In this document: positions 1-43,510 of the stretch, one piece after another
Position numbering within the stretch: the stretch's first letter is position 1
How the letters are laid out: the number at the start of each line of letters is the position of its first letter
DNA from: an uncultured Eggerthellaceae bacterium
GTDB lineage: Bacteria; Actinomycetota; Coriobacteriia; Coriobacteriales; Eggerthellaceae
Length of the DNA stretch: 43,510 nt
NCBI GenBank assembly: GCA_947650915.1
Contig: CANSWY010000013.1
Location: 1 to 43,510, forward strand
Direction: 5' to 3'
Position numbers and translations under genes: made by a program
Notes under the pieces: model-generated
Seen by the model: only the letters and a program-made list of their open reading frames with translations
Told to the model about the DNA's origin: nothing
Database searches by the model: none

Positions 1-81
1 GAGAAGCGAATGAGCGCTGAAAGGCCTTCCCTATGTGCAATTTGGGACGTCCCTTCTGCACATCCCTTTCGCACATCAGGG
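1..81 (+). repeat. Long inverted-repeat element, locus 1 (cut by window edge)
   Basis: The first 30 bases match the loop of the complete element at 1916-2063, so the left arm lies outside the window. A right arm follows at about 32-66, and a truncated copy of the right-arm end (CCCTTTCGCACATCAGG) is attached directly behind it at 65-81. Lies just upstream of the SET-domain gene. Confidence 0.85.
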
Positions 82-136
82 TTCGTGCACAGCTGTGCCA
101 TACTTGCGGGATGGCAGTTCGACGAAAGGAACGCTC

Positions 137-571
137 ATGCCTGACGACGCAAGCCTGGTGATCGACAACATCACGGTGGGCCGCATCGGCCCCAGCGCCG
201 TCCATGGACGCGGGCTGTTCGCCACCGATGACCTGGTGGAAGGCCAGATCCTGGGCGTGCTGGACGGCCAGGTGATGGACTGGGACTTCTACGATGAGCT
301 GGTGGCCGCCCGCAACCTCGATCGCGTCCTCACCGAAGCATTCTTCATGGAATGGAACGCGCTCTCGCCCACCACACTCTTGGTGAGGCCGTTCCGCACG
401 AAGTACAGCTTCATCAACCACTCGCGCACGCCCAATCTGACACTGGTGCCCCACCCCTTGCGCGTGGTGGCGAAGCGGGCCATCAAGGCGGGTGAGGAGC
501 TGCTTTTGGATTACCGTGAAGAGCCGCTGCGAAAGGAGTACCTGGAAGGCCATGGAAGCACCTATCTCTAA
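137..571 (+). CDS. SET-domain protein (putative protein lysine methyltransferase-like)
   Basis: A 144-residue protein that is essentially a bare SET domain. Visible motifs: HGRGLFA near residues 23-29 (SAM-binding N-terminal part), FINHS followed by PN near residues 92-100 (the NHS/C motif of the SET pseudoknot), and a GEELLLDY stretch ending near residue 126, whose tyrosine is the usual catalytic position. Known SET proteins use S-adenosylmethionine to methylate lysine; the bacterial substrate here is unknown. The start at 137 is chosen for an AAAGGA site at 124-130 and because the domain begins soon after; an upstream in-frame start at 35 would be encoded by the repeat element. No post-SET cysteines are seen. 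The next gene starts inside its last codons, implying translational coupling. Confidence 0.8.
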   Translation: MPDDASLVIDNITVGRIGPSAVHGRGLFATDDLVEGQILGVLDGQVMDWDFYDELVAARNLDRVLTEAFFMEWNALSPTTLLVRPFRTKYSFINHSRTPNLTLVPHPLRVVAKRAIKAGEELLLDYREEPLRKEYLEGHGSTYL

Positions 572-1916
572 GGCGCCAGGCCACGCGGGCGCGCCGATCC
601 GGTTCTCCCAGTTCGTGGTGCAGACGATCCAGCTGGCCCCCGCCGCCGACCAGCGCTGTTTCACTGCCAAGGTCACGCTGCCGCCCGAGGAGGACGCCCA
701 AAGCCACCAATACCCTGAATGGCTCGACGCCCATCAGCAGTTGCACAGCACCTATGCGGATTCGCTCTGCCTCGCGCTCAGCACTGTAAGCGCAGACGGC
801 ATCGCTGAGTGCTGGCGCACCGAGGGACGCGCGCTCCTCTGTGACGCGCTGACGCCGCGCGGACTGGAAGCCTCCCTCTTCTACGAACCACATCTGAGGC
901 AGTGGCTCATCATCTACCGGCTCGATCTTGAAGCGGACAGCGCAACGTTCCGCGATCTGCTGGAAACGGAAGACGTGTACAACGAATTACGGAACGTCTT
1001 CGTCATCTCTGAAATGGGCAGCCGCGTATCCGCTTTCGTCACGAAAACGGAGGAGAAAGCGCGCGCCGCGATCACTGAACAGACAGAACGCCTTTACTGC
1101 ATCCAACTGAATCCACGCGCGGACATCACCGTGGTGGACAGTTCCGGCAACATCACGTTCTTCTTCCCCAGCTCCACGCCGCCCCTCTCCACGCTGCTCA
1201 TCCACGCGCATGTGCGTGCGGAACGCATCGGACAGGAAGCGGAACCGCTTGCCGTGGATGACACGGATCTGTATCTGTTCTGGGGCCGCTTCCACACCAT
1301 CGTCTCCCGCGATCCGGACACCGCCAGTGCCATCACGCGATTCATGCCCATCCAATTCCAAGCACAGCTCGTCTGGAGCTACCTTTCAAAGACGAACCGG
1401 GAACTGCAAGGGATCGAGCGCCAAGTCATCAGTGGTGACGTGACGAAAAAAGACGGCACCATGGATCTCATGGACGCGCTGAACAACAGCATCCACTACG
1501 CCATCCTCATGAACGAAGACTTCAAGCGCTCCATCGAAGGCGACAACGCGAAAGTCTATGTGCCCGCTTCGTGCCGATGGCACATGGACGAATCACTGAC
1601 GCGCGCCAAGGAGTTCGCAGGGTTCCTGTCTGATGACATCGACCGCAACCTGAAGAAGAAATCCCTCAAGTCAGAAGAGCGGCAGAACCGCGCACTGACG
1701 GCCATCACCATCTTGGGCGTGCTGGCGCTGGTAGAAACCTGGAGCAACTACCTTTCGCTGTTGCAAAGGGACTCAGTGGAAGGGGTGGCCGAATCCGGGT
1801 TCATGCATGCGCTGTTCGGCAGTTCGGACATCCTGCTTGCGTTCAACACCTGGTTCCCCATCGTGCTGTTCATCCTTTGCGTCATCGCCGTCATCCTGCT
1901 GCTGGTCCGCCGGTGA
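552..1916 (+). CDS. Hypothetical protein with two C-terminal membrane helices
   Basis: I do not recognise this 454-residue protein. It has a long soluble N-terminal part (about residues 1-375), a short charged segment rich in lysine and glutamate, and then two hydrophobic helices near residues 380-400 and 433-452, ending in two arginines just after the membrane. This tail-anchored, two-helix layout recalls CorA-like or similar homo-oligomeric membrane proteins, but no GMN motif is present, so that is not claimed. The start at 552 overlaps the SET gene by 20 bases; AAGGAG at 535-540 could serve as ribosome binding site, although spaced about 11 bases away. The stop codon TGA overlaps the first bases of repeat locus 2. 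Function unknown; pairing with the SET gene is the only contextual clue. Confidence 0.7.
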   Translation: MEAPISKAPGHAGAPIRFSQFVVQTIQLAPAADQRCFTAKVTLPPEEDAQSHQYPEWLDAHQQLHSTYADSLCLALSTVSADGIAECWRTEGRALLCDALTPRGLEASLFYEPHLRQWLIIYRLDLEADSATFRDLLETEDVYNELRNVFVISEMGSRVSAFVTKTEEKARAAITEQTERLYCIQLNPRADITVVDSSGNITFFFPSSTPPLSTLLIHAHVRAERIGQEAEPLAVDDTDLYLFWGRFHTIVSRDPDTASAITRFMPIQFQAQLVWSYLSKTNRELQGIERQVISGDVTKKDGTMDLMDALNNSIHYAILMNEDFKRSIEGDNAKVYVPASCRWHMDESLTRAKEFAGFLSDDIDRNLKKKSLKSEERQNRALTAITILGVLALVETWSNYLSLLQRDSVEGVAESGFMHALFGSSDILLAFNTWFPIVLFILCVIAVILLLVRR

Positions 1917-2063
1917 TGTGCGAAAGGGACGTTCCAAATTGCACATAGGAGAAGCGAATGAGCGCTGAAAGGCCTTCCCTATGTGCAATTTGGGACGTCC
2001 CTTTCGCACATCCTGCATCACCTTTCGCTATGTGCAATTTGGGACGTCCCTTTCGCACATCAG
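1915..2063 (+). repeat. Long inverted-repeat element, locus 2
   Basis: Left arm 1915-1950, loop about 1951-1978, right arm 1978-2012 and an extra right-arm copy at 2030-2062. Both arms carry the GCGAAAGGG / CCCTTTCGC variant, so the stem is kept by paired changes. Lies between converging genes; its first bases (GATGTGC) overlap the TGA stop codon of the upstream gene. Confidence 0.9.
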
Positions 2064-2067
2064 GGGG

Positions 2068-2994
2068 TCAGCGCCAGAGGGTGAAGCGGCGCTGCACCCA
2101 GGAGGTGAGGGCAGAGAGCACAGTGACCACCACGCCGCAGACGATGATGCCCGCGATCACCGCCGCGTAGTTCGCGTAGATGTTCGAATTCGTGATGAAG
2201 AACCCGATGCCCGCCCGCGCGCCGATCATCTCGGCGAAGGTGAGCATCAAGAACGCCGTGGTCAAGGACACGCGCAGCCCTTGCAGGATGCCCGGCATGA
2301 CGTAGGGCAGGATGATGCGCCAGACCATGGTGGGCCCGCTCACGCAGAGCGCGCGGGCGTTGTCCATGAGCTTCGGGTCCAGCGACGACACCCGCAGCAC
2401 CATGTTCAGGAACTGCGGCCAGAACACGCCCAGCAGGATGATGCAGGCGGACGCCATGCGGAACGTGGGCATGAGCACCACCAGATACGGCGCGAACACC
2501 GTGGGCGGAATGGGCGCCATCACATTCGCGATGGGGTAGAACATCTCACGCAGGCGCGGCACCCAGCCGCAGATGATGCCCAGCACCACGCCCAGCAGGA
2601 TGCCGCCCAGATACCCCACCATGAGCAGCGACGTGGACGCCAGCACGCTCTCCCAGAGCGTGGCGTAGCTGGTGCGGAAGATGTCGAACACCTCTTCGGG
2701 CGTGGGCACGATCACGTTCGGCGTCACGCCCAGCTTGGTGGAGGCCACTTCCCAGATGATGATGAGCGCCCACACGAAGACGATGATGTCGTTCGGCCCG
2801 GTGGATTCCACGCCGCGCTTCGCCTTGGAGATGAGCAGCCCCAAATACAGCGCATCCATGACGCCCAACGCGATGAGCAGCGGATAGTACGTGACCGTGA
2901 GCACTTTCGCATTCGGCACGGCCACGATGATGGCCACCAGCGTGAGCAGCAGAAGCTGCGCGAAGAGGAACCGCCGGTTCAGGATTCCAGCCAC
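2068..2994 (-). CDS. ABC transporter permease, SsuC/TauC/NrtB-like
   Basis: A 308-residue inner-membrane permease of the binding-protein-dependent family that imports sulfonates, taurine, nitrate or related small anions and pyrimidine precursors. The conserved transport domain occupies roughly residues 110-300, with five to six helices and the cytoplasmic coupling (EAA-like) loop around NARALCVSGPTMVWRIILP. Residues 1-100 hold about two to three extra hydrophobic segments that the usual 250-residue SsuC does not have. It is the last gene of a three-gene operon: its start overlaps the ATPase stop by 16 bases, so the two are probably translationally coupled. The substrate cannot be read from the sequence. 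Confidence 0.88.
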   Translation of the reverse strand: MAGILNRRFLFAQLLLLTLVAIIVAVPNAKVLTVTYYPLLIALGVMDALYLGLLISKAKRGVESTGPNDIIVFVWALIIIWEVASTKLGVTPNVIVPTPEEVFDIFRTSYATLWESVLASTSLLMVGYLGGILLGVVLGIICGWVPRLREMFYPIANVMAPIPPTVFAPYLVVLMPTFRMASACIILLGVFWPQFLNMVLRVSSLDPKLMDNARALCVSGPTMVWRIILPYVMPGILQGLRVSLTTAFLMLTFAEMIGARAGIGFFITNSNIYANYAAVIAGIIVCGVVVTVLSALTSWVQRRFTLWR

Positions 2995-3866
2995 AGCCGC
3001 GATGCCCCCTCCCCCTGCTGGACGCGTTCAGCAGGCGCTTCCGCGGGCACGCCTTCGCCCGCACCTGGCACAGGCTCGCTCTCATAGAAGAGCGCCGTCA
3101 GCCGCTCCGCTATCTGCCGGGCGCGCGCGTTCTCCGTGAGCAGCTCCTGGGTGCGCGGGCGCGGCAGGTCCACCATGAAGTCCGCCGTGATGCGCCCGTC
3201 GGCCACGAACACCACGCGATCGGCCAACAGGATGGCCTCTGAGATGTCATGCGTGACGAACACCGCCGTCTTGCCGTTCTGGCTGTCAGCCCAAAGCGTT
3301 GCCACCAGCGCCTGCAGCGCACGGCGCGTCTTCACGTCCAGCGCGCCGAAGGGTTCGTCGAACAGCACGATCTGCGTGTCCATGGCCAGCGCCCGGGCGA
3401 TGGCCACGCGCTGCTGCATGCCACCGGAAAGCTGGTAGGGATATTTGTCCTTCGCGTCCGCCATGCCCACCAGCTCCAGATAGCGTTCAGCCGTGCGCGC
3501 CATCTCCTGCTTGGACTGGCCACGCTTGAGGACGCGGTCCGCCTGTTCGATGCCGAACGCCACGTTCGCGCGCGCCCGCATCCAGGGGAAGAGCGAATAG
3601 TCCTGGAACACGATGGCACGGTCGAGCCCCGGCTCCGTCACCGGGGCTCCGTTGACGATCACGCGCCCGCTGGTGGGGTGCGAAAGCCCGGATATCAGGC
3701 GCAACAGCGTGGACTTGCCGCCGCCGGAGTGTCCGATCACGCAGAGGAACTGCCCGTGCGGCACAGCAAGGCTGACATCCGTGAGCGCCGGACGCGCCGG
3801 AGCGCCTTTCGCGCGTCGGAGGTCCTCATAGGTGAACGACACGTGATCCAACCGTATGGCGTCCAT
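2979..3866 (-). CDS. ABC transporter ATPase, SsuB/TauB/NrtD-like
   Basis: A 295-residue ATPase that energises the neighbouring importer. It shows Walker A GHSGGGKST, Q-loop FQDYSLFPW, signature LSGGMQQR, Walker B IVLFDEPFGALD and the switch histidine in VFVTHD, all intact and in the normal order. The N-terminal MDAIRLDHVSFTYEDL start is preceded by a strong GGAAGGAGG site. About 30 C-terminal residues, rich in proline, glycine and glutamate, extend past the usual end and overlap the permease start. It lies 114 bases downstream of the substrate-binding lipoprotein gene, in the same direction. Confidence 0.93.
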   Translation of the reverse strand: MDAIRLDHVSFTYEDLRRAKGAPARPALTDVSLAVPHGQFLCVIGHSGGGKSTLLRLISGLSHPTSGRVIVNGAPVTEPGLDRAIVFQDYSLFPWMRARANVAFGIEQADRVLKRGQSKQEMARTAERYLELVGMADAKDKYPYQLSGGMQQRVAIARALAMDTQIVLFDEPFGALDVKTRRALQALVATLWADSQNGKTAVFVTHDISEAILLADRVVFVADGRITADFMVDLPRPRTQELLTENARARQIAERLTALFYESEPVPGAGEGVPAEAPAERVQQGEGASRLWLES

Positions 3867-3980
3867 GGGGCCTCCTTCCTGTTGACGATGCCGTTGGCAA
3901 CCTTTCGCGGTGCGGTTGAGGATACAGAAAAGGGGAGCGGCGCGGAAGTGCGCTGCTCCCCTTCACGTGCAGGCAGTGCC

Positions 3981-5120
3981 CTAGTGCACGTTCTGCTTCT
4001 GGTAGACGGCGTCCAGGTCCTTCCAGAACTGGCTGTCCGGTTCGCGCTCCATGAGCGCGTTGAGCGCGCGGCTGTAGACGGAGTCCACCACGTAGTCATC
4101 AGCAGACGGCGCGCTGGCGTCCAGCTGGTCCACGTCCTTCAGGGATTCATAGAACGCCAGCGTGGCATCGCGGCAGGGATCCGGCAAAAGCTGCATGGCG
4201 GCCTCGTAGTCATCCGTGCCGTAGAGCGCGGCTTTGATGTATTCCGGATCCTGTTCGGAGTATTCGGCCAGCATGGGAATGGCCACGTCCGGCTGCTCGC
4301 GGAACACTTGGTAGCCGCGCAAGAGCGCCGTTTCGAAATCCACCAAGGACAGGAACTTGTCATGATAGGCCGCGTTCGACGCGTTCTGGCGGCAGCACGG
4401 GTAATCGCCCGTGAAGTCCTTCACCAAGCCGGCCACCTGCACGCCGCGGTCGCGGTTGATATAGCCGAACGCGTTGTTCACCAGCGCCAGATCGTTCTCA
4501 CCCTTGAGGAGCGCTTCCACTTGGGCCTGTTCGCTGTCGATGGGCGTGAACGTGACATCCCCGCCGTCAATGTCCAGGCCTTGGTCCTTGAGCCAAGAAC
4601 GGAAGGCCACCTGGCCCGTTTCCGCACGGAAAAAGGAGATATTGAGCCCCTTGAAGCTGTCCGGCCCCTCCAGCTTGCCCGTCCAGTCCGGACCGGCCAG
4701 GATCTCCGTGCCGTTCAGCACCGTGCCGCCGATGATGTACAGCGGCGTGCCCTTGGAGATGTATTCCAGCGTCTGGACGGTGCCCATGAGCATCATGTCC
4801 AGATTGTCCGCGGCCAAGGAGGCGAAGCCCTCGGCCAGCTCCACCTGCTGGAACTCCACATCGCAGCCCTCTTCTTCAAAGAAGCCCATGTTCTCCGCAA
4901 TGACCGTGGGCGCGATCTTGAACAGCTTGCCGCGCCGGCCCACCACCAGGTGCTGGCCCTTGCCCTCCGACATGAACGCTTCATCTACAGCAGCTGCGCT
5001 GGAAGCGCTTGAGGTGGGATTCGCGTTGCCGCTGCACCCCGCCAGCGCAACGCCGCCGAACGCAGCCACGGCCGTGATGCCGGCCGCCTTCACGAATGAT
5101 CTTCTGCTGAGGTTCTTCAT
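3981..5120 (-). CDS. Substrate-binding lipoprotein of the sulfonate/nitrate-type ABC importer
   Basis: A 379-residue extracytoplasmic binding protein of the NMT1/SsuA-like fold. The N terminus has both a twin-arginine motif (SRRSFVK, residues 5-11) and a lipobox (LAGC with the cysteine near 29), so it appears to be a Tat-exported lipoprotein. The mature part begins with a serine/alanine-rich linker and then GQHLVVGRRGKLFKIAPTVIAENMGFFEEEG, typical of proteins that bind small organic or inorganic anions. A strong AAGGAGAC site precedes the ATG. It is the first gene of the three-gene operon, which agrees with the binding protein usually being made in excess. Ligand unknown; taurine, alkanesulfonate, nitrate or a thiamine precursor are all possible. 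Confidence 0.9.
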   Translation of the reverse strand: MKNLSRRSFVKAAGITAVAAFGGVALAGCSGNANPTSSASSAAAVDEAFMSEGKGQHLVVGRRGKLFKIAPTVIAENMGFFEEEGCDVEFQQVELAEGFASLAADNLDMMLMGTVQTLEYISKGTPLYIIGGTVLNGTEILAGPDWTGKLEGPDSFKGLNISFFRAETGQVAFRSWLKDQGLDIDGGDVTFTPIDSEQAQVEALLKGENDLALVNNAFGYINRDRGVQVAGLVKDFTGDYPCCRQNASNAAYHDKFLSLVDFETALLRGYQVFREQPDVAIPMLAEYSEQDPEYIKAALYGTDDYEAAMQLLPDPCRDATLAFYESLKDVDQLDASAPSADDYVVDSVYSRALNALMEREPDSQFWKDLDAVYQKQNVH

Positions 5121-5218
5121 CTGGATTCGTCTCCTTGGTTCCCTCCGGTCACTCTATGCACTGAATAGTAGCACATGTCATCTAGTTGTATGACGCAGTC
5201 CATTAGTGGAATATGCAA

Positions 5219-5406
5219 GATGTGCAAAAGGGACGTTCCAAATTGCACATAGGAAAAGAGATTGAGCACTGAAAGACTCATCCTATGTGCAATTTGGGAC
5301 GTCCCTTTCGCACATCTGGCATGATCGCCTGTGCAATTTGGGACGTCCCTTTCGCACATCAGGCAGCCTCGCAGGTGCAATTTGGGACGTCCCTTTCGCA
5401 CATCTT
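5219..5406 (+). repeat. Long inverted-repeat element, locus 3
   Basis: Left arm 5219-5254, loop with the conserved TTGAGCACTGAAAGACT, right arm 5281-5316, then two further right-arm copies at 5330-5360 and 5374-5405 separated by 13-14-base spacers. Lies 24 bases from the hisI stop codon and about 100 bases upstream of the lipoprotein gene. Confidence 0.9.
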
Positions 5407-5429
5407 GCCTTTTGCGCTTGGCGGGGATG

Positions 5430-5752
5430 TCAGGTCAGGGAGCGGTAGAAGCAGGTGGGAGCGCCGGTGTGGCAGGCGGGTCCGGCAGGATGCACCAGGG
5501 CCAGCAAGGTGTCTGCGTCGCAGTCGTAGCGCAGGTCAACCAGCTGCTGGGTGTTCCCGCTGGTGGCACCCTTGTGCCAGAGCTCCTGGCGGCTGCGCGA
5601 CCAGAAGACCGTCTCTCCGCGATCCAACGTGAGCTCTAAGGATTCTTGGTTCATCCACGCCATCATGAGCACGTCTTTCGTGTCCGCATCCTGCACGATG
5701 CAGGGGATCAGCCCGCGTTCGTCGAAGGCAAGCTCCGGAAGTTCCATGGACG

Positions 5753-5756
<4 letters not shown>
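5430..5756 (-). CDS. hisI: Phosphoribosyl-AMP cyclohydrolase
   Basis: A 108-residue HisI that opens the adenine ring of phosphoribosyl-AMP in step 3 of histidine synthesis. The metal-binding signature [20 protein letters not shown] near residues 78-97 is present with its cysteines and aspartates, as are [12 protein letters not shown] and TSGN. It is a single-domain enzyme: no HisE pyrophosphatase domain follows, unlike the HisIE fusion of enterobacteria. It is the last gene of the his operon and its ATG overlaps the hisF stop by four bases (ATGA). Confidence 0.96.
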
Positions 5757-6517
<761 letters not shown>

Positions 6518-6520
6518 GCG

Positions 6521-7315
6521 CTACCCCTCCAGATCCGCCAACGTGAGCGGACGCTCCAGCTGCGCGCTGCGGTCACGCTGCGCTTCCAACGTGCTGCGGC
6601 AGACCGCCACCGCATCGGCCACGCTGAACGCGCCTTCGTAGATGGCGCGCCCGGCGATGACGCCTTCAAGCGCATCCGACGCGCGCGCCAGTTCGCGGAT
6701 GTCCTCCAACGTGGACACGCCGCCGCTGGCGATGACCGGGTTGCGGAACGCTTGGGACATCTCCACGTAGGCCGCAGGGGCCACGCCCGTGCGCATGCCG
6801 TCGCGCGCGATGTCCGTGTAGATCAGGTGCTCATAGCCCGCGTCCGCCATGGCGGAAGCCAGCTCCAGCGCGTTCACGCCCGCGCCCTGCACCCAGCCTT
6901 CCACCTTCACGTCCCCATCCTTCGCATCCACGCCCGCAGCCAGCATGTCCGGACCGAATTCCTCCCGTGCGGCCTGGGCGAAGTCAGGATCGGCCACCAG
7001 CGCGGTGCCCAGCACCATGCGCGTCACGCCCACGTCCGCCATGCGGCGCAGGTCATCCAGCGTGCGCAGGCCGCCGCCCACTTCCACCTTGAGGCTGGTG
7101 AGCTGCAAGATGCGCTTGATGACGGCCGCATTCGTGCACGCGCCGTCCCGCGCGCCGTCCAGATCCACCACGTGGAGCCACTCAGCGCCGTCCTCTTCGA
7201 AGAGCTGCGCCTGTTCGGCCGGGTCATCATGGTACACGGTGACCTTCGCGTAATCGCCGCGTTCCAGGCGCACAGCCTGGCCGTCAAGGATGTCGATGGC
7301 CGGGAGGAAATGCAT
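6521..7315 (-). CDS. hisA: Phosphoribosylformimino-AICAR-P isomerase
   Basis: A 264-residue HisA barrel for the Amadori isomerisation of ProFAR to PRFAR. Catalytic aspartates lie in LPAIDILDG (residue 8) and TDIARDGM; VEVGGGLR and IASGGVST form the two phosphate sites. It is slightly longer than usual, with about 20 extra C-terminal residues. It may also serve tryptophan synthesis (as the dual PriA of other actinobacteria) because no trpF is seen here, but the window alone cannot decide that. Six bases separate its start from the hisH stop. Confidence 0.94.
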   Translation of the reverse strand: MHFLPAIDILDGQAVRLERGDYAKVTVYHDDPAEQAQLFEEDGAEWLHVVDLDGARDGACTNAAVIKRILQLTSLKVEVGGGLRTLDDLRRMADVGVTRMVLGTALVADPDFAQAAREEFGPDMLAAGVDAKDGDVKVEGWVQGAGVNALELASAMADAGYEHLIYTDIARDGMRTGVAPAAYVEMSQAFRNPVIASGGVSTLEDIRELARASDALEGVIAGRAIYEGAFSVADAVAVCRSTLEAQRDRSAQLERPLTLADLEG

Positions 7316-7321
7316 GGCAGA

Positions 7322-7960
7322 TCATCTCTCTTTCGTCAGACGGACGAAGTTCGCCAGCAGCGCCGCGCCCGCGTCCGAACTCTTCTCTGGGTGGAACTGT
7401 ACACCGAAGGCCCGCCCGCGCGCGCACGCAGAGGGAAACGTTACCGAATGGGCCGTGCGCCCGCAGGTGGCCTCCCCCTCCGGGGCCACGTAGGAATGCG
7501 TGAAGTAGAAGTATTCGTCTTGCGGGATGCCCGCGAACAGGCCTTGCGCACCCGCGTCCGTCACATGCACCGTGTTCCAGCCCACGTGCGGCACCTTGTA
7601 GGCGCGCCCTTCCACATCTTGGGCGGGCATGCGGCCGACCACGCCCGGCAACAGGCCCAGCCCTCGGGTGGGCGCGCCTTCGGCGTGCTCTTCGCCCGCT
7701 TCGTACATCAGATGCATCCCCAGGCAGATGCCCAGAAACGGCACGCCTGCAGCCACCGCGTCCCGGATGGCGTCCGCCTGCCCCGTCTCTTCCAACGTGG
7801 CCATGGCGTCCGCGAACGCGCCCACGCCCGGCAACACGATGCCGTCCGCCTCCCGGATGCCGTCAGCGGCAGGCGTGACGCGCACGTCCGCTCCGGCAGA
7901 GGCCAGCCCGCGTTCCACGGACTTGATGTTGCCCTTCTGGTAATCAACGATGACGATCAC
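7322..7960 (-). CDS. hisH: Imidazole glycerol phosphate synthase, glutamine amidotransferase subunit
   Basis: A 212-residue class I glutaminase that supplies ammonia to HisF. The nucleophile is in FLGICLGMHLM, the histidine in FGVQFHPEKS with its glutamate nearby, and the oxyanion strand in VLPGVGAFADAM. The start is a GTG (M-I-V-I-V-D-Y), which overlaps the hisB stop as GTGA; the longer open frame upstream would read back through hisB and is rejected. Forms a heterodimer with the product of hisF three genes on. Confidence 0.95.
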   Translation of the reverse strand: MIVIVDYQKGNIKSVERGLASAGADVRVTPAADGIREADGIVLPGVGAFADAMATLEETGQADAIRDAVAAGVPFLGICLGMHLMYEAGEEHAEGAPTRGLGLLPGVVGRMPAQDVEGRAYKVPHVGWNTVHVTDAGAQGLFAGIPQDEYFYFTHSYVAPEGEATCGRTAHSVTFPSACARGRAFGVQFHPEKSSDAGAALLANFVRLTKER

Positions 7961-8553
7961 AGCGCGCCCTTCGTGGAGGGCACCTGTCCCGCCGTGCGCG
8001 GGTTCACGGCCACGGCCTGGCGCAGCGCGCGGCCACAGGCCTTGAACGCAGCCTCTATCAAGTGGTGCGCGTTTTCGCCGGAGAACTGGCGCAGGTGCAG
8101 CGTGGCACCCGCGTTCGCCGCGAACGCGATGAAGAACTCCCGCGCCAGCTGCGTGTCGAACGTGGCAATGGCGTCCACCGGGATGTCCATGGCCCAAAAG
8201 GCCTGGCCGCGGCCCGATATGTCCAGCGCGCAGAGCACCAGCGCTTCGTCCATGGGCACGGCGCAGCTGGCGAAGCGCTCTATCCCGCGCTTGTCACCCA
8301 GCGCACGCGCGAACGCCTGGCCCAGCACGATGCCGGTGTCCTCCACGGAGTGATGCGCGTCCACCTCCAGGTCCCCCTTGCAGCGGACGGTCAGATCGAA
8401 CAGGGCGTGGCGCGCGAAGGCGTCCAGCATATGATCGAAGAACGGAACGCCCGTGTCCACGTCAGCCGTGCCCACACCGTCCAGGTTGATGGTGATGGCG
8501 ATGTCCGTTTCCCGCGTGGTGCGTTCCACGGTGGCCGTGCGCGCGTCGCCCAT
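7957..8553 (-). CDS. hisB: Imidazoleglycerol-phosphate dehydratase
   Basis: A 198-residue dehydratase for step 7 of histidine synthesis. The manganese-binding repeats are clear: FFDHMLDAFARHA and DAHHSVEDTG in the first half, and a corresponding FFIAFAANA...HHLIEAAFKA in the second. It lacks the N-terminal histidinol-phosphatase domain found in the enterobacterial fused HisB, so that step must be encoded elsewhere. Its stop overlaps the hisH GTG start; one base separates its start from the hisC stop. Confidence 0.97.
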   Translation of the reverse strand: MGDARTATVERTTRETDIAITINLDGVGTADVDTGVPFFDHMLDAFARHALFDLTVRCKGDLEVDAHHSVEDTGIVLGQAFARALGDKRGIERFASCAVPMDEALVLCALDISGRGQAFWAMDIPVDAIATFDTQLAREFFIAFAANAGATLHLRQFSGENAHHLIEAAFKACGRALRQAVAVNPRTAGQVPSTKGAL

Positions 8554-8554
8554 G

Positions 8555-9625
8555 TCAGATCTCCTTTCGCAGCGCGTTCAGGAACGCGTCGTTCTCCTCC
8601 GGCGTGCCCACCGTCACGCGGAGCGTGCCCTCAAGGCCGGGCGCGGTGCTGAAATCGCGCACCAGGATGCCCGCGTCGTACAGGCCCTGCCACACGCGCG
8701 CCGCCTCCGGCACGCTGAACAGCACCCAGTTCGCATGGCTGGGGTAGGCATGCACGCCCGGCAGCGCCCCCAGCGCGCCAGTGAGCCGTTCGCGCTCCGC
8801 GATGATGGCGTTGATGCCGGGTTCGAATTCGGCGCGGTTCTGGTAGATCACCCGCGCGATGGCCTGGCTCACCGCGTCCACTGAATAAGGCTGGCGCACT
8901 TTCAGGTATTCCCGGATGACGTCCGGGTGCCCCAGGATGTAGCCCACGCGCACCCCGGCCAGGCTGAACGCCTTGCTGAACGTGCGCAGGATGACCAGGT
9001 TCTTGTTGGCTTCCAGGTGTGGGCGCATGGTCTGACGAGAGAATTCGAAGTAGGCTTCATCCACCATCACCAGCGCATCCGTGGCCGCCAGAAGCTCCTG
9101 CAAGAATTCCATGCGGGCGCGCAGGCCCGTGGGGTTGTTCGGGCTGGCAATGATGGTGAAATCCACCTGCGAATCCGGCCCGGACACCGCGCGCAACACC
9201 GCTTCCTCATCAATGGCGAAATCCTGGTCCGCCAGGCGCGGGATATCCAGCACGTCCGTGTCCGTGAGGCGCGCGTTCGCCGCATAGACGGAGAACGTGG
9301 GCGGCAGGTTCAGGAACGTGCGCCCCGGCCCGCCCCAGGCCAGCGCCGTATTGAACAACAGCTCATCCCCACCGTTGCCCACCAGCACATGTTCGCGGTC
9401 AAGGCCGTTCGCCTCCGCGATGGCATCCCGCAGATCGTTCGCCAGCGGATCCGGATAGCGGTTGAACGCCACCTCCCGCACCGCCGCCTCTATCTTCTGG
9501 CGCAGCTCCTCGCTCACATCCCGCGGGTTCTCGTTGGCGGACAGCATGGCGTCTGCCGGCAGGTACTTCGGGTCGTAGGGCGTGAGGCCCTCCAGCTTCG
9601 CGGAAGGACGGCGAACGCGATCCAT
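8555..9625 (-). CDS. hisC: Histidinol-phosphate aminotransferase
   Basis: A 356-residue PLP-dependent aminotransferase of fold type I that makes histidinol phosphate. The cofactor lysine is in RTFSKAFSLAGVRVGY, the PLP aspartate/tyrosine in MVDEAYFEFS, and the N/P motif in ASPNNPTG; SANENP near residue 30 is typical of HisC. The ATG at 9625 shares its A with the hisD stop (TGATG). The apparent N-terminal extension of the open frame through hisD is a shadow. Confidence 0.95.
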   Translation of the reverse strand: MDRVRRPSAKLEGLTPYDPKYLPADAMLSANENPRDVSEELRQKIEAAVREVAFNRYPDPLANDLRDAIAEANGLDREHVLVGNGGDELLFNTALAWGGPGRTFLNLPPTFSVYAANARLTDTDVLDIPRLADQDFAIDEEAVLRAVSGPDSQVDFTIIASPNNPTGLRARMEFLQELLAATDALVMVDEAYFEFSRQTMRPHLEANKNLVILRTFSKAFSLAGVRVGYILGHPDVIREYLKVRQPYSVDAVSQAIARVIYQNRAEFEPGINAIIAERERLTGALGALPGVHAYPSHANWVLFSVPEAARVWQGLYDAGILVRDFSTAPGLEGTLRVTVGTPEENDAFLNALRKEI

Positions 9626-11022
9626 CAGCGCTCCCCCGCTTCCGCGGCAGCACCTGCACCTGTGCCCGTGCCCGCGTCCGCACCATTGATGGAAGCGCTG
9701 CCCGCGGCACCTTCCACCGGCGCGCCCGTCTCCTGCAGGGCCGCATCCATGCGCAGCGCCACGGACTGCGCGTGCGCCCAGAGGCCCTCGTGCAGCGCGA
9801 TGGCCATCACGGCTTTCGAATCGTTCAACAGCGCTTTTGCGCTGTACTGGATGATGGAGCTCTTCTTCACGAATTCGTCCACGGAAAGGGGGCTCGCGAA
9901 GCGCGCCGTGCCGCCGGTGGGCAGCGTGTGATTCGGGCCGGCCACATAGTCTCCCACGGCTTCCGGCGTCCACGGCCCCAGGAAGATGGCACCCGCGTTC
10001 CTGATCTGGCCCAGGTAGTCCATGGCGTTCGCCACGTGCATCTCCAGGTGCTCCGGCGCGATGACGTTCACCGTTTGCAGCGCTTGCTCCATGTCCGACA
10101 CGATGACCGTGAGGCCGTGGCCTTCCAGGGAGGCGCGCGTGATGTCCGCCCGCGGCGAATGCGCCAGATGCTCCTCCACGGCGCGTTCCACCTCATCCGC
10201 GTAGGCGGCGCTTTCGCACACCAGATAGCAAGCCGCCATGGGGTCGTGTTCGGCCTGGGCCATCAAGTCCATGGCCACCAAGCGCGCATCCGCCGTGGCG
10301 TCCGCCACCACGCAGACCTCCGAAGGCCCGGCGATCATGTCTATCCCCACGTCCCCGGACACCACCTTCTTGGCCGCGGCCACGTACGCGTTGCCCGGGC
10401 CGGTGATCTTGTCCACAGGACGAACGCTTTCCGTGCCGTAGGCCAGCGCGGCCACTGCCTGGGCGCCGCCCACCGTATACACCTCCGTGACGCCGCCCAG
10501 CTTGCAGGCAGCCAGGATGGCCGCGTCCACCGTGCCGTCCTTCTGCGGCGGCGTCACGCAGGCGATGCGCGCCACGCCCGCCACGCTGGCAGGGATGGCG
10601 TTCATGAGCACCGTGGACGGGTAGAGCGCCCGGCCGCCCGGCACGTAGATGCCCACCGAATCCAGCGGCGTCACCTTCGCACCCACGATGGCGCCGTCCT
10701 CCCGGGCGAAGAGCCAGCTTTGGGTGATCTGGCGTTCGTGGAAGTCGCGGATCTGGCGCGTGGCGTGCTTGAGCGCTTCCAGCGTGTCCGGGTCCACCTG
10801 GTCAAGGGCTGCATCCAGCGCTTCCGCGGGCAGCTTGAACGCGTCCACCGTGACGCCGTCCAGCTTCTGCGTGAGCTCCGTGAGCGCCTCATCCCCCCGT
10901 TCGCGCACGTCCGCCACGATGTCCGTGGCCGTTTTCAGCGCGTCGGCGTTGAACGCGCCCGTACGGTCTATGAGGTCCGCGCGGAAGGGTTCCGTGGGCT
11001 TCAGTTCGATGCGTCTCATCAT
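9625..11022 (-). CDS. hisD: Histidinol dehydrogenase
   Basis: A 465-residue zinc enzyme that oxidises histidinol to histidine in two NAD-dependent steps. Signatures visible include GRALYPSTVLMNAIPA, the long GAQAVAALAYGTESV...DKITGPGNAYVAAAK stretch, AGPSEVCVVAD, the catalytic EH pair in APEHLEMH, and the zinc-site GPNHTLPTGGTARF. The last 25-30 residues form an odd alanine/glycine-rich tail that typical HisD lacks, probably disordered. Start overlaps the hisZG stop by four bases. Confidence 0.97.
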   Translation of the reverse strand: MMRRIELKPTEPFRADLIDRTGAFNADALKTATDIVADVRERGDEALTELTQKLDGVTVDAFKLPAEALDAALDQVDPDTLEALKHATRQIRDFHERQITQSWLFAREDGAIVGAKVTPLDSVGIYVPGGRALYPSTVLMNAIPASVAGVARIACVTPPQKDGTVDAAILAACKLGGVTEVYTVGGAQAVAALAYGTESVRPVDKITGPGNAYVAAAKKVVSGDVGIDMIAGPSEVCVVADATADARLVAMDLMAQAEHDPMAACYLVCESAAYADEVERAVEEHLAHSPRADITRASLEGHGLTVIVSDMEQALQTVNVIAPEHLEMHVANAMDYLGQIRNAGAIFLGPWTPEAVGDYVAGPNHTLPTGGTARFASPLSVDEFVKKSSIIQYSAKALLNDSKAVMAIALHEGLWAHAQSVALRMDAALQETGAPVEGAAGSASINGADAGTGTGAGAAAEAGER

Positions 11023-12956
11023 TGGGCACCACCTGCTATCGGTTCGTATTCGGCGCTCTGCGCGTGCTGCGCCAGCGCATCGGCCAATTCTACTATGCGC
11101 CCGTCCGTGCGCAGGCGGGCGGGGTTCGCGAAGAAGCGCGCGGTGGAGGCCAGCACCTCATCCACGATGACCAGGTCATTCTCCCGGAGCGTGGTGCCCG
11201 TGGCCGTGATGTCCACGATGCGTTCGGCCAGGCCGGTCATGGGTGCCAGTTCGATGTTGCCGTTCAGGCGCACGATGTCCGCCTGGATGCCTGCACGGGC
11301 GAAATGCGCGCGCGTGATGTTCGGGTACTTGGTGGCCACGCGGATGGAACCCAGCCGCCGGTAGCGTTCCTGGATGGCGTCTTCCGTGCCGGCCAGTTCG
11401 GCCACCACGAAACGGCAGCCGCCGAACTTGAGATCAGCCAGCTGCACCACCTGGGCGTCGGATTCCAGAAGCGAATCCCGCCCGCAGATGCCGCAGTCCG
11501 CCGCGCCCGATGCCACGAAGGCGGGCGCGTCAGAGGGCCGCACGATGATGTAGTCCGCCGAAGGAGTGCGGATGATCAGCTGTCGGCCCGGGTCTTCCAG
11601 GCCCGTGGTGTCAAGGCCTGCCGCCTGCAGGCTTTCGATGGCGTCCTTGTTGAGAGCACCCTTCGGCACGGCGATGCGAAGGGGCCGCTCCGCATCCAGG
11701 TCCGCCCCGGATGGCGCTGTTGCCGTTGGTGCCGCCGGATCCGTAGCAAAGGCTTCAGCCTTTGTCCCATCCAGCGCTGATGCCGGTTCCGCGGATTCGC
11801 AGGCTAAAGCCTGCGCTACGCAGGTCTCCGACGCAGGTGTCTCTAGACCCGCGAATTCGCAGGTTTCAGGTGTAGATGCTGCTTGATCCGTAGCAAAGGC
11901 TTCAGCCTTTGTCCCAGAGGTTTCAAGCGTCGTTGCCTTTGCCCCATCCGGCGCTGATCCATCGCCTGCGGCGGCGGCCATGGCCTGCTCCAGGGAGAAA
12001 GCGAACCCCGCTGCCGGCCGTTCAGCGCCGAAAGCCGCCAGCATGTGATCATAGCGGCCGCCGGATCCCAGCGAACTGCCCAGATGCGGAGAGAACGCTT
12101 CGAACACGATGCCCGTGTAATAATCGAACGAACTGAGGGCGGAAAAATCCACCAGGATGCGCGCATCCGGGCACGCGCGCGCAACTTCCTGGCAGACGGC
12201 CGCGAGGTCATCCAGACCGTCCGCACAGCCCAAAGGCTCAGTGATGCGGCGCGCCTCTCCGATGGCCTCCACCCCGCCGCGCACGTGCACCAGATCCTGC
12301 ACCGCCTGCGCATAGGCGGGCGCCACGCCCTGGCCGTCCGCCGCAGGCGCCAACGCCTGGCTGTCCGTCAGATTCGCCAGCTCCACGAAGTCAGAGGCAT
12401 GACAGGCCGCCAGCACCGCCTGCTTCCAAGCCGCGCTGCCGCCCGATCGCTCCAACAGCGCCCGCAGCGGGGCCACCGTGGCCACCGCCAGCGTCACCTG
12501 CGTCACGTTCGCCAGCTTGAGCGCACGCAACAGGAGCGAAACCAATTCCGCGTCCGTCTGCCACCCGCTCTCCCCCAGCGCCTCCACGCCGACCTGCGTC
12601 ATCTCGCGCGGAGTGACCTGCGCTGTGCCTTCGGTTTCGCGGAACACGCGCTGGGTGTAACGCAGGCGCAGCGGGCCGTCAGCGGCGGCCAGGCGCGTGG
12701 AGCACATGCGCGCCACCTGCACGGTAACATCTGGCCGCATGGCCAGCAGGTCTCCTTGGGAATCGAAGAAGCGGAAGGGGGATGCGGGCAGATGTGCGCC
12801 GGCGTTCACCACATCCAGCGCCTCCAGCGTGGGCGTTTCGATGGGGCGGAAGCCGACGCGGGCGAACAGGTCCTGCACGCTGCGCGTGATGCGTTCGCGC
12901 TCTGCCGCTTCATCTGGCAGGACGTCACGAAATCCCGTGGGGGTGGATCGGTTCAT
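11019..12956 (-). CDS. hisZG: Fused ATP phosphoribosyltransferase: HisZ regulatory domain plus short-form HisG
   Basis: A 645-residue fusion that catalyses the committed first step of histidine synthesis. Residues 1 to about 335 form a class II histidyl-tRNA-synthetase-like HisZ domain (GFRDVLPDEA, RPDVTVQVAR, RYTQRVFRETE, and FDYYTGIVFEAF...GGRYDHML). Residues about 423-645 form a short HisG catalytic domain (LRIAVPKGALNKDA, GICGRDSLLE, VATKYPN, and the PRPP-binding IVDITATGTTLRENDL). Short HisG normally needs a separate HisZ; here both are one chain. The joining linker, about residues 340-422, contains three copies of a palindromic repeat translated in frame; two of them both read GTKAEAFATD. 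The start at 12956 follows a GAGGAG site; an upstream extension would be encoded by repeat locus 4. First gene of the operon. Confidence 0.93.
   Translation of the reverse strand: MNRSTPTGFRDVLPDEAAERERITRSVQDLFARVGFRPIETPTLEALDVVNAGAHLPASPFRFFDSQGDLLAMRPDVTVQVARMCSTRLAAADGPLRLRYTQRVFRETEGTAQVTPREMTQVGVEALGESGWQTDAELVSLLLRALKLANVTQVTLAVATVAPLRALLERSGGSAAWKQAVLAACHASDFVELANLTDSQALAPAADGQGVAPAYAQAVQDLVHVRGGVEAIGEARRITEPLGCADGLDDLAAVCQEVARACPDARILVDFSALSSFDYYTGIVFEAFSPHLGSSLGSGGRYDHMLAAFGAERPAAGFAFSLEQAMAAAAGDGSAPDGAKATTLETSGTKAEAFATDQAASTPETCEFAGLETPASETCVAQALACESAEPASALDGTKAEAFATDPAAPTATAPSGADLDAERPLRIAVPKGALNKDAIESLQAAGLDTTGLEDPGRQLIIRTPSADYIIVRPSDAPAFVASGAADCGICGRDSLLESDAQVVQLADLKFGGCRFVVAELAGTEDAIQERYRRLGSIRVATKYPNITRAHFARAGIQADIVRLNGNIELAPMTGLAERIVDITATGTTLRENDLVIVDEVLASTARFFANPARLRTDGRIVELADALAQHAQSAEYEPIAGGAQ
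11742..11764 (+). repeat. CGTAGC palindrome, inside hisZG linker (copy a)
   Basis: CGTAGC followed by an AAAGGCT-TC-AGCCTTT hairpin. On the minus strand it is translated within GTKAEAFATD in the linker of the HisZ-HisG fusion. Confidence 0.88.
11798..11820 (-). repeat. CGTAGC palindrome, inside hisZG linker (copy b, stem variant)
   Basis: Opposite orientation to copy a: read on the minus strand it is CGTAGC then GCAGGCT-TT-AGCCTGC. Translated as part of CVAQALACES, a different peptide from copies a and c. The stem differs from copy a by paired changes. Confidence 0.88.
11889..11911 (+). repeat. CGTAGC palindrome, inside hisZG linker (copy c)
   Basis: Same sequence and orientation as copy a, again translated as GTKAEAFATD in the hisZG linker, 147 bases (49 codons) from it. 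Confidence 0.88.
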
Positions 12957-13003
12957 GGAGCTCCTCTTGCTGTGTTCCTCTTGCGGTGCACGCCATGATA
13001 GCA

Positions 13004-13027
13004 CTTTATCACAGTAGAGTGATAAAG
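13004..13027. promoter_or_regulatory. Candidate operator/promoter of the his operon
   Basis: Perfect 9-bp dyad CTTTATCAC-N6-GTGATAAAG, centred 59 bases upstream of the hisZG start. On the minus strand a possible promoter overlaps it: TTGCTT, 16-base spacer, TAAAGT, with an alternative -10 TATCAT just downstream. The overlap with a promoter suggests a repressor site. The regulator is not known; no regulator gene sits in the operon. Confidence 0.55.
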
Positions 13028-13032
13028 CAACC

Positions 13033-13249
13033 TGATGTGCAAAAGGGACGTTCCAAATTGCACATAGGAGAAGAGCATCTGCAAAGAGAGGACTGTTCCT
13101 ATGTGGATGTGCAAAAGGGACGTTCCAAATTGCACATAGCAAAAGAGCATGAGCACTGAGAGAGCAATCCTATGTGCAATTTGGGACGTCCCTTTTGCAC
13201 ATCAGGCAACCCCGCAGGTGCGATTTGGGGCGCCCCTTCCGCGCATCAG
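13033..13249 (+). repeat. Long inverted-repeat element, locus 4 (nested double element)
   Basis: A first left arm (13033-13069) and loop are followed by only the first bases of a right arm (TCCTATGTG), into which a second complete element is set: left arm 13104-13139, loop, right arm 13168-13203, then an extra right-arm copy at 13217-13247. The last copy has diverged to GGGGCGCCCC with paired changes that keep its symmetry. Its end supplies the TGA stop of the ZIP transporter gene. Confidence 0.88.
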
Positions 13250-14040
13250 CCCAGGGCCACATCCAGCACCATCATGAGCACGAACCCGATGGCAAGCCCC
13301 ACGGTGCCCACGTTCGTGTGCTTGCCTTGCTGCGTTTCAGGGATCAGCTCTTCGGTGACCACATACACCATGGCGCCCGCCGCGAAAGAAAGGACGTAGG
13401 GCAAAAACGGCGTGGCCACTTCCGTCACCGCCAACATGAGCAGCGCCCCCAGCGGCTCCACCGCTCCGCAGAGGGTGCCCGTGAGGAACGCCTTCGGGCG
13501 AGAATAGCCGTTCGACACCAGCGGCAGGGACACGATGGCACCTTCCGGCACGTTCTGGATGGCGATGCCGGCCGAAAGCGTGACCACGCCCGCCAGCGCG
13601 ATGTTCGCGTCCCCGGCAAGGAAGCCCGCCAGCACCGCGCCGCAGGCCATGCCTTCGGGCAGATTGTGGATGGCCAGGGCGAACAGCATCATGGTGGGTT
13701 TCTTGAGCCCTGCGCTCATGCCCTCGGGTTCGTCAGCGTTCACGTGCAGGTGCGGCATGAAGTGATCGATCAGCAAGAGCAAGAGGATGCCGGCCAGAAA
13801 CCCGATGACCGCCGGCGCCCAGGCCGGCAGCGGGCCGCCTTCGGATGCCTCAAGGGACGGGATGATGAGGCTCCAGACGCTGGCCGCCACCATGACGCCC
13901 GCGGCGAATCCCAAGAGCGCCTTCTGGAAGCGTTCACTCATACCGCGCTTCAGGAAGAAGACGAACGCAGCGCCCAACGTGTTCCCCGCGAAGGGCACGA
14001 TGAGCGCTGTGAAAACTGCTATGACCATGGTTGCATCCAT
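13246..14040 (-). CDS. ZIP-family divalent metal transporter
   Basis: A 264-residue membrane protein with eight predicted helices, of the ZupT/GufA type, importing zinc, iron or manganese across the cytoplasmic membrane. The two metal-binding signatures on helices 4 and 5 are present: ALAIHNLPEGMA and AIQNVPEGAIVS, followed by EPLGA and VVTEELIPE. The cytoplasmic loop carries a short histidine stretch (DHFMPHLHV). No good ribosome binding site is visible before the ATG at 14040; a start at residue 5 (14028) is possible. The stop codon lies within repeat locus 4. No metal-regulator gene is adjacent. Confidence 0.92.
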   Translation of the reverse strand: MDATMVIAVFTALIVPFAGNTLGAAFVFFLKRGMSERFQKALLGFAAGVMVAASVWSLIIPSLEASEGGPLPAWAPAVIGFLAGILLLLLIDHFMPHLHVNADEPEGMSAGLKKPTMMLFALAIHNLPEGMACGAVLAGFLAGDANIALAGVVTLSAGIAIQNVPEGAIVSLPLVSNGYSRPKAFLTGTLCGAVEPLGALLMLAVTEVATPFLPYVLSFAAGAMVYVVTEELIPETQQGKHTNVGTVGLAIGFVLMMVLDVALG

Positions 14041-14140
14041 GAGCAGGATGGTAATCCATCGGCGTCCGCCGTGGCGCGCACCCGTGCAACCGTTTCAATC
14101 CCGTGAGATGCCGCCCCCATATGCGCGAAAGGTTGCCCTG

Positions 14141-14326
14141 ATATGCAAAAGGGACGTCCCAAATCGCACCTGCTTGGGGGCGATGTGCAAAAGGGACGTT
14201 CCAAATCGCACATAGGAAAAGAGGGCCGGCAAAGAAAAGACTGATCCTATGTGCAATTTGGGACGTCCCTTTTGCACATCAGGCAACATCACGGGTGCAA
14301 TTTGGGACGTCCCTTTTGCACATCAG
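14141..14326 (+). repeat. Long inverted-repeat element, locus 5
   Basis: The full symmetric form: outer left arm 14141-14169, spacer GCTTGGGGGCG, inner left arm 14181-14216, loop, inner right arm 14245-14280, spacer, outer right arm 14296-14325. Fills the space between the ZIP gene start and the DUF362 gene end; the remaining 100 bases upstream of the ZIP gene show nothing I can name. Confidence 0.9.
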
Positions 14327-14328
14327 GA

Positions 14329-14357
14329 GGTCACGAATCCTCCGTCCCTTCGTGACC
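14329..14357 (-). repeat. GGTCAC hairpin (copy 1)
   Basis: GGTCACGAA - TCCTCCGTCCC - TTCGTGACC: a perfect 9-bp stem with an 11-base loop, directly beside the stop codon of the DUF362 gene. Read in that gene's direction the loop is GGGACGGAGGA. Confidence 0.85.
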
Positions 14358-15239
14358 TCAGACTTCGATCAGTTCGTAGTCCTTGGTGCCGCAGCCCAGG
14401 CGGGCAGCGTCGTCGATGGTCTTCGTGCCGTGCTTGGAACTGATGCGCTCCAGCAGATGGTCACGGCCCGGGTCATCCGATGCCTTCACCGCGTCTATGC
14501 AGGCCTGGTCGATGGCCACCGGGTCCAAAGAGGCGAAGATGCCCAGATCCCCCATGCAGGGGTCTTCCGCCACCGCGCAGCAATCGCAATCCACGGACAG
14601 GTTGCAGGCGATGCTGACGTAGGCCAGGTTGCTGCCAAAACGGTTCACGATGGTCTCAGCCGCTTCTGCCATGGCCTCCAGGAAGTCATCCTGTTCGGCA
14701 TGTTTGTCCCAGAAATCGCCCTGATCCAGGGACTGGCCCCCGGTGTGGATGTTCACCTTGCCCTGATTGGACGCGCAGCCGATGGCCAGCTGCTTGAGCG
14801 CCCCGCCGAAGCCGCCCATGGGGTGGCCCTTGAAGTGGGAGATGACCAGCATGGAGGCGTAATCCGCCAGGTGCTTGCCCACGCGGTTCTTCTTGAGCAC
14901 GCGGCCATTCTTGATGGGAAACACCAGGTCAGGGCCGTCGGCATCCATGATGTCCACGTTGAACACGTCCGTCCAACCGTGGGCCGCCATCAGCTTCTGG
15001 TGCTTTTCGGTGGTGTCGCGCGCGCCTTCATAGGCGGTGTTGCATTCCACCACGGTGCCGTCCACCTCTTGCACCATGGGGATCAGGAATTCCGGGCGCA
15101 GGTAGTTCTGGTTGCCCTCTTCGCCGGAGTGCACCTTCACGGCCACCTTGCCCGGCAGCTTCACGCCCAGCTTGCCGTACAGACGCACCACGTTCTCCGG
15201 CGTGATGTCCCGCGTGAAGTAGACCTTCGCCTTGCCCAT
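14358..15239 (-). CDS. DUF362 family protein
   Basis: A 293-residue DUF362 protein. Motifs of the family are present: AVKVHSGEEGNQNYLRP, VVECNTAYEGAR, SHFKGHPMGGFGGALKQLAIG, and the cysteine-rich VDCDCCAVAEDPCMGDLGIFASLDPVAID. Some relatives carry a C-terminal ferredoxin domain with 4Fe-4S clusters; this one does not, though the CDCC...C group could bind a metal. The biochemical role of the family is not established. A GAAAGGGGAG site precedes the ATG. It stands alone between repeat loci 5 and 6, with a GGTCAC hairpin immediately after its stop. Confidence 0.87.
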   Translation of the reverse strand: MGKAKVYFTRDITPENVVRLYGKLGVKLPGKVAVKVHSGEEGNQNYLRPEFLIPMVQEVDGTVVECNTAYEGARDTTEKHQKLMAAHGWTDVFNVDIMDADGPDLVFPIKNGRVLKKNRVGKHLADYASMLVISHFKGHPMGGFGGALKQLAIGCASNQGKVNIHTGGQSLDQGDFWDKHAEQDDFLEAMAEAAETIVNRFGSNLAYVSIACNLSVDCDCCAVAEDPCMGDLGIFASLDPVAIDQACIDAVKASDDPGRDHLLERISSKHGTKTIDDAARLGCGTKDYELIEV

Positions 15240-15267
15240 GCCGCTCCCCTTTCGGTCACGTTTGCGT

Positions 15268-15288
15268 TAAGCGACATGATAACGCTTA
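15268..15288. promoter_or_regulatory. Dyad upstream of DUF362 gene
   Basis: TAAGCG-N9-CGCTTA, 29-49 bases upstream of the ATG; a minus-strand TATCAT that could be a -10 element lies within it. A possible operator, with weak support. Confidence 0.3.
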
Positions 15289-15311
15289 TCTGGCGTGCAA
15301 AGGGAACGTCC

Positions 15312-15453
15312 TGATGTGCAAAAGGGACGTTCCAAATTGCACATGCTTGGGGGCGATGTGCAAAAGGGACGTTCCAAATCGCACATAGGAGAGGAGGATC
15401 TGCAAAGAGAGGACCGTTCCTATGTGCAATTTGGGACGTCCCTTTTGCACATC
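15312..15453 (+). repeat. Long inverted-repeat element, locus 6
   Basis: Outer left arm 15312-15344, spacer GCTTGGGGGCG as in locus 5, inner left arm 15355-15390, loop of the second type (ATCTGCAAAGAGAGGAC), right arm 15417-15452. No outer right arm. Confidence 0.9.
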
Positions 15454-15469
15454 TTCCCGAACGGCTGGA

Positions 15470-15498
15470 GGTCACGAATCCTCCGTCCCTTTGTGACC
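15470..15498 (-). repeat. GGTCAC hairpin (copy 2)
   Basis: Same 11-base loop as copy 1; one stem pair is G.T here, intermediate between the G-C of copy 1 and the A-T of copy 3. Located between repeat locus 6 and the pepC terminator. Confidence 0.85.
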
Positions 15499-15530
15499 AA
15501 AAAAAGGGGTCCCGCTTGGTGCGGGACCCC
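15499..15530 (-). terminator. Rho-independent terminator of pepC
   Basis: On the minus strand: perfect 10-bp stem GGGGTCCCGC / GCGGGACCCC, five-base loop, then seven T residues, 13 bases past the pepC stop codon. The only textbook terminator with a long T run in the window apart from the T-box one. Confidence 0.93.
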
Positions 15531-15543
15531 TGGAGGAACGAGG

Positions 15544-16899
15544 CTACTCGGCGTAGCGGGCGACCGGGTTGAAGGTGTTCCAGAACGGCCAGACGATAGG
15601 TTCGGACTCAAGCGCCTTCGCCGTTTCAGGCTTCAGCAGCTTTTTCGGGATGGCCACTTCGTACACGAAAGCATCGAACCACTCATCAGAGCAGACGAAG
15701 TACCCGTTGTTGCCGGTCTTCTTGCCGCCGTTCTCCGTGCCCCAGGAGTTCTCGATCTTCCACTTGGTGGGCTTGCCATCCTTGATGTCCACGCCCGCGA
15801 TGGTCATGGCGTGGGTGGGCAGGCTCTCATGCATGGCGAAGCGCTGTGCCTTGTCCATGCTGAACTTGATGCCGAACAGCTGCTGCAGATCATACAGATC
15901 CGCTGCCATCACGCCTGCATTGCGATCGCACCACTGAAGGACGTCAGAACCGAACCAGACCGGATCGCCCTGCTTGAGCGATTCGATGACGTAGCCCTTG
16001 AGCTCTTCCATGGGCACGTTGACGTAGAGGTTCCGGCGCTCCGGGATCTGGTCGGAATCCTGGATGGCGTACACATGACCGTAGGGCTTGTCCTCGCCGG
16101 GCACGTTGATGACGCCCACGTAATCATCCAGGTTGATCTTCACGTGCTTTTTGAGGAACTCCAGCGGCGTGATGCCCAGCTCAGCGTGGTACTGCTTCTT
16201 GTCGTCCACGTAGGTGAAATCGAACGTCTCAGGCGGCTCGCCGAAGCATACAGCCAGGATGCGGTACACGTCGTTCAGCATCTCCAGCTGGGTGGCTTCC
16301 GTGTCCTTGCCCTCGTTCGCCATCTGGCGCAGCTGGATGGCATCCTGGCGCAGCAGATGAGAGAGCACCGTGTTCAGCTCTTCAGTATCATTCGTGCAGT
16401 GCGTCTCCGCCATGGCCTCGTGCGGCACCACGCCGTACTTCTTCACCAGCGCGGCCACCATGTCCCAGTCGCCGCCGTCGGCCATGGGCGTTGAGATGAG
16501 CCAGTCCACTTCGCGGTCATCCAGCGGCTTGTCGGCCGTGGCCACGATGTGCTCCAGGAACCAGGCCGCGCGTTCCAGCTTGTTGTAGAACGCCAGGTAG
16601 GCCTGGGACAACTCGAACGTGCCGCGAGGCAAGTCCAGCTCCTTTTCAATGTGGAAGCGCAGCACGTTCAGGCAGGCGAACATCCAGCAGCGGCCGGACA
16701 TCTTCTGGTTCGCCACCGCTTGGTCATCCACGTCCAGGGAGAACGCGAAGTTCGGCGGCGACATGCGCTTCAGCACCTCCACGCTCTCCGCGGACTCCAG
16801 GATGCCGTTCTTGGTGACGGCACGCTGGGCCACGTGCTGGGTGGATGCCTTCTGATAGCTCTCCGACATCTTCTTGATCTGTTCCTTTGACAGTTTCAC
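15544..16899 (-). CDS. pepC: Aminopeptidase C (bleomycin hydrolase family, C1B)
   Basis: A 451-residue cytosolic papain-fold aminopeptidase, which normally forms a hexameric barrel and trims peptides from the N terminus. The catalytic cysteine is in KMSGRCWMFACLNVLR near residue 72, the histidine in THAMTIAGVD and the asparagine in KIENSWG; length matches the family. There is no signal peptide. The start is a GTG after AGGAAAGGA; the normal C-terminal end, which acts as the arm that controls exopeptidase activity in relatives, is present. First of a run of peptidase genes, but separated from the C45-like gene by 165 bases with two CGTAGC palindromes. Confidence 0.95.
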   Translation of the reverse strand: MKLSKEQIKKMSESYQKASTQHVAQRAVTKNGILESAESVEVLKRMSPPNFAFSLDVDDQAVANQKMSGRCWMFACLNVLRFHIEKELDLPRGTFELSQAYLAFYNKLERAAWFLEHIVATADKPLDDREVDWLISTPMADGGDWDMVAALVKKYGVVPHEAMAETHCTNDTEELNTVLSHLLRQDAIQLRQMANEGKDTEATQLEMLNDVYRILAVCFGEPPETFDFTYVDDKKQYHAELGITPLEFLKKHVKINLDDYVGVINVPGEDKPYGHVYAIQDSDQIPERRNLYVNVPMEELKGYVIESLKQGDPVWFGSDVLQWCDRNAGVMAADLYDLQQLFGIKFSMDKAQRFAMHESLPTHAMTIAGVDIKDGKPTKWKIENSWGTENGGKKTGNNGYFVCSDEWFDAFVYEVAIPKKLLKPETAKALESEPIVWPFWNTFNPVARYAE

Positions 16900-16987
16900 T
16901 TCGGGGGTCCTTTCCTCGTTGTTCGCTCATCTATGGGTGCACAAGGCATGACGCTCGTCTTGTTGTTGCAGCCTTTCCATCGTCCAA

Positions 16988-17010
16988 CGCAGGCTAAAGC
17001 CTGCGCTACG
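16988..17010 (-). repeat. CGTAGC palindrome, intergenic (copy d)
   Basis: Identical to copy b in the hisZG linker (GCAGGCT/AGCCTGC stem). Lies upstream of pepC. Confidence 0.85.
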
Positions 17011-17035
17011 AAGATCTTGCGGAACAGGAGACCCC

Positions 17036-17058
17036 CGTAGCAAAGGCTTCAGCCTTTG
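17036..17058 (+). repeat. CGTAGC palindrome, intergenic (copy e)
   Basis: Identical to copies a and c (AAAGGCT/AGCCTTT stem), in inverted orientation to copy d, 25 bases away, and only six bases from the stop codon of the C45-like gene. Confidence 0.85.
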
Positions 17059-17064
17059 CCGGCG

Positions 17065-18423
17065 TCAGTCGAACAGCGTCCAGGGTTGGGTGGGACGGTC
17101 GTACAGGTAGCCGTCCATCCACTTCCAGAGCGGGTGCTGGTCCATGAAATCCTTCGCGTTGAACTCCACGCCATCGGCGCGTCCGTAGCGGCCCCACATG
17201 GTCATGTTCTTGACGTCGTCAGGGCCTGCCGCCTTCGCATCGCACGAACCGGCCGGGTAGAACGGGATGTTCCACACCGCGTCCGGATCGTCCGCGCAGT
17301 GCTGCGGATCCACGTCGTAGTGGGCGCACACGCATCGGCTGGACGGGCAGTCATAGCCCAGGTACACGTCGTAGGTGTCGGCCAGCATCTTCTTGACCAC
17401 GTCCAGGTCTATCTTGCCGTGATACTGGCTGATCAGCTCCATCCACCGCTGGCGGCGCGCACCGGTCTGCTGGCGCGGATCATTGAAGCCGTTGTCCTTG
17501 CACTCCAGGTTGCGGATGCGCGGGTCGAACACAGCGTTGCAACCGAAGAACGTGCCGTCCTTCGTGCGCTCCAGGCTGGTGTATTCCAGACCCTGCTCAT
17601 AACGGGCGATCTCACCGGTGTTATGGTCCGCGATCAGCCACGCGTTCGCGTACCCGCCGTTGTTGCCCTTATCCAGCCGCTCCACGAATTCGTCGATGGT
17701 CTTCGCGAACTGGATGGCGTCGCGGATGCGCACCCATTCAGGCATGCCTTCGTCGCTGTAGCGGTCGAAGCCGGCCAAGGTGGTCTCCGTCACGTTCAAG
17801 CCGGATTCGGACACGTAGAAGTCCGTCATGGAGGACAGCATGCATGGCGCGGAGGCCTGCATGATGAAGTTGAAGCCCTCATCCACTTCCACGCGCTTGC
17901 ACACGTTGAAGTACTGGCCGCTCCAGAACTCGTCGAAGCTCTCGTGGCCCAGATAGGGCTTGCCGTCCACCGTGGCCGAACCCGTGGCGGCGATGGCGGA
18001 GCAGTGCTCCTTGCGGTGCGTCTTCATGAGCGGGCGGCTCATGATCTTGCCCGCGTTCTGCGGCCACCAATAGCCCGTGATCTCCATCCAGTCGTTCCAG
18101 GCGATCAGGTCATCCAGCGTCTGCGGATACCCGGCAGCTGTCAGGCCATCTGCCATGCCCTGCAGCTCCTGGGCGTAGCGTTCGGGAATGACGTCCTTGT
18201 GCAGCTTCAAGGACTGCTGGGCGAACCAGCCGTAGGTCATGCCGAAGGTTTCCAGCGTCATGTATTCGTACACCCGGCGCGCATCCTTGTATTCGTCCAC
18301 CAGCGCATAGCCCTCTTGGAAGCCGCGTTCGTAGGCCGTGCCCTTCACTTTCAGGTGATGCCAGCCGTTCTTCACTTGATGTTGGGCCTTGTCCACCATC
18401 TTCTGTTGTTCATCCGTGAGCAT
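17065..18423 (-). CDS. C45-like Ntn hydrolase (acyltransferase / phospholipase B-like family)
   Basis: A 452-residue protein that resembles the C45 acyl-coenzyme A:6-aminopenicillanate acyltransferase and phospholipase B-like group. It has the family's early GTAYERGFQEGYAL segment and a HCSAIAATGSATVDGKPYLGHE stretch around residues 140-160, in which the cysteine after histidine would become the N-terminal nucleophile if the precursor is cleaved. Later motifs are NGGYANAWLIADHNTGEIARYE and FFGCNAVFDPRIRNLE. No signal peptide is seen, so it is probably cytosolic. The substrate is unknown: peptide, N-acyl amino acid or lipid amide are possible. Its start at 18423 follows AAAGGGG and lies 17 bases past the S10 gene stop, so the two form an operon. 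Confidence 0.7.
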   Translation of the reverse strand: MLTDEQQKMVDKAQHQVKNGWHHLKVKGTAYERGFQEGYALVDEYKDARRVYEYMTLETFGMTYGWFAQQSLKLHKDVIPERYAQELQGMADGLTAAGYPQTLDDLIAWNDWMEITGYWWPQNAGKIMSRPLMKTHRKEHCSAIAATGSATVDGKPYLGHESFDEFWSGQYFNVCKRVEVDEGFNFIMQASAPCMLSSMTDFYVSESGLNVTETTLAGFDRYSDEGMPEWVRIRDAIQFAKTIDEFVERLDKGNNGGYANAWLIADHNTGEIARYEQGLEYTSLERTKDGTFFGCNAVFDPRIRNLECKDNGFNDPRQQTGARRQRWMELISQYHGKIDLDVVKKMLADTYDVYLGYDCPSSRCVCAHYDVDPQHCADDPDAVWNIPFYPAGSCDAKAAGPDDVKNMTMWGRYGRADGVEFNAKDFMDQHPLWKWMDGYLYDRPTQPWTLFD

Positions 18424-18440
18424 CTCATTCGCCCCTTTCG

Positions 18441-19946
18441 CTAGTCTTCGTGGCGCTTCTCGTAGAACGCGTGCAGTTCGGGCGCCATCTGCTGCAACGT
18501 GGGGTAATCCTCGTAGGCCATGTGGCCGTTCTCGTGCACGTGGTATTCGATGCGCTCCTTCAGGTAATCCGGCAGGAACATCTTGGACATGGCGTGCTTC
18601 ACGTTCCAGAACGGGGTGGCCGCGTCGTGGATGCCGCCGAAGAAGAGCACGCGGCACTTCGGGTTGCGGCGCAGCGCTGTTGCCATGTCATAGGCAGTGT
18701 TCGGGCACACCGGGCTGCCCATGGTGCCAGGCGCCTGATGGGTCCAGTTCCAGTCCTCGTTCACCTTGAAGGACAGCAGGATGTTCAAAGGAGACCCCTT
18801 GAAGCCCGTCTCCTGCACCAGCTTCATCCAGGCGGATTCGTCCGGCGTCATGATGGCGTCGCCTGAAGGATCCTCACCGGCGAAGAATTCGTTGTCGCCT
18901 TGCACGTCCATGTAGGCGGCTTCGGTGAAGCGCGTGTCATAGCGGCCGATGAACAGGCCTTCGTCCGCCACGATCATCTTGCGGAACGTATCCAGTTCGA
19001 TGCGCAGGTGCTTCTGCTGGATGACGTCCGCCGGAAGCCCGATCAGCTTCGACATCTCGCGCGCCACCTGGCGCTCTTCGCGTTCAGAGATGGTGTCGCT
19101 CTTGATGAGCGCCTGACTGTAGCGTTCGTCCACGAACTGCCACGCTTTGTTGAACCATTCGAACTGGTCAACGCCCTTGCCGGCCTTGCCGAAGTGGTTC
19201 GCCGTGGCCGCGTAGACCGGCAGCATGCCCATGTAGTACAGGTCATTGCCCGGCAGCGTGGGCGCGTAATCCAGGATGGTGGACTGTTCGATCACGCCCG
19301 TGACGGCAATGCCGCGCTCGCCCAGCACGCGCATCAGCACGGAATTGCGCATGGTGCCGTAAGATTCGCCGTACAGGTACAGCGGCGCGTTCCAGCGGTC
19401 ATGGGTGGTGAGCCACTGGGCGATGCCGCGCATGAACGCATCCGCGTCCCCGTCAACGCCCCACACCTTCTTGGCGTCGTAGCCCTCCGCGATCTTCGAA
19501 TAGCCCGTGCCCATGGCGTCAAGGAACACCAGGTCTGAGTCCGGCAGGATGGAGTACGGGTTGTCTTCGGGCTGCGTGGGGCAGGGCAGCTGCTCCTGGC
19601 TGGAGATGGGCACGCGCCGCGGCCCCATGCCGCCGATGTTCACCATGGCTGAAGATCCTCCCGGGCCGCCGTTCCAGCAAAACGTGACCGGACGGTCCGT
19701 CTTGTCCTGCGCGTCCGTCACGTAGGACAGGGCGAACATGTGGCCGATCAGCGTGCCGCCGTCTTCATGCAGCGGCAGCATCTCAGCAGTGGCCGTGTAC
19801 TTGATGGACTGGCTGCCCTTGCCCTTCCAGGTGCAGTCCCGGCTGGACGGCTCCGGCACCGCTTCGGCCGGCTTCGCCGTCGCAGCACCGTCGTTGATGG
19901 TGACGGTGAAGGATGGTGCCGTTCTCATTGTCTTGTCATCTGCCAT
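18441..19946 (-). CDS. S10-family serine carboxypeptidase-like protein
   Basis: A 501-residue alpha/beta-hydrolase of peptidase family S10. Visible features: the oxyanion-hole region FCWNGGPGGSSAMVN (near residues 88-102), the nucleophile in LYLYGESYGTMR, and the catalytic histidine in VHENGHMAYEDYP close to the C terminus. S10 enzymes remove C-terminal residues from peptides and in eukaryotes are lysosomal or secreted; this one has no signal peptide, only an alanine/proline-rich first 35 residues, so a cytosolic role is inferred. A strong AAGGAGC site precedes the ATG. It lies between the C45-like gene and an amino acid permease, all in the same direction, suggesting peptide breakdown combined with amino acid exchange. 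Confidence 0.88.
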   Translation of the reverse strand: MADDKTMRTAPSFTVTINDGAATAKPAEAVPEPSSRDCTWKGKGSQSIKYTATAEMLPLHEDGGTLIGHMFALSYVTDAQDKTDRPVTFCWNGGPGGSSAMVNIGGMGPRRVPISSQEQLPCPTQPEDNPYSILPDSDLVFLDAMGTGYSKIAEGYDAKKVWGVDGDADAFMRGIAQWLTTHDRWNAPLYLYGESYGTMRNSVLMRVLGERGIAVTGVIEQSTILDYAPTLPGNDLYYMGMLPVYAATANHFGKAGKGVDQFEWFNKAWQFVDERYSQALIKSDTISEREERQVAREMSKLIGLPADVIQQKHLRIELDTFRKMIVADEGLFIGRYDTRFTEAAYMDVQGDNEFFAGEDPSGDAIMTPDESAWMKLVQETGFKGSPLNILLSFKVNEDWNWTHQAPGTMGSPVCPNTAYDMATALRRNPKCRVLFFGGIHDAATPFWNVKHAMSKMFLPDYLKERIEYHVHENGHMAYEDYPTLQQMAPELHAFYEKRHED

Positions 19947-19995
19947 TTTTCGCTCCTTAGAACCTTCGCGTTCCTTTATCTTTCTGAAAACGGGT

Positions 19996-21522
19996 CTATC
20001 CCAGGTTGATCTGCCGCTTCATCACCTTCGTCAGCACCAGGTAATAGATGATGCCGATGACGATGAAGATGATGCCCACCACGAGGGCCACCGTGCCCAC
20101 GGAGAGCATGATGGCGAAGCAGACGAGCGCTCCCAGCGCCGGGAAGACCAGATGCATGAACACCGCCTTCGCGCCCGTACGTTCCTTGAGCTGCACCCAG
20201 CAAAAGACGATCACGGCCAGGTTCAGCAGCGTGTAGGTGGACAGCGCGCCGAAGTTGGAGATCTTCACCACCGTGTTCATGTCGATCCCGCTGAACTGGA
20301 AGATCAGCGTGAGCACCACGGACAGGCAGATGATGAAGATGACGGCGTTCAGCGGAGAATTCGTGCGCTTGTCCATCTTGGCCATGAACTTCGGCAGGCA
20401 GCCGCCCTTCGCCATGGTGAACATGACGAACGCGATGGAATTCTGCTGCGCGATGGCCGTGAACACGCCTTGGGCCAGCGCCACGCCCACGGCGCACACC
20501 ACCATGAGCCACGGCCCCGCAGCCACCTTCGCCACCACGTAGAACGCGTTGTCCGTGTTGCCCGCGAACGCCGCGCCTGACGGGTCGATGCAGGTGGCGA
20601 TGAAGCATTGCAGCACGTACAGGACGCAGAGCAGGATGGCCATCACCATCATGGCGCGCGACGGCCCGTGCTTCGGATCCTTCGCCTCTTGCGTCAGCGT
20701 GGCGATGGCGCCGAAGCCCACATAGGACATGACGGCCAAGGACACGGCCGACATGGTGCCGCCCAGTTCGAACTTGCCCGGGTTGAAGATGTTGGCCGGT
20801 GAGAAGTTCGCGCTCTCAGGATGCTGCACCACGAACACCACGCCGCAGATGACGAACAGCGCCAAGATGACCAGCTGCGCCACCAGCGCCACCTTGTTCA
20901 CCACCATGGCCGTCTTCATGCCGATCAGCGACACGATGGCCACGATGGCCAAGAAGCCGAAGCACAAGACCAGGATGGGCACGTCCGGCACCATGCTGTG
21001 GATGGCGATGGCTGCGATCAGATACACCATGGCCGGGCTGACCAGATATTGCAAGAGCATCAGCCAGCCAGCGATGAAGCCGGGCATCTTCCCGAACACA
21101 TGGCTCACATAGGTGAAGATGGACCCGGACGACGGGAAGTGCTGGATCATGATGCCGAAGGAGAACACGGAGAACAGCACCGCAACGAATCCGATGAGGA
21201 ACGCGAGCGTGGGCATGCCGCCGGAATCCGCGAACACGCCGCCGTAGACGGCCATGGGAGAAATGGGCACCATGGTGATCAAGCCCCACACCACCATGTC
21301 CTTCACCGTGAGCGTGGCCTTGAAGCTGCTGCCCACTTTCTGCTTGGTGGCGACCGTGGGCTTCGTCACCGTGTCCCCGTTGTTCTCCGGCATGGACACG
21401 CGCGCATCATGCGCGACCTGGTCGGCGGGCGACAGGGACACCGCTTTCGTTGCAGGCGCTGCGGCTGCGGCTGCGGAGGCTGCCGCCGCTGGCACCTGCT
21501 CTTTCTTGATGGTCTCAGTCAT
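19996..21522 (-). CDS. APC-superfamily amino acid permease
   Basis: A 508-residue permease with about 12 membrane helices. The unusual N-terminal 75 residues are hydrophilic, with an alanine-rich run, and precede the first helix (MVVWGLITMVPISPMAVYGGVF). GSIFTYVSHVFGKMPGFIAGW and the long GFGAIATLTQEAKDPKHGPSRAM loop are typical of APC transporters, the latter being the family's central cytoplasmic motif. Substrate not determinable. The ATG at 21522 is preferred over a GTG three codons upstream because an AGAGGTG site lies seven bases ahead of it. It follows the GadC-like permease gene by 74 bases that include a strong GC hairpin, and leads to the S10 gene 49 bases on. Confidence 0.9.
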   Translation of the reverse strand: MTETIKKEQVPAAAASAAAAAAPATKAVSLSPADQVAHDARVSMPENNGDTVTKPTVATKQKVGSSFKATLTVKDMVVWGLITMVPISPMAVYGGVFADSGGMPTLAFLIGFVAVLFSVFSFGIMIQHFPSSGSIFTYVSHVFGKMPGFIAGWLMLLQYLVSPAMVYLIAAIAIHSMVPDVPILVLCFGFLAIVAIVSLIGMKTAMVVNKVALVAQLVILALFVICGVVFVVQHPESANFSPANIFNPGKFELGGTMSAVSLAVMSYVGFGAIATLTQEAKDPKHGPSRAMMVMAILLCVLYVLQCFIATCIDPSGAAFAGNTDNAFYVVAKVAAGPWLMVVCAVGVALAQGVFTAIAQQNSIAFVMFTMAKGGCLPKFMAKMDKRTNSPLNAVIFIICLSVVLTLIFQFSGIDMNTVVKISNFGALSTYTLLNLAVIVFCWVQLKERTGAKAVFMHLVFPALGALVCFAIMLSVGTVALVVGIIFIVIGIIYYLVLTKVMKRQINLG

Positions 21523-21544
21523 TTCGAGCACCTCTCATCCCCAT

Positions 21545-21577
21545 GCGGGCCGCGCGCTGTTCGGGCGCGCGGCCCGC
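21545..21577 (-). other. GC hairpin between the two permease genes
   Basis: A perfect 13-bp stem (GCGGGCCGCGCGC / GCGCGCGGCCCGC) with a seven-base loop, 19 bases past the first permease stop. There is no T run, so it is more likely an RNA stability, processing or leaky-termination element than a standard terminator. Confidence 0.65.
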
Positions 21578-21596
21578 TTCTGCAACCACGTGCGCT

Positions 21597-23834
21597 TCAC
21601 TCCTTGCTGCGATCGGCCGATGCGCCCGGCGCATCCTCCGGAGGCTGCGCTGCCTGTTGCGGTGTTCGGCCAGCGGCTGCCCCGGGAGCGCCCGTGGCCT
21701 TCTTCGCCTGATCGGCCGCCGCCGTGGCTTCCTTGACCTTGCGCTCAGCTTCCAGAAGCTGGCTGTCCGCCTCCACTTGGTCTTCGTAGGCCTGTGCCTG
21801 CACGGCAGCTTGGTGCGCCTTCTGTTCGTATTCCGTTTCCGCAGCCAACGCCTCATGTTCTGCCTTCGTGGCGGCAGCAGCGTCAGCGGCCACGTCCGTG
21901 GGAATCTTCACCGCTTCCACCGCAGCAGCCGGTGCGGGCGGCACGTCCGGGGCGATCTGCACCGGTTCGGTGCTGTGCGCCTGCTGCACTGCAGCGGCGC
22001 TCTTCTTGAGGCCCGCAGTGGCCGCGTCGCCGATGCCGGCCTTCTGGGAGATGATGGCGGGCTGGCTCATGGGGATGGCGCCCAGTGCACCGGTGGCGGT
22101 GCCGTTCGTCTTCACCGGATGATTCATGGCGGCCGGGTCATCGCCCGCTTCGATGGACGGCGAAGACGGATGGTGCTTGCCCGGCACGTATTCATCCGGC
22201 AGCACGATCTGTTCGTTCGGATCCCACAGCTTCTTGATGGGCATGCCCATGGGGTTCTGGTCTTCGCTCATCATCTCTGACGGCACGTTGGAGAGCACTT
22301 TGCCCGGCTTCTTCAGGCCTTCGATCTGCCAGGTGAACGGGGCGAACACATTGCTCTTGTCCACCCAGTCATGCCGCTTGGACATCTGATACATCACGAA
22401 GCAGATGGCGAACGTGACCGCGATGATGGCCAAGATGACCACCACGTAGGTGACAGGACTCCCCACTTCTTCGGCCACCTGGGCCGGGGGGATGATGGCC
22501 AGCACGATGCCGAAGAGGCAAGCCGCAAGGCCCACGCCAGCCACCAGCCACGCGCCCACGCTGCCACCGGGTACCTTGAACAGGCGCGGACGGTTCGGCT
22601 GGTCATGGCGCAGCTTCAAGAACGACACGAACATCAGCACGTAGTACATCATGTACAGGATGGTGATGGCCTGGGTGATCAGGATGACGAAGCCCTCGAT
22701 GTTGGGAATCAGGAAGCAGAGGAACGCGACAGCGGTCATGAAACCCATCTGCAGATACATCAGTCGGCTGGGCATGCCATGCTTGTTGTTGTTCTGCATG
22801 AACTTCGGCAGGAAGCCGGAGCGGCCGGCCTGCCCCAGCATGAAGGACGGACCTGCCATGTTGGTGATCAGGGAAGCCATGGACGCGCCCAGGCCCACCC
22901 ACACGAACGCAACGTAGATCCACGGACAGTTGAAACATTCGCCCAAGATCTTGTACGTCTGGAACAGGCCGTAGACCAGGTTCATGTCCTGCTTCGGCGT
23001 GACGATGGCGATGCAGACAGTGCCCGCGATGAAGATGATCAGCGTCAAGATCATGGCGATGAAGATGGACAGCGGGAATTCCTTCTGGGGCTTCTTCAGC
23101 TGCTTGATGTGAGCCGCGTTCATGTCGATGCCGGCGAAGCTGAAGAACACGCCGGCGGCCAGCGCCAGATTCGTCAGATTGAAGCCGCTGCTGAACGGGT
23201 TGAACGCCTCAGGGGTGGGCGTGACATTGGAGGCGTTGCCCTGCGCCAGCCAGACCACCGTCATGATGACGATGAACGCCAGCGGGATGAACGTGCCGAT
23301 GATGACGCCGTACTTGGTGAAGCCCGCGAACGCCTTCACGCCGTGGGTGGCGATCCAGGTGAGGCCCCAGTAGTACGCCAGCCAGCCGATCATGATGAGC
23401 AGCTGGTTCTCCGGATGGTTCATGAAGTTGACCGCCCAGTCCCAGTCAGGCGTGTAGAACCCGATGGTGGTGGCCGATGATGCCACGCCGGAACCGAAAT
23501 TGATGGAGGTCTGGAACCAAAGGATCAGCAGGCAAGAGAACGCGAAGCCAGGCCCCAACGCCTCCCCGACCCACCGGAAGATGCCGCCGCGCTGCCCCCA
23601 TCCGCTGGCCAGCTCTGCGGCGACGAGGCCCGTCGGTATGAAGAACACCAACGCGCCGATGATGAACAACGTGACGGATGACAAGCCGTAGTAGGCTTGC
23701 TGCACGTCGTTCGCGACGCTGCCGATGATGGTGACGTTCATCATCACCAGCGCCATCAAGGAGATGTAGGTCCCTGTGTTCTTCGCAGGCGGTCCCGCCT
23801 GCTTGGTGTTGGCCGTCGTGCTTTTCGTGCTCAT
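21597..23834 (-). CDS. GadC-like (glutamate:GABA antiporter family) APC permease with long C-terminal tail
   Basis: A 745-residue protein. Residues 1 to about 520 are a 12-helix APC permease whose early part (FFIPTGLVAAELASGWGQRG, then GIFRWVGEALGPGFAF) resembles the GadC/glutamate:GABA antiporter group; FSFAGIDMNAAHIKQLKKPQKEFPLS is the conserved central segment. The remaining 220 residues are hydrophilic: first a proline/aspartate-rich part, then an alanine/glutamate/lysine-rich stretch (about 640-715) with heptad-like spacing, and a low-complexity end. GadC has a short C-terminal plug that closes the pore at neutral pH; a tail this long is unusual. The start at 23834 follows AAGGGGG. Substrate is inferred only at the level of an amino acid exchanger. 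First gene of a probable operon with the second permease, the S10 and the C45-like genes. Confidence 0.85.
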   Translation of the reverse strand: MSTKSTTANTKQAGPPAKNTGTYISLMALVMMNVTIIGSVANDVQQAYYGLSSVTLFIIGALVFFIPTGLVAAELASGWGQRGGIFRWVGEALGPGFAFSCLLILWFQTSINFGSGVASSATTIGFYTPDWDWAVNFMNHPENQLLIMIGWLAYYWGLTWIATHGVKAFAGFTKYGVIIGTFIPLAFIVIMTVVWLAQGNASNVTPTPEAFNPFSSGFNLTNLALAAGVFFSFAGIDMNAAHIKQLKKPQKEFPLSIFIAMILTLIIFIAGTVCIAIVTPKQDMNLVYGLFQTYKILGECFNCPWIYVAFVWVGLGASMASLITNMAGPSFMLGQAGRSGFLPKFMQNNNKHGMPSRLMYLQMGFMTAVAFLCFLIPNIEGFVILITQAITILYMMYYVLMFVSFLKLRHDQPNRPRLFKVPGGSVGAWLVAGVGLAACLFGIVLAIIPPAQVAEEVGSPVTYVVVILAIIAVTFAICFVMYQMSKRHDWVDKSNVFAPFTWQIEGLKKPGKVLSNVPSEMMSEDQNPMGMPIKKLWDPNEQIVLPDEYVPGKHHPSSPSIEAGDDPAAMNHPVKTNGTATGALGAIPMSQPAIISQKAGIGDAATAGLKKSAAAVQQAHSTEPVQIAPDVPPAPAAAVEAVKIPTDVAADAAAATKAEHEALAAETEYEQKAHQAAVQAQAYEDQVEADSQLLEAERKVKEATAAADQAKKATGAPGAAAGRTPQQAAQPPEDAPGASADRSKE

Positions 23835-24240
23835 GAGATACCCCCTTCGGTTCGTCGCGCGATTTGTGCGGATGCGCCGAACCGGTCGGGGGCCAGTCAA
23901 GGTATGCGCACAGATCGTGGGCCATTACATGCGCGATCGCACGGGTTTGCGAACGCTCTGCAGATCCAGCTCACCACAGAACGCATCTTAGGAACACAAG
24001 AGAAAAGGCGATGAAGCAGCTGAGCGATGTTGCTCTCCCGTTTTCCATCTGCGTTGTGTGCGTTGAAATACCGCCATGAACTGCGAAAACGCACCGTTTC
24101 GGACATATCCCGAACGTGCCCGTTCGGTGACAGCCCGCCGCGCGCGCAGGCTTCGCGCGGAGGAGCGGAGCATACTGGGAGCAGCTTGTGGACGTCTGAG
24201 GGTTCACTCTCAGACATATATGAAGGAACGGTGACCTGAC
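23835..24240. promoter_or_regulatory. Divergent regulatory region between GadC-like permease and C69 dipeptidase genes
   Basis: A 406-base noncoding stretch, one of the few without the long repeat element. It holds three dyads: CCGAACG-TGCC-CGTTCGG at 24110-24127, CCGCGCG-N9-CGCGCGG at 24138-24160 and GTCTGAG-N8-CTCAGAC at 24194-24215, the last 26 bases upstream of the dipeptidase start. A related half site, CCGTTTCGG, lies at 24094. No promoter pair is clear enough to call. A 22-codon open frame at 24011-24079 lacks convincing signals. Confidence 0.5.
24194..24215 (+). promoter_or_regulatory. Dyad upstream of the C69 dipeptidase gene
   Basis: Perfect 7-bp inverted repeat GTCTGAG-GGTTCACT-CTCAGAC, followed at once by an ATATATG stretch that could be a -10 element. 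Either an operator or a short RNA hairpin. Confidence 0.4.
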
Positions 24241-25812
24241 ATGGCATGCACCACGCTGTTGGTAGGAAGGAAGGCGACGAATGATGGTTCCACCATCGTC
24301 GCCCGCAACGAGGACGGAGAGGATTTCTCCTTCGATCCGAAGAAGCTCATCGTGGTGGAACCGGAAGACCAACCGCGCACCTACACCGGCGTGGCCAGCC
24401 ATCTGACCATCGAACTGCCGGATGACCCGCTGCGCTACACCTGCACGCCGAACGCGGACCCGTCTGACGGCGTGTGGGCGGAGACAGGCATCAACGCCGC
24501 GAACGTGTCCATGTCCGCAACGGAGACCATCTCCGCGAACGCGCGCGTGCTGGGGGCGGACCCGCTGGCGGCCTACCAGCCCGCGAAGGGCACGCCCGGC
24601 AGCGCCGGATACCAGCCGGAAGTCCCTGGCGGCATCGGGGAGGAGGATCTGCCCACCATCACCCTGCCGTACGTGCGCACCGCCCGCGAAGGCGTCCAGC
24701 GCTTGGGCATGCTGGTTGAGAAATACGGCACTTATGAGACCAACGGCGTGGCCTTCGGTGACGAGAACGATGTGTGGTATTGGGAGAACATCGGCGGGCA
24801 CCATTGGATCGCACGCCGCGTGCCGGATGACTGCTACGTGGTGCAACCGAACCGCCAAGGCATCGACGAGTTCGACCTGGCGGACGCACTGGGAGACCAG
24901 CACGACTACCTGTGCAGCGCTGACCTGGCCGACTGGATCCGCGAGCACGACCTCTTGATGGACATGCCCCAGCACGAAGGGGACACCGGGGAAATGGTGC
25001 AAGGGCTGCCGCGCTTCTTCAACGCGCGCAGCGCGTTCTCAACCTGCACCTGGTTGGACCAGCTCTACAACGCGCCGCGCAAGTGGTACCTGTGCAGCCG
25101 CCTCACGCCCTCTGACGAGCGCTTCCAAGGCCCCGCTCCGGAATTCGGCCCGGAAAGCCTGGACATCCCCTGGGCCATGCGGCCTGACAAGAAGCTTTCC
25201 GCCTCTGACGTGAAAGATCTGTTGGGCACCACCTATGACGGCACCGAATACGACCCCTACGGCACGAAGGGCACGGCGGAGACCCGCCATCAATACCGCT
25301 ACGTGGGGATCGACCGCACCTCCGAGTGCTCGGTGCTCTGCATTCGCCCGAACGCGCCGAAGGCGCTGCGCGGCGTGCACTGGTTCGCGCCCGCATCCGG
25401 CCCGTTCAACACTGCCTGCGCGCTGTACGCCAACGTGAAGGCCATGCCCGCCTACGTTGACACGCCGCCTGCGGTGACCACGGACAGCCTCTATTGGAAC
25501 AACCGCCTGGTGGCCGGCTTGGCAGACCCGCAGTTCTTCGAAAGCTACGAGGCAATCCAGGCCTATCGGCTGAACACCATGGCCCAGGGGTACCAGTCCC
25601 TGCACGAAACGGACGCGAAGCTCATGCAACTGGCGAAGGACGGCAAGGCGGATCTGGATGACATGGACGACCCCACGGTGCTGAAGGAGCTGGCGAACGC
25701 CAACCAGGCGCTCATGGACAAGATCCAGGCCCAGACGAAGGACCTGCTGGGTTCTGTGCTGGACCAACGCACCGTCGCCATGAAGAACGCGTTCAACATG
25801 AACGACCACTGA
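24241..25812 (+). CDS. Family C69 dipeptidase
   Basis: A 523-residue Ntn-hydrolase dipeptidase of the PepD/PepDA type. The start MACTTLLVGRKATNDGSTIVARNEDGED is diagnostic: the cysteine at position 3 is the nucleophile exposed by processing, and GSTIVARNED is the family signature. FGDENDVWYWENIGGHHWIARRVPDD and YVGIDRTSECSVLCIRPN are further conserved stretches. No signal peptide, so cytosolic action on dipeptides is inferred. GAAGGAA lies about 12 bases upstream of the ATG. It is divergent from the permease operon and probably shares its regulatory region, completing a set of four peptidases or amidohydrolases and two amino acid permeases. A hairpin at 25833-25869 follows its stop. Confidence 0.93.
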   Translation: MACTTLLVGRKATNDGSTIVARNEDGEDFSFDPKKLIVVEPEDQPRTYTGVASHLTIELPDDPLRYTCTPNADPSDGVWAETGINAANVSMSATETISANARVLGADPLAAYQPAKGTPGSAGYQPEVPGGIGEEDLPTITLPYVRTAREGVQRLGMLVEKYGTYETNGVAFGDENDVWYWENIGGHHWIARRVPDDCYVVQPNRQGIDEFDLADALGDQHDYLCSADLADWIREHDLLMDMPQHEGDTGEMVQGLPRFFNARSAFSTCTWLDQLYNAPRKWYLCSRLTPSDERFQGPAPEFGPESLDIPWAMRPDKKLSASDVKDLLGTTYDGTEYDPYGTKGTAETRHQYRYVGIDRTSECSVLCIRPNAPKALRGVHWFAPASGPFNTACALYANVKAMPAYVDTPPAVTTDSLYWNNRLVAGLADPQFFESYEAIQAYRLNTMAQGYQSLHETDAKLMQLAKDGKADLDDMDDPTVLKELANANQALMDKIQAQTKDLLGSVLDQRTVAMKNAFNMNDH

Positions 25813-25832
25813 TCTTGTGGCTTGAATGCACT

Positions 25833-25869
25833 GGCGCCCAGTGCCGTGAGGGGGAGAGCACTGGGCGCC
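25833..25869 (+). terminator. Hairpin downstream of the C69 dipeptidase gene
   Basis: A perfect 12-bp stem GGCGCCCAGTGC / GCACTGGGCGCC with a 13-base loop, 20 bases past the stop codon. The T run is poor (GTGTTTC), so termination is likely but not certain. Confidence 0.6.
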
Positions 25870-25892
25870 GCGCGTGTTTCAGACCGCTTTCA

Positions 25893-25945
25893 ATATAAGA
25901 TGCAGTCCTATTGATTGCAAGGACTTATTGGTCCATGTCTTATAT
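25893..25945. other. AT-rich nested dyad of unknown role
   Basis: An AT-rich island in GC-rich DNA. An outer dyad ATATAAGA (25893-25900) / TCTTATAT (25938-25945) encloses an inner one, AGTCCT (25904-25909) / AGGACT (25920-25925). No gene overlaps it. It could be a protein-binding site, a small structured RNA or a remnant attachment site; nothing decides between these. Confidence 0.35.
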
Positions 25946-25987
25946 CAGTAATGGGCGGTGGCACTGCGCCGGTGAGCGGCATCCCCT

Positions 25988-26183
25988 CGGATGTGCAGAA
26001 GGGACGTTCCAAATTGCACATAGGATCAGTCTTCCGGATGTGCAGAAGGGACGTTCCAAATTGCACATAGAAAAAAAGATTGAGCACAGAAATTCTTTTT
26101 CTATGTGCAATTTGGGACGTCCCTTCTGCACATCAGCATCAACTCCTGCTATGTGCAATTTGGGACGTCCCTTCTGCACATCC
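25988..26183 (+). repeat. Long inverted-repeat element, locus 7
   Basis: Two left arms (25990-26024 and 26037-26071), loop, two right arms (26100-26135 and 26148-26182). All four arms carry the GCAGAAGGG / CCCTTCTGC variant, showing paired change. Located between the converging dipeptidase and ecfT genes, eight bases from the ecfT stop. Confidence 0.9.
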
Positions 26184-26190
26184 ACCTGGG

Positions 26191-26958
26191 TCACAGCACT
26201 TGCAGCAGGATGGCTGCTGCCAGCAGGGCCACGGCCAGCACCAGGACCGCCACATCCGCCACCGTGAGCGGATAGGCCTTATATCCGCTCTCACGCGTGC
26301 GCAAGTCGAACCCGCGCACCTCCGCCGCGATGGCCGCACTGTTCGTCTTGCGCACGGAACTGACCAGCAACGGCACGCAGAGCGGCACCATCAGCCGAAC
26401 TTTCTTCACGATGCCGCCCTGGTCGAACTCCACCCCGCGCGCCGTCTGCGCTTCCATGATAGCGGCCATGTCGTTCATGAACACGGGAATGAAATGCACC
26501 GTGGACGCGAACGTGAACGCGTATTTGTAGGGCACGTGCAGCACTTTCACGGCAGCATTCGAAAGGTCTGTCAGCTTGGTCACGTAGAACGCGAGGAACA
26601 GCGGGATGGCCGCCGCCTCCAGCCGCAGGATGGTGGTGAGAGCCGCCAGCACCGAACCGGTGCCGACATATCCCCACGGCAGCTCCACCAGCACGTCTCC
26701 GGAAGGGTTCGTCAGCAACAAGAGCACCGCCAGGATGACAGAGAACGCCAGCACCGCCTTCATCAGCCCCAACGCAGGCCGCATCATCTTGCAGGACGCC
26801 GCCAACGCGATGCCCAACACCAGCATGGCGGCCAGGAAGATGAGGTTGCTGGTGCAAAAGCACGCGATGGCGAACAGCACCGCGAAGGCGATCTTCGCCA
26901 TCGGATTCAACCGGTGCAAAAGCGAATCCCCGGGCACGTATTCCAGAAAACCGTTCAT
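26191..26958 (-). CDS. ecfT: ECF transporter transmembrane component (EcfT)
   Basis: A 255-residue membrane protein that couples ATP hydrolysis by the EcfA pair to substrate uptake through the S component. About five to six helices are visible. The two coupling motifs that dock into the ATPases, EAQTARGVEF and AAEVRGFDLR (alanine/x-arginine-glycine), are both present about 60 residues apart, near the start of and within the C-terminal half. Its ATG overlaps the upstream ecfA stop by four bases (ATGA). Last gene of the module S-A-A-T. No substrate information resides in EcfT; the T-box and S component suggest tryptophan. Confidence 0.92.
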   Translation of the reverse strand: MNGFLEYVPGDSLLHRLNPMAKIAFAVLFAIACFCTSNLIFLAAMLVLGIALAASCKMMRPALGLMKAVLAFSVILAVLLLLTNPSGDVLVELPWGYVGTGSVLAALTTILRLEAAAIPLFLAFYVTKLTDLSNAAVKVLHVPYKYAFTFASTVHFIPVFMNDMAAIMEAQTARGVEFDQGGIVKKVRLMVPLCVPLLVSSVRKTNSAAIAAEVRGFDLRTRESGYKAYPLTVADVAVLVLAVALLAAAILLQVL

Positions 26959-27782
26959 CGGCCTGCCTCCTCTGACACCGCGGCCTGCATCTCATCCAGC
27001 GTGTTCGCCAACGCCACGGGGCTTTCCACCAGGCGCTCATCCATCAGCGGGAGCGCCAAGGATATGTCCACCACTTGCGGCGGGATCAGGCTGGCGCGCC
27101 CCAGCGCATGGGGGTTGCGCAACACATCGAACGTGGGGCCGTCATCCACCACGGCACCCGCGCTCATGACGATCACCCGGCGGGCGAAATCGGCCACCAC
27201 TTCCATGTCGTGGCACACCATGACGATGGTGGCGCCCACCTCGTTCAAGCGACGGATGATGCCCATGACCTTCATGCATTCGCGGAAATCAAGGCCGGTG
27301 GTGGGCTCATCCAAGATGACCACGGGAGGTGCCAGCACCACGATGGAGGCCAGCGCCAAGAGCTGCCGCGTGCCGCGGTTCAAAAGGAACGGATCCGCGT
27401 CCGCATCGAAGCCGAATTCGCGGATGACGCCATCCACGGCCGCTTCCGCGTCCGGCCCTTCCTCCCCCAGCGCTTTGAAGCCGAACAGCAGCTCTTCGCG
27501 CACCGTGCTGCAACAGATCTGGCTGTCCGGGTTCTGGAAGAGGAAGCCCACGCGCCGGGCGATCTGGCTGGTCTTCAGTTCGGTGGTGGGGACGCCATCC
27601 AAGAGCACCTGGCCCGCATCCGGCTTCAACAAGCCGTTCATGAGGCGCATGGTGGTTGACTTCCCCGCGCCGTTCGTGCCCACGAACGCCACGAATTCGC
27701 CATCCGGGATCTGGAAGGACACGCCATCCAGCACCTTGATGTCCTCATCATAGGACGCGTGCACGTCTCGGAATTCGATCAT
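26955..27782 (-). CDS. ECF transporter ATPase with degenerate signature motif (EcfA)
   Basis: A 275-residue ATPase. Walker A GTNGAGKST, Q-loop FLFQNPDSQICC, Walker B VVILDEPTTGLD and the switch histidine in VMVCHD are intact. The ABC signature, however, reads LNRGTRQ where LSGGQ is expected. In the head-to-tail dimer this signature faces the ATP bound to the partner ATPase, so that composite site should be weak. The C-terminal 60 residues form the usual EcfA extension. Overlaps ecfT and the other ATPase gene by four bases on each side, indicating one tightly coupled operon. Confidence 0.92.
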   Translation of the reverse strand: MIEFRDVHASYDEDIKVLDGVSFQIPDGEFVAFVGTNGAGKSTTMRLMNGLLKPDAGQVLLDGVPTTELKTSQIARRVGFLFQNPDSQICCSTVREELLFGFKALGEEGPDAEAAVDGVIREFGFDADADPFLLNRGTRQLLALASIVVLAPPVVILDEPTTGLDFRECMKVMGIIRRLNEVGATIVMVCHDMEVVADFARRVIVMSAGAVVDDGPTFDVLRNPHALGRASLIPPQVVDISLALPLMDERLVESPVALANTLDEMQAAVSEEAGR

Positions 27783-28618
27783 GCGACCACCTCCAACAGA
27801 GCTTCGCTGGCTTCACGCACGTCACAGCAGACCGGCCCGGTGTAGAGGCCCGCGTTCGCCAACCGATTCATCAGCGTAGTGGAACGCGGGCAGTTGACGC
27901 CCAGTTCCAGCAGCTCTTCCGAATGGGCCAGCACCTCGCGCGGGGGCGCTGCGAAGCGGATGCGGCCGCCGTCCACGATGATGAGCACATCAGCGAATTC
28001 GGAGAGCAGCGCGATCTTCTGCTCCACAACCACCACCGTGGTTCCGTTGTCACGCGCGTAGGCGGCCAACAGTTCGAACACCTGGCGGGAGCTGGCCGGG
28101 TCCAGCTCCGCCGTGGGTTCGTCCAACACCAGCACCTTCGGATGCAGCGCCAGGACGGACGCGATGGCCACCTTCTGCTTCTGACCGCCGGACAGGCTGG
28201 CGATGGCGCGCTCCCGCAGATCAGCGATGCCCATGGCCTCCAGCGCCTCCGTCACGCGCGCCTCTATTCGGTCATGGGGCACGCCGAAGTTCTCAAGCCC
28301 GTAGAGCACCTCATCTTCCACGATGGACGTGACGATCTGAGAATCGATGTCCTGGCAGACGCTGCCCACCGCCCGGGAAAGATCCGTGAGCGTCGCTGTG
28401 CACGTGTCCACCCCGTCCACGGTGACGGTTCCGTAGAAGTCCCCCGGATAGCAATGGGGGATGATGCCGTTCATGGCGTACGTGAGCGTGGACTTGCCCG
28501 AACCGGCCGCTCCCGTGATGCCCGCGAACACCCCCGCCGGGATGTCCAGCGTGACGCCCTCCACCACGGGCCGTTCGCTCTCCCGGTATCTGAACGTGAA
28601 GTCTTGGATGTGGATCAT
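27779..28618 (-). CDS. ECF transporter ATPase lacking the switch histidine (EcfA)
   Basis: A 279-residue ATPase, partner of the adjacent EcfA. Walker A GAAGSGKST, Q-loop SVCQDIDSQIV, signature LSGGQKQK and Walker B VLVLDEPTAELDP are normal, but the position of the switch histidine reads VVVEQK, a glutamine. Together with the other subunit's degenerate signature this places both defects in the same composite ATP site. The start at 28618 (MIHIQDFTFRY) is chosen for domain alignment and a GGGGGAAAGAG site; the upstream open frame runs into repeat locus 8. That repeat separates it from the S-component gene. Confidence 0.9.
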   Translation of the reverse strand: MIHIQDFTFRYRESERPVVEGVTLDIPAGVFAGITGAAGSGKSTLTYAMNGIIPHCYPGDFYGTVTVDGVDTCTATLTDLSRAVGSVCQDIDSQIVTSIVEDEVLYGLENFGVPHDRIEARVTEALEAMGIADLRERAIASLSGGQKQKVAIASVLALHPKVLVLDEPTAELDPASSRQVFELLAAYARDNGTTVVVVEQKIALLSEFADVLIIVDGGRIRFAAPPREVLAHSEELLELGVNCPRSTTLMNRLANAGLYTGPVCCDVREASEALLEVVA

Positions 28619-28650
28619 GAACGCTCTTTCCCCCTTTTTTTCTCTCTCCT

Positions 28651-28841
28651 GGATGTGCAGAAGTGACGTTCCAAATTGCACATAGGATCAGTCTTCCGGA
28701 TGTGCAGAAGGGACGTTCCAAATTGCACATAGGAAAAAAGATTGAGCACAGGAATTCTTTCTCTATGTGCAATTTGGGACGTCCCTTCTGCACATCTGGC
28801 AACCTCGCGGGTACAATTTGGGACTTCCCTTCTGCACATCG
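28651..28841 (+). repeat. Long inverted-repeat element, locus 8
   Basis: Two left arms (28652-28686, 28699-28734) and two right arms (28762-28797, 28811-28840), mostly of the GCAGAAGGG type. The outermost arms have point changes (AAGTGACG, GGGACTTCCC). It lies between the S-component gene and the ATPase genes, within what would otherwise be one operon. Confidence 0.88.
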
Positions 28842-28868
28842 CCTTCGCGCACGCCTGATCCGGAGATG

Positions 28869-29483
28869 CTATTTCTTCAGAACCTTGCGCAGCAGCGGCG
28901 TCAGGATCTGCACCAGCACCGCATTGAACAGCGCCGTGCCGAACACCATCACTGCATAGGTCACGAAGATCACCGGCAGCTCAAGCCCGTTCATCAGCCC
29001 CACGATGATGGCGAAGGTGTAGCCGGACACCACCGTGGACAGGAAGGTGTTCACGAACGGATTGATGTCCGCCTTGCCGGCCACCTTCAAGGGCAGGTGG
29101 ATGAGCAAGCCGCAGGCCAGCGCGCCCAGCACCTCGGACGGGATGTTCACCAAGGGCGTGGCGTTCAGCATGGGAATCTGGCACATGAGGCCGGCCAGCA
29201 AGCCGATGATGAGCGCCTGGCCCACGTTCGGACGCGTCAGGATGATGGCCAGGCAGTACATGGCGATGACGAAGTTGGGCTTCATGCCTGCGAAGGACAG
29301 GAAGCTGGCCACCGTGAGCTTCAACACCGCGCCGGCAGCCAGCAGCACGGCGATCAGGATGAGGTCCTGGACGGTGAGGCCCTTCTTCTCCTGGGCAGCG
29401 ATGGTGCGCTTCTGAGCAGCGCTTTCGGTGCTTTCGGTGCCCACGGTGCGCGGCGTGCGAGAGGCTTCGTTCGTGCTGGTCAT
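28869..29483 (-). CDS. trpP: ECF transporter S component, probable tryptophan transporter (TrpP-like)
   Basis: A 204-residue substrate-binding membrane component of an ECF importer. After a 40-residue hydrophilic, alanine/threonine-rich N terminus come about five to six helices: GLTVQDLILIAVLLAAGAVL, then LSFAGMKPNFVIAMYCLAII, a FGMKPDF-like stretch that recalls the TrpP family. Three pieces of evidence suggest tryptophan: the family resemblance, the T-box leader's UGG specifier, and the C in its acceptor-pairing bulge, matching the G73 discriminator of tRNA-Trp. The start at 29483 follows AAAGGA; longer open frames would read into the riboswitch. The A, A and T components follow downstream after a repeat element. 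Confidence 0.82.
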   Translation of the reverse strand: MTSTNEASRTPRTVGTESTESAAQKRTIAAQEKKGLTVQDLILIAVLLAAGAVLKLTVASFLSFAGMKPNFVIAMYCLAIILTRPNVGQALIIGLLAGLMCQIPMLNATPLVNIPSEVLGALACGLLIHLPLKVAGKADINPFVNTFLSTVVSGYTFAIIVGLMNGLELPVIFVTYAVMVFGTALFNAVLVQILTPLLRKVLKK

Positions 29484-29564
29484 GGTCTTCGTTCCTTTCT
29501 GTCTGCCTGCCGGATCCTCCCGGAAGGCGATCGCCTTCTCGAATGCCTCGAAGCGTGCGGCAAC

Positions 29565-29613
29565 AAAAAAGCCTGTCCTTGCAAGCCTCTTGCGAAGCTT
29601 CCAAAGGACAGGC
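29565..29613 (-). terminator. T-box regulated terminator
   Basis: Minus-strand stem GCCTGTCCTT / AAGGACAGGC followed by six T residues, 80 bases upstream of the S-component start. It directly follows the T-box sequence and is the termination half of the riboswitch. Confidence 0.93.
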
Positions 29614-29868
29614 TCATTCACCTGCGGTGCCACCTTTGTTTGACTCCCTTGCGGGAATCCACTCGTGAACGGGCTGTCACCCATTCTGCCTCTGACGCGG
29701 GCTCACGGTCCAGATACTCAGCCTGCGCTTGCGCGCCTGCCTTTCCCCTTTCCCTCGGCGACCCATTTACCTACTGGCGTTCTGCGGGAATCTCAGCTGC
29801 GCCCGCTCTCTGTGAGTGCCCGGTAAGCTTGACTTTCGCCTCAACGGTTTCGAGTTATTCGATTGCCG
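29565..29868 (-). promoter_or_regulatory. T-box riboswitch, probable tRNA-Trp specificity
   Basis: A minus-strand leader of about 300 bases upstream of the ECF S-component gene. The T-box sequence AGGTGGCACCGCAGG lies at 29622-29636, and the terminator at 29565-29613. Upstream is a stem I with GGCGA/TCGCC at its base and the AGAGAG distal motif at about 29804-29809. In the specifier loop, after GGTAAA, the triplet UGG at 29763-29765 is followed by a purine and is the best specifier candidate (tryptophan). The antiterminator bulge is TGGC, which pairs with a tRNA 3' end GCCA, agreeing with G73 of bacterial tRNA-Trp. Uncharged tRNA binding would stop the terminator forming and switch on uptake. 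Confidence 0.87.
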
Positions 29869-29871
29869 GGT

Positions 29872-29900
29872 ACTCTACTCCACCAGAGCGCCGCTGTCCA
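29872..29900 (-). promoter_or_regulatory. Promoter of the T-box leader
   Basis: Minus-strand TGGACA (29900-29895), 17-base spacer, TAGAGT (29877-29872): a good vegetative promoter that would start transcription near 29865, just before the riboswitch. Confidence 0.7.
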
Positions 29901-29929
29901 GAGGCTTTTCGAACACCCACCCCCCCCCG

Positions 29930-30119
29930 ACGTGCAGAAGGGACGTTCCAAATCGCACATAGCAGGGGAGCCTCCGGATGTGCAAAAGGGACGTTCCAAA
30001 TCGCACATAGGAAAAGACGATGAACACAGAAAGACTGTTCCTATGTGCAATTTGGGACGCCCCTTTTGCACATCAGGCGATCTCGCGGGTGCAATTTGGG
30101 ACGTCCCTTCTGCACGTCA
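29930..30119 (+). repeat. Long inverted-repeat element, locus 9
   Basis: Outer left arm 29930-29961 (GACGTGCAGAAGGG), inner left arm 29978-30013 (GCAAAAGGG), loop, inner right arm 30038-30074 (CCTTTTGC), outer right arm 30089-30119 (CCCTTCTGCACGTC). The outer arms match each other and the inner arms match each other at variable positions. Confidence 0.9.
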
Positions 30120-30121
30120 CA

Positions 30122-30455
30122 CCGCCGCGTTGCCGCACGGGGGCCGAAGGCCTCCCGCGCACGCGGCGCTCCCCCGCAGCAGCAAGCCGAACCCAGCAAC
30201 ACCCCCGAACCCGGATGCACCCGACCCAAAGGGCGATGGGCGCGAATGCGCCCTAGAGCCCGCCAGTGAAACTGCGTCCCGCGCTTCGCGCGGGACGCGC
30301 ACACGCGAAGCGCGCACGGCCGGTGCGCACCCCCATGCCAAGCGCGCCCACAGGGCCGCGCTTGGCATGGGGGTGCCGGCGGCCGTGCGCCAGAGACAAA
30401 AGTGACAACCCAGTGCGCTCGGCATGTGCAAAAGGGACGTTCCAAATTGCACATG
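30122..30455. repeat. 334-bp structured repeat element, copy 1
   Basis: Nearly identical (about 12 differences, no gaps) to 43156-43489. It contains hairpin A 30123-30168 (outer CGCCGCGT/ACGCGGCG), hairpin B 30238-30253 (GGGCGC-GAAT-GCGCCC), hairpin C 30274-30298 (11-bp GC stem, UUC loop) and hairpin D 30312-30390, whose core is a perfect 20-bp stem 30327-30346/30357-30376. It ends in a single left arm of the long repeat family (30423-30455). Minus-strand open frames across it differ mostly by amino-acid-changing substitutions between copies, so it is probably noncoding. Confidence 0.85.
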
Positions 30456-30456
30456 C
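30423..30456 (+). repeat. Long inverted-repeat family, single arm, locus 10
   Basis: One left arm, ATGTGCAAAAGGGACGTTCC and onward, with no partner arm nearby. Forms the right end of the 334-bp element; the other copy has the same arrangement. Confidence 0.85.
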
Positions 30457-30496
30457 ATGGAGCAGGCGGGCGGAGGGGGTGAGGGCGATTCGTGGA

Positions 30497-30539
30497 GTTC
30501 CTTGGAAAATGGGGTAATCCACCACATTTTCCAAGGAAC
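30497..30539. repeat. 15-bp AT-rich perfect inverted repeat
   Basis: GTTCCTTGGAAAATG (30497-30511) and its exact reverse complement (30525-30539) around a 13-base loop. It is AT-rich relative to its surroundings, single-copy in this window, lacks a T run and lies 155 bases past the FtsX-type permease stop. The rest of 30540-30693 shows only the CGTAGC palindrome. Confidence 0.6.
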
Positions 30540-30637
30540 GTAATTTAGCCAGCAACCCCTCCACCCGCCTGCGGTCAGGTGAGGAAGAGCGGCAAGGGGG
30601 ACGAAGGGGATGCGTTCGGAAGCGCGTTCCGGGTGTT

Positions 30638-30660
30638 CGAAGGCTAAAGCCTTCGCTACG
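30638..30660 (-). repeat. CGTAGC palindrome, intergenic (copy f, third stem variant)
   Basis: Minus strand: CGTAGC then GAAGGCT-TT-AGCCTTC, a third stem version kept by paired changes. It lies 34 bases past the permease stop codon. Confidence 0.85.
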
Positions 30661-30693
30661 GGGCTTTGTTGCGATGGGCCTGCGCGGTGAAGG

Positions 30694-33564
30694 TCATTCG
30701 GTGCGGAGGGCTTCCACCACGTTGTCAGCGCGGCAGCGGTGCATGCCATAAGCCACGGCGATGCCCATCGCCACGGCCGTCATGGCCACCGCGATGCCCG
30801 CGTACGCCCACGGGAACACGAACCCGAAGCCGCCCAGCGAAAGCGACACCGTGAGCCACAACAGGTACGCCACGCCCACGGACAGGATGAGCCCCGGCAC
30901 CAGCCCCGCTATGCCGAACCCGGTGCATTCGTCCGCGATCATGCGCCTGAACTGGCGCGTGGACATCCCCACAGACCGCATGACTGCGAATTCGCGCCGC
31001 CGCAGGATCAACGAATTCGTCACCGTGTTGAACACGTTCGCCAGCGCGATGAGCGCCAAGATCCCCGTGAACAGCAGGCAGAACACGTTCACCACCGTGG
31101 CCAGCATCTGGTTCGAATCCGCTTCGGCGCGGTAGTCGTTGTAGGACACGAAGGACATCTCGAACGGACTGCCGTCACGCTGGAAATAGGCATGGCCCGC
31201 GTCGTTCAGCTCCTGGGCCAAAGCGGCATGGTCGCCGTCGATCGGGTTGAAAAAGCTGCGGAACATGGGCTGCTCTTCGGTGAGGCAGAGCTCATCGGCC
31301 AAGGACATGGGCACGATCAGCTTCGCGCTCTCGCCCCAGCCGCCCGCGATGGCCGGCGGCTCGTCCGCGATGGCCGCCACCTCGATGGAAGTTGTGGCCA
31401 CCTCAACGTCCGCCATGGACAGCACCTCGCCCGGGCTCACCTGCTGGTTGCCCCACTCCAGGTACGGCACGAACCCGCGATCCTCTGGTGCGGTGCCCAC
31501 CGCGCCCAAGTCGAACTTCACCGGCAGCGTCCCGTCATAGACGCCCGCCGTCAGCATCGTGACGTTCCCCGGTGCGGCCAGCGTCTCCAGCAGCTGGTAG
31601 GTCTGCCCGTCATTGCCGTAGGCCTGCCTGATGCCGATGGCGCGCGGCGCGCCCGCCTCATGGAAGGCCGCCGCATCCAGCCCCAGGCTTTCCGCATAGG
31701 CATCGAACGCCCCGTCTTCCACGTAGAACACGCGCGCCTCCGTGGCCACGCTGCCATCCGCCATCTTCTGGCCGATGGCCACGTTCTCCCCGTCATAGCC
31801 CGAACCTGCCACGTCCGCTGGAAGCACTGCGGGCATGCGCCCAGAGAGCCGCCAGCCCACGGGCAGCGCGTTCGGCATGGCCGCCAGGTCATCGAACGCG
31901 TCCTGGTAGAACGCCTTCTGCGCAGCCATGGATGCGTTTCGCGCCTCCGTCACGCCAGCTGCCGTGAGCGGCTCCCCCGTGGGTTCGCCATCGCGCGCCA
32001 CCTGCGCCGTCACGGCCACCTCGGCCGCCGGTTCGTCATCAGAGACCGCATCCAGAAGCGTGCTCAAGAACAGGCTGAGCGAACCGGCCGTCATGAGCAG
32101 CACCACGGCCAGCGCCAAGGAGACGGAGGCCGCGCGGCCTTTCGCCTTGCTGCGCTTGCGCGTGATGTGCGCCAGCTTCCCACCCACGCCGAACAGGCGC
32201 GCGCCTGCGCCGCCGCCCTTCCAGAGACGCTCCGGCACCACAGCCTTCTGCGCCCGCGCCGCACCACGCTTGGAAATATCAGCCGCGCCCGAGGTACGGA
32301 TGGCATCGATGATGTTCATGCGGCTGGCGCGCGCCGCCGGGACCCAAGCGGACACCAATACGGTGAGCAGCGTGAGCGCCGCCGACAGCACCAGCATGCG
32401 TCCGTCCACGGACACTTCGAACGGCACGCTCATGGCGCCAGCCAGATCCGCGATGGACGGCCCCAGGCAGGCGAACGTGACCCAGCAGCCGCCCAGGCCC
32501 AGCAGAAGCCCCAGCGGGATGCCCGCCACCGCCACCAAGCACGCTTCCAGGAGCACCGCGCGCCGCAGCTGCCCGCGGGTGGCGCCCACTGAGGACAGGA
32601 GGCCGAACTGGCGGATGCGCTCCGCCACGGAGATGTTGAATGCGTTGAAGATCAGCGACACGCAGGCCAGCATGATGACGCCCACCAGCACGCACACCAG
32701 CCCGTAGAACGTGGACCAGATGGAAGCGTTGGAGGCGATGCCCATGTAGCGCAAAAGCGCCGTGTGCAGTTCGATGCGCGCATCCGGGAACAGCTCCTCG
32801 GCCGTTCGCTGCACCTCTTCAGCGCTCTCCGCATCCGCCATGGTCATGAACACCTGCGCCGCGCCCGTGCCGCCAGCACCCTGCCCGGTGAGCGCCACGG
32901 TGCCGTACAGATCGGACAGGGCGTAGCTCACCTTGTCATAGAAGCCCACCACGGTGAACGTGCGCTCCTGGGCGCCCTCCACGTGCGGCTCCACGGTGCC
33001 GTTCACCTCTTCGCTGCCGAAATCCGTCACCGTGATGCTGCTCTCACTGGCCGGAACGGAGAACTCCTCCCCCACCAGCTGACCCACCGGCAGCGTGATC
33101 CGGCTGCCCAGCTGCACGCCTTCGAAGGTACGCCATCCGCTGTACAGCATGATCTCATCCGCCGTCTGCGGCATGCGACCGTCCGCTGGCTGGATGCTCA
33201 GAAGGCCTTGTTCATCCCCCTCCACCGATGCGACGGCCTGGAACTGGCCCAGGCGGTTCTGCTGCTCCTGCGTGAGTTCCGCATAGCCCAGCTGATGGAG
33301 CACCGCCGTACCCGTGACGGACGCATCCGCCTCCGCGGCCTCCAAGCCCGCTTCCGTTTCTGCTGCGTCCGCCGTATCGGCCACGGCCATCCAGGTGCCC
33401 GCATAGCTGGCTTCCGCCTCATACAGGAAGTGCGCCAAGGACGTGAACGTGGTGAACACCGCGCACACCAGCGCCGCCGCCAGCGCGACGCCCACCACCG
33501 TGACCAGCGTGCGCACCTTGTTCGCGCGCAGGGACTTCACCGTGTAGTTCGTCAGGCCCTTCAT
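30694..33564 (-). CDS. FtsX-type ABC transporter permease
   Basis: A 956-residue permease of the MacB/FtsX type. An N-terminal helix (residues about 18-40, TLVTVVGVALAAALVCAVFT) is followed by a large extracytoplasmic domain to about 285, then a first FtsX core of three helices (about 290-410). A second helix near 485 and extracytoplasmic region lead to a second FtsX core at about 800-945 containing RRREFAVMRSVGMSTRQFRRMI. Such proteins either extrude lipopeptides and antimicrobials or transmit mechanical signals. Its start overlaps the ATPase stop by four bases. With the upstream two-component genes it makes a sensor-transporter module of the kind used against cell-envelope antibiotics, though it is larger than BceB and has two FtsX domains instead. 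Confidence 0.9.
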   Translation of the reverse strand: MKGLTNYTVKSLRANKVRTLVTVVGVALAAALVCAVFTTFTSLAHFLYEAEASYAGTWMAVADTADAAETEAGLEAAEADASVTGTAVLHQLGYAELTQEQQNRLGQFQAVASVEGDEQGLLSIQPADGRMPQTADEIMLYSGWRTFEGVQLGSRITLPVGQLVGEEFSVPASESSITVTDFGSEEVNGTVEPHVEGAQERTFTVVGFYDKVSYALSDLYGTVALTGQGAGGTGAAQVFMTMADAESAEEVQRTAEELFPDARIELHTALLRYMGIASNASIWSTFYGLVCVLVGVIMLACVSLIFNAFNISVAERIRQFGLLSSVGATRGQLRRAVLLEACLVAVAGIPLGLLLGLGGCWVTFACLGPSIADLAGAMSVPFEVSVDGRMLVLSAALTLLTVLVSAWVPAARASRMNIIDAIRTSGAADISKRGAARAQKAVVPERLWKGGGAGARLFGVGGKLAHITRKRSKAKGRAASVSLALAVVLLMTAGSLSLFLSTLLDAVSDDEPAAEVAVTAQVARDGEPTGEPLTAAGVTEARNASMAAQKAFYQDAFDDLAAMPNALPVGWRLSGRMPAVLPADVAGSGYDGENVAIGQKMADGSVATEARVFYVEDGAFDAYAESLGLDAAAFHEAGAPRAIGIRQAYGNDGQTYQLLETLAAPGNVTMLTAGVYDGTLPVKFDLGAVGTAPEDRGFVPYLEWGNQQVSPGEVLSMADVEVATTSIEVAAIADEPPAIAGGWGESAKLIVPMSLADELCLTEEQPMFRSFFNPIDGDHAALAQELNDAGHAYFQRDGSPFEMSFVSYNDYRAEADSNQMLATVVNVFCLLFTGILALIALANVFNTVTNSLILRRREFAVMRSVGMSTRQFRRMIADECTGFGIAGLVPGLILSVGVAYLLWLTVSLSLGGFGFVFPWAYAGIAVAMTAVAMGIAVAYGMHRCRADNVVEALRTE

Positions 33565-34244
33565 CGCCGGATCCTCTCATCCCGCACGATCCGGCCGTCT
33601 TCCACCGCTATCACGCGGTCGGCCGCCAGGGCGATCTCTTCGTCGTGGGTGATGACCACCATGGTCTGGCCCAGCACGCGGTTCGAATCGCGCAGAAGCT
33701 GCATGATCTCAGCGCTGTTCTTCGTGTCCAGATTGCCCGTGGGCTCATCCGCCAGCACCACGGCCGGCGCGTTCATGAGCGCGCGCCCGATGGCCACGCG
33801 CTGCTGCTGGCCGCCGGAGAGCTGGCTGGGCAGATGCCCTTCGCGCCCGCGCAGCCCCAGCGTGTCCAGCAGGCTGGCCAGCCGCGGCTGGTTCACCGCG
33901 CGCCCGTCCAACGCCACCGGCAGCGTCATGTTCTCCACCACGTTCAGCACCGGCACCAGGTTGTAGAACTGGTAGACCAGCCCCACTTCCCGGCGGCGGA
34001 AGACCGCCAGCTCGTCATCCGTGCGCGCGTACACATCAGAGCCGTTCAGCAGCACTTTGCCGGAGGTGGGCCGATCCACCCCGCCCATCAGGTGCAGCAA
34101 CGTGGATTTGCCGGAACCGGATGACCCCACGATGGCCACGAATTCGCCTTCCTCCACCGCGAACGTGACATCGTCCAGCGCGATGGTCTGGGATTCGCCT
34201 TCCCCGTAGATCTTCGTCAGATGGCTGACCGCCAACATGCTCAT
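33561..34244 (-). CDS. ABC transporter ATPase (MacB/LolD/BceA type)
   Basis: A 227-residue ATPase of the family that pairs with FtsX-type permeases. Walker A GSSGSGKST, signature LSGGQQQR, Walker B VVLADEPTGNLD and switch histidine VVITHD are intact; LADEPTGNLD is characteristic of this group. The start at 34244 is chosen for an AAGGAGG site six bases ahead; a longer reading frame exists upstream. A 118-base gap to the kinase gene contains a regulatory dyad and a possible promoter, so the transporter pair probably forms its own transcription unit. Confidence 0.93.
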   Translation of the reverse strand: MSMLAVSHLTKIYGEGESQTIALDDVTFAVEEGEFVAIVGSSGSGKSTLLHLMGGVDRPTSGKVLLNGSDVYARTDDELAVFRRREVGLVYQFYNLVPVLNVVENMTLPVALDGRAVNQPRLASLLDTLGLRGREGHLPSQLSGGQQQRVAIGRALMNAPAVVLADEPTGNLDTKNSAEIMQLLRDSNRVLGQTMVVITHDEEIALAADRVIAVEDGRIVRDERIRR

Positions 34245-34269
34245 GACATCCTCCTTCTGCCTGCCCAGC

Positions 34270-34275
34270 ATGATA
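34270..34275 (-). promoter_or_regulatory. Possible -10 element of the ATPase-permease operon
   Basis: Minus-strand TATCAT, one mismatch from TATAAT, with no good -35 element at the right distance. That pattern fits an activator-dependent promoter; the upstream dyad at 34319-34336 would be the activator site. Confidence 0.45.
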
Positions 34276-34318
34276 GGTGACAGCATGAAGGGCGCTCATT
34301 GGCCGCCCGTGACGCGCG

Positions 34319-34336
34319 CATTACAAGGCTGTAATG
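34319..34336. promoter_or_regulatory. TTACA-N4-TGTAA dyad, candidate response-regulator site
   Basis: CATTACA-AGGC-TGTAATG, a perfect 7-bp dyad between the kinase stop and the transporter ATPase start. It matches, as I recall it, the TnACA-N4-TGTnA consensus for BceR-type response regulators in Firmicutes. Its place ahead of the transporter genes suggests activation by the adjacent regulator. Confidence 0.6.
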
Positions 34337-34362
34337 GACGAGAGCCCAACGAAGGGGGAGTT

Positions 34363-35349
34363 TCACACCACCAGCTTCGGGAAGGCCAGGACGAACTGCG
34401 CGCCGCCCTCAGGCGCGTTCGCCGCCGTGAGCGTGCCGCCCTGCACGGATACCAGCGCACGCGCCAGCGCCAGCCCGATGCCGAAGCCCTGCGTGACGTT
34501 CTGCCCCCGGTAGAAGCGGTCGAACAGGCGGGGGAGATCCTCCGGCGCGAACCCGAGACCGGTGTCCGTCACCGTGATGCGCGTGGCCAGCGCGTCTTCG
34601 GTGGCCGCCAAGGTGACCATGCCGCCGTCCGGCGCGTGTTCGGCGCAGTTCTTCAGGATGTTCTCCAACGCTTCGGTGGACCAGAGCGCATCCCCGGCGA
34701 ACGACGCGCCCTCTTGCACCTGGCAGACGAAGCTGATGTCGTGCAGGTCGAAGGACACCAGCAATGGCTCAACCGCCCGCTGTGCCAGCTCCTGCACACC
34801 CACCGGCTTGCGTTCCACACGGATGGCGCCAGCGTCCACCTTCGCGATCTTCAACAAGGACGTGACCAACCACGACACGCGGTCCAGCATCCCTTCCAGC
34901 TGCCGGACCGCTTCACGGCGCTCCTGAGCATCTTGGGTACGCTCGATCTTCGGCAGCATGAGCGCCGCCGCCGTGAGCGGCGTGCGGATCTGGTGGGACA
35001 CGTCCGCCAACGCGTCGGACAGGGCGTTGCGCTCCTCTTCCAGAAGGGTGTTCGCACGATCCAGCCGTGCCACCATCTTCGCCAGTTCGTTGGAGAGCAC
35101 CGCCACGTCCCCTTCGCGGCAGTTCGCCAGGTCAACGCGGCGCCCGTCAAGCAGGATCTGGTCGATCTGCTGAGCCAAGCGCATGATCTGCCGCCGCCGA
35201 TGCAGGGATGCGCCCACGAAGAACGCCAACGCCACTGCGCCGCACACTGCCACCCACGGCCGCGCGTCTGTGGGAGCCAGCGCACCGATGAGCACCACAG
35301 CCGCACCTAACAGAGCGCTTTGGAGGATGAAGGTGCGCCAGGACCCCAC
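34363..35349 (-). CDS. Sensor histidine kinase with short membrane domain
   Basis: A 328-residue kinase. Two helices (about residues 8-25 and 32-48) are separated by only a few residues, so there is almost no extracytoplasmic sensor; this is the intramembrane-sensing arrangement of BceS-type kinases. Then follow a HAMP-like or linker helix, the H-box DVSHQIRTPLTAA (about residues 120-132), N-box ENILKNCAEHA, G1 VTDTGLGF and G2 GFGIGLALA. The start is a GTG at 35349, set by a GGGGGAG site that overlaps the response regulator stop; one base separates the two genes. Such kinases often sense through their cognate ABC transporter, here the genes just downstream. Confidence 0.9.
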   Translation of the reverse strand: MGSWRTFILQSALLGAAVVLIGALAPTDARPWVAVCGAVALAFFVGASLHRRRQIMRLAQQIDQILLDGRRVDLANCREGDVAVLSNELAKMVARLDRANTLLEEERNALSDALADVSHQIRTPLTAAALMLPKIERTQDAQERREAVRQLEGMLDRVSWLVTSLLKIAKVDAGAIRVERKPVGVQELAQRAVEPLLVSFDLHDISFVCQVQEGASFAGDALWSTEALENILKNCAEHAPDGGMVTLAATEDALATRITVTDTGLGFAPEDLPRLFDRFYRGQNVTQGFGIGLALARALVSVQGGTLTAANAPEGGAQFVLAFPKLVV

Positions 35350-35350
35350 G

Positions 35351-36022
35351 CTACTCCCCCACTTTGTAGCCCAGCCCGCGCGCCGTGACGATGATCTGCG
35401 GCTCTGCCGGATCCGTTTCGATCTTCTCACGCAAGCGCTTCACGTACACGTTCAGCGCGTTATCCGACACATATTCGCCCGCGCTCTCCCAGACGGCATC
35501 GCGCAGCGCCTCACGCGTCACCAGCTTGCCCTTGCGCTGAAAGAAGCAGAGCAGGAGCTTGTATTCCAGCGCGGACAGGAACACCTCCGCGCCCGCTTTC
35601 GTGACGGCGGCCGAGGCAGCATCCAGCCGGACATCCCCCACGCTGATCACGCTGGCCGCTGGGTTCGCGCGCCGGAGCGCGCCTTTGATGCGCGACATCA
35701 GCTCCCGCGGACGGAATGGTTTCGTGATGTAGTCCACCGCGCCCATGTCCAGGCCGGCCACCGTGGAATATTCGTCATCGGATGCCGTGAGGAAGATGAC
35801 GGGCATCTGCGGGGCCGCGTCGCGCGCCGCCGCGCACACGGCGAACCCGTTACCTTGGGTGAGGGACACATCCAGAAGCGCGATGTCGAACGCGCTGGCG
35901 CGCAGGGCAGCGCACGCCTCATCCTGCGTGGCGAACGCAACGGCATCGAGCCCTTCGCTTTCCAGAAGGTCCGTCAACGCGGCCACGATGGCCTGGTCGT
36001 CTTCCACCAAGAGCACTCTCAT
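35351..36022 (-). CDS. OmpR-family response regulator
   Basis: A 223-residue regulator. The receiver domain (1-120) has VEDD at its acidic pocket, the phosphoacceptor aspartate in LLDVSL near 51, threonine in LTASD and lysine in TKPFRPRELM. The C-terminal winged helix (130-223) ends in the typical DNALNVYVKRLREKIE...TARGLGYKV. The start ATG lacks a Shine-Dalgarno sequence, and a TATACT -10 lies seven bases upstream, so the message may be leaderless. Forms an operon with the kinase gene and probably controls the transporter downstream. Confidence 0.93.
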   Translation of the reverse strand: MRVLLVEDDQAIVAALTDLLESEGLDAVAFATQDEACAALRASAFDIALLDVSLTQGNGFAVCAAARDAAPQMPVIFLTASDDEYSTVAGLDMGAVDYITKPFRPRELMSRIKGALRRANPAASVISVGDVRLDAASAAVTKAGAEVFLSALEYKLLLCFFQRKGKLVTREALRDAVWESAGEYVSDNALNVYVKRLREKIETDPAEPQIIVTARGLGYKVGE

Positions 36023-36029
36023 GAGTGCC

Positions 36030-36035
36030 AGTATA
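36030..36035 (-). promoter_or_regulatory. -10 element for a leaderless response-regulator transcript
   Basis: Minus-strand TATACT, seven bases before the ATG at 36022. Transcription would begin at or next to the start codon. The -35 region is poor (CTGTGG at 17-base spacing). Confidence 0.45.
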
Positions 36036-36063
36036 ACGAACCCTCACCCCCGCCACAGACGCA

Positions 36064-36213
36064 CGGATGCGCAAAAGGGACGTTCCAAATTGCACAGAGC
36101 AGAGGGGCGGCTTGATGTGCAAAAGGGACGTTCCAAATTGCACATAGGAAAAGAGAGCCAACACTGAAAGACTGCTCCTATGTGCAATTTGGGACGTCCC
36201 TTTTGCACATCCG
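36064..36213 (+). repeat. Long inverted-repeat element, locus 11
   Basis: Outer left arm 36065-36096 (GATGCGCAAAAGGG), inner left arm 36113-36149, loop, right arm 36176-36212. It lies between the response regulator start and the pentapeptide gene stop, 16 bases from the latter. Confidence 0.9.
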
Positions 36214-36228
36214 CCCGGTTCGTCTCCG

Positions 36229-36942
36229 TCAAGCGTCCACGATGATGACGCCCAGACGCTTGGCGATGCCAGCAGCCTGGATGAGATCCATGCGGCAGCC
36301 CTTCAGCTCTTCCATGCTGTCAGAGATGGTGAGCGCGCCCAAGCGGCAGCTGCTGAGATCCATGCCGGAGAGCCCCATGCGAAAGAAGCTGATGCCTTCA
36401 AGGGTGCAATCCCAGAACGCCGTGCGCTTCTGCGCACCATAGCTCAGATCCGCCCCGGTGAGGTCAGAGGCTTGGATCACGCAATCTTCCAGCTTGGCGC
36501 GCACGAAGCTTGCCAGGTTGAGCGCACATTCAGCCACGCGCGTGCGCATGAGGCGCGCGTCGCTCAGATCAGCGCCGATGAGCTTGCAAGAGGTGAAGCT
36601 GCACCGGGTGAAGTTCGCGTCTTCGAACAGACAATTGGAGAAGTCGCAATCCTCGAACGCCACATCCACGAACCAGCTTTTGGAAAGATCGCACCCTTGG
36701 AACATGCAGTGCTCCACACGAGATGCGCTGAGCTCCGTGAACGCGAGCGGCACGCCCGGTGCCCGCACGCCCTCCAAGTGCACGGACGAGAGCGAAAGCC
36801 CTTCCGTGACGCCCGCGCCTTCGCCCGCCTCTTCCAGCAGCGGTGCCACGTCATCCACCCGCTCAAGCGACGCCGCCACCCGCGGCGCGCCCACCTTCGG
36901 CTCAGATGGCCCTGCGTCTACCTGTGGCCCGATACTGCCCAT
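36229..36942 (-). CDS. Pentapeptide-repeat protein
   Basis: A protein of about 237 residues. The central part (about 75-205) consists of degenerate five-residue repeats, A(D/N)LxX, such as CDFSNCLFEDANFTRC, then SFTSCKLIGADLSDARL, which fold into a right-handed quadrilateral beta helix. Cysteine is unusually frequent at several repeat positions. Such proteins include DNA-gyrase mimics like Qnr and MfpA, but many have no known role, and this one has not the features to assign it. The N-terminal 70 residues are acidic and non-repetitive. The start at 36942 is uncertain, with only a weak AGGG ahead; it follows the small membrane-protein gene by 20 bases. Confidence 0.8.
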   Translation of the reverse strand: MGSIGPQVDAGPSEPKVGAPRVAASLERVDDVAPLLEEAGEGAGVTEGLSLSSVHLEGVRAPGVPLAFTELSASRVEHCMFQGCDLSKSWFVDVAFEDCDFSNCLFEDANFTRCSFTSCKLIGADLSDARLMRTRVAECALNLASFVRAKLEDCVIQASDLTGADLSYGAQKRTAFWDCTLEGISFFRMGLSGMDLSSCRLGALTISDSMEELKGCRMDLIQAAGIAKRLGVIIVDA

Positions 36943-36962
36943 CAACCCTGACGCATCCACCC

Positions 36963-37415
36963 TCAGGCCAGGCGCGTGCGTTTGGTGACAGGGCAGGTGA
37001 TGGTGCCGCCACGGTGGACGTAATGCACCAAAAAACCGATGCCGGCCAGCGCCAGCGCGCAACCCAACCCGGTATAGAAAAACGCCACGAACCAGCTGGG
37101 CACCAAGCCCGCCGCGCGCAAGCCGATGCCGCCGCCCATCATGATGGCCATGATGACGTAGCCCTTCACATCGAAGAAACGCAGCACATGCATGCGGTCC
37201 TCCCCATAGCCGCGGATGCGGTCAGCGTGCTTGCCCACCAGCTTGCTGAACATGGGGTGGAACGCCAGGAATACAGCGGGGATGCCCAGCACCAACAGCA
37301 GAGGTGGCTGGCCTTCGGCGGCTGCCAGCACGCCCAGGCGCACGATGTTGATGCCCGCCAAGAACCACACGGCTGCCGCGATGAGCAAGAGATATCTGGC
37401 AGGGATCTTGAACAT
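36963..37415 (-). CDS. Small membrane protein of unknown function
   Basis: A 150-residue protein with four predicted helices: ARYLLLIAAAVWFLAGINIV, PPLLLVLGIPAVFLAFHPMF, VKGYVIMAIMMGGGIGLRAAG and WFVAFFYTGLGCALALAGIGFL. The loop between helices 2 and 3 is basic (HADRIRGYGEDRMHVLRFFD), probably cytoplasmic. I do not recognise a family. The start at 37415 follows a strong GGAGGAG; longer frames upstream are unlikely. It lies 85 bases past pdxT and just ahead of the pentapeptide gene in the same direction. Confidence 0.78.
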   Translation of the reverse strand: MFKIPARYLLLIAAAVWFLAGINIVRLGVLAAAEGQPPLLLVLGIPAVFLAFHPMFSKLVGKHADRIRGYGEDRMHVLRFFDVKGYVIMAIMMGGGIGLRAAGLVPSWFVAFFYTGLGCALALAGIGFLVHYVHRGGTITCPVTKRTRLA

Positions 37416-37500
37416 GGCTCCTCCGTTCGCGCACCGCTCTCGTCTGCTTTCGCGCGCATCATACACCCGCCACCGTGCGTTGAACAAGATGCGAGCATCT

Positions 37501-38100
37501 TCATGGAATGAGCTCAAGAAGCCGCTCATGGATGCGCGCATCCGCGGTCAATTCCGGATGATGCGCGCAGCCGATCTGATCGCCGCAGCGCACGCAGACC
37601 GGCTGTCCCTCCAAGCTTACCAGCACCTCCACTCCTTCGCCCGCTGATGTGATGCGCGGGGCACGGATGAAGCGCAGGGGCACTGGATCCTCCCTGTTCG
37701 GCAACCCCGCATGCGCCTGGCCTTCCGCTTGGAAGCTGCCCAGCTGGCGCCCGTAGGCATTGCGCTCCACCGCCACCGGCAGCGTGCCGAACCCGCGCAC
37801 CGGGCTGGGCCGCCCCTCCTCACGCACGTCCTGTGCAAGCAGGATCAGCCCCGCACAGGTGCCCAGCACCGGCATGCCTTCTTCGATGGCGCGGCGGAGC
37901 GGATCGAACATGTCCAGCTCGTGCAAAAGCTTCGCCTGCACGGTGGATTCGCCGCCCGGGAGCACCAGCGCGTCGAACGGCTTGAGCGCATCCGCCCGCT
38001 GGCGCAGTTGGAACGTTTCGCAGCCCAAGCCCTGCAGCACCGCCTCATGTTCGGCGAACGCGCCTTGCACGGCCAGCACCGCCACGCGCGGCGCGCTCAC
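37501..38100 (-). CDS. pdxT: Pyridoxal 5'-phosphate synthase glutaminase subunit
   Basis: A 199-residue class I glutaminase that gives ammonia to PdxS. The nucleophile is in [11 protein letters not shown], the oxyanion loop in [10 protein letters not shown], and the catalytic histidine/glutamate pair in [22 protein letters not shown] at the N terminus is diagnostic of PdxT. The start is a GTG overlapping the pdxS stop (GTGA), as expected for subunits of one complex. Confidence 0.96.
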
Positions 38101-39014
38101 TGGCCGCGCTCCTCCATGATGAGCTGGATCTCATCCGCATTGATGCCCACCATGGCCTCGCCCAGGTCTTCCGAGAGCGCGGCCACCAGTTCGGCGTCCT
38201 GATAGTTGGCCGTGGCCTTCACGATGGCAGCCGCCCGACGCGCTGGATCGCCTGACTTGAAGATGCCGCTGCCCACGAACACGCCTTCCGCGCCCAGCTG
38301 CATCATGAGCGACGCATCCGCCGGCGTGGCGATGCCGCCAGCCGCGAAGTTCACCACGAGCAGGCGCCCGGTCTCATGCACGGCGCGCAAAAGGTCCAGC
38401 GGCACCGCCAGCTGCTTCGCCGCTTCAAAGAGCTCATCTTCATCCAACGCGGCCACGCGGCGCAACTCCTGCTGCATGGCGCGCATGTGGCGCACCGCCT
38501 GGATGACGTCTCCGGTGCCCGGTTCACCCTTGGTGCGGATCATGGCCGCGCCCTCCGCGATGCGCCTGAGAGCCTCGCCCAGGTTCCGCGCGCCGCACAC
38601 GAACGCTGCGGAAAAACGCGCCTTGTCTATATGGTAGACGTCGTCTGCCGGAGAGAGCACTTCCGATTCGTCGATGTAGTCAATGTCGATGGCCTGCAGC
38701 ACCTGCGCTTCTGCGAAGTGCCCGATGCGGCACTTCGCCATGACCGGGACGGACACGGCCGCTTGGATGCGCTTGATGAGCACCGGATCGCTCATGCGCG
38801 AAACGCCGCCGGCCGCGCGGATATCTGCGGGTATGCGCTCCAACGCCATCACCGCGCACGCGCCCGCCTCTTCCGCGATGCGCGCTTGCTCCGGCGTGGT
38901 CACGTCCATGATGACGCCGCCCTTGAGCATCTGCGCCAGTTCGCGGTTGAGCGCCAAACGCTCTTCTGCCGGTTTTCCTTGGATGCCTTGTTCTGTCATG
39001 CCGTTCGCTCGCAC
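38097..39014 (-). CDS. pdxS: Pyridoxal 5'-phosphate synthase lyase subunit
   Basis: A 305-residue (beta/alpha)8 enzyme that makes PLP from ribose 5-phosphate, glyceraldehyde 3-phosphate and ammonia, as a dodecamer decorated by PdxT. Catalytic parts are visible: [13 protein letters not shown] (aspartate), [10 protein letters not shown] (lysine), and the second lysine in [26 protein letters not shown] is the phosphate site. Two starts are possible: GTG at 39014, with GGGAGG five bases ahead, and ATG at 38999 without a good site; the first is preferred. The gene is divergent from the pdxR-like regulator 110 bases away. Confidence 0.96.
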
Positions 39015-39093
39015 TGAAGCCTCCCGTCTGTCCGCTCTTGCCGTCTGGCGCGGGATGCTACGGGAAATCTGGTCTGGTGTTTATGCTCAGTTT

Positions 39094-39110
39094 CCATATT
39101 TCTGATATGG
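39094..39110. promoter_or_regulatory. Candidate PdxR operator
   Basis: CCATAT-TTCTG-ATATGG, a perfect 6-bp dyad in the 110-base space between pdxS and the divergent PdxR-type gene, 14 bases upstream of the latter's GTG. A tandem CTGGTCTGGT lies nearby at 39070-39079. Divergent regulators of this family usually control their neighbour, so this is the natural place for a site; I do not see the known corynebacterial PdxR motif. Confidence 0.4.
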
Positions 39111-39124
39111 CCAGAGGAGGAGCC

Positions 39125-40645
39125 GTGCTGACCTACGAGCTTGACCGCACGAACACGCTGCCGCTCTATGACCAGCTGTACCGGCATATCCGTGCGGACA
39201 TCGAATGCGGCGCGCTGGCATCGGGCGCGCGCCTGCCCTCCAAGCGCATGCTGGCGCGCCACTTGGGCGTCAGCCGCATCACCGTGGAAGGCGCGTTCGC
39301 ACAGCTTGCCGCTGAAGGCTACGTGACGGCCGAAGAGCGCAAGGGGCACTTCGTGGCCCCCTTCGAAGGAGCTGCCGCTGCTCCCGGAACGCCCCGCAAC
39401 AGAACGCCCGCTGCTCCCGGATCCATCCGTAGCAAAGGCTTCAGCCTTTGTCCCGCCCCCAGCGGACCCGCCGAACCCGATGAGACGCCCGCAGCCAGCG
39501 CACCTGACGCGCCCCTCGCCCCGGACCCCCTGCTGGCCGACCTCACGGGCGCCACGGCCCCCACCGGCCTGTTCCCCTACCAACACTGGGCGCGCACCCT
39601 GCGCGCGGTGCTGGCTGACGGGTCCGAAGAAACGCTCTTGTCCGCCGCTCAGCCTCAAGGGTTCCTTCCGCTGCGCCGCGCCCTCGCGCAGCATCTGCGC
39701 GGATTCCGCGGCATGGATGCCACGCCTGGACAGATCGTCATCGGGGCGGGTGCCCAGGTGCTCTACCAGCTGATCGCACAGCTGCTTCCCCCGGATGCCT
39801 GCATCGCGCTGGAAGATCCGGGCTACCCGCGCTTGGCGCGCATCTACGGATCCCTGGGCGTGCGCACCTGCGCCGTGCCGCCGCTCACGGACGCGCACGC
39901 CTTCGAACAGCTGCGCGCCACGGATGCCACCGCCGTGCACTGCATGCCTTCGCACCACTTCCCCACCGGTGCCACCATGCCCGCGCCCGTTCGCAGCCTG
40001 CTGATCACGTGGGCACAGGCGGCCCCGGGCCGTTTCGTCATCGAAGATGACTACGACTGCGAATTCCGCATGCAAGGAAAGGCCATCCCGCCGCTGGCCG
40101 CACGAAACCAAGACCAGATCATCTACCTGAACACCTTCACGAAGAGCCTGGGCGCGGCGTTCCGCATCGGCTACATGGTGCTCCCGCCCGCGCTAGCCGA
40201 ACGGTTCCGCACGCATCTGGGCTTCTATTCCTGCACCGTGGGCGGCATGGACCAGGCAACGCTCTGCCGCTTCATGGAGACGGGCGCGTACGAACGCCAC
40301 TGCAACCGGCTGCGCACGCACTACCGGCGCGTGTCCCGCCAGCTGGCGCAAGCACTGGAGGAAGCCATCCGGCCGCATGGAGGCAGCCTGGCGAACGTGG
40401 GTGCCGGGCTGCACTTCACCATGCACCTGCCGCACATGCGCACCGAATGCGCGCAAGCGGCCTTCCTTGAGGAGCTGGCGAACGCGGGCGTGCGGATGAA
40501 CCCGCTCTCAGCCTACCGCCGCACCTTGCCCTCAGACGATGCGGGCATGTTCCTGGTGTCCTTCAGCAGCGTGGACGAGCCTGCCATCCCCCTGATCGCG
40601 AACACCCTCCGCATGTGCATCAAGCCCTCTCCTGAACCCCGCTGA
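39125..40645 (+). CDS. pdxR: PdxR/MocR-family transcriptional regulator
   Basis: A 506-residue GntR-MocR regulator. Residues 1-75 form a winged helix (PLYDQLYRHIRADIECGAL, then LPSKRMLARHLGVSRITVE); residues about 135-506 form a class I aminotransferase-like domain that binds PLP as ligand, with the lysine in NTFTKSLGAAFRIGY and FVIEDDYDCEFR. The interdomain linker (about 78-135) contains a CGTAGC palindrome translated as RSKGFSLCP. The start is GTG at 39125 with AGGAGG close ahead; upstream ATG codons have no such site. Its divergent position to pdxST strongly suggests PLP-responsive control of that operon. The stop TGA overlaps repeat locus 12. Confidence 0.9.
   Translation: MLTYELDRTNTLPLYDQLYRHIRADIECGALASGARLPSKRMLARHLGVSRITVEGAFAQLAAEGYVTAEERKGHFVAPFEGAAAAPGTPRNRTPAAPGSIRSKGFSLCPAPSGPAEPDETPAASAPDAPLAPDPLLADLTGATAPTGLFPYQHWARTLRAVLADGSEETLLSAAQPQGFLPLRRALAQHLRGFRGMDATPGQIVIGAGAQVLYQLIAQLLPPDACIALEDPGYPRLARIYGSLGVRTCAVPPLTDAHAFEQLRATDATAVHCMPSHHFPTGATMPAPVRSLLITWAQAAPGRFVIEDDYDCEFRMQGKAIPPLAARNQDQIIYLNTFTKSLGAAFRIGYMVLPPALAERFRTHLGFYSCTVGGMDQATLCRFMETGAYERHCNRLRTHYRRVSRQLAQALEEAIRPHGGSLANVGAGLHFTMHLPHMRTECAQAAFLEELANAGVRMNPLSAYRRTLPSDDAGMFLVSFSSVDEPAIPLIANTLRMCIKPSPEPR
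39428..39450 (+). repeat. CGTAGC palindrome, inside pdxR linker (copy g)
   Basis: Same sequence as copies a, c and e, but here on the coding strand and translated as RSKGFSLCP between the DNA-binding and aminotransferase-like domains of the regulator. Confidence 0.88.
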
Positions 40646-40800
40646 TGTGCAAAAGGGATGTGCAAAAAGGACGTTCCAAATTGCACATAGGAATAGAGAA
40701 TGAGCACTGAAAGACCTTCCCTATGTGCAATTTGGGACGTCCCTTTTGCACATCCGTCAACCTCACGGGTGCAATTTGGGACGTCCCTTTCGCACATCGG
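40644..40800 (+). repeat. Long inverted-repeat element, locus 12
   Basis: A 13-base fragment of a left arm (GATGTGCAAAAGG) is followed directly by a full left arm (40657-40692), loop, right arm 40719-40754 and an outer right arm 40768-40799. The fragment's GA belongs to the pdxR TGA stop codon. Convergent gene junction. Confidence 0.88.
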
Positions 40801-40856
40801 CACGGTTGGGTCAGCCTTTTACACATGGCGAACGCGCTCTCGCGCAGGGGGGGACG

Positions 40857-41417
40857 CTACATCAGGGGTTTGCCCGCATCCCAGGCACCGGCCACCGCTT
40901 CGCCCACCACGCGGTAGATGCGCCGCGTCGAATCGTATACGAGCGGCTTCATCTTGCCGAAATCCACGCGTCCTTCGGCATCCAGGATGCTCTCGTCCAC
41001 GCGCGTGTTCACGATTTCGCCGATGAAGCGCTTCTCGCCGCCCCAGTCCTGCACGTCTTTCACGATGCATTCCATGGTCAGCGGGAACTCCTCGATCACC
41101 GGCGCGTCCACATGAGCGGACTTCACGAACGTGAGGCCGGATGCCTCCGCCTTGTCCACCTTGCGCCCCGTGGCCATACCGAAGTAGTCCGCTTCCACCA
41201 CATGCGCCACGTCAGCCGGTGCCACCGTGAACGCGCCCTTCGCCAGGATGTTCTCCGTGGTCTTGTGATCCCCGATGTTGATGGCCACCTCGCGCCGCGT
41301 GCATTCCCCGCCCCAGGCCACGTTCATGGCGTTCGGCGTGCCCGCCTCGTCGTAGCTGGCCACGATGAACACCGACTGCGGGAACAGCTCGCCCGCCGCA
41401 CCAAGATCCTTCTTCAT
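40857..41417 (-). CDS. Flavin reductase-like protein
   Basis: A 186-residue flavin-binding protein of the flavoredoxin/flavin reductase domain family. The N-terminal PQSVFIVASYDEAGTPNAMNVAWGGECTRREVAINIG and the following KTTENILAKGAFTVAPA are typical of FMN-binding split-barrel proteins, which reduce free flavin or carry electrons. AAAGGAG precedes the start. It is divergent from an HxlR-type regulator, a common arrangement for oxidative- or electrophile-stress flavoproteins, so control by that regulator is inferred. The partner oxidoreductase is not evident. Confidence 0.88.
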   Translation of the reverse strand: MKKDLGAAGELFPQSVFIVASYDEAGTPNAMNVAWGGECTRREVAINIGDHKTTENILAKGAFTVAPADVAHVVEADYFGMATGRKVDKAEASGLTFVKSAHVDAPVIEEFPLTMECIVKDVQDWGGEKRFIGEIVNTRVDESILDAEGRVDFGKMKPLVYDSTRRIYRVVGEAVAGAWDAGKPLM

Positions 41418-41485
41418 GCCGCGCTCCTTTCTGCGCTTGCGTTCGCCTTTTGAGAACAGTATCGTGAACAGCAGAAGCGAACGGA

Positions 41486-41510
41486 AGTACCATCTTTCAA
41501 GACAGGTGCT
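41486..41510. promoter_or_regulatory. Possible HxlR operator
   Basis: Imperfect dyad AGTACC-N13-GGTGCT between the divergent flavin reductase and HxlR genes. Five of six positions pair. Suggested only by position. Confidence 0.3.
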
Positions 41511-41531
41511 ATCTCAAAGGAAAGCGTTCCT

Positions 41532-41858
41532 ATGCAGAACATCGATCAAGCCGCATTCAATGACACCGGGTACAGCTACACGCTTTCGCTCATCCAAGGC
41601 AAGCACAAGATGGTCATCCTGTACTGCCTGATGGAGTTCCAGCCCGTGCGCTTCAACCAGATGCGCCGCTATCTGGGACGCATCTCTGACAAGACGCTGT
41701 CCCAGAACTTGAAGGAGCTTGAGGCGGACGGCCTGGTGAGCCGCCACGAATATCCGCAGATCCCGCCGAAAGTGGAGTACGCGCTGACTGAGCGCGGCGC
41801 TTCTCTGATGGAAGTGCTGGACCAGCTCTGCCTCTGGGGCGAGCGCAACCGCCCCTAG
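41532..41858 (+). CDS. HxlR-family transcriptional regulator
   Basis: A 108-residue winged-helix regulator with the HxlR signature: SLIQGKHKMVILYCLMEFQPVRFNQMRRYLGRISDKTLSQNLKELEADGLVSRHEYPQIPPKVEYALTERG, shown here in overview, has helix 1, the recognition helix around SDKTLSQNLKEL and the wing around PPKVEYALT. No cysteine lies at the usual early redox-sensing place; the only one is at TM-like position ILYC. AAAGGAAAG precedes the ATG. Divergent from the flavin reductase gene, its likely target. The stop codon TAG is followed at once by repeat locus 13. Confidence 0.9.
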   Translation: MQNIDQAAFNDTGYSYTLSLIQGKHKMVILYCLMEFQPVRFNQMRRYLGRISDKTLSQNLKELEADGLVSRHEYPQIPPKVEYALTERGASLMEVLDQLCLWGERNRP

Positions 41859-42057
41859 GATGTGCAAAAGGGACGTTCCAAATTGCACATAGGAATAGAG
41901 AATGAGCACAGAAAGACTCATCCTATGTGCAATTTGGGACGTCCCTTTCGCACATCCGTCAACCTCACGGGTGCAATTTGGGACGTCCCTTTTGCACATC
42001 AGGCAACCTCACGGGTGCAATTTGGGACGTCCCTTTTGCACACTTTCGCACATCTCC
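41859..42057 (+). repeat. Long inverted-repeat element, locus 13
   Basis: Left arm 41859-41894, loop, right arm 41922-41957, then two more right-arm copies (41971-42000, 42014-42042) and a truncated arm end TTTCGCACATC at 42044-42054. Fills the space between the converging HxlR and DUF3021 genes, touching one stop codon and three bases from the other. Confidence 0.9.
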
Positions 42058-42059
42058 GC

Positions 42060-42494
42060 TCAGCGCTGGTCGTGCTGTTCGTGATAGGCGCGCAGGGCAG
42101 CATCGAAGCTGCCCACCGTGCGCCTGAAATGCACCTGGTACGCCGCGCAACAGATACCCAGCACCACCAGGTAGATGATCACGAACCCGCACCACATCTG
42201 CGGCTGATCGACTGGGAACCACGCGCCTGCCCAGGCGGCCAGCACCAGCACCGCCAGTGCGCACACGCCGAATCCGAGGATGCGCAGCGGGTACGTCGCG
42301 CGCCGGATGAGCGCATCCGTGAACCAGAGGGCTTTGAGCAATGCCAGCCCCGCGCAGGCACCGAACAGCGTGAGCGTCACCATCAGCCCGTATTCCGGTC
42401 CCGCGAACGCCACGCCCACCAAGGACCACACGACCATGGTCACCGTGAAGATCACGCAAGCGGATGCAGCAACTTTCGCAAACGTTCCTTTCAT
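42060..42494 (-). CDS. DUF3021-like membrane protein
   Basis: A 144-residue protein with four predicted helices (SACVIFTVTMVVWSLVGVAF, TLTLFGACAGLALLKALWF, RILGFGVCALAVLVLAAWAG, GFVIIYLVVLGICCAAYQVHF). Its size, layout and position right after a LytTR regulator match the DUF3021 proteins that pair with such regulators. In streptococcal LytTR systems the membrane partner holds the regulator inactive; by analogy this protein may do the same. It starts 25 bases past the LytTR gene stop. Confidence 0.78.
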   Translation of the reverse strand: MKGTFAKVAASACVIFTVTMVVWSLVGVAFAGPEYGLMVTLTLFGACAGLALLKALWFTDALIRRATYPLRILGFGVCALAVLVLAAWAGAWFPVDQPQMWCGFVIIYLVVLGICCAAYQVHFRRTVGSFDAALRAYHEQHDQR

Positions 42495-42519
42495 GACCCG
42501 CTCCTCTCCTTTGATGCCG

Positions 42520-42957
42520 TCACAACCCGATGCGCTGCTTGATCTGCGGCGCGAACTGCCGCGATGCGATGAGGTGCTCGCCGTTGTCCAGCACCAGCTC
42601 CAGCCGCGCGTTCAGATACGGGCGCATCCCCTGCACATGCCGCAGGTTCACCAGAAGCTGGCGCGACGCGCGCACGAATCCCGCCGCTGCAAGCTCCTCT
42701 TCCAGCACGCTTGCAGGCACGGCGGATTCCAGAACGCATTCGCGGGTGTACAAGAACGTGCGGCCGTCGACCGCTTCCACATACAGCACGTCAGCAGGAT
42801 CCGCGCTGCGAACGAAGCCATCCGCCACGCCGACGAGCTTGCGCTCTTCCTGCTGAGCAGCCGCGATCACGCGCTGCACGCGCGCATCGATGCGCGCGCA
42901 ACGGACGCTCACCTCAGGTTCGATGGCGTTCGGATCTTCCGTGATGCTGAGCTTCAT
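42520..42957 (-). CDS. LytTR-domain DNA-binding regulator
   Basis: A 145-residue regulator without a receiver domain. The LytTR DNA-binding domain spans about residues 45-145: DVLYVEAVDGRTFLYTRECVLES, then EEELAAAGFVRASRQLLVNLRHVQGMRP, and the typical end LDNGEHLIASRQFAPQIKQRIGL. The N-terminal 40 residues are a charged helix. AAAGGGGGG precedes the ATG. With the DUF3021-like membrane protein downstream it forms a LytTR regulatory system; a direct repeat with 21-bp periodicity upstream is its probable binding site. Signal unknown. Confidence 0.9.
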   Translation of the reverse strand: MKLSITEDPNAIEPEVSVRCARIDARVQRVIAAAQQEERKLVGVADGFVRSADPADVLYVEAVDGRTFLYTRECVLESAVPASVLEEELAAAGFVRASRQLLVNLRHVQGMRPYLNARLELVLDNGEHLIASRQFAPQIKQRIGL

Positions 42958-43027
42958 GGGCTGCCCCCCTTTCGCACTGCCTCCAGCATGGCGGACGCGG
43001 CCCCAGGCCGCAAGACGCACGAACGCG

Positions 43028-43057
43028 AGTTGCACCAGAAACCGTCCCAGTTGCACC
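43028..43057. promoter_or_regulatory. Candidate LytTR operator (9-bp direct repeat, two helical turns)
   Basis: AGTTGCACC at 43028-43036 and again at 43049-43057, 21 bp apart, about 70-100 bases upstream of the LytTR gene. LytTR proteins bind tandem direct repeats on one DNA face at about this spacing, so autoregulation is likely. Confidence 0.6.
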
Positions 43058-43066
43058 CACCCCGAA

Positions 43067-43095
43067 GGTCACAAATCCTCCGTCCCTTTGTGACC
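43067..43095 (-). repeat. GGTCAC hairpin (copy 3)
   Basis: GGTCACAAA - TCCTCCGTCCC - TTTGTGACC, a perfect stem with A-T replacing the G-C of copy 1. Upstream of the LytTR gene. Confidence 0.85.
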
Positions 43096-43155
43096 TGACA
43101 GGTTGCAGCAAGGCGCGCGCAAGCGGACCCCTCTTGCGCCCCGCCGCGCGAAGCG

Positions 43156-43489
43156 CCGCCGCGTTGCCGCGCGGGGGCCGAAGGCCTCCCGCGCACGCGG
43201 CGCTCCCCCGCAGCAGCAAGCCGAACCCAGCAACACCCCCGAACCCGGATGCACCCGACCCAAAGGGCGATGGGCGCGAATGCGCCCTAGAGCCCGCCAG
43301 TGAAACTGCGTCCCGCGCTTCGCGCGGGACGCGCACACGCGAAGCGCGCACGATCGGTGCGCATCCCCATGCCAGGCGCGCCCGCAGGACCGCGCCTGGC
43401 ATGGGGATGCCGGCGGCCGTGCGCCAGAGACAAAAGTCATAACCCAGTGCGCTCGGCATGTGCAAAAGGGACGTCCCAAATTGCACATA
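43156..43489. repeat. 334-bp structured repeat element, copy 2
   Basis: Second copy of the element at 30122-30455, same orientation. Hairpin D core is 43361-43380/43391-43410, again perfect over 20 bp. Ends in one left arm of the long repeat family, then runs to the window edge. Confidence 0.85.
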
Positions 43490-43493
43490 GGAA
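43458..43493 (+). repeat. Long inverted-repeat family, left arm, locus 14
   Basis: Left arm with GGGACGTCCC (not the usual GTTCC) followed by AGGAAAAG, as if a loop begins; the rest is beyond the window. Confidence 0.8.
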
Positions 43494-43510
43494 AAGCCTC
43501 CCAGTGCGCA

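Follow-up and report, generated by a model that had tools for sequence, protein, structure and literature searches.

The window analyzed here, a 43,510-bp stretch of DNA from an uncultured, gut-type Eggerthellaceae bacterium (host genome of 1.98 Mb in 50 contigs), carries two copies of a 334-bp element built as a chain of hairpins, together with palindromic repeats (REPs) and inverted pairs of these repeats (REPINs). The flanking gene pntB has its close relatives in uncultured Eggerthellaceae, Gordonibacter and Adlercreutzia, the top match being CANODU010000003.1 from isolate SRR13921777_bin.12. The features are as follows.

29932..29960, + strand: REP, found in the genome search
29972..30073, + strand: REPIN, consisting of REP(+) at 29972, a 34-nt loop and REP(-) at 30043
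30089..30115, - strand: REP directly before copy 1
30122..30455, + strand: copy 1 of the hairpin-chain element, the 334 bp delimited by the initial annotation
30123..30168, + strand: hairpin H1 (CGCCGCG...GGGGGCC-GAA-GGCCTCCC...CGCGGCG), from the fold
30231..30260, + strand: hairpin H2, inner stem GGGCGC/GCGCCC, from the fold and side-by-side copies
30274..30298, + strand: hairpin H3 (GCGTCCCGCGC-TTC-GCGCGGGACGC), from the fold and side-by-side copies
30312..30390, + strand: hairpin H5 (hairpin D of the initial annotation plus its base stem), from the fold and copy comparison
30391..30423, + strand: conserved unpaired tail of the chain (CCAGAGACAAAAGTGACAACCCAG...), from copy comparison
30424..30454, + strand: REP (TGTGCAAAAGGGACGTTCCAAATTGCACA type) closing copy 1, with about 995 copies genome-wide
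43156..43489, + strand: copy 2 of the hairpin-chain element, 96% identical to copy 1, with the contig end cutting just after it
43458..43488, + strand: REP closing copy 2

Directly 3' of copy 1, at window positions 30463-30572, lies a nested palindrome, GCAGGCGGGCGGAGGGG...CCCCTCCACCCGCCTGC, whose interior holds an AT-rich hairpin; the palindrome turns up again beside other chain copies.

The two copies had been described as gap-free with about 12 differences, and on re-alignment they match over 334 bp without a gap and with 13 differences. Four of these do form two base-pair exchanges in the stem of hairpin D, as had been reported: in element coordinates, the long-stem pair 209/252 changes from C-G to T-A between the two copies and the pair 220/241 from A-T to G-C. 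When 13 differences were placed randomly on the same fold, two or more such two-sided hits occurred by chance in 0.7% of 100,000 draws, and the covariation from copies 1 and 2 alone is suggestive, not strong. The three other hairpins, said to be invariant, are nearly so, with one change that falls in H1. The 334 bp fold far better than shuffled sequences on both strands (z -7.2 for RNA of the plus strand, -6.2 for RNA and -6.6 for single-stranded DNA of the minus strand), so folding does not indicate a strand. Upstream of copy 1 are REPs and upstream of copy 2 is another mini-hairpin; the 334 bp mark where two mosaics overlap and are not one unit.

A search of the host genome with the element returned more than 150 matches, mostly to its last 31 bp. 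These are a palindromic REP, TGTGCAAAAGGGACGTTCCAAATTGCACA. With as many as three mismatches allowed it has 505 copies in forward and 490 in reverse orientation, a total that is a lower bound, with many contigs ending inside repeats (C2, C6, C24, C28, C30, C37, C39, C50). REPs are typically arranged as inverted pairs around a 34-nt loop, forming REPINs of about 100 bp, and the pairs are spaced 65 bp throughout; 178 REPINs with a spacer of about 34 nt were tallied in the stretches of selected contigs that the analysis covered. Most REPs (274 of 357) lie outside crude gene calls, which were made from codon-position GC and confirmed partly by Pfam and recognizable proteins. The REPINs are flanked by GA...TC, and we found no target-site signature at them beyond this boundary. 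Insertion of REPINs into palindromes was considered as a general rule and rejected, the enrichment being weak (20 sites with runs of at least 5, four of them sharing one chain site, against 8 expected).

In the rest of the element, positions 1-300, hairpins are strung together by conserved linkers. The core of this chain, complete or partial, occurs at about 20 places in the host genome. A covariance-model search, a check proposed in the initial annotation, gave one marginal match (E 2.8e-4) in a congeneric sister species. Aligned side by side, the copies keep recognizable linkers, and the hairpins between them are swapped for unrelated hairpins, fused or lost. The inner stem of H2 is elsewhere ACGCGC/GCGCGT or CGCGC/GCGCG; the H3 slot is filled in other copies by GCGGTGCGG...CCGCACCGC, by GCGGCC-GAA-GGCCGC followed by CAGCTGG...CCAGCTG, or by an entire REPIN within a GGCC/GGCC tip; and the tip of H5 varies between a 3-nt loop, one long stem and three clustered hairpins. 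Two copies, C38 and C29a, are without most of H3-H5. Some tips hold a complete REPIN in the form GGCC-CTTGA-REPIN-TCAAG-GGCC, and the hairpins swapped in at one slot stay paired despite wholesale exchange of their sequence. The feature is best described as one section of an intergenic mosaic in which REPINs are combined with a GC-rich hairpin chain that ends in one REP.

How strong the covariation in the long stem is depends on the copies compared. Four copies share the long H5 tip. In these, two-sided changes affect 5 of the 20 pairs, 97.5% of cells are paired and the covariation score of 0.308 was reached by none of 500 shuffles; with four copies, covariation in the long tip is strong. Across 12 copies the base stem of H5 covaries weakly, and the strong signal sits in the tip. 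Because only four sequences carry it, this signal is evidence about the stem and not about RNA. The asymmetry between G-U and A-C mismatches was tried as a test for an RNA strand and set aside as uninformative (16 versus 12 with shared events still counted). Compensatory changes are reported to be common in REPINs (PMC3116915); between copies they do not imply a structured RNA. That mobile DNA hairpins can show such changes is a caution for the discovery of RNAs by covariation.

The amplification is specific to the host genome. The REP has 0 copies in the congeneric sister species (G001), and across 138 genomes of the family it occurs in 6 and 3 copies in two other genera, so that the 137 genomes other than the host's nearly lack it. 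For the chain, too, BLAST-level comparison gives no homologous sequence in G001. This species, as the marginal covariance-model match brought to light, has its own amplified hairpin chain of unrelated sequence, with 67 matches and the same swapping of hairpins (L070 1180-1460; L144-L155), and its orientation too is linked to replication; one slot holds GGTGCTGC-GAA-GCAGCACC, GGCATTGC-AAA-GCAATGCC or GGTCCCGC-AATAT-GCGGGACC. The junction between pntB and grx measures 19 bp in G001, whereas in the host genome REPs and chain occupy about 760 bp there. This uninterrupted junction is one locus, and loss of the mosaic from G001 is in principle an alternative account of it. A palindromic unit, GTGCGTTGAGCCGA.TTGAGCCAAAGGAG..GAGAAATCCACTT, is conserved in both species with a different tip and usually adjoins REPs (L010 about 540-680, the end of L011, and L070 1480-1610). 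No match pointing to a phage or plasmid origin of the element was found, and the exact tail pattern has no occurrence in 85,000 named genomes.

The orientation of the repeats was compared with replication direction, inferred from the GC skew of contigs, which stands in for a mapped origin. One arm of the REPIN reads GTTCC and the other GTCCC, giving it a polarity. Of the 126 REPINs on contigs of negative GC skew, 116 have F polarity, and of the 37 on contigs of positive skew 34 have R polarity; one further stretch agrees in one of two, and overall 151 of 165 follow the skew (binomial p 3e-30, a value that overstates independence since the copies are related). The loops are polarized in the same way (134 A versus 37 B), which means that the polarity does not hang on one mutable base. 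At convergent and divergent sites, which have no gene direction, 64 of 67 REPINs agree with the skew, and at tandem genes that oppose the main direction 10 of 12 match replication and not the genes, both counts having been tallied by hand from the orientation table and then tested. The chains behave similarly: their orientation agrees with GC skew in 21 of 24 cases in the host genome and in 29 of 36 for the own chain of G001, and at convergent sites replication predicts it correctly for 5 of 6 chains and 8 of 9, respectively. Where genes run in tandem, the chain's reverse complement is found 3' of a gene at 8 of 9 sites in the host genome and 13 of 14 in G001, and the tandem chain sites of the host genome are on leading-strand genes. 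A 3'UTR function, considered on the strength of this gene-orientation bias, was rejected because replication direction explains it. Altogether, orientation is best accounted for by replication direction, not transcription. In the open-access literature that we searched we found no published statement that REPINs are oriented by replication.

In biochemical work REP and REPIN repeats are handled as single-stranded hairpins. For their spread in living cells, the finding that 92% of polar REPINs are aligned with the replication fork regardless of gene direction provides a test, in a natural population, of lagging-strand insertion.

The candidate enzymes are Y1 transposases, of which the host genome has six genes. 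This exact REP was not found within about 1.5 kb of the six, and the four genes examined are bracketed by other palindromes, which have a GGGACG-like core; the cognate gene could be missing, or lost at a contig break. A genome of the related genus g50 (G080) has the REP GTGCAATTGGGACGTTCC[A/G]AATTGCAC on both sides of a REP-associated (RAYT) transposase gene (L038: REPs at 1421 and 2300, gene 1470-2261; NCBIfam REP_Tyr_transpos E 1.7e-18). This REP differs from that of the host genome by three bases or fewer, and its AAAAGGGACG version is present in G080 as a REPIN. The three proteins tested match the NCBIfam REP-associated tyrosine transposase model at E 1e-18 to 1e-22, just under the cut-off. 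The association of REP and RAYT is shown in this relative, and we infer that it extends to the host genome. Two further repeats were observed. Another palindrome, GGTCACAAAGGGACGGAGGATTCGTGACC, is dispersed as well and shares the GGGACG core; it lies at window positions 43067-43096 and at several other loci (L011, L015, L016). The repeat GAAGGCTAAAGCCTTCGCTACGG brackets one Y1 gene (L031 1325-1370 and 1935-1993) and also occurs in the window at about 30639-30661; together with the gene it flanks, it is perhaps a further REP/RAYT pair.

We favor a model, to which we assign a probability of roughly 70%, in which these repeats are non-autonomous elements that spread as single-strand DNA hairpins on the lagging-strand template by the action of Y1/HUH transposases. 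The template of the lagging strand is single-stranded at the fork, and the palindromes would form hairpins of DNA there. A RAYT-type Y1/HUH transposase, presumably present in the host genome, would recognize these hairpins and copy or move them into other single-stranded intergenic sites, and insertion into a single strand at the fork would determine which way they face with respect to replication. Paired changes and swaps of whole hairpins would reflect a need to keep the hairpin, hairpin-templated repair and tip-to-tip DNA recombination, or both. We further infer that the chain itself was moved, and not only the REPIN, and that a repair step yields the paired changes. If the repeats move as lagging-strand hairpins, the features seen in the host genome follow. 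Y1/HUH transposases are known to act on single-stranded DNA hairpins, with IS608 and ISDra2 using the lagging-strand template (PMC6006769); TnpA-REP processes REP and not inverted REP (PMC8266576); and REP dimers inside palindromes have been reported in three genomes (PMC3733652). A non-autonomous element with hairpins recognized by a nuclease or transposase was one of the two alternatives raised in the initial annotation, and it gains support from the REPIN termini, the copy number and species-specific amplification, and also from the uninterrupted sister junction, the orientation set by replication and the near-identical REP on either side of a RAYT gene in another genus of the family.

Growth and spread of the repeats without any transposase, through replication slippage, template switching at hairpins and lagging-strand recombination between palindromes, we regard as rather unlikely. 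It would accommodate perfect arms that are renewed in concert, tips swapped at GGCC/GGCC, the inversion of the loop in roughly one REPIN in five (37 B and 134 A) and a replication-fixed polarity, all of them in keeping with template switching associated with the fork. However, hundreds of REPINs of constant length and constant ends at unrelated sites need an insertion activity, and in G080 a near-identical REP flanks a RAYT gene.

The other alternative of the initial annotation, a family of conserved structured non-coding RNAs, stand-alone or in 3'UTRs, whose compensatory changes keep an RNA fold, is less likely again. The clear covariation in the long stem suits it, and so does the position of the chain's reverse complement 3' of tandem genes (8 of 9 and 13 of 14), as expected of a 3'UTR element. 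Yet the host tandem sites are on leading-strand genes and the convergent chains follow replication (5 of 6 and 8 of 9), both strands fold equally well, the congeneric species lacks a BLAST-level homologue and yields the one marginal covariance-model match (E 2.8e-4), and whole hairpins, beyond base pairs, are swapped or lost, as in C38 and C29a. Comparison with Rfam, also suggested there, gave 0 matches in the window at gathering score, and below threshold just miRNA-type matches of a long hairpin. With Rfam empty, both strands folding and replication explaining position, a conserved RNA is not needed and has no positive support; individual copies may possibly have an RNA role. A polarized functional DNA motif, like KOPS or Chi, with its orientation selected for chromosome handling, is highly improbable, for although 151 of 165 REPINs are oriented along replication, such motifs require a conserved reader protein, the REP is nearly absent from 137 other genomes of the family, the oriented repeat of the sister is unrelated, and hairpin and loop sequences vary.

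The non-autonomous hairpin elements that we favor resemble several known systems. BOX, ERIC and NEMIS are intergenic mosaics of conserved and optional stem-loop modules, like the present chain. Unlike them, the chain has slots that are filled by unrelated hairpins, and two congeneric species have different sequences in the same layout. It is conceivable, if doubtful, that such chains are a distinct, undescribed class of single-stranded DNA element, with whole hairpins swapped at fixed slots, an orientation set by the fork and, between sister species, unrelated sequences in one architecture. With REPINs and BIMEs (PMC3116915) the repeats share inverted pairs of extragenic palindromes of about 30 bp, fixed length, high copy number, species specificity and compensatory changes in the hairpin; they differ in their host, an Eggerthellaceae, in their strong replication-linked polarity, in being joined to a hairpin chain and in that no cognate RAYT was found in the host genome. 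The GTAG tetranucleotide tag was not found at the foot of the palindrome, where the flanks are GA...TC, and we therefore class the repeats as REPIN-like and not as REPINs of the GTAG type; TIR-type repeats are likewise unrelated to GTAG repeats (PMC3733652). In the TIR repeats of TIRYT genes, Y1 genes lie between inverted palindrome copies that are also dispersed as dimers, and REP dimers inside other palindromes are common to both systems (PMC3733652), but the TIR families described are moderately abundant, whereas here about 995 copies occur in less than 2 Mb. Finally, IS608 and ISDra2 share with the elements described here single-stranded DNA hairpins, use of the lagging-strand template and an orientation set by replication (PMC6006769), but they encode their own transposase and these elements do not. 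REPIN-like repeats are already a known kind, and the replication-polarized orientation is the most interesting part of what we describe.

Follow-up and report, generated by a model that had tools for sequence, protein, structure and literature searches.

A GTAG-headed family of repetitive extragenic palindromes in an uncultured Eggerthellaceae bacterium, with copies translated in protein linkers

The palindrome lying within the gene for a PdxR-type MocR regulator of an uncultured Eggerthellaceae bacterium is a GTAG-headed repetitive extragenic palindrome (REP). It is very probable that its variants, with AA-, GC- and GA-type stems, make up a single species-level REP family with BIME-like pairs, for which the likeliest agent of spread is the Y1 (HuH) RAYT transposase of its own REPtron, and that the copies located in coding sequences are insertions that have survived in tolerant linkers. 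Plain coordinates refer to the window, i.e. the whole stretch of 43,510 nucleotides analysed (contig CANSWY010000013.1 of assembly GCA_947650915.1); those prefixed C1 or L refer to other stretches.

Structure, copy number and placement of the REP

The initial annotation had reported a palindrome in the PdxR-type gene at 39428-39450; it is present there, with its core (GTAGCAAAGGCTTCAGCCTTTG) at 39429-39450 on the plus strand, and further exact copies of the core begin at 11743, 11890 and 17037 of the window, all on the same strand. The host genome (1,977,045 bases, i.e. 1.98 Mb, in 50 contigs) contains 66 exact matches to GTAGCNNAGGCTNNAGCCTNNG, as against none to a reversed control. No exact copy was found in 137 other Eggerthellaceae genomes, including that of a same-genus relative (G001), nor in 395 other genomes of a phylum sample that overlaps the family set. 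As a single-stranded DNA hairpin, the 28-mer has a folding energy of -6.3 kcal/mol (z = -4.06). The number of host copies, the empty reversed control, the absence from the 137 family genomes and the fold score together place the palindrome beyond chance.

Each element comprises a GTAG tetranucleotide head located 5' to a short stem-loop, with a stem of 8 bp and a loop of 2 bases, mostly TC or TT. The stems are kept perfect, and the 66 exact copies divide into AA (28), GC (24), GA (13) and GG (1) types. They fall into 41 clusters, 20 of which have at least two copies and 21 of which are singles. Neighbouring REPs within 200 bp of each other are predominantly inverted (22 of 25 pairs), the opposite-orientation pairing of BIMEs and REPINs, with 13 arranged head-to-head (GTAG outside), 9 tail-to-tail (GTAG inside) and 3 in tandem. 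A tail-to-tail pair is formed in the window by an intergenic GC-type REP on the minus strand (16988-17009) and an intergenic AA-type REP on the plus strand (17037-17058); a GA-type REP (GTAGCGAAGGCTTTAGCCTTCG) is also intergenic, on the minus strand at 30638-30659.

The placement of the copies was analysed in 35 stretches surrounding them (309,319 bases including the window), using genes called by our own codon-usage script. The family is dispersed chiefly between genes: 56 of the 66 exact copies are intergenic by these calls, 8 are intragenic and 2 straddle the end of a gene, in stretches that the same script, which is not a standard caller, scores as 85% coding. Allowing up to one mismatch gives 78 places, some of which are an exact copy read in reverse, with 66 intergenic, 10 inside genes and 2 partial. 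A naive binomial probability for 8 or fewer of 66 falling inside genes is ~1e-39, of which the direction alone is trustworthy, since the copies occur in clusters and it was their positions that determined which stretches were analysed. This depletion (8 of 66 inside genes, versus 85% coding sequence) speaks against the proposal that the family resembles the Rickettsia palindromic elements in being adapted to coding sequence and selected for entry into open reading frames, which its in-phase residence in several proteins might suggest. The head also differs, being GTAG here, while R. conorii RPE-4 and RPE-6 are treated as CGTC repeats in the available text of PMC3733652, and we regard such an element as highly improbable.

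Other repeats are present in the same DNA. A 29-bp near-palindrome, TGTGCAATTTGGGACGTCCCTTTTGCACA, occurs with up to 4 mismatches at 42 places in the window (e.g. 5228-5363, 14236-14327 and 41912-42047) and has 207 occurrences across the 309,319 bases of host genome, 5 of these inside called genes, whereas the loci of relatives (349,059 bases) gave none; it is a separate repeat family, denser than the REP. The window also contains a 300-nt direct repeat, 94% identical between 30105-30404 and 43139-43438, and a 32-nt repeat with inverted ends, GGAGGTCACGAATCCTCCGTCCCTTCGTGACC, at 14326-14357, 15467-15498 and 43064-43095.

The RAYT locus and the spread of the family

The host genome encodes six Y1_Tnp (PF01797) genes, one of which is a RAYT gene located between REPs of the same family. 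This gene (C1:137944-138414, minus strand, by our own gene call) matches NF047646, REP_Tyr_transpos, with 85.2 bits against a cut-off of 80; the protein has an HVH sequence plus a YIENNP tyrosine region, which we take to be motifs of this transposase type. REPs are located on one side at 137849, 137882 and 137966, the last of these within the 3' coding end of the RAYT gene itself, and on the other at 138463 and 138505. The RAYT gene with its surrounding REPs constitutes a REPtron. The five other Y1_Tnp loci all lack neighbouring REPs of the 66-copy family. One of them (C1:219493; L005:1117-1802) has a different GTAG palindrome, GTAGGGCARGGGCTTGCCCYTGCC, on both sides and looks like a second REPtron.

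The enzyme of the first REPtron, of the Y1/HuH type, would be the most likely agent of spread. For other RAYTs, a CT cleavage dinucleotide has been described. Other TnpAREP proteins require both GTAG and the hairpin for cleavage and strand transfer of single-stranded REPs, according to the part of PMC8266576 available, and by analogy with these the host RAYT presumably cleaves and moves the REP of the window as single-stranded DNA.

The linkage to a RAYT is also relevant when considering whether the palindrome might instead be a selected DNA or RNA site, e.g. a protein-binding site, terminator or RNA stabiliser, with the coding copies being used as such. The maintenance of perfect stems is as a functional site would have it, and roles in termination and gyrase binding have been proposed for REPs elsewhere (PMC3733652, in the text available). 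Against this are the lack of the palindrome in all 137 other family genomes and the location of a RAYT gene within a cluster of the repeats, which make a selected site improbable compared with a mobile REP family.

Similar REP motifs exist beyond the host genome, as seen in environmental IMG/VR stretches, three of which (L173, L175 and L180) each have several GTAGC(A/G)CAGGCTTCAGCCTGTG-like palindromes. A similar motif is present in 13 stretches of viral contigs, the three inspected differing from the host REP in their flanks and outer stem bases; the search of these 13 stretches with the host RAYT gave one weak relative (33% over 90 aa).

Copies translated within proteins

The 8 intragenic copies are located in six genes, i.e. 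those for the RAYT (at its C terminus), a CydDC fusion, FtsY, a fusion of FAD-dependent and YrdC proteins, HisZG (three copies) and the PdxR-type regulator. On each strand one reading frame through the REP is closed by a stop and the other two are open, so that four of the six are open in all; the coding copies use both that are open on the plus strand and one of those on the minus strand. Where a copy falls in phase into a linker that tolerates it, it would survive and be translated as a spacer peptide, probably without a role in the host protein.

The PdxR-type open reading frame (39038-40645, plus strand; 535 aa) matches NF052282 with 441 bits against a cut-off of 320. Its REP (39425-39454, core 39429-39450, plus strand) is read as IRSKGFSLCP and lies at residues ~130-139, between a GntR domain (residues 43-106) and a Pfam aminotransferase match starting at residue 194. 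The hisZG fusion gene (11019-12956, minus strand) has three REPs in a linker of 95 aa. Two are AA-type, on the plus strand at 11739-11768 (core 11743-11764) and 11886-11915 (core 11890-11911), both read antisense as GTKAEAFATD; the third, of GC type, is on the minus strand at 11798-11819 and is read as VAQALACE. In the 645-aa form of HisZG the REPs fall at residues ~348-405, between a HisZ domain (8-324) and a HisG domain (473-628). With Pfam domains on either side of the REP in PdxR and HisZG alike, the initial description of both sites as interdomain linkers is correct. Its proposal that the same DNA is read on opposite strands is likewise borne out, IRSKGFSLCP in PdxR corresponding codon-for-codon to GTKAEAFATD in HisZG, in register thrice.

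It had further been argued that protein homology cannot account for such an element, a view upheld by the location of most copies between genes and by the two peptides being encoded antisense to each other. Common protein ancestry, or convergence on similar linker peptides, might have been entertained given the low complexity of the linkers at both sites. The two peptides come from opposite strands, however, and most copies are intergenic; none of 29 homologous PdxR-type loci has the KGFSL, GFSLC or SKGFS peptides, and the HisZG linker is only 8-9 aa in four relatives. An explanation at the protein level is therefore rejected as scarcely tenable. The case that would have spoken against insertion, i.e. 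the same linker peptide encoded by other codons, was looked for in the same 29 loci, and with the peptide in none of them the insertion reading stands.

Insertion is clear for HisZG and for the FAD-dependent/YrdC fusion, because orthologues align at the relevant positions without the REP-holding stretch. For HisZG, the host linker of 95 aa compares with 9, 9, 8 and 8 aa in the four aligned relatives; the best matches among named genomes are from an uncultured Eggerthellaceae bacterium (77%, L050), then from Ellagibacter (54%, L051). For the FAD-dependent/YrdC fusion, the host has 95 residues in the alignment columns where the same-genus orthologue of G001 has 56, and the REP-coded stretch RSKGFSLCPSQAEACAA, encoded by a REP pair, falls in this excess of 39 residues and is absent from all 13 aligned relatives. 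The alignment comprises the loci of these 13, further relatives being known from match coordinates alone; matches in the genome search break near residues 244-297 in many relatives. The FAD-dependent protein of a genome from another genus (G095; locus L139) has a long extra low-complexity segment near the REP-pair loop, in the DNA of which no hairpin was found.

The insertional origin originally proposed is supported by the dispersed, mostly intergenic nature of the repeat and by the absence of the REP stretches from HisZG and FAD-dependent/YrdC relatives; for the PdxR copy itself, insertion is what we infer from its likeness to these two cases. PdxR-type proteins are common in the family (matches at 1e-30 in 93 of 138 genomes, that of the host included), and the same-genus G001 has no close one (31%). 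The segment corresponding to the linker is hypervariable and unalignable in the 29 homologous loci, ranging from 77 to 250 residues, so that an empty PdxR site cannot be displayed. The linker of one such protein, from another Eggerthellaceae genome (G029), has two perfect TGTTTCACGTGAAACA sites (L081:1155-1170 and L081:1202-1217), which we assume to be parS-like and which are translated in two different frames, as VSRET and FHVKH; this pair is another DNA element lodged in a like linker.

The insertion boundary suggested at the outset, CCGTAGC...TTTGTCCC, does not describe the family and is rejected as a general boundary, fitting 3 of the 66 copies. A C directly precedes GTAG in 63 of the 66, and TCC follows the core in 16, yet CC before together with TCCC after a TTTG-ending core occurs precisely in the PdxR copy and the two AA-type hisZG copies. 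Given these shared flanks, the three are more closely related to one another than they are to the other copies. Instead of a RAYT event, local recombination, gene conversion or template switching may have carried the sequence between hisZG and the PdxR-type gene, in either direction. Consistent with this are the identity of all 30 bases between the three copies (ATCC-core-TCCC, starting at 39425, 11739 and 11886), the flanks found in them alone among the 66, and the location of the PdxR and hisZG copies 28 kb apart on one contig. Copies made by a RAYT could, however, also have the same short flanks, and no longer match extends past the 30 bp round 39425-39454 (a repeat family detected there, D9, is 73% identical over 45 nt). 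Local copying is accordingly an unlikely origin, even if the least unlikely of the alternatives to RAYT-mediated insertion considered here.

The copies in the CydDC fusion and FtsY do not give a clean insertion when compared with G001, because the CydDC alignment is ungapped and the FtsY relative is the longer. Thus the REP-coded residues of CydDC face unrelated residues with no gap (100 vs 94 aa over the segment), while FtsY has 98 residues in the relative vs 83 in the host; two relatives were aligned for CydDC and seven for FtsY. At the aligned place in ftsY, G001 has GTAGCGCAGATCTTCAGATCTGCC, in the same frame, with a second, imperfect look-alike upstream. The encoded peptides are RSAGSSLRPEE in the host and RSADLQICPEE in G001, and the stems differ on both arms (GCAGGCT/AGCCTGC vs GCAGATCT/AGATCTGC), each being in the palindrome style of its own genome. 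The site lacks a GTAG hairpin in all six of the remaining FtsY relatives that were examined. In a G001 sample of 352,930 bases (20 stretches), GTAGYGCAGNNCTNNAGNNCTGC occurs 8 times, with its inner bases fully paired in 7; GTAG plus any hairpin is not enriched in this sample (10, compared with 0-27 when these four letters are arranged otherwise), and GTAGYGCAGNNCTNNAGNNCTGC alone stands out.

It thus seems that G001, a sister species, has a sibling palindrome family. The ftsY site, in this one gene, may be older than the split between the species, its stem having been replaced or having drifted on both arms. More generally, REP sites in coding sequences could be old residents in which the hairpin is renewed, i.e. 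the DNA would undergo concerted turnover while serving as a protein linker; this is a tentative proposal and, on balance, a doubtful one.

Relation to known REP systems

The results for HisZG and the FAD-dependent/YrdC fusion provide two good examples in which a mobile hairpin has made a conserved protein longer while keeping its reading frame, including by comparison with a same-genus relative. Protein linkers can thus record past mobile-element activity, and such linker peptides are not to be taken by annotators for conserved motifs. Within a literature coverage that included few subscription journals, we found no paper plainly about a REP/RAYT family in Actinobacteria, Eggerthella or Coriobacteriia.

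In Pseudomonas and Escherichia coli, REPINs and BIMEs are formed by REPs paired in inverted orientation and are linked to a RAYT gene, and the host family resembles these on both counts; here there are 66 exact copies, and many of the clusters (21 of 41) are singles. With the Rickettsia palindromic elements the family shares a palindrome that is translated in phase within unrelated proteins, but it differs from them in its GTAG head, its linked RAYT and the minority status of its genic copies.

The closest likeness is to the GTAG-REP families and REPtrons of Di Nocera et al. (2013, PMC3733652). As described in the available text of that work, these likewise have a GTAG head, a short perfect stem and a 2-base loop of TY type, form head-to-head and tail-to-tail dimers, flank RAYT genes and are chiefly intergenic with some in-phase genic copies. 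The presence of GTAG-REPs in phase inside genes was already published there, with flexible linkers proposed as the tolerant sites. GTAG repeats are there placed in Proteobacteria, Cyanobacteria, Chloroflexi and the PVC group, unlike the present host, which belongs to the Eggerthellaceae (Actinomycetota); the likeness to these families, numbered GTAG-1 to GTAG-24, is in overall anatomy. In the part of PMC8266576 available, the Stenotrophomonas REPtron Sm (group 3 TnpAREP) has a 23-nt REP with an 8-bp perfect palindrome and a short loop after GTAG, an arrangement like that of the host family, although the loop there is of 3 nt rather than the 2 nt, mostly TC or TT, of the host family. The host REP family is thus a known kind of event in a new lineage, and adds an Eggerthellaceae (Actinomycetota) case to the REP/RAYT systems.
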